19,213 nt of DNA from assembly GCA_008636095.1 (NCBI GenBank), contig VSJD01000223.1, positions 1 through 19,213 on the forward strand, written 5' to 3'. Numbering within the stretch: position 1 is the stretch's first letter; each line of letters starts with the position of its first letter. This stretch comes from Kiritimatiellota bacterium. Lineage in GTDB: Bacteria; Verrucomicrobiota; Kiritimatiellia; JAAZAB01. Under the pieces are notes generated by a model that did no database searches, was not told the DNA's origin, and worked only from the letters and a program-made list of their open reading frames with translations. Positions 1-19,213 of the stretch are shown here, one piece after another. The position numbers were made by a program, and so were the translations under genes.

Positions 1-483
1 AATATTCTCCGCCATAATGGCGCCTTTCTGTTCAAATAATGAAACGCAGCTTTAATTTAGCCGAAGATATACGTCAGCGAAAGGAAAAAATAATAACATC
101 CCATAATCAGTAATGCGTCAGTTATGGGTCAGTTATTTTTTGGGCAGCCAAAGTTGTGCCATCCAAGCAGAGATGTCTCGACTTCCGCCGTCGCTCAAGG
201 AGCTATGGCGGACAAGTCGCTCGACATGATACGCAGAAACGGTCATTCCGCCTGCCCGCCATAGCCTCTTGGCGACGGCGGAAGCTTAAGCGAGGAATCT
301 CGCCTTTGGCGGACAAGTCTCACTGACGGCGGACACGCCTCGCTATAGGCGTAACCGTATTATGCCCCCAAAAACAACTGACGCATTACCATAATCAGAT
401 AATATTCCTTGTGATGGGTCATCTGCTATGTTAATGCTATTATATATGGCTATAACGTATGGTGAGGGGTTCAGGAGCATTCA
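1..483. other. Gene-free left edge containing a MITE-like insertion
   Basis: I see no credible gene here. Positions 10-22 are a small palindrome (CGCCAT-A-ATGGCG). Positions 110-389 form a MITE-like element (separate entry). The remaining 390-483 is AT-rich DNA that should carry the promoter of the gene starting at 484; TTGTGA (about 408-413) and several TAT-rich hexamers are present, but no pair is convincing. The Shine-Dalgarno AGGAG at 473-477 belongs to the next gene. Confidence 0.6.
110..389. mobile_element. MITE-like element with GTAA terminal inverted repeats and 8-bp target duplication
   Basis: The left end reads GTAATGCGTCAGTT (110-123) and the right end is its exact reverse complement (376-389). 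Further in, a second inverted block follows (TTTTTTGGGCA on the left, TGCCCCCAAAAA on the right), so the ends form a long imperfect terminal inverted repeat. CATAATCA flanks the element directly on both sides (102-109 and 390-397), as expected of an 8-bp target duplication. The interior has a second inverted repeat of about 30 bp (182-211 with 256-284). There is no coding capacity. GTAA ends plus 8-bp duplications are hallmarks of the IS66 family, so a non-autonomous IS66-type derivative is my inference. The ends and duplications themselves are read directly. Confidence 0.75.
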
Positions 484-1740
484 GTGATATTTTTAATTAT
501 AACTATCGTGTTTTCAATGGGTATATCGTTTCTGTGTTCGCTATCCGAAGCCTGTTTGCTCAGTCTTTCCATGGCTGATTTGGCGGTCCTGTCCGAGAAA
601 AAGCCGAGGGCAGGCCAGCTCCTGAAGCAGATGAAAGAAGCGGTCCAAAAGCCGATTGCGGCAATCCTGATTGTTAATAATTTTTCCAATATTATCGGGG
701 CGGCTGTCTCGGGGGTAATATTCAGTGGCCTGTTTGGAAACAAGTGGATTGGCCTGTTTTCCTTCTTTTTTTCACTGGCGGTTATTCAATGGGCCGAATA
801 TCTCCCCAAAACGCTGGGGGTATTGCACAACCGTCCCCTCGCCGGCATAATTGCAGGACCCCTGGCTTATATGGTTCGTATCCTTAGTCCTCTGGTGTTT
901 ATGTTGGAGCGGATCAATCGCCCGTTCCTGCGCGGAGCGAAATACCGGTCAACGACGGATGCCTTGAATGAAATTACGCTGTTGGCCCGCTACGCCTCGG
1001 TGAATAAGCTGATTTCGCGCGAGCAGGTGGATATTGTTTCGCGTAGCATCAAGCTCTCGCAGTCCCGGGTCCAGGATATCATGGTTGGGCGCGACGAAAT
1101 CAAGTTCCTCTCCACCGCCATGACGATGGCCGAGGCCCTGATCGAGGCGCATATTCATCATCATACCCGTTATGTTCTCGTTCGAGACGGCAACATGGAT
1201 GAGATTGTCGGCTACGTGAACGTGAAGGATATCGTCAGTGCCCTGCAGATCAATCCCACGGACCCCTCGCTTAAAGGCATTGCGCGGCCGGTGCTGACAG
1301 TGAGTGCCGTGCTCCTGGTGCCCGCCCTGCTGAAGGAGCTGACCCGCGGCTACCAGCACATGGCGGTCGTCAGGAACGACCAGGCCAGGACCGTGGGACT
1401 GGTGACGCTGGAGGATGTTGTGGAAGCCATTGTCGGCGACCTGGAAGACGAATACGATGTTATGCCCAGCCACGTTATTCCAATTTCCGAAATCCGCTTC
1501 CTGGCCGGCGGCGGCGTGAGCCTGGCAACGCTCAGGGCAAAAACCAAATTCGATCTGCCGGAGCTGCCAACCAACTTGAATGATTGGCTGTGTTCGTTAT
1601 ATCAAAATCTGCCGCCCATCGAGCACGCGATCCCGTTTTTGGATTTGATGTTCATCGTGCGCAAAATCAGGCGTTCCAAGATTCACGAGGTCATGGTGGA
1701 AAAGCGCCATCAAACCAAGCCGCCGGCGATGCCCGGATAA
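484..1740 (+). CDS. CNNM/DUF21 membrane protein with paired CBS domains (CorC/HlyC-like)
   Basis: Starts at GTG 484, with AGGAG at 473-477 six bases upstream. The 418-residue length is normal for this family. Residues 1 to about 165 form the CNNM (DUF21) membrane domain: hydrophobic helices, the signature SLSEACLLSL near residue 20 and EYLPKTLG near residue 105. A CBS pair follows (about 190-320, starting VQDIMVGRDEIKF), then a C-terminal region (about 330-405) that looks like a divergent CorC/HlyC transporter-associated domain. Proteins of this type sit in the inner membrane and are linked to Mg2+/Co2+ or Na+ transport, with the CBS pair binding adenine nucleotides. The actual substrate cannot be read from the sequence. 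It heads a same-strand run with the small membrane gene at 1764, and is in good reading condition with no frameshift. Confidence 0.88.
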   Translation: MIFLIITIVFSMGISFLCSLSEACLLSLSMADLAVLSEKKPRAGQLLKQMKEAVQKPIAAILIVNNFSNIIGAAVSGVIFSGLFGNKWIGLFSFFFSLAVIQWAEYLPKTLGVLHNRPLAGIIAGPLAYMVRILSPLVFMLERINRPFLRGAKYRSTTDALNEITLLARYASVNKLISREQVDIVSRSIKLSQSRVQDIMVGRDEIKFLSTAMTMAEALIEAHIHHHTRYVLVRDGNMDEIVGYVNVKDIVSALQINPTDPSLKGIARPVLTVSAVLLVPALLKELTRGYQHMAVVRNDQARTVGLVTLEDVVEAIVGDLEDEYDVMPSHVIPISEIRFLAGGGVSLATLRAKTKFDLPELPTNLNDWLCSLYQNLPPIEHAIPFLDLMFIVRKIRRSKIHEVMVEKRHQTKPPAMPG

Positions 1741-1763
1741 TTTGGCGCATATGAGGAGAAGCA

Positions 1764-2213
1764 ATGCCAACGCAAGTGGAATTGCCCGTGAACGGCCCGA
1801 CGCACGATACTCCCGGATCTTCCGCTCGGTTGGCCATATTTCTCTCGGCGGCGGTTTGCCCGGGTGCGGGGCACTTTGTCCAGCGCCGGTGGATCTTGGG
1901 ATCGCTGTACCTCGCGGTGTTTGTCGCCTGCCTGGTCATGACGCTTCTTACCGTGATCGTGCCGTTGATGATGAATTTGCGTATTTCCCTGGATTTTGCG
2001 GAGAAGGGCAATAGTGAGACCTTTCGGACAATTTCCATAGTTAAGTTATTAATCTGGTTCGGATTGTCAGTCATGGTCTATCTGGCGGCCCTGGTGGATA
2101 TCATCGCGTATGCCCGCCGGCAGGCCCGGAGGCGGTTGGACACGCGCCGGAAGAACATGGAGACTACACACAAGGTGTTCAGTGTTCGGTGTTCGGAGGA
2201 GCATGACCAATGA
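1764..2213 (+). CDS. Small multi-pass membrane protein, unknown function
   Basis: ATG 1764 is preceded by GAGGAG (1753-1758), five bases away, and lies 23 bp after the CNNM gene, so the two are probably co-transcribed. The 149-residue product has three hydrophobic segments (about 22-40, 43-70 and 93-113) and a basic tail (RRQARRRLDTRRK). The first segment contains PGAGHFVQRR, resembling the PGxGH/Q motif of small TM2- or DUF6677-like membrane proteins, but I cannot assign it to a family firmly. The last residues are encoded by a heptamer-type repeat (2173-2196), suggesting the C-terminus has drifted into repeat sequence. Function unknown. Confidence 0.7.
   Translation: MPTQVELPVNGPTHDTPGSSARLAIFLSAAVCPGAGHFVQRRWILGSLYLAVFVACLVMTLLTVIVPLMMNLRISLDFAEKGNSETFRTISIVKLLIWFGLSVMVYLAALVDIIAYARRQARRRLDTRRKNMETTHKVFSVRCSEEHDQ
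2173..2196 (-). repeat. Heptamer repeat array, inverted copy
   Basis: On the minus strand this reads as GAACAC-type heptamers (GAACACC, GAACACT, GAACACC). It is the reverse complement of 2348-2371 with one mismatch in 24, so the two arms could pair across about 150 nt. It overlaps the last codons of the small membrane protein gene. Confidence 0.7.
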
Positions 2214-2317
2214 ACCAGGAAGAAACAGGCAAGGCTTATGGGGAGTGCATTCTAATGCTAAATGGTCTCGATAAATCGTTTGAACGACGCCCGCCCAGGC
2301 AGAAATGCCGTTGGGCC

Positions 2318-2374
2318 GTCGCTAAGGCCGCTGACGAGTATGACGAGCCGAACACTGAACACTGAACACCTGAG
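2318..2374 (+). repeat. Dispersed 57-bp repeat, copy 1 (upstream of nadB)
   Basis: This unit matches 4083-4139 at 48 of 57 positions by eye, without gaps. It begins GTCGCTAAGGCCGCTGACG and ends in a GAACACT/GAACACC heptamer run (2348-2371). It lies 22 bp before the nadB start; copy 2 lies 8 bp before the topB start. The heptamer end is also the inverted partner of 2173-2196. Confidence 0.75.
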
Positions 2375-2396
2375 TAGTTGCGATCCGGAGCAATTA

Positions 2397-4019
2397 ATGG
2401 ATATTTTGGATTTTGATTATGTCGTTGTGGGCAGTGGCATCGCCGGCCTGATGTCAGCCATTCACCTTGCCCGTTATGGCCGGGTCGGTATCCTGACCAA
2501 GAAGGACAGCGCCGAGAGCAACTCGAATTATGCCCAAGGCGGCATTGCCTGTGTTGTAACTTCGGATGACAGTTTTGAGGAACATGTCCGCGACACCCTG
2601 GTCGCCGGTGATGGCCTGTGCAATGAATCGGTCGTGCGGACGATCATTAGCGCCGGTCCGGCGCGTATCGCGGAATTGGAATCTTTCGGCTTGAAATTTG
2701 CCGAACTGCCCGGCGCCCCCGGCGCGGGCTATGACCTGGGACGCGAGGGCGGCCATTCGCGCCGGCGGGTTTTGCATTGCGGTGATATCACCGGACGGGA
2801 AGTCGAACAGATCCTGCTCAACCGTATCCGTGCTGAACCAACCGCCACCATCCTGGAACACTGCGTGGTCATTGATCTGATTACGACCGGCTGGCTGGGT
2901 GCGGACGGGATAAACCGGTGCGTGGGGGGGTATTTTCTTAATACCCAGACGGGCGTGATCGCAGCCTTTCGTGCGCCGTTTACCGTGCTGGCCACGGGCG
3001 GCGGCGGCAAGGTGTATTTGTATACCACCAATCCCGATATCGCCACTGGCGACGGTGTAGCCCTGGCCTGGCGCGCGGGCGCGCCAATCAAAAACCTGGA
3101 ATTCATCCAGTTCCATCCCACCTGTCTGTATCACCCGGAAGCCAAGTCATTTCTGATCAGCGAGGCGGTACGCGGGGAGGGCGCCGTGCTGGTCAATGCG
3201 CGCGGCGAATCGTTCATGGAACGCTATGACCCGCGCGGTTCGTTAGCGCCGCGCGATATTGTGGCGCGCGCCATTGACCACGAAATGAAGCTCCGCGGTT
3301 CGCGCTGTGTCTATCTCGATATTCGTCACCAGAGGCTTGCGTTTCTCAAGGAGCGCTTCCCTAATATTTACATGACTTGCGCCCGGTTTGGGATTGACAT
3401 GGCGCGTGACCTGATCCCGGTGGTGCCGGCGGCGCATTATTTCTGCGGCGGGGTGGAGGCATCTGTGGATGGAAGCACGTCCCTGTCGGGACTCTATGCC
3501 TGCGGGGAAGTGGCCTGCACGGGCCTGCACGGTGCCAACCGGCTGGCCAGCAACTCGCTCCTGGAGGCGCTGGTCTGCGCGCATGCCATGGCGGGAACCG
3601 TCGGCGCGTTGCCCCGCGCCCAGCCGGCGCTTGCGATCCCCGCCTGGCAGTCGGGTACAGCGGTACCCAGCGATGAGGCGATTGTCATCGAACACAACTG
3701 GAACGAGGTGCGCACCTGTATGTGGGATTACGTGGGTATTGTGCGCACCAATAAACGTCTGGAGCGTGCCCGCCGCCGCATCGGCAACCTGCGCCGTGAG
3801 ATTCAGCAGTATTATTTCGATTATCTCGTCACCCCCGACCTGCTGGAATTGCGCAACATCGCCGCCGTGGGCGAACTGATTGTCCGTTCGGCCATTCATC
3901 GGCGTGAGAGCCGCGGCCTGCATTACACCCTTGATTACTTGTCGAAGGATCCCGCCTTGCCGCCGCGCGATACCGTCATCCGTGATCCGCCAGGCGGCCA
4001 CAGTCCGGACAACAGCTGA
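2397..4019 (+). CDS. nadB: L-aspartate oxidase
   Basis: FAD flavoprotein that oxidises L-aspartate to iminoaspartate, the first step of de novo NAD synthesis, for condensation by quinolinate synthase NadA in the cytoplasm. I chose ATG 2397 because GGAG (2387-2390) lies six bases upstream and the Rossmann motif VVGSGIAGL then begins near residue 10. The frame is open back to 2262, but that extension is translated repeat DNA. From 2397 the protein is 540 residues, the usual NadB length. Visible signatures in order: NYAQGGIA, GGHSRRRVLHCGDITGRE, EFIQFHPT, EAVRGEGAVLVN, YACGEVACTGLHGANRLASN and, near the end, RESRGLHY. These separate NadB from succinate dehydrogenase SdhA fairly well. nadA and nadC are not next to it here. 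Confidence 0.95.
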   Translation: MDILDFDYVVVGSGIAGLMSAIHLARYGRVGILTKKDSAESNSNYAQGGIACVVTSDDSFEEHVRDTLVAGDGLCNESVVRTIISAGPARIAELESFGLKFAELPGAPGAGYDLGREGGHSRRRVLHCGDITGREVEQILLNRIRAEPTATILEHCVVIDLITTGWLGADGINRCVGGYFLNTQTGVIAAFRAPFTVLATGGGGKVYLYTTNPDIATGDGVALAWRAGAPIKNLEFIQFHPTCLYHPEAKSFLISEAVRGEGAVLVNARGESFMERYDPRGSLAPRDIVARAIDHEMKLRGSRCVYLDIRHQRLAFLKERFPNIYMTCARFGIDMARDLIPVVPAAHYFCGGVEASVDGSTSLSGLYACGEVACTGLHGANRLASNSLLEALVCAHAMAGTVGALPRAQPALAIPAWQSGTAVPSDEAIVIEHNWNEVRTCMWDYVGIVRTNKRLERARRRIGNLRREIQQYYFDYLVTPDLLELRNIAAVGELIVRSAIHRRESRGLHYTLDYLSKDPALPPRDTVIRDPPGGHSPDNS

Positions 4020-4082
4020 AAAATTGAATTTTATTTTACTGGCTTAAAAAAGTCAAACGTGGTTTCATCTCTTGACGCTTGT

Positions 4083-4139
4083 GTTGCTAAGGCCGCTGGC
4101 GAGTATGGCGTGCCGAACCCTGAACCCTGAATACCCAAG
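4083..4139 (+). repeat. Dispersed 57-bp repeat, copy 2 (upstream of topB)
   Basis: Second copy of the unit at 2318-2374. Its end carries the heptamers GAACCCT, GAACCCT, GAATACC (from 4115). It fills most of the gap between nadB (ends 4019) and topB (starts 4148) and leaves no visible Shine-Dalgarno sequence for topB. The rest of that gap (4020-4082) is AT-rich, without a clear terminator. Confidence 0.75.
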
Positions 4140-4147
4140 TTATTATC

Positions 4148-6784
4148 ATGAGCAAGCAGTTAATCATCGCCGAAAAACCGTCCGTGGCCGCCGATATTGC
4201 CAAGGCATTGGGCGGCTTCACCAAGAAGGGCGAGTTTTTCGAAAGCGAGGCTTTTGTCTTGTCTTCGGCCGTCGGTCATTTATTGGAGATCGTGGTGCCG
4301 GAAGGGCAGGAAGTTAAACGTGGCAAATGGAACTTGGTCAACCTGCCGATCATTCCCACGCACTTCGATCTGCGGCCGATCGAGAAAAGTGCGCCGCGGC
4401 TCAAAGTACTGCTCCGGCTGATCAAGCGCAAGGATGTGGATGCGCTGGTGAACGCCTGCGATGCCGGCCGCGAGGGCGAGCTTATTTTTCGCTATATCGC
4501 GCAGTTCGCCGGTACGTCGAAGTCCATCCGGCGGTTGTGGCTGCAATCCATGACGCAGGGCGCCATCCGTGAAGCCTTCACCGCCTTGCGCGCCGATGCC
4601 GATATGAAGCCCCTGGCGGACGCCGCCGTTTGCCGTTCCGAGGCCGATTGGCTGGTGGGCATCAACGGCACCCGCGCCATGACGGCGTTTAACTCCAAGT
4701 TGGGTGGATTTCAGCTCACGACGGTTGGCCGCGTGCAGACCCCGACGTTGATGATCGTCGTCGAGCGCGAGGAAAAAATCAAAAAATTTATGCCCCGGGA
4801 TTACTGGGAGCTCCATGCCGTGTTCCAAGCCGTGGCCGGCGATTACCCGGGCCGCTGGTTTGATGAAGCCTTTTCCAAGGGCAAACCGGAAGTTCAACCG
4901 CCTATGGCGGGCTCCGGTGAGCTCAGTCGAACCGCGCCTGAGGCGACCAGGGATGTCGATGCCAAGCCGGAGCGCCTGTGGGATGCCGCCCGCGCCGAAG
5001 CCATCCGCGCCAAGTGCCTGGGTAAGAGCGGCGTGGTCACCGAGGAAAGCAAGCCCGCCACCCAGCTTTCGCCCTTGCTGTTTGACCTGACCAGCCTCCA
5101 GCGGGAAGCCAACGGGCGTTTTGGCTTTTCCGCCAAGCGCACGCTTCAGCTTGCGCAGGCGTTGTACGAACGCCATAAAGTCCTGACCTATCCGCGCACG
5201 GATGCGCGCGCCCTGCCGGAGGATTACCTGGGCGCGGTCAAGAAAACCCTCGCGGCCATGGCCTCCGCCGGGTACGGCGAATTGGCCGGGCATATCCTGA
5301 AGCAGAACTGGGTCCACCCGAACAAGCGGATTTTCAATAACGCCAAGATTTCCGACCACTTCGCCATCATTCCGACGGCGCAAATGCCGAAAGTTTTAAG
5401 CGAAGAAGAAAGCAAGATCTATGACATGGTGGCCCGGCGGTTTTTGGCCGTGTTTTACCCGGCTGCCGAGTTCCTGGTTACGACGCGTATTACGCGTGTC
5501 GAAGCCGAGCCCTTTAAGAGCGAAGGCAAAGTCCTCGTAACCCCGGGCTGGATGGTCGTTTACGGCAAAGAAGCCCACAACGAAGAGACGCCTACCTTGA
5601 CGGCGGTGCAGTCCGGGGAAATTGTGCAGACCCGTGCCATCGAATGTGTCGGCACGCAGACCAAGCCGCCGCCCCGGTACACGGAAGCCACCTTGCTGAC
5701 CGCCATGGAAGGCGCGGGCAAGCTGGTCGAAGACGATGAATTACGCGAAGCCATGAGCGCCAAGGGCCTGGGCACGCCGGCGACGCGCGCATCAATTATC
5801 GAGGGCCTGATCTATGAGAAATACATGCTTCGGCGGGGTAGGGAACTGCAGGCCACCGCCAAGGCGTTTTCGCTGGCGGCGCTATTGCGCGGCCTTCAGA
5901 TCCCCGAACTCTGTTCGCCTGAACTGACCGGCGACTGGGAATTCAAATTAAAGCAGATGGAACACAACCAGTTGCCGCGTGCCGAGTTCATGCAGGAAAT
6001 CGCGGCCATGACCCGCCGCATCGTGGATCAGACCAGAAAGTTTGAACACGACACCGTTCCCGGTGACTTCAGTATCCTGAAAGCGCCCTGTCCAAAATGC
6101 GCCGGTCCTATACACGAAAATTACCGGCGTTTCCAGTGCCAGAAGTGCGATTTCTTTATCTGGAAGACGCTGGCCGGGCGGCAGTTCGAGGTGGCTGAAA
6201 TGGAGGACCTGCTGACCAGGAAGTCGGTTGGGCCCCTGGATAATTTCCGCAGCCACAAGGGTAAAGTATTCGCGGCTATGGTCAAGTTGAGCTTGGAAAA
6301 TAAAGTGGAGTTTGATTTCGGTACGGCGTCCGGCGCCGAGGTCGTTGATTTCAGCGGCAAGGAGTCCTTGGGTAAATGCCCGAAGTGCGGCGCTGGTGTC
6401 TATGAAAACGGTCCCAGCTATGTCTGCGAAAAGGCGGTCGGCGCGAAGCGCGCCTGCACATTCCGGTGCGGGACCGTCATCCTGAAACAGATCGTGGATA
6501 AGACCCAGCTGGTCAAACTGCTGACCACCGGCAAAACCGATCTGTTGGCCCGGTTTATCTCCCGCAAAGGGCGTCCTTTCCGCGCCTTCCTTGTCGTTCG
6601 CGACGGCCAGGTGGGCTTCGAGTTTGTCAATGCCAAGAAGAAGCCGGCCGCTACCGGAAACACATCGAAGCGAACGACAGACGTCGGCCTGCCCACCGTA
6701 GCCCTTGGGGCGAAGGCGGGACGCCCGACGCCAGACGACGGAACGGAGAAGAGTGAAGACAGAGGCCTGACGCCAGACGCCTGA
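4148..6784 (+). CDS. topB: DNA topoisomerase III (type IA) with C-terminal zinc-finger and Toprim_Crpt regions
   Basis: Type IA enzyme that cuts one DNA strand through a 5'-phosphotyrosine and decatenates or relaxes DNA. The N-terminus LIIAEKPSVAADIAKAL with Glu9, and DAGREGE (105-111), form the Mg2+-binding TOPRIM site; the DAGREGE form is typical of TopB rather than TopA. The catalytic tyrosine is Tyr348 in TYPRTDAR. C-terminal CPKC motifs start at residues 648 and 744, each followed by a second cysteine cluster, and a Toprim_Crpt-like segment (FISRKGRPFRAFLVV) follows. At 878 residues it is longer than E. coli TopB (about 650) because of this tail. The last 20 or so residues are encoded by 7-bp-period repeat DNA and are probably not functional. 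No clear ribosome binding site precedes ATG 4148, though the N-terminal motif fixes the start. Confidence 0.93.
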   Translation: MSKQLIIAEKPSVAADIAKALGGFTKKGEFFESEAFVLSSAVGHLLEIVVPEGQEVKRGKWNLVNLPIIPTHFDLRPIEKSAPRLKVLLRLIKRKDVDALVNACDAGREGELIFRYIAQFAGTSKSIRRLWLQSMTQGAIREAFTALRADADMKPLADAAVCRSEADWLVGINGTRAMTAFNSKLGGFQLTTVGRVQTPTLMIVVEREEKIKKFMPRDYWELHAVFQAVAGDYPGRWFDEAFSKGKPEVQPPMAGSGELSRTAPEATRDVDAKPERLWDAARAEAIRAKCLGKSGVVTEESKPATQLSPLLFDLTSLQREANGRFGFSAKRTLQLAQALYERHKVLTYPRTDARALPEDYLGAVKKTLAAMASAGYGELAGHILKQNWVHPNKRIFNNAKISDHFAIIPTAQMPKVLSEEESKIYDMVARRFLAVFYPAAEFLVTTRITRVEAEPFKSEGKVLVTPGWMVVYGKEAHNEETPTLTAVQSGEIVQTRAIECVGTQTKPPPRYTEATLLTAMEGAGKLVEDDELREAMSAKGLGTPATRASIIEGLIYEKYMLRRGRELQATAKAFSLAALLRGLQIPELCSPELTGDWEFKLKQMEHNQLPRAEFMQEIAAMTRRIVDQTRKFEHDTVPGDFSILKAPCPKCAGPIHENYRRFQCQKCDFFIWKTLAGRQFEVAEMEDLLTRKSVGPLDNFRSHKGKVFAAMVKLSLENKVEFDFGTASGAEVVDFSGKESLGKCPKCGAGVYENGPSYVCEKAVGAKRACTFRCGTVILKQIVDKTQLVKLLTTGKTDLLARFISRKGRPFRAFLVVRDGQVGFEFVNAKKKPAATGNTSKRTTDVGLPTVALGAKAGRPTPDDGTEKSEDRGLTPDA

Positions 6785-6816
6785 TGCCAGCCCAGAGAAG
6801 AGTGAAGACGGACGAC
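6720..6816 (+). repeat. Heptamer repeat array across the topB stop codon
   Basis: From 6720 the sequence can be cut into 7-mers of the type GACGCCA, GACGCCT, GATGCCA, GAAGACA. A 15-bp block, GAGAAGAGTGAAGAC, occurs at 6746-6760 and again at 6795-6809, exactly 49 bp (7 x 7) apart. The topB stop codon lies inside the array, so it forms both the 3' end of the gene and the start of the gap before mutM. Confidence 0.65.
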
Positions 6817-6860
6817 AAATTGAAGAAGAAAACGTGCCATCCTTGTGTCATCTTTGCATG

Positions 6861-6899
6861 CCTGGTGTCCGGTGTCCGGCATCTGGTGTCGTCTTCCGG
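6861..6899 (-). repeat. Heptamer repeat array, inverted copy between topB and mutM
   Basis: On the minus strand this reads GACACCA, GATGCCG, GACACCG, GACACCA: the same degenerate heptamer as 6720-6816 but inverted. It lies 8 bp from the mutM stop codon, between two convergent genes. The two arrays could form a long imperfect hairpin, so a role in bidirectional termination is possible but unproven. Confidence 0.6.
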
Positions 6900-6907
6900 C
6901 CTTCAAC

Positions 6908-7738
6908 CTAATCCGGCTGGCAATTGGGACAGAGATGGGTGGCGCGCTGGGCGAGAATCATCCGACGGATTGGTTTTCCACAGCGCAAACAGGGCAAACC
7001 GGTTCGTCGAAAGACATTCAAGCCGGCCTGGTTCCGTCCGCGTTTGCCGCCGGGCCGCTGAAAATTTGACTGGGCAGATCCAAGTGTTGTCCCCTTGTTC
7101 CGGATGCCGCGGCGCAAAACATGGCGAATGGCAACATGCAGGCGGCGGGCTTCCGTTGCGCTGAGCGTGGCTGCGACGCGCTCGGGATGCAAACGCGCGG
7201 TCCAGAGCGCCTCGTCGGCATAGATGTTGCCGATGCCGGCCAGGAATGTTTGATCCAGAAGCAGGGGCTTTAATTGCCGCCGCCGTGCGCGCAGTTGGCT
7301 GATAAATACCTTCTGGTCAAAATGCTCCGAAAGCGGCTCCGGTCCCAGGCGCCCCAGGATGCCTTCCGGCGTGCGTGTCAACAACCAGCGCCCGAACTTG
7401 CGCGTATCCCGGTAGCGCAGGTCGCGGCCATCATCCAGTCGCAGGATAATATGCTGATGCGGTTCCCGCGCCGCCCTCGGGCGGTCCAAGTGCAGCTGGC
7501 CGGTCATGCGCAGGTGAATTAATAGCGTATCGCCTCCGGAAAGCGTGAGGACGATGTACTTGGCGCGCCGACGGATGGATTGCACGCGTTGACCCTTCAG
7601 GCGCGCCGCAAATACGGCGGGCGTCAGCGGCGCAATCAGCGGCATCCAGAAAGCGCGCGCCCGGGTAATGACGCGGCCGATCAGGCCGCCCGCGCGCAAC
7701 TCGCGAACCACGGTTTCAACTTCGGGTAATTCCGGCAT
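6908..7738 (-). CDS. mutM: Formamidopyrimidine-DNA glycosylase (8-oxoguanine repair)
   Basis: Bifunctional glycosylase/AP lyase that removes 8-oxoguanine and formamidopyrimidines from DNA. The start at 7738 gives the invariant N-terminus MPELPEVETV, in which Pro2 becomes the catalytic nucleophile after Met removal and Glu3 is catalytic. A GGAGG lies eight bases upstream. The frame is open 30 bp further, but that would block the essential N-terminal proline. Lys60 in RRRAKYIVL is the conserved lysine. The C-terminus has the zinc finger C250-x2-C253 ... C270-x2-C273 and ends QPD. The 276-residue length is typical. It converges with topB, with a 123 bp gap holding inverted heptamer arrays. Confidence 0.95.
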   Translation of the reverse strand: MPELPEVETVVRELRAGGLIGRVITRARAFWMPLIAPLTPAVFAARLKGQRVQSIRRRAKYIVLTLSGGDTLLIHLRMTGQLHLDRPRAAREPHQHIILRLDDGRDLRYRDTRKFGRWLLTRTPEGILGRLGPEPLSEHFDQKVFISQLRARRRQLKPLLLDQTFLAGIGNIYADEALWTARLHPERVAATLSATEARRLHVAIRHVLRRGIRNKGTTLGSAQSNFQRPGGKRGRNQAGLNVFRRTGLPCLRCGKPIRRMILAQRATHLCPNCQPD

Positions 7739-7762
7739 GGCATTTTCCTCCCGGCATAACCC

Positions 7763-7791
7763 GGACATTTCACGCTTCGTGTGAAATGTCC
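7763..7791 (-). repeat. Perfect hairpin in the mutM leader
   Basis: GGACATTTCAC (7763-7773) and GTGAAATGTCC (7781-7791) are exact reverse complements separated by GCTTCGT. The hairpin begins 25 bp upstream of the mutM start codon, inside the transcript expected from the candidate promoter at 7889-7916. It may be a dispersed palindromic repeat or an RNA element in the leader; the sequence does not decide between these. Confidence 0.6.
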
Positions 7792-7888
7792 GCCTTTCCC
7801 TTCGACTTTGCTCAGGGCCGGCGGGCTTCGACGCGCCCCACAGAACGGGGCTTGCTCCGGGTTTACCTTTCGGCGCGTCAAAGGGTGA

Positions 7889-7916
7889 ACTATAAGCGCA
7901 TTATGTTTTGGCACAA
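7889..7916 (-). promoter_or_regulatory. Candidate sigma70-type promoter for mutM
   Basis: On the minus strand TTGTGC (7916-7911) and TATAGT (7894-7889) are 16 bp apart. Transcription would start near 7882 and give a leader of about 145 nt containing the 7763-7791 hairpin. Confidence 0.45.
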
Positions 7917-7917
7917 G

Positions 7918-7944
7918 AAAAAATCCAGCATGCGCCTGGATTTT
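7918..7944 (-). terminator. Possible terminator-like hairpin upstream of the mutM promoter
   Basis: AAAATCCAG (7920-7928) and CTGGATTTT (7936-7944) pair over 9 bp with a 7-nt loop. Read on the minus strand the stem runs into six Ts (7923-7918), like an intrinsic terminator, although the GC part of the stem is only four pairs. No gene upstream on that strand needs it, so it could simply be an insulator or chance. Confidence 0.3.
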
Positions 7945-7946
7945 GC

Positions 7947-7974
7947 TTGCAATTAATCACGTAAAAACGATAAT
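7947..7974 (+). promoter_or_regulatory. Candidate promoter for the DUF4838 gene
   Basis: TTGCAA (7947-7952), a 16-bp spacer, and GATAAT (7969-7974). It implies a leader of about 140 nt before ATG 8124. The surrounding DNA is locally AT-rich. Confidence 0.4.
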
Positions 7975-8123
7975 AAATTTCAACAAGCGTTCCCGTTCTT
8001 AAACGGCGAGGACTCGGCGCTCAATAAGTTGTGTGCTCAAATGCAGAAATCAGAAGAAGTTATATGGTTTTGGCCGGTTGAACAGATACGGAAAGCCTTC
8101 TTTTTGTAAAAAGGGATTGCGCC

Positions 8124-10547
8124 ATGATCTGTAATTTTAAAAAATTTATGTTGATTATGTTTCTGTCCGTGTTTGCATTGATAATTCCCCGCGAGGGAAA
8201 AAGTCAGTACACAATCGTGCAGGCGGACCAGCCCGCCAAGTTGGATAAGTTTGCGGCCCAGGAATTGTTCGGCTACCTGTTCCGGGTTACGGGAACTTCA
8301 TGCTGGGTCAAGTCGGAGTCCGCGCTTTCCGGGAAAGTTGTGGGAATATATGTCGGCGCGACAAAGTTTGCGGCCACAAACGGAATTAACGTGGCCCAAC
8401 TGGGGGAGCAAGAATGGATCATCCGGAGCGTCGGAAAAAATATCATTATTACCGGCGGACGCCCGCTGGGAACGCTTTATGGCGTTTACGAGTTTCTGGA
8501 GAACCAGGTGGGGTGCCACTGGCTGGATCCCTATACCGAAGTTGTTCCTTCCAAACCGGCGCTGGCATTTACCAACCTGAACATACGGGCAAAACCGGTT
8601 TTCTGGCAGCGCCATTTTGGAATAGCCGCTCATCAGGTAAACCCGGTGGACCATGAAAAAAGGAATATATGTTACCTCCGGAACAAGGTTAATGATGCCG
8701 ATTATTTCGGCGGCTCCACTGACGCTTTTTATCGGGTGACGGGATCTCCGGCTAGCTGTCACTCATTCTCTTATTATGTCAAAGCCTCAAGATGGTTTGA
8801 ATCTCATCCCGAATATTTTGAGCTCAATGACAAGGGCCAGCGCGTGCCTGCTTATGACGGCGAGGGGCCGGGCCAGATTTGCCTGACGCATCCGGATGTG
8901 CGCCTGATCGTGCTGGAAGAGCTCCGCAATTATATTGCCAAAGACCGCGTGACAGCCGCGGAAAACGGCTGTCCTCCTCCCCGCATTTATGACATCAGCC
9001 AGAATGACCAAGATGCACATTGCCTGTGCAAGAAATGCCAGGCTATTGTTGTTCGGGAAGGCGGGGAAAGCGGGCCCCTGGTTGATTTCATCAACGTCAT
9101 TGCCGAGGGTATTGAAAAGGATTATCCGGATGTTCTCATCCAGACTTTTGCCTATAACCAGACCCAGACACCTCCGAAAAAACTCAAGCCGCGCCATAAC
9201 GTCATCATCCGCTGGTGCGACAAATTCGGCATCTCGGACCTGGTGCGCCCGCTGAATCATCCCTGCAACGCCAAGCATTATAATCAAATCAGGGCATGGG
9301 GCAACATTGCCTCGCACGTGGCCGTCTGGGATTACTGGATCACCTACGGCAGGTATTCTTTTCCCGTGCCCTATTGCATGATTCAGTGCATCGGGCCGGA
9401 CTTGAAACTGTTTGCCGACGCGCACGTTGAAATATTGTATTGCGAGGAGGAGGAGGAGTCGCTCTGTGCGCCGGCAAAAAATGATCTGGGGAAAGTGGAA
9501 TGCCACGAACCCGGCGAGAATTTTAAGAACCTTAAATACTGGCTGGGATATAAACTCGCGGTCAATCCCTACCAGCCGACGGAACCTTTGATTAAAGTTT
9601 TCATGGATGGCTACTACGGCGCCGCTTCCCCGAAAATGAACGAGTATTTGAATTACCTCCAGGGACTGATAGGCAAGGAACCCAGCACCATGATGGTGCA
9701 AACCGCCCCGCATAAACTAAAATACCTGGATTTGAATTTCTTTGTTACGGCGGAAAAGATCTTTGATTCAGCCGAAGCGCTCGTCAAGCCGGGCAGTCTG
9801 CAGGCCCTTCATATTCAAAAGGAACGACTGATCGTGGAGGCCGCCCTGCTTTATCTCTGGCCCTGGCTGGAACGCAATGTTCCGTTAAATGCAAAAATGC
9901 CTTTTGACCATGAAACCGTGATTCGCCGCTATGAGACAAACTTGCGTGCGCAGTCCGATGCATTTTATTCCCCCAGCGCCCGGGCGGTGCGCGAGGACAA
10001 ACTGGTTAAACTGACGGACCTGTTCCGGAATCCGAAATTGCCGGAAAAATTGCGCAATTTGCCGCCCCGCGACGTGGCGGATTTCAACTGGTTGACCTTT
10101 CTGTTCCCTTGGACATGGCACACACCGGAGGGGCAGCAGCGATTTCATTATGTTGCCGATGAAGATGCGTGTGGCGGATGGGCAATGACTTTTGACGCGG
10201 AAAACGATGATGTTTATAAAAAACCGTTTGTGGTTGGAGTGACCGACAACGAGCCGGTCATCATTAAACACAAAGATATTGTGCAGGATGAAAAATTCAA
10301 CTTCTATGAAATTGGGAAATTCAACATCAAGAAAGGCGACGTTGTTTGGGCGCGTGCCGACAAACTATTGCGAGTGCCTGTTGACCGTCTTGCAAAAAAA
10401 AGCCCCAATGCGCTCAATAAATGGAACGTTTATATATCGTTGAAATTCAAGGGGCCGGCTTACGTCAAGAATTCGTCGCAATTAAACGGAATCTTTATGG
10501 ACCGGGTATTGCTGGTTAGACGGAATATTGCCGGATTTCCTCGGTGA
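8124..10547 (+). CDS. Secreted DUF4838 protein (alpha-glucuronidase-like N-terminal domain)
   Basis: AAGGGA (8111-8116) lies seven bases before ATG 8124. The 807-residue product starts with a signal peptide (about 1-28: basic MICNFKK, then a hydrophobic core) and should be exported. Residues about 30-150 resemble the alpha-glucuronidase (GH67) N-terminal domain: FAAQELFGYLFRVTG, IIITGGRPLGTLYGVYEFLE and GCHWLDPYTEVVPS. Residues about 155-450 match DUF4838, including ISQNDQDAHCLCKKCQAI with its clustered cysteines and the acidic YCEEEEES run. The rest is a helical region followed by a small beta-rich C-terminal part. Such proteins are expected to act on polysaccharides, but no substrate is established. 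It stands alone with no sulfatases, transporters or other glycosidases nearby. A single-gene unit is likely. Confidence 0.85.
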   Translation: MICNFKKFMLIMFLSVFALIIPREGKSQYTIVQADQPAKLDKFAAQELFGYLFRVTGTSCWVKSESALSGKVVGIYVGATKFAATNGINVAQLGEQEWIIRSVGKNIIITGGRPLGTLYGVYEFLENQVGCHWLDPYTEVVPSKPALAFTNLNIRAKPVFWQRHFGIAAHQVNPVDHEKRNICYLRNKVNDADYFGGSTDAFYRVTGSPASCHSFSYYVKASRWFESHPEYFELNDKGQRVPAYDGEGPGQICLTHPDVRLIVLEELRNYIAKDRVTAAENGCPPPRIYDISQNDQDAHCLCKKCQAIVVREGGESGPLVDFINVIAEGIEKDYPDVLIQTFAYNQTQTPPKKLKPRHNVIIRWCDKFGISDLVRPLNHPCNAKHYNQIRAWGNIASHVAVWDYWITYGRYSFPVPYCMIQCIGPDLKLFADAHVEILYCEEEEESLCAPAKNDLGKVECHEPGENFKNLKYWLGYKLAVNPYQPTEPLIKVFMDGYYGAASPKMNEYLNYLQGLIGKEPSTMMVQTAPHKLKYLDLNFFVTAEKIFDSAEALVKPGSLQALHIQKERLIVEAALLYLWPWLERNVPLNAKMPFDHETVIRRYETNLRAQSDAFYSPSARAVREDKLVKLTDLFRNPKLPEKLRNLPPRDVADFNWLTFLFPWTWHTPEGQQRFHYVADEDACGGWAMTFDAENDDVYKKPFVVGVTDNEPVIIKHKDIVQDEKFNFYEIGKFNIKKGDVVWARADKLLRVPVDRLAKKSPNALNKWNVYISLKFKGPAYVKNSSQLNGIFMDRVLLVRRNIAGFPR

Positions 10548-10617
10548 AAACGATGGCGTTTTATATGTATTGAAATAAAAAATATAAGCGATAGATTCTT
10601 GCGCAACAGGCGTGGGG

Positions 10618-10647
10618 TTAGACAAAAGCTAAAATTGGCTGTATATT
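10618..10647 (+). promoter_or_regulatory. Weak candidate promoter for the lipoprotein gene
   Basis: TTAGAC (10618-10623) and TATATT (10642-10647) with an 18-bp spacer, about 40 bp before the ATG at 10688. The hexamers are imperfect. Confidence 0.3.
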
Positions 10648-10687
10648 ACGGCCGAACGGCAAACATGCCATCAGGAGGAAACAAATC

Positions 10688-11239
10688 ATGACACGCGTGG
10701 CAGTTATCGGAATGACGCTCATTGTGCTTGCATTCGCCGGTTGCATTGACAACCGTGAAATCGAGTCATTAAAAAGCGAGAATGCTTCCCTTTCGGATAA
10801 AATCGCTTCGCTTAACAAGCGGGTGAAGGCGGTCGAGGGTGCCTGCCTGCAGTTGAACGCGCGCTTTGAAAGCCGCGACCAGACCGCAACAGGCAGCCGG
10901 CCGGCACGTGATGAGATTGAATGGGGTGTATCAAAGCCGGATTTGAACGCCCGGCTAACCCGCGTCACGTTCAGTCAACGTATGGTTGATATGACGATGT
11001 CGCAAGTGATGGCTAAGCTTGGAAAACCCGACAATGTCAGCGACGAGTCCGGCATCCAGCAATGGATTTATAACAAGCTTGAACTGGCCAAGGAAAGCGG
11101 CGGAGTGGAACAGAGTCCGGCGCTGATAGTTTTTAAACATGGCAGTGTTTTGCGCGCTGAGCTGAGCGGAAAGGTTTCATCGTCATCAGAACCGAAGGCA
11201 AGCGAATCCGACAGCGCGGTAGTTCAGACTGATCAATAA
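10688..11239 (+). CDS. Coiled-coil lipoprotein with an SmpA/OmlA-like C-terminal region
   Basis: A strong AGGAGG (10673-10678) precedes ATG 10688 by nine bases. The N-terminus is a lipoprotein signal, with lipobox LAFAGC at residues 14-19, so Cys19 should be lipidated and Asn/Asp residues after it fit membrane retention signals only loosely. Residues about 22-55 are a heptad-rich coiled coil (IESLKSENASLSDKIASLNK). Residues about 95-155 contain VDMTMSQVMAKLGKPDNV followed by QQWIYNK, the pattern of the SmpA/OmlA (BamE-like) fold. The tail (about 158-183) is Ser/Glu-rich and disordered. Function is unknown; a periplasmic envelope role is an inference. The 183-residue length suits a small envelope lipoprotein. 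Confidence 0.75.
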   Translation: MTRVAVIGMTLIVLAFAGCIDNREIESLKSENASLSDKIASLNKRVKAVEGACLQLNARFESRDQTATGSRPARDEIEWGVSKPDLNARLTRVTFSQRMVDMTMSQVMAKLGKPDNVSDESGIQQWIYNKLELAKESGGVEQSPALIVFKHGSVLRAELSGKVSSSSEPKASESDSAVVQTDQ

Positions 11240-11422
11240 CAAATCGCACCCCCCGTTTCCGCATTGCCGGAACCGGATACTGCGGATACAGTAAAACCGT
11301 TTTAGCGTTCCCTTTATCAGGGTGGTTTCAGCCTTTCGACGCGGCGCAAGGCGCCTTGTCCCTCGAATATGCTCGGGAACCTGGGCTTGTCGAAGGACTC
11401 AAGGTTAACAGGGAGATGTTTT
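11240..11422. repeat. Intergenic region with a dispersed-repeat remnant upstream of the S41 protease
   Basis: This 183 bp has no gene. A small GC hairpin (GGCGC-AAG-GCGCC, about 11343-11355) is followed by CTGGGCTTGTCGAAGGACTC (about 11381-11400). The latter reads as the inverted form of the CCTTCGAC-type element at 7799-7818, so both look like remnants of a dispersed repeat. The frame of the downstream gene is open through it (from 11369), which is why the longer start is not used. Confidence 0.4.
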
Positions 11423-12736
11423 ATGTCGGCATTAATTATTGGGCGGAGATTTCTGTGGCTGGTCGGGGCGCTGTTGCTGGGCGTTAACCTGGTCGTGGGC
11501 GCCAAGATTGCCTCCCGGGCCGATAAGACCAACGATACCGACTCGGTGGCTTTTGAAAAAATGCAGTTGCTGACGGAAGTGATGATGCTGATCCGTCAGA
11601 ATTACGTGGACGAAGACAAAACGCAATACAAGGACCTTTTATATGGCGCCTTGCGCGGCATGCTCCAGTCCCTGGATCCCCATAGCCAGTTTATGGAGCC
11701 GGCAATGTTCTCCGACATGAAGAATGATACCGCCGGTGAATTCGGCGGGCTGGGTATTATCATTGGCATGCGCGACGGCGTCCTGACCGTCATCGCGCCC
11801 ATGGAAGACACGCCGGCCTTCCGGGCCGGCATTATGCACGGCGATAAGATCATGGCCATTGACGGCGCATCCACGGAGGCTATTTCCCTGCAGGAGGCGG
11901 TCAGCAAAATGCGGGGCGAGCCCGGCACGAAGGTGAAAATTAAAATCCTGCGTATCAAGCCTCAGGAAGTCAAGGAGGTTGAAATCGTCCGCGCTATCAT
12001 CAAGGTGGAGAGCGTCAAGGGCGCGGCCATCCTGGAAGACCACATTGGCTATGTTCGCATTGTCCAGTTCAACGAGCCGACGGCCGACGCCTTGCAAAAG
12101 GCCTTGGATGAGTTGGCGGCCAAGGGCATGAATGCCCTGGTTTTGGATTTGCGGAACAATCCCGGCGGCTTGCTGGTCTCGGCTGTGGATGTCAGCCAGA
12201 AATTTTTAAAGCGCGGTGCCAAGATTGTGTCCACCAAGGGACGTCCGGGGGTAGGTCTCCAGTCCGAATATGAGGCCAAGGGCAAGGTCCATTATCTCGA
12301 TTATCCCATTGTTGTGCTGGTCAATGGCGGGAGCGCGAGTGCCTCGGAAATCGTGGCCGGCGCCTTGCAGGATCACCGCCGGGCAATATTGATCGGCGAA
12401 AAAACTTTTGGCAAGGGCTCCGTGCAGAGTGTCCAGCCGCTGGAAGACGGTTCGGCCATCCGCCTGACCACGGCCAAGTATTACACGCCCAGCGGCCGTA
12501 TGATCCATGAAAAAGGCATTGAACCGGATGTCGTGATTCCGATGTCGGCCATGCAATGGCAGAAAGTCCAGATCAAGCGCTCGCGGGAAGAGTTGGGCAA
12601 CGAAGAAGAGGATGACATCAAGCTTGACCTCGAACATGTGACCGACACCCAGTTGGAGCGTGCCATGGACGTTCTGAAAGGTGTTCGCCTGTTTCAATCC
12701 CGCGCCGATTTTCATCAGCAGTATGCCAGCCAGTAA
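11423..12736 (+). CDS. S41 family carboxyl-terminal processing protease (CtpA-type)
   Basis: Serine protease of the Prc/CtpA family, which cleaves near the C-termini of periplasmic substrates. Start ATG 11423 is chosen because GGGAG (11411-11415) lies seven bases upstream and an N-terminal membrane anchor (about residues 10-27) follows; the earlier in-frame ATG at 11369 lies in repeat DNA. The 437-residue protein has an N-terminal helical region (YVDED, then LDPHSQFM at 85-91), a PDZ domain (about 105-185, beginning FGGLGIIIG), and the peptidase core. The catalytic dyad is Ser306, the middle serine of GSASASE, and Lys331 in GEKTFGKGSVQ. The 25-residue spacing equals that of E. coli Prc. Substrate is unknown. 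tsaD begins 8 bp after the stop, so co-transcription is likely. Confidence 0.92.
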   Translation: MSALIIGRRFLWLVGALLLGVNLVVGAKIASRADKTNDTDSVAFEKMQLLTEVMMLIRQNYVDEDKTQYKDLLYGALRGMLQSLDPHSQFMEPAMFSDMKNDTAGEFGGLGIIIGMRDGVLTVIAPMEDTPAFRAGIMHGDKIMAIDGASTEAISLQEAVSKMRGEPGTKVKIKILRIKPQEVKEVEIVRAIIKVESVKGAAILEDHIGYVRIVQFNEPTADALQKALDELAAKGMNALVLDLRNNPGGLLVSAVDVSQKFLKRGAKIVSTKGRPGVGLQSEYEAKGKVHYLDYPIVVLVNGGSASASEIVAGALQDHRRAILIGEKTFGKGSVQSVQPLEDGSAIRLTTAKYYTPSGRMIHEKGIEPDVVIPMSAMQWQKVQIKRSREELGNEEEDDIKLDLEHVTDTQLERAMDVLKGVRLFQSRADFHQQYASQ

Positions 12737-12744
12737 TAGCCAGT

Positions 12745-13788
12745 ATGAATGTCCTGGGTATCGAAACCTCCTGTGATGAAACCGCCGCTGCTGTGGTTGC
12801 CGATGGCGGCACGGTGCTTTCCAGTGCGGTATTCAGCCAGGTGCCCTTGCATCGTCCCCATGGCGGGGTGGTTCCGGAAATCGCCTCCCGTCAGCACGTT
12901 GAACATCTGCCGCGAATGCTTGACGAGGCCATGGCGCAGTCCGGGCTGGAATGGTCACACTTGCAGGCCGTGGCTGTGACCTACGGCCCGGGGTTGGCCA
13001 GTTCCCTGCTGGTTGGGCTATCCGCGGCGAAAGCGCTGGCCCTGCGTCTTAACATTCCTTTGATTGGCATCAATCATCTGGAGGCCCATCTGTATTCAGT
13101 TTTCCTGGCGCGCAATGCCCCGCGCTATGCAGATGCCTGCCCGCTGGTGGCGCTGATTGTTTCCGGGGGCCATACCTGCCTGGTTCGTGTGGATGCGCCC
13201 GGGCAATACCGGCGACTGGGCCAGACCATTGACGACGCCGCCGGGGAGGCTTTTGACAAGGGCGCCAAACTGCTGGGCCTGGAGTATCCCGGCGGCCCGG
13301 TGATTGATCACATCAGCGCGCTTGGCGATGCCGGCCGAATTGCTTTTCCGCGGACACGCGTGTTGAAAGCCGACTTCGCGGACGGATTATCGCCGGCGTT
13401 ATGTTTCAGCTTCAGCGGATTAAAAACTTCGTTGCTGTATTACCTGAGGGACCATCCGGAGGCCGTCCGGGAGCCTGTCTTGAAAGATGTGGCGGCGGGC
13501 TACCAGGAAGCCATCGTGGATGTGCTGGTGCGCGGGGCACAGCGGGCGCTCCAGCGCGAACGGGTACAGACGCTGGTGGTGGCCGGCGGCGTTTCGTTGA
13601 ATCGTCGCTTACGTTCCAGACTGCTCGATATGGCCGCCGGCTTGAAGGTTAGCGTCCTATTGCCGGCATCCTCGTATTGCGTGGATAACGCGGCCATGGT
13701 GGCCGGCTTGGCGGGCATCGGACAGGGCATTACGGGCGAGGCGGCCTGGTCATTGGATGCCTGTCCTAATCTCGAGATCGGCGGCTGA
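12745..13788 (+). CDS. tsaD: tRNA N6-adenosine threonylcarbamoyltransferase
   Basis: Transfers the threonylcarbamoyl group from TC-AMP (made by TsaC/Sua5) to A37 of ANN-decoding tRNAs, acting with TsaB and TsaE. ASKHA-fold signatures: GIETSCDET (5-13), VPEIASRQHV, TYGPGLASSLLVGLSAAKAL, the metal-binding His111 and His115 in NHLEAHLYS, VSGGHTCLV, and the late Asp314 in YCVDNAAMVAG. The 347-residue length matches bacterial TsaD. No Shine-Dalgarno precedes ATG 12745, but the start fits the family N-terminus, and the 8-bp gap after the protease stop suggests translational coupling. Its 3' end overlaps the convergent deacetylase gene by 23 bp. tsaB and tsaE are not in the window. Confidence 0.96.
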   Translation: MNVLGIETSCDETAAAVVADGGTVLSSAVFSQVPLHRPHGGVVPEIASRQHVEHLPRMLDEAMAQSGLEWSHLQAVAVTYGPGLASSLLVGLSAAKALALRLNIPLIGINHLEAHLYSVFLARNAPRYADACPLVALIVSGGHTCLVRVDAPGQYRRLGQTIDDAAGEAFDKGAKLLGLEYPGGPVIDHISALGDAGRIAFPRTRVLKADFADGLSPALCFSFSGLKTSLLYYLRDHPEAVREPVLKDVAAGYQEAIVDVLVRGAQRALQRERVQTLVVAGGVSLNRRLRSRLLDMAAGLKVSVLLPASSYCVDNAAMVAGLAGIGQGITGEAAWSLDACPNLEIGG

Positions 13789-14959
13789 AAATAATTTTTC
13801 CACCTACCACGGTATAAAGCACGTCAAGTTTCGGACTCAACACCAACAGGTCGGCGTCCCGCCCGACAGCGATTTCGCCTTTATTCAGGCCAAGCAACCG
13901 GGCTGGATTGCCGGAACACAGCCTGCTGGCGGCAGCCATATCTTTGTGAAACATCCGGATCGTATTGCGAAAGCCGTCAATGGGCGTCAAGGCACTGCCG
14001 GCCAGACCCATGCCGCGATCAATCAGCCGAACGCCATCATTCGGGCCGGTGATTTTGACGCGGCCCCAGCCTTGCGGCAGGTCATATTCGCCGGGCGCCA
14101 GGCCCGCGCCGAAGTTGCTGTCTGTGACGAAAACGACGTTATTGGCAGGTTTACAGCGCAAGGTTTTCTCAACATGGAAAGCCGGCACATGCGTGCCGTC
14201 CGCAATGATTTCACATGCTACGCGATCCTCCACCAGCAAATAATCCACCAGCCCGGCGGGAGTGACGCCAGGGTCGGTCTGGGGCGGGATGACGAAGGTG
14301 TCAAACAGGTGCGTAACCAGCCGGGCGCCCGCCGATATGGCCGCTTGCGCTTGCGCCACGGTGCATTGCGTATGCGCAATACTGCAAACTACGCCGGAAC
14401 GGCATAACGCGCGAATCGCCGCCGGCGCGCCCGGGAGTTCTGGCGAAATATCCCATATCTTGATCCATCCGCCCCCAGCACGCAGAAGGTGGCGGGTCGT
14501 GGTTGGATGGATCGGCGCCAGATCCTTGCTTCGGCCTGCGCCCGTTCGTGCCAGATAAGGGGATTCCAGTCGAAAGCCGACAACCTGGGGTACCGCACGG
14601 AGGTTGTCGGTTTCGGCCAGGTGGCGCTGCATGTGTGCCGAAGTTTCTTCCGGTGGCCCGAAAAACGTGGGATAGAACGCCGTTGTACCGCGCGAGGCTT
14701 CCTGCTCCGCATACGCTCTTAGCGAGCCGCTGGTGGAAATCCGTCCGATCCCATGCGTATGAATATCAATCAAGCCCGGGATCACGTAGGCGCCCCGGCA
14801 ATCAAGCGTTGTGATCTTGCGATCCGGTTTTCCAATGCGGGTAATTTTTCCGTTGTTGATTGTCAATCCGCTGGTTACGATTCGGCCGTCGGGCAACAGG
14901 ATTTTTCCGTTACGAATGGCCAGCGCAGGCATGCTTGTCTTTATGGTTTGTTTTTTCAT
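13766..14959 (-). CDS. N-acetylglucosamine-6-phosphate deacetylase-like amidohydrolase
   Basis: Amidohydrolase of the NagA type, which removes acetate from GlcNAc-6-P in aminosugar use or cell-wall recycling. The 397-residue protein has DIHTHG (65-70), a metal-site Glu132, His196 (IAHTQCT), His217 (VTHLFD), His257 (ADGTHV) and catalytic Asp280 (VTDS), so the active-site set is complete. The usual HLEGP motif is changed to RLESP, and VTDA to VTDS, so substrate preference may differ from standard NagA. The C-terminus has the typical NPARLLGL ... GEIAVGRDADLLVL run. Met1 (14959) and Met10 (14932) are both possible starts, neither with a clear ribosome binding site. No nagB or PTS gene is adjacent. 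A related deacetylase of another N-acetyl sugar phosphate is the main alternative. Confidence 0.82.
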   Translation of the reverse strand: MKKQTIKTSMPALAIRNGKILLPDGRIVTSGLTINNGKITRIGKPDRKITTLDCRGAYVIPGLIDIHTHGIGRISTSGSLRAYAEQEASRGTTAFYPTFFGPPEETSAHMQRHLAETDNLRAVPQVVGFRLESPYLARTGAGRSKDLAPIHPTTTRHLLRAGGGWIKIWDISPELPGAPAAIRALCRSGVVCSIAHTQCTVAQAQAAISAGARLVTHLFDTFVIPPQTDPGVTPAGLVDYLLVEDRVACEIIADGTHVPAFHVEKTLRCKPANNVVFVTDSNFGAGLAPGEYDLPQGWGRVKITGPNDGVRLIDRGMGLAGSALTPIDGFRNTIRMFHKDMAAASRLCSGNPARLLGLNKGEIAVGRDADLLVLSPKLDVLYTVVGGKIIFSRRSRD

Positions 14960-14987
14960 GTTGATATGCTATGGTTAAATCGTGTGG

Positions 14988-15017
14988 TTGGATCTGAATC
15001 CGATGACGCTTTATAAT
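14988..15017 (+). promoter_or_regulatory. Candidate sigma70-type promoter for the glycosyltransferase
   Basis: TTGGAT (14988-14993), an 18-bp spacer, and a perfect TATAAT (15012-15017). The start site would be near 15024, giving a leader of about 38 nt. It lies in the divergent gap opposite the NagA-like gene. Confidence 0.5.
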
Positions 15018-15061
15018 CGATTGGATGCCGATTTCAAGCTAAAAGGACGCCGTGTTATAAG

Positions 15062-16120
15062 ATGGCCATGAACGCCCCACCCGAACTTTCTATCGTTATT
15101 CCGACCCTTGGTCGGCCTATTCTGATTCGAACTCTGCAATCTTTGGTTCGTGCCGACGGGTTTGGCCGGCTGGATATCATGGTGGCCGGGCAGATTACGG
15201 ATGCGCTCGTGCGGAAAGCGGTCCAGGATCTGAGCGTGCAGTATCCCAATATCCGGCATCTGGAGGTTTCCTTTCCACGTGGCGATTCCAGTGAGAAAAA
15301 GAATGCCGGCTGGCGTGCCGCGAAGTACGACCTGATCGCGTTTATTGATGACGACGTCGTAGTCGCGCGGAATTGGCCGGAAAAAATACGCGCCCCGTTT
15401 CAACAGCCTGACGTGGGGCTGGTCAGCGGGCCGGGCCTGGTTCCAGACGATATTGCCCTGATGGCCCGTTTGGCGGGGAATGCCCTGGCCTCGAAAGCGG
15501 CCGGTTATGTGGCAGGGCGCTACCTGGCCGGAAATCCGGAACCGCGGAAAATACGATGGTCGAGCTTGATAGGATGTAACATGGCTTATCGGCGCTCGGT
15601 ATTGGAACAACTGGGAGGATTTGATCCCGCCTTCTGGCCGGGTGAAGAAATGATTGCCGCCTTCCAGGCGACGCAGCTTGGCCACAAACTGATTTTTCAG
15701 CCTAACGCAATCCTGTATCATTACCCGCGTTCCAGTTTTTGGCGCTTTTGCAGGCAGATATACGGTTACGGCGCCACGCGCATCCGCTTGATCCGCGCGG
15801 GTGTGGATGTTGAGCTGACGACCATCATCCCGGCCGTCGGGTTGTTGGCCCTGGTGGTGCTGGGGATTGTCGCGGTGTTCTGCCGATGGGCGGGATTTCT
15901 GTTGCTGGCCGGCTTGGCGCTTTACGCGCTGGCGGATTTCTGGGCCACGCTGGCCAAGTATCGGGAAACGCGGCGGTGGGTGGACCTGTTGATTTTCTTC
16001 CTCATCCCCATCATGCACTTGAGTTATGGCCTGGCCGAATGGGTGGAGCTCGTGCGCCCGGGCAAGGATTTGAGTGAGACGCTACATTCTAAGGCGCGCG
16101 ATAAGACGGCCTCAATGTAG
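15062..16120 (+). CDS. Family 2 glycosyltransferase with C-terminal membrane helices
   Basis: GT-A fold enzyme that transfers a sugar from an NDP-sugar, probably to a lipid-linked or surface glycan at the inner face of the membrane. The N-terminus ELSIVIPTLGRP is the nucleotide-binding start; Asp96-Asp97-Asp98 in FIDDDVV form the metal-binding DXD-type motif; GCNMAYRRSVLEQLGGFDP and WPGEEMIAAFQA fit the acceptor side and the ED-type catalytic motif. Hydrophobic helices lie at about 258-300 and 310-330. Length is 352 residues. The start could be ATG 15062 or ATG 15068; neither has a good ribosome binding site, since the nearest purine run (AAAAGGA) is about 14 bases away. No other glycan genes are adjacent, so acceptor and pathway are unknown. 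Confidence 0.88.
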   Translation: MAMNAPPELSIVIPTLGRPILIRTLQSLVRADGFGRLDIMVAGQITDALVRKAVQDLSVQYPNIRHLEVSFPRGDSSEKKNAGWRAAKYDLIAFIDDDVVVARNWPEKIRAPFQQPDVGLVSGPGLVPDDIALMARLAGNALASKAAGYVAGRYLAGNPEPRKIRWSSLIGCNMAYRRSVLEQLGGFDPAFWPGEEMIAAFQATQLGHKLIFQPNAILYHYPRSSFWRFCRQIYGYGATRIRLIRAGVDVELTTIIPAVGLLALVVLGIVAVFCRWAGFLLLAGLALYALADFWATLAKYRETRRWVDLLIFFLIPIMHLSYGLAEWVELVRPGKDLSETLHSKARDKTASM

Positions 16121-16173
16121 AGGCGATTTGGTGGTGATGACTGGGGTAAGCTTATGTTGGCGGCGCGGACGCC

Positions 16174-16199
16174 ATCGCGCCTGATGACCCCGGCGCGAT
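16174..16199 (+). terminator. Possible terminator hairpin after the glycosyltransferase
   Basis: ATCGCGCC (16174-16181) and GGCGCGAT (16192-16199) pair perfectly around a 10-nt loop, 53 bp after the stop codon. No T-run follows, so termination is only a guess. The rest of 16121-16342 shows no gene, only a small palindrome (AAACCT-GCAG-AGGTTT, 16287-16302). Confidence 0.35.
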
Positions 16200-16342
16200 A
16201 CCCTCCCAAAGAAATCTGCTATTATCATTTTTGCTCAAGCCGGTTCCGGTTGACTTGGTTTCCATAGGATGAGTCCTTCAAAAGACAAACCTGCAGAGGT
16301 TTCATGACCCCAGAGAACGGAGGGAGCATCGCGTAGGCGCTT

Positions 16343-16636
16343 TTACAACGTATCAAACGGGCTGCGCACGCCGATGCCGGTATGCTTTGCCGTGTGCAGA
16401 TAGATTTCCGTCGTGGAAATATTCGCATGGCCAAGCAGATCCTGAACATCGCGGATGCCGGTGCCACTCGCCAGCAGATGTGTCGCAAAACTGTGCCGTA
16501 GCGTATGCGGCGACACGCGCTTGTCGAACCCCGCCTTCTCCACCGCCTCGCGAATCGCCTTTTGGAACGTCACATCCAGCACATGATGCCGGCGGACGAT
16601 GCTGTTGCGGTGGTCGCGCATCAGATTGCGCGACGT
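16343..16636 (-). pseudogene. intI: Integron integrase, C-terminal fragment (5' part deleted)
   Basis: Only the last 95 or so residues of a tyrosine recombinase remain. Visible are [14 protein letters not shown], the box II motif [14 protein letters not shown] with His and Arg, [16 protein letters not shown] with the nucleophilic Tyr, and the ending [10 protein letters not shown] GVRSPxD ending and the RHH-VLD stretch are features of integron integrases rather than XerC/D. Homology stops near 16636, at a point where a typical IntI would continue into FPS and some 200 more N-terminal residues; the frame closes soon after (stop at 16669-16667). The missing part contains the first catalytic arginine, so the product cannot recombine DNA. 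The fragment abuts a Nudix-like fragment on the other strand, pointing to a deletion. Confidence 0.8.
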
Positions 16637-16641
16637 GGATG

Positions 16642-16842
16642 CTATGCGACGTCCTCGGCGGCAACGTCAGGCCAACTGATGGAGCGAAAGCAGAAGGCAT
16701 AACAGAAGCCCGGTGGTTCCAGATAGCGGAATTGGCCGATGAAGCGGTATTCCCCCAGCCGGTCATGCAGTACAACTGGGAAGAATTCAGATCGGACAAG
16801 TGGCAAACACAATGCCTGCCATCCCGTGTAGCAAGTTTCTGA
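16642..16842 (+). pseudogene. Nudix-hydrolase-like C-terminal fragment
   Basis: In the plus frame ending at TGA 16840-16842 the product reads VLGGNVRPT, then AEGITEARWFQIAELADEAVFPQPV, then NWEEF, followed by about 16 residues. The E-x2-EARWF-x-I-x-ELA pattern with VFP downstream is what follows the Nudix box in many Nudix hydrolases. The Nudix box itself (GX5EX7REUXEEXGU) is missing, so this is a 3' remnant with no catalytic site. Coding similarity begins near 16645, exactly where the integrase homology ends. It could have been the gene of a former first cassette, although no attC can be made out behind its stop codon. Confidence 0.5.
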
Positions 16843-16855
16843 TAGTGGGCTAATC

Positions 16856-16862
16856 GTTCGGC
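16856..16862 (+). other. Putative 5' boundary (R' box) of cassette A
   Basis: GTTCGGC is the exact reverse complement of GCCGAAC (17174-17180), the R'' box of the first recognisable attC. The same R'/R'' identity holds for cassettes B, C and D, so the cassette probably starts at 16857. A full attC or attI to its left is not visible. Confidence 0.5.
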
Positions 16863-16872
16863 AAAAGACAGG

Positions 16873-16903
16873 TTTACTTCCGTGTCCATTCTGATATTAT
16901 ACT
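16873..16903 (+). promoter_or_regulatory. Candidate promoter of cassette A
   Basis: TTTACT (16873-16878) and TATTAT (16895-16900), 16-bp spacer; TATACT at 16898-16903 is an overlapping alternative. The start codon at 16907 follows almost immediately, so the mRNA would be leaderless or nearly so. Confidence 0.35.
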
Positions 16904-16906
16904 CGC

Positions 16907-17137
16907 ATGATTCAAAGGGTCATAACCAAACGCGATCTGACTCATTCCTCGACGAGAGAAGATGTCTCTTTCTGGAAATCTCGTCCGCCTTCGGAGCGAA
17001 TTGCCGCCGTTGAGGCACTGCGTCGTCAACATCATGGAAGTACAGCCCGACTTCATGAAGCCGCGGGGTCAGCCCTTATAATAAAGAATAACGACTTGCG
17101 TGGAAGCCGCGGGGTCAGCCCTTATAATAAAGAATAA
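16907..17137 (+). pseudogene. Cassette A gene: truncated small ORF of unknown function
   Basis: The first 49 or so residues (MIQRVITKRDLTHSSTRED, then FWKSRPPSERIAAVEALRRQ and HHGSTARL) look like the start of a short acidic/basic helical protein. I associate this pattern with small proteins found beside nucleotidyltransferase-type toxins, but cannot confirm the family. From about 17057 the reading frame runs into the 46-bp tandem duplication, and the last 27 residues are translated repeat. The natural C-terminus and any partner gene are missing, so I call it broken. It has no Shine-Dalgarno and starts a few bases after a candidate -10 element. It sits between the cassette boundary at 16857 and attC1. 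Confidence 0.5.
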
Positions 17138-17148
17138 CGACTTGCGTG
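17057..17148 (+). repeat. Perfect 46-bp tandem duplication
   Basis: Two identical 46-bp units (17057-17102 and 17103-17148), each starting GAAGCCGCGGGGTCAGCCC and containing CTTATAATAAAGAATAACGA. The GGGGTCAG core resembles REP-like sequences linked to RAYT (REP-associated tyrosine) transposases, which is an inference. The copies interrupt the cassette A gene. Confidence 0.85.
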
Positions 17149-17172
17149 GATCTGCAATTAAAAAATAATAAA

Positions 17173-17236
17173 GGCCGAACCAGCGGGCTGAGCACTACGC
17201 CGCTAACGCAGCGAGGCTCACCCGCCCCGTTCGAGC
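17173..17236 (+). other. attC recombination site 1 (end of cassette A)
   Basis: R'' GCCGAAC (17174-17180) and R' GTTCGAGC (17229-17236) pair over CGAAC/GTTCG. L'' GCGGGCTGAGC (17183-17193) pairs with L' GCTCACCCGC (17216-17225), leaving one unpaired C in the left arm, the extrahelical base that directs integrase to the bottom strand. The 22-bp variable centre has little symmetry. Cleavage would fall between G17229 and T17230. Confidence 0.85.
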
Positions 17237-17257
17237 AAAATACGAGCAAATAAGCAA

Positions 17258-17294
17258 TTGACGACAAACACCAAAAAGGTATAGTATTCATACC
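17258..17294 (+). promoter_or_regulatory. Promoter and probable operator of the brnTA cassette
   Basis: TTGACG (17258-17263), a 16-bp spacer, and TATAGT (17280-17285). The -10 element lies inside the palindrome GGTAT-N7-ATACC (17278-17294), a natural site for autorepression by the ribbon-helix-helix antitoxin. The ATG follows at 17298, so the transcript would have a leader of only a few bases. Confidence 0.6.
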
Positions 17295-17297
17295 GTT

Positions 17298-17558
17298 ATG
17301 GAATTTGAATTCGACAAACAAAAGAGCCGATCAAACAAAGAAAAACACGGGATAGACTTTGTGGAAGCGCAAGTGCTGTGGCACGACATCAGCCGAGTCG
17401 AAATCCCTGCTAGAACAAAAGATGAGCCAAGGACGTTGGTTGTAGGAACAATAAACAAGAAACATTGGACAGCCATCGTTACTTATCGAGACAATAAAAC
17501 CAGAGTCATCTCGGTCAGACGATCCAGGCCGGAAGAGGTGCAGATGTATGAAAGCTAA
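17298..17558 (+). CDS. brnT: BrnT family toxin (type II toxin-antitoxin, cassette B)
   Basis: The 86-residue protein begins MEFEFDKQKSRSNKEKHGID, the hallmark N-terminus of BrnT (FDxxKxxxNxxKHGIxF), continues FVEAQVLWHD, and ends with ISVRRSRPEEVQMYES, matching the conserved strand and arginine-rich end of the RelE-like fold. BrnT is a ribonuclease-type toxin that arrests translation and is neutralised by BrnA. The antitoxin gene overlaps the last 11 bases. Toxin-first order is normal for brnTA. ATG 17298 has no Shine-Dalgarno sequence; translation probably starts on a nearly leaderless mRNA from the promoter at 17258-17285. The gene lies between attC1 and attC2. Confidence 0.9.
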   Translation: MEFEFDKQKSRSNKEKHGIDFVEAQVLWHDISRVEIPARTKDEPRTLVVGTINKKHWTAIVTYRDNKTRVISVRRSRPEEVQMYES

Positions 17559-17775
17559 AGAATTCGATGAGAAATTTGAAAAGGGCGGGAACGTCACCAG
17601 CTATCTTGACTTGTCCAAGGCCAGAAGACCCGACCAAGAGCAACGCCGGGTCAATGTTGATTTTCCCAACTGGATGATCCATTCTTTGGATAAAGAGGCT
17701 AATAAATTAGGTGTCACCCGTCAATCCATCATCAAAGTCTGGATTTCCGAACGGCTGAAAGTAACAACCGCTTGA
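17548..17775 (+). CDS. brnA: BrnA family ribbon-helix-helix antitoxin (cassette B)
   Basis: Begins inside the toxin gene (shared ATGAAAGCTAA, 17548-17558), with GGAAGAGG (17531-17538) nine bases upstream. Residues 1 to about 35 are the flexible toxin-binding part (FDEKFEKGGNVTSYLDL); residues about 36-70 (RVNVDFPNWMIHSLDKEANK, then GVTRQSIIKVWISERL) are a ribbon-helix-helix DNA-binding domain. The family's C-terminal dimerising RHH domain represses the brnTA promoter, and the palindrome at 17278-17294 is the likely operator. The length (75 residues) is normal for BrnA. It ends 10 bp before the attC2 R'' box, so the cassette is compact. Confidence 0.88.
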   Translation: MKAKEFDEKFEKGGNVTSYLDLSKARRPDQEQRRVNVDFPNWMIHSLDKEANKLGVTRQSIIKVWISERLKVTTA

Positions 17776-17785
17776 AGAAATGCAG

Positions 17786-17846
17786 GCTCGAACCACCGGC
17801 TTCAGCTTACCTCGCTCCGCTCGGCGGCTGAACCGCCCCATTGGCC
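17786..17846 (+). other. attC recombination site 2 (end of cassette B)
   Basis: R'' GCTCGAAC (17786-17793) is the exact reverse complement of the R' that opens cassette B (GTTCGAGC, 17229-17236). L'' CCGGCTTCAGC (17796-17806) pairs with L' GCTGAACCG (17827-17835), leaving one extrahelical C. The R' position reads ATTGGCC (17840-17846) where GTTGGCC is expected, a G-to-A change at the cleavage triplet. The centre contains CTCGCTCCGCTCGG. Confidence 0.82.
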
Positions 17847-17856
17847 AAGAAAGAGA

Positions 17857-17885
17857 TTGCATACAAATGCATTCTAATGTATTCT
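17857..17885 (+). promoter_or_regulatory. Promoter and probable operator of cassette C
   Basis: TTGCAT (17857-17862), 17-bp spacer, TATTCT (17880-17885). The palindrome TGCAT-ACAA-ATGCA (17858-17871) and the direct repeat ATGCATTCTA/ATGTATTCTA (17867-17886) overlap it and are candidate antitoxin binding sites. Confidence 0.55.
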
Positions 17886-17904
17886 ATCAGAAAAAGGAGG
17901 AACT

Positions 17905-18144
17905 ATGTCCAAAACTTTAACATTACGGCTTGATGAACCGGTCTATCAGCTCTTCAAAACGGTGGCAGAGAGCGAGAACAGGCCTATCTCGAACTTTATC
18001 GAGACGGCAGTAATGCGTTTCGTCAAAGAAAATGAAGCCGTGGACGAATTCGAAATGGCGGAAATCCGCGGCAATGTCGAACTCAACCGAAGCCTGACAC
18101 GAGGACATCTGGATGCAAAAAACCGACGTGGCACATTCGTCTGA
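17905..18144 (+). CDS. CopG-type ribbon-helix-helix antitoxin (cassette C)
   Basis: A strong AAGGAGG (17894-17900) precedes ATG 17905. The 79-residue protein starts with MSKTLTLRLDEPVYQLFKTV, a ribbon strand (LTLRL) followed by helices (residues about 8-45: NRPISNFIETAVMRFVKE) in the arrangement of MetJ/Arc/CopG repressors. The charged C-terminal part (about 46-79) should wrap around the toxin. The downstream RelE/ParE-type gene begins within its last 32 bases, so antitoxin and toxin are translationally coupled. Autoregulation at 17857-17886 is likely. Exact family (CopG, RelB or DUF-type) is not certain. Confidence 0.82.
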   Translation: MSKTLTLRLDEPVYQLFKTVAESENRPISNFIETAVMRFVKENEAVDEFEMAEIRGNVELNRSLTRGHLDAKNRRGTFV

Positions 18145-18412
18145 GTTTCGTATCTTTGAAACGGAAGAGTTCCGGAAGGCATTGTCCAAGCTCGGCTCTC
18201 CGCGCTTTCTGCCCAAGAAGCTGGACACATACGTCTTTCCCCAGTTGAGGCGGGGGCCACACTACGGACCGAATATCCGTAAATTACAAGGATATGAACC
18301 GCCAACTTGGAGGTACCGGATTGGTCCCTACCGTTTATTCTATGCCGTGAACGACGAAAAAAGGATCGTTTTTATCCTAACGATAGACGACCGAAAAGAT
18401 ACGTACAGATGA
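18113..18412 (+). CDS. RelE/ParE-superfamily toxin (cassette C)
   Basis: 99 residues. GAGGA (18101-18105) lies seven bases before ATG 18113, inside the antitoxin gene. The first 15 residues are a loosely conserved leader, and the fold starts at FETEEFRKALSKL. The middle YGPNIRKLQGYEPPTWRYRIGPYRLFYAV with IVFILTIDDRKDTY fits the RelE/ParE pattern (KLxG ... WRxRxGxYRvxY ... vxILxIxxRxxxY). Whether it cleaves ribosome-bound mRNA (RelE) or poisons gyrase (ParE) cannot be read from the sequence. A later internal start is possible since the N-terminal leader is unusual, but no other ribosome binding site is better. The gene ends 3 bp before attC3. Confidence 0.85.
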   Translation: MQKTDVAHSSEFRIFETEEFRKALSKLGSPRFLPKKLDTYVFPQLRRGPHYGPNIRKLQGYEPPTWRYRIGPYRLFYAVNDEKRIVFILTIDDRKDTYR

Positions 18413-18415
18413 TTC

Positions 18416-18482
18416 GGCCAACAATCAAATCCAGCCTATCGGCGGCCAAAGCGCCGCCTCAAGCTGATTTGCGTCGTTCGAT
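18416..18482 (+). other. attC recombination site 3 (end of cassette C)
   Basis: R'' GGCCAAC (18416-18422) matches the reverse complement of the cassette C opening box (ATTGGCC, 17840-17846, expected GTTGGCC). L'' CAAATCCAGC (18426-18435) pairs with L' GCTGATTTG (18463-18471), with one extrahelical C. An inner stem GGCGGC (18441-18446)/GCCGCC (18453-18458) closes the hairpin. R' is GTTCGAT (18476-18482), with cleavage after G18476. Confidence 0.85.
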
Positions 18483-18502
18483 CAAAAGGCATAAAAATCG
18501 TG

Positions 18503-18531
18503 TTGACATTATTGAATACATTGCATACTCT
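18503..18531 (+). promoter_or_regulatory. Candidate promoter of cassette D
   Basis: Consensus TTGACA (18503-18508), 17-bp spacer, and TACTCT (18526-18531). The start codon of the antitoxin is at 18564, so the leader is about 26 nt and contains AAAGGAG. The -35 element is the best in the array. Confidence 0.55.
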
Positions 18532-18563
18532 ATATTACAGTGACATACAGAAAGGAGCATAAC

Positions 18564-18782
18564 ATGAGCACCGCCGTGTCCATTCGACTGCCCGATATAA
18601 TTGCCAAGGAACTTAACCACATTGCCGAGGAAACCGAACGCCCCCGGTCTTTTCATGTTCAGAAGGCGCTGGAATCCTACATTGATGATTTTGCCGATGT
18701 CCAGATTGCACTGGATCGCCTCCGTGACCAGAAAGACCCGGTCGTATCAAGTCGCGAAATGAGGAAATCACTTGGCCTATAA
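18564..18782 (+). CDS. Ribbon-helix-helix antitoxin, RelB/DUF6290-like (cassette D)
   Basis: ATG 18564 follows AAAGGAG (18551-18557) by six bases; an ATG 24 bases upstream has no such site. The 72-residue product begins MSTAVSIRLPDIIAKELNHI, a ribbon strand (VSIRLP) and helices with ETERPRSFHVQKALESYIDD, then IALDRLRDQ and a short C-terminal tail ending MRKSLGL. I recognise the pattern of small RHH antitoxins of the RelB/DUF6290 type that pair with RelE toxins. It should bind its own promoter as a dimer. The toxin start lies 11 bases before its stop. Confidence 0.85.
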   Translation: MSTAVSIRLPDIIAKELNHIAEETERPRSFHVQKALESYIDDFADVQIALDRLRDQKDPVVSSREMRKSLGL

Positions 18783-19026
18783 CATTACCTACAAAAAGAG
18801 CGTCGAGAAAGATTTATCCAGACTTGGTAAGCCCGAGGCAAGACGTATTCTCGACAAGATCGAGAAAGAACTGAGTGCGCGCGCCGACAATTATCCTCTT
18901 CTTAAAGGAATGTTTGTCGGCCTCCGGAAACTCCGTGTTGGTGACTACCGGGTCATCTTTGCAATTCTCGAACAAGAGGTCGTGATTTTGCGAATCGGTC
19001 ACCGCCGGGATATTTATAAAAACTGA
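18772..19026 (+). CDS. RelE/ParE-superfamily toxin (cassette D)
   Basis: 84 residues starting at TTG 18772; GAGGAA (18761-18766) lies five bases upstream, which is why I accept the rare start. It overlaps the antitoxin by 11 bases. The protein shows the RelE pattern clearly: ITYKKSVEKDLSRL, then RRILDKIEKEL, then YPLLKGMFVGLRKLRVGDYR with the conserved arginine and glycine, VIFAILEQEVVILRIGHRRDIYK. RelE-type toxins cut mRNA in the ribosome A site. The stop codon (19024-19026) lies within the attC R'' remnant TGATCGA, so the cassette end follows directly, and a group II intron interrupts it at 19031. Confidence 0.9.
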   Translation: MAYNITYKKSVEKDLSRLGKPEARRILDKIEKELSARADNYPLLKGMFVGLRKLRVGDYRVIFAILEQEVVILRIGHRRDIYKN

Positions 19027-19030
19027 TCGA
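19024..19030 (+). other. Interrupted attC site 4 (R'' remnant of cassette D)
   Basis: TGATCGA is the reverse complement of TCGATCA at 18478-18484, seven bases of the R' region GTTCGATCA that opens cassette D. The next two bases should be AC (completing GATCGAAC) but are AT, the complement of the 3' end of the intron that starts at 19031. So the attC that closes cassette D is split here. It overlaps the toxin stop codon. Confidence 0.65.
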
Positions 19031-19213
19031 ATCGGCTCGCCGGGACTGACCCGTAAAGATCAACCCCGGCTGCCACACCACCCGGCGTGCGGGTCCGCAC
19101 CGGGCGGTTCCAAACAGCCTACGCCAACGGCTTCGGCCGTCGCGTCAGACACGGGCCTTCGGCCCGTAGTGAAGAGTAATCCATAACGTGCGCATGTCGG
19201 GGACTCCTTGTTC
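19031..19213 (-). mobile_element. Group IIC (attC-type) intron, 3' end only
   Basis: On the minus strand, domain V lies at about 19109-19076: a hairpin beginning ACCGCCCGGTGCGG with a CGC triad (the class C form) and, on the return strand, a 2-nt CG bulge before CCGGGTGGT. Then comes domain VI, with stem CCGGG... at 19039-19044 and 19065-19070, and the intron 3' end at 19031 (GAGCCGAT). The hairpins ACGGGCC-GAA-GGCCCGT (about 19151-19167) upstream are intron stems. Class IIC-attC introns insert into attC opposite to the cassette genes, as here. The 5' part and most of the intron-encoded protein lie beyond the window. The intron type is inferred from structure, not from a database search. Confidence 0.7.
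19145..19213 (-). CDS. Possible C-terminus of the intron-encoded protein, partial
   Basis: One minus-strand frame is open from the window edge to TGA (19147-19145) and ends in ...DMRTLWITLHYGPKARV, 18 residues or so of sensible composition. The position, upstream of domain V, is where a class C reverse transcriptase/maturase would end, but 22 residues are too few to identify it, and I see no reverse transcriptase motif. Confidence 0.25.
   Translation of the reverse strand, partial: EQGVPDMRTLWITLHYGPKARV

Follow-up and report, generated by a model that had tools for sequence, protein, structure and literature searches.

Three toxin-antitoxin cassettes in a probable decaying chromosomal integron of a Kiritimatiellota bacterium

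Three small toxin-antitoxin gene pairs follow one another on a single strand of a contig from a Kiritimatiellota bacterium, set between sequences that resemble integron attC sites. Are the pairs integron cassettes, and does an integron still move them? The window analysed is the whole 19,213-nt contig VSJD01000223.1 of assembly GCA_008636095.1 (hereafter G000), and its relevant features are collected in Table 1. The answer we consider probable is a decaying chromosomal integron (CALIN) with surviving toxin-antitoxin cassettes and an intron in one attC site.

attC sites and cassette ends

A simple hand-made hairpin scan is unspecific for attC (mean of 4.2 matches per shuffled window over 20 shuffles, both strands), and so was used only to gather candidate sites in relatives, not to support any attC claim. 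Covariance model R1 was trained on 29 attC sites from relatives and on none from G000; as its candidates came from the hairpin scan, R1 is biased toward sites with the stem and bulge requested there. Scored against the entire 19,213-nt window with filters off, R1 places the three attC sites claimed in the preliminary description at ranks 1-3 (E = 1e-9, 1.8e-5 and 3.6e-4), all on the + strand, with the fourth-ranked match at E = 0.61. No Rfam family matches the window at its curated threshold; two sub-threshold Rfam matches within 16300-19213 look like chance. The unpaired C described for the attC left arm occurs once in each of the three sites (in site 2 it is seen only with the looser box ATT). 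The G said to open the R' box of site 2 is actually an A (position 17840). The counterpart of the attC2 cassette in a relative (G001) begins CGTTGGCC, and attC2 has lost the conserved G of the crossover. Across G000, at least 13 attC-like matches at E<=0.1 are spread over nine contigs, including the three in the window; this is a lower bound, since 150 of 2056 candidates were scored and further searches found more.

The signature claimed for circular excision, an R' box that is the reverse complement of the same cassette's R'' box, is seen in all four cassettes of the window, with agreement past the TT/AA of 4, 5, 4 and 6 bases. Of the 24 possible pairings of ends, the true one has a score of 19 and the runner-up 14, against a mean of 8.25. 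Four further G000 cassettes are less clean, with runs of 5, 2, 5 and 0 bases (0 for C277_1, 2 for C321_3), and for all eight together 18 of 40320 pairings equal or beat the true one. Among relatives (one of 124 attC matches, cut by a contig end, was left out before cassettes were counted), the 96 usable cassettes of 100 give a mean run of 3.74 versus 0.81 when shuffled, and 0 of 2000 shuffles reach as high. The R1 matches, all on the + strand, and the matched ends support the claim of integron cassettes in a single orientation.

Table 1. Features at the right end of the window (positions in VSJD01000223.1)
Feature	Position	Strand	Evidence
intI C-terminal remnant, ~96 aa (model positions 220-315 of 315)	16343..16633	-	TIGR02249 E=2.2e-34 / 7.1e-34
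222-bp spacer, intI remnant to first cassette	16634..16855	.	intI homology stops at 16633
Cassette 1, without recognisable gene	16857..17229	+	ends TTCGGC...GCCGAA match
attC site 1	17174..17235	+	R1 31.1 bits, E=1.8e-5
Sigma-70-like promoter candidate upstream of brnT, TTGACG-16-TATAGT	17258..17285	+	10/12 consensus positions
brnT-type ribonuclease toxin, cassette 2	17298..17558	+	PF04365 78.8 bits, cut-off 34.5
brnA-type antitoxin, cassette 2, overlapping brnT	17548..17775	+	NF047399 124.7 bits, cut-off 60
attC site 2	17787..17846	+	R1 25.3 bits, E=3.6e-4
Small antitoxin candidate, cassette 3	17905..18144	+	sub-cut-off matches; precedes and overlaps toxin gene
ParE/RelE-superfamily toxin, cassette 3	18113..18412	+	PF05016 34.7 bits, cut-off 23
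attC site 3	18416..18482	+	R1 49.9 bits, E=1e-9
RelB-like RHH antitoxin, cassette 4	18564..18782	+	NF048017 59.3 bits (cut-off 50); RHH_1 23.5 bits (cut-off 20.5)
ParE/RelE-superfamily toxin, cassette 4	18772..19026	+	PF05016 54.7 bits, cut-off 23
R'' box of attC site 4, intron-interrupted	19024..19030	+	TGATCGA(A) pairs with TTCGATCA opening cassette 4
Group II intron 3' end, ended by contig edge	19031..19213	- (intron sense)	identical copies on C308, C321

The toxin-antitoxin pairs

Profile searches place the gene pairs in the BrnTA and RelE/ParE-type families, so the three toxin-antitoxin pairs proposed for this array, outside vibrios, are upheld. BrnT and BrnA of cassette 2 both exceed curated cut-offs and their genes are adjacent and overlapping, as in BrnTA systems. 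Cassette 4 joins an NF048017 antitoxin to a PF05016 toxin, both above cut-off, in the manner of RelBE/ParDE-type systems, and its toxin stop codon overlaps the R'' box of attC4. In cassette 3 the toxin is above the PF05016 cut-off and the antitoxin candidate is under every cut-off, with matches to RH3_dom, DUF6364, DUF6290, CB_ParB_C and RHH_5 at E 4e-5 to 0.06. PDB relatives of the cassette 3 toxin are 3g5o_B (E=2.4e-5) and 2khe_A (E=2.4e-4); 2khe_A is also a relative of the cassette 4 toxin (E=4.9e-10). An ORF of cassette 1 (16907-17137) has no Pfam or NCBIfam match. Cassette 1 also contains a 46-bp tandem duplication (17057-17148).

Each pair had been credited with a candidate promoter of its own. 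A consensus scan of 16850-19060 on both strands yields 6 promoter-like sites versus 2.3 expected; it bears out the candidate before brnT, but those of cassettes 3 and 4 are sub-threshold. The pairs are presumably toxic and expressed on their own, and may stabilise the array: a cell that lost a pair would be poisoned by the longer-lived toxin, and neighbouring DNA would be protected too.

Homologues of the three array toxins were surveyed in relatives (loci were available for 84 of the 113 non-own matches, and all 84 were examined). A same-strand attC adjoins 15 of 29, 11 of 26 and 12 of 29 loci (38/84), an opposite-strand attC none of the 84. There are 46 loci without an adjoining attC, some of which end at contig edges, and a congener (G004) has the cassette-3 toxin gene with only a decayed attC, read by eye; such pairs can therefore exist without an integron. 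One relative with an open integrase gene carries three such toxin-antitoxin cassettes in a row. More broadly, a first set of 103 ORFs (45-180 aa) from relatives' cassettes missed pairs because antisense ORFs were favoured, and 119 same-strand ORFs (up to 200 aa) were added. Together the two sets show at least about a dozen toxin-family matches in 100 cassettes among the best 25 of 34 and the best 25 of 53 families, a selection from which no enrichment is claimed.

The cassettes could have been retained for defence against phages and plasmids rather than for array stabilisation. Toxin-antitoxin cassettes can counteract homologous plasmid and phage systems, according to a review (PMC8618304). 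Comparison of the six array proteins with PADLOC-DB gave no match to any model at E<=0.01, which counts against a defence role, if weakly, as that library may not contain these families. No BrnT relative was found in viral contigs; plasmid records compared with 16857-19030 gave two matches, both BrnTA-like, at 66.8% identity. Defence as the reason for retention seems to us possible, if somewhat doubtful.

Integrase fragments, attI-like sites and the intron

The sole part of intI at the array is its C-terminal end of ~96 residues, the remainder being missing there. Over 96 aa it shares 84% identity with the intI of a relative (G063), the best match among the loci compared. An N-terminal piece on another contig, C277, is 63% identical over 87 aa to the same G063 locus and adjoins an attI-like site. 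Copies of this site, ~95 bp long, stand at the heads of short cassette arrays on C277, C308 and C321, and one near-full-length copy occurs in each of two relatives (G003 and G008). By blastn the window has no match to the attI copies of G000. The spacer between remnant and first cassette, whose covering ORF has no Pfam family, occupies the place expected of the missing intI part and attI. That attI-like sites head cassettes without an intact integrase is the less expected part of the finding; our literature search found no paper on multiple attI.

The group II intron claimed at the right end is real, as its R'' junction and full-length copies elsewhere attest. It splits the fourth attC, after the last toxin-antitoxin pair, at RYYYA^AC of the R'' box, on the bottom strand and in the opposite orientation, the pattern of group IIC-attC introns. 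Its copies terminate three contigs, the window contig, C308 and C321, each with an R'' junction, and both junctions are present in the full copies L152, L153 and L157. When the intron flanks are joined, one of these three passes the stem scan (L157); the stems of L152 and L153, read by eye, have one mismatch each. The intron end in the window is 96% identical to a copy in G003, where it belongs to a 1870-nt maturase-bearing intron. The related copy L152 has a maturase (TIGR04416, 396.6 bits, cut-off 300) and catalytic RNA (RF02001, RF01998); the portion in the window, a 3' end only, has no Rfam match.

A CALIN is recognised by at least two neighbouring attC sites with no complete intI nearby. 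Here three sites lie on the + strand inside 1.3 kb, with the interrupted fourth in addition, and the intact intI of a complete integron is absent from the sequence analysed. The integron reading of the preliminary description is supported for the cassettes; a working integron is not shown: the array retains only the C-terminal intI residues, and 0 of 9 TIGR02249 matches in G000, a draft of 357 contigs that is 87% complete, reach the family cut-off. With these two observations the locus looks like a decayed integron. Its anatomy suggests past capture of cassettes by an integron integrase acting on attC sites folded from a single DNA strand. The integrase gene would later have been broken: its C-terminal end lies by the array, and the N-terminal piece by the attI-like site on C277 is of the same intI type. 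Left today are cassette 1, in which no gene is recognised, the three toxin-antitoxin cassettes, all compact and of type II, and after them an attC with its group II intron. Cassettes could now move only with an integrase from elsewhere.

The draft state of G000 means that an intact intI may be unassembled, and a working integron, its integrase absent from the draft only or supplied in trans and its cassettes still shuffling, would fit with the attI-like sites that persist on three contigs, the intact stems of three attC sites and the presence of an integron integrase over cut-off in 50 of the 97 same-class genomes of the relatives set (G000 included). It fits poorly with two intI pieces that are both fragments with the same best-matching intI, with the lack in G000 of any intI match over cut-off, and with the lost crossover G of attC2; we regard it as unlikely. 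It is quite improbable that the junction of integrase remnant and array is an artefact of assembly or binning: this is a draft whose contigs break at a multicopy intron, but the remnant and the array are on the same contig and oriented to each other as expected, and each is of a type that occurs in same-class relatives. That ordinary toxin-antitoxin operons have clustered with chance hairpins is scarcely credible: AAC/GTT-ended simple hairpins are indeed common in shuffled windows, but the idea is refuted by the independent covariance E-values, the matched cassette ends and the same families adjoining attC in other genomes.

Beyond the decaying integron itself, we tentatively raise the possibility of a dispersed integron in this bacterial family, in which attI-bearing pieces are scattered, self-expressed toxin-antitoxin cassettes retain leftover arrays after the integrase dies, and attC-sited group II introns act as recombination repeats.

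Comparison with known systems

Toxin-antitoxin cassettes outside vibrios, implied earlier to be new, had been reported before (PMC7370490, PMC7923331); runs of them, BrnTA included, and group II introns within attC are likewise already in print. For the field, then, the locus is confirmation more than surprise. It is a clear, checkable and well-preserved non-vibrio example in which toxin-antitoxin cassettes seem to have outlived the integrase, and it offers a natural test of array stabilisation, namely retention after intI loss in arrays with versus without such cassettes.

Among metagenomic integron genes, toxin-antitoxin systems including BrnT/BrnA, RelE/RelB and ParE/ParD are common (PMC7370490); that catalogue is a gene list and does not describe the G000 array. 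An array reported from Halorhodospira halochloris (PMC7923331) lacks an integrase and has five or six toxin-antitoxin systems, of which three are BrnT/A, as well as group II introns. The G000 locus is likewise a non-vibrio attC array lacking an integrase, with several type II toxin-antitoxin cassettes, BrnT/A among them, and an inserted group II intron. By that account the H. halochloris introns are class IIB, whereas the G000 intron is IIC-attC by insertion pattern, and G000 keeps an intI remnant, unlike the H. halochloris CALIN as reported there. The same paper describes a lake metagenome array with a truncated IIC-attC intron and two toxin-antitoxin cassettes. Group IIC-attC introns as described there resemble ours: they enter the bottom strand of attC within R'', at a TTGT/T-like site, and run against the direction of the cassettes. 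The attI-like copies recall Delta-attI-type cassettes and attG sites in that attI sequence lies away from its usual place by intI; in mobile integrons, Delta-attI pieces replace a cassette's attC (PMC12901181), whereas in G000 the copies stand at the front of arrays that lack an intact intI. Finally, the Vibrio cholerae superintegron shares with G000 the presence of toxin-antitoxin cassettes in an attC array; its 19, stated to have their own promoters, sit in one massive array (PMC11023631), whereas G000 has a four-cassette remnant by a broken integrase gene.

attC sites and cassette genes

The preliminary description held that three attC sites separate four cassettes and that toxin-antitoxin (TA) pairs occupy three of the four. 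Both points are borne out, the first by ranking with a covariance model of attC (R1) and by matched cassette ends, the second by toxin families in cassettes 2-4 that score above curated cut-offs. R1 was made from an alignment of 29 attC sites from 14 loci of relatives, none from the source genome; integrons of other genomes were chosen as the source of sites to avoid circular testing. The three sites, all + strand, rank first to third in the window with filters off (E = 1e-9, 1.8e-5 and 3.6e-4), and the fourth-ranked match reaches only E = 0.61. Cassettes belong on the strand opposite the integrase gene, intI, and an outside check of R1 on 80 named intI loci gave 72 matches (E up to 1), of which 67 fall on that strand. 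Somewhere in the R1 alignment each of the 10 L-stem pairs varies on both sides, which is no independent proof because the R1 sites had been selected by a stem scan. Each window cassette has ends complementary over 4 to 6 bases past the common TT/AA, and among the 24 possible pairings the true one scores best; attC site 2 deviates in having an A (17840) as the first base of its R' box. Across the source genome at least 13 R1 matches reach E<=0.1, spread over nine contigs (150 of 2056 candidates scored), and single-contig scans add further attC matches.

Cassette 2 encodes BrnT/BrnA, both above curated cut-offs. Toxins of the ParE/RelE superfamily, both exceeding the Pfam cut-off and having 2khe and 3g5o among their solved structural relatives, close cassettes 3 and 4. 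The cassette 4 antitoxin matches a RelB-like model above cut-off, while that of cassette 3 resembles small antitoxin and ribbon-helix-helix (RHH) families, every match being below cut-off. Family searches reveal no recognisable gene in cassette 1. This cassette contains a 46-bp tandem duplication (17057-17148), with similar sequence on contigs C321, C4 and C3; the C4 copy lies close before what we take to be a gene resembling a REP-associated transposase.

A promoter of its own had been proposed for each TA pair, and a consensus scan upholds this for brnT, not for the pairs of cassettes 3 and 4. The leader of the cassette 3 pair is similar in the congeners G001 and G004, with TTGCA-like and TATTCT-like hexamers at the same spacing in each (by eye); in cassette 4 a TTGACA is present that lacks a good -10, likewise by eye. 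Judged from sequence, self-expression of the TA cassettes would be plausible.

Toxin homologues in relatives

Among 193 genomes searched (source genome included), the three toxins have homologues in 38, 26 and 42, respectively. The 84 of 113 non-own matches that came with loci were examined. An attC (E up to 1) counted as adjacent if it lay no more than 450 or 150 bases past the toxin gene, or no more than 600 ahead of it. A same-strand attC adjoins 38 of the 84 loci (15/29, 11/26 and 12/29 by toxin), an opposite-strand attC none of the 84, and attC sites flank the toxin gene on both sides at 11. Counting against the cassette reading are the 46 of 84 homologues with no adjacent attC (contig ends truncate some loci), and G004, where the cassette 3 genes are accompanied by decayed attC only (by eye). 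In G001 a different attC stem follows the cassette 3 toxin gene (protein 87% identical; locus L278 versus window 17841-18476).

The relative G073, whose intI is open across model positions 4-313, has three consecutive cassettes carrying BrnT-like paired with CopG (both below cut-off), RelB/YafQ, and a ParE toxin whose RHH-like partner falls below cut-off, as well as a BrnT/BrnA-like pair farther along. The window is therefore not alone in having several TA cassettes in a row.

Integrase remnants, attI-like copies and the group II intron

The window keeps the end of an integron integrase gene, separated from the array by 222 unassigned bp and 84% identical to the intI locus of the relative G063, the best of the loci compared; contig C277 holds an N-terminal piece that shares 63% identity with the same locus across 87 residues. 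None of the nine matches to the integrase family model TIGR02249 in the source assembly exceeds the cut-off, so the gene is broken, in one or two copies. That cut-off is exceeded in 50 of 97 genomes (the source genome and relatives). Where the missing part of intI should stand, 16650-16842 has a short reading frame with some likeness to the end of a Nudix hydrolase (by eye).

A sequence of ~95 bp, common to C277, C308 and C321, ends at a cassette start (by eye). We take it as attI because it adjoins the intI piece on C277 and because its core, GAAGTA-GGC-CAAT...CTG|TT, is present upstream of intI in G063 and G070 (by eye), the G063 instance also being weakly matched by blastn (E=0.001). Copies head cassettes on three contigs of the source genome with no intact intI adjacent. 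These dispersed copies are the less expected part of the results; a narrow literature search on multiple attI found no paper.

Integron features of the window, other contigs of the source genome and relatives
Feature	Location	Strand	Remark
cassette array	16857-19030		
attC site 1	17174-17235	+	
attC site 2	17787-17846	+	
attC site 3	18416-18482	+	
intI remnant	16343-16633	-	final ~96 residues
intI piece	L034 12324-12620 (C277)	+	N-terminal
attI-like copy	L022 8160-8260 (C308)		shared ~95-bp sequence
attI-like copy	L023 1408-1500 (C321)	-	shared ~95-bp sequence
attI-like copy	L034 12096-12186 (C277)	-	shared ~95-bp sequence
attI-like copy	L152 3888-3979 (G003)		near-full-length
attI-like copy	L160 2574-2676 (G008)		near-full-length

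The final 184 bases of the window recur identically at the ends of C308 and C321, in all three cases as an intron element after an R''-like box. A 96% identical copy in the relative G003 is part of a 1870-nt group II intron with maturase; this intron splits the two A of RYYYAAC and has the remaining attC on its far side. When the flanks of three full intron copies are joined, only L157 passes the stem scan; the stems of the other two, read by eye, have one mismatch each. Place and orientation of the intron follow the group IIC-attC rule set out in PMC7923331. At the start of C207 the opposite end of such an intron gives way to the remainder of an attC (R1 E=0.022), beyond which lies apparently ordinary chromosome. 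What appears by eye to be a group II intron copy lacking a maturase occupies about 2298-2934 of locus L246 (C217), with a weak attC-like match alongside (E=0.32).

Comparison with known integron arrays

An integron array outside vibrios had been claimed, and R1 and the cassette ends sustain the array itself; TA cassettes outside vibrios are already in print. TA systems are reported among the most abundant functions of metagenome integrons, with BrnT/BrnA, RelE/RelB and ParE/ParD named (PMC7370490), and oral, largely Treponema-like cassettes include TA cassettes (PMC4909258). The integrase-less array of H. halochloris is reported to carry five or six TA systems, three of them BrnT/A, together with group II introns (PMC7923331). 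On that account the window array belongs to the same kind, and is a further case of a TA-cassette array already known outside vibrios.
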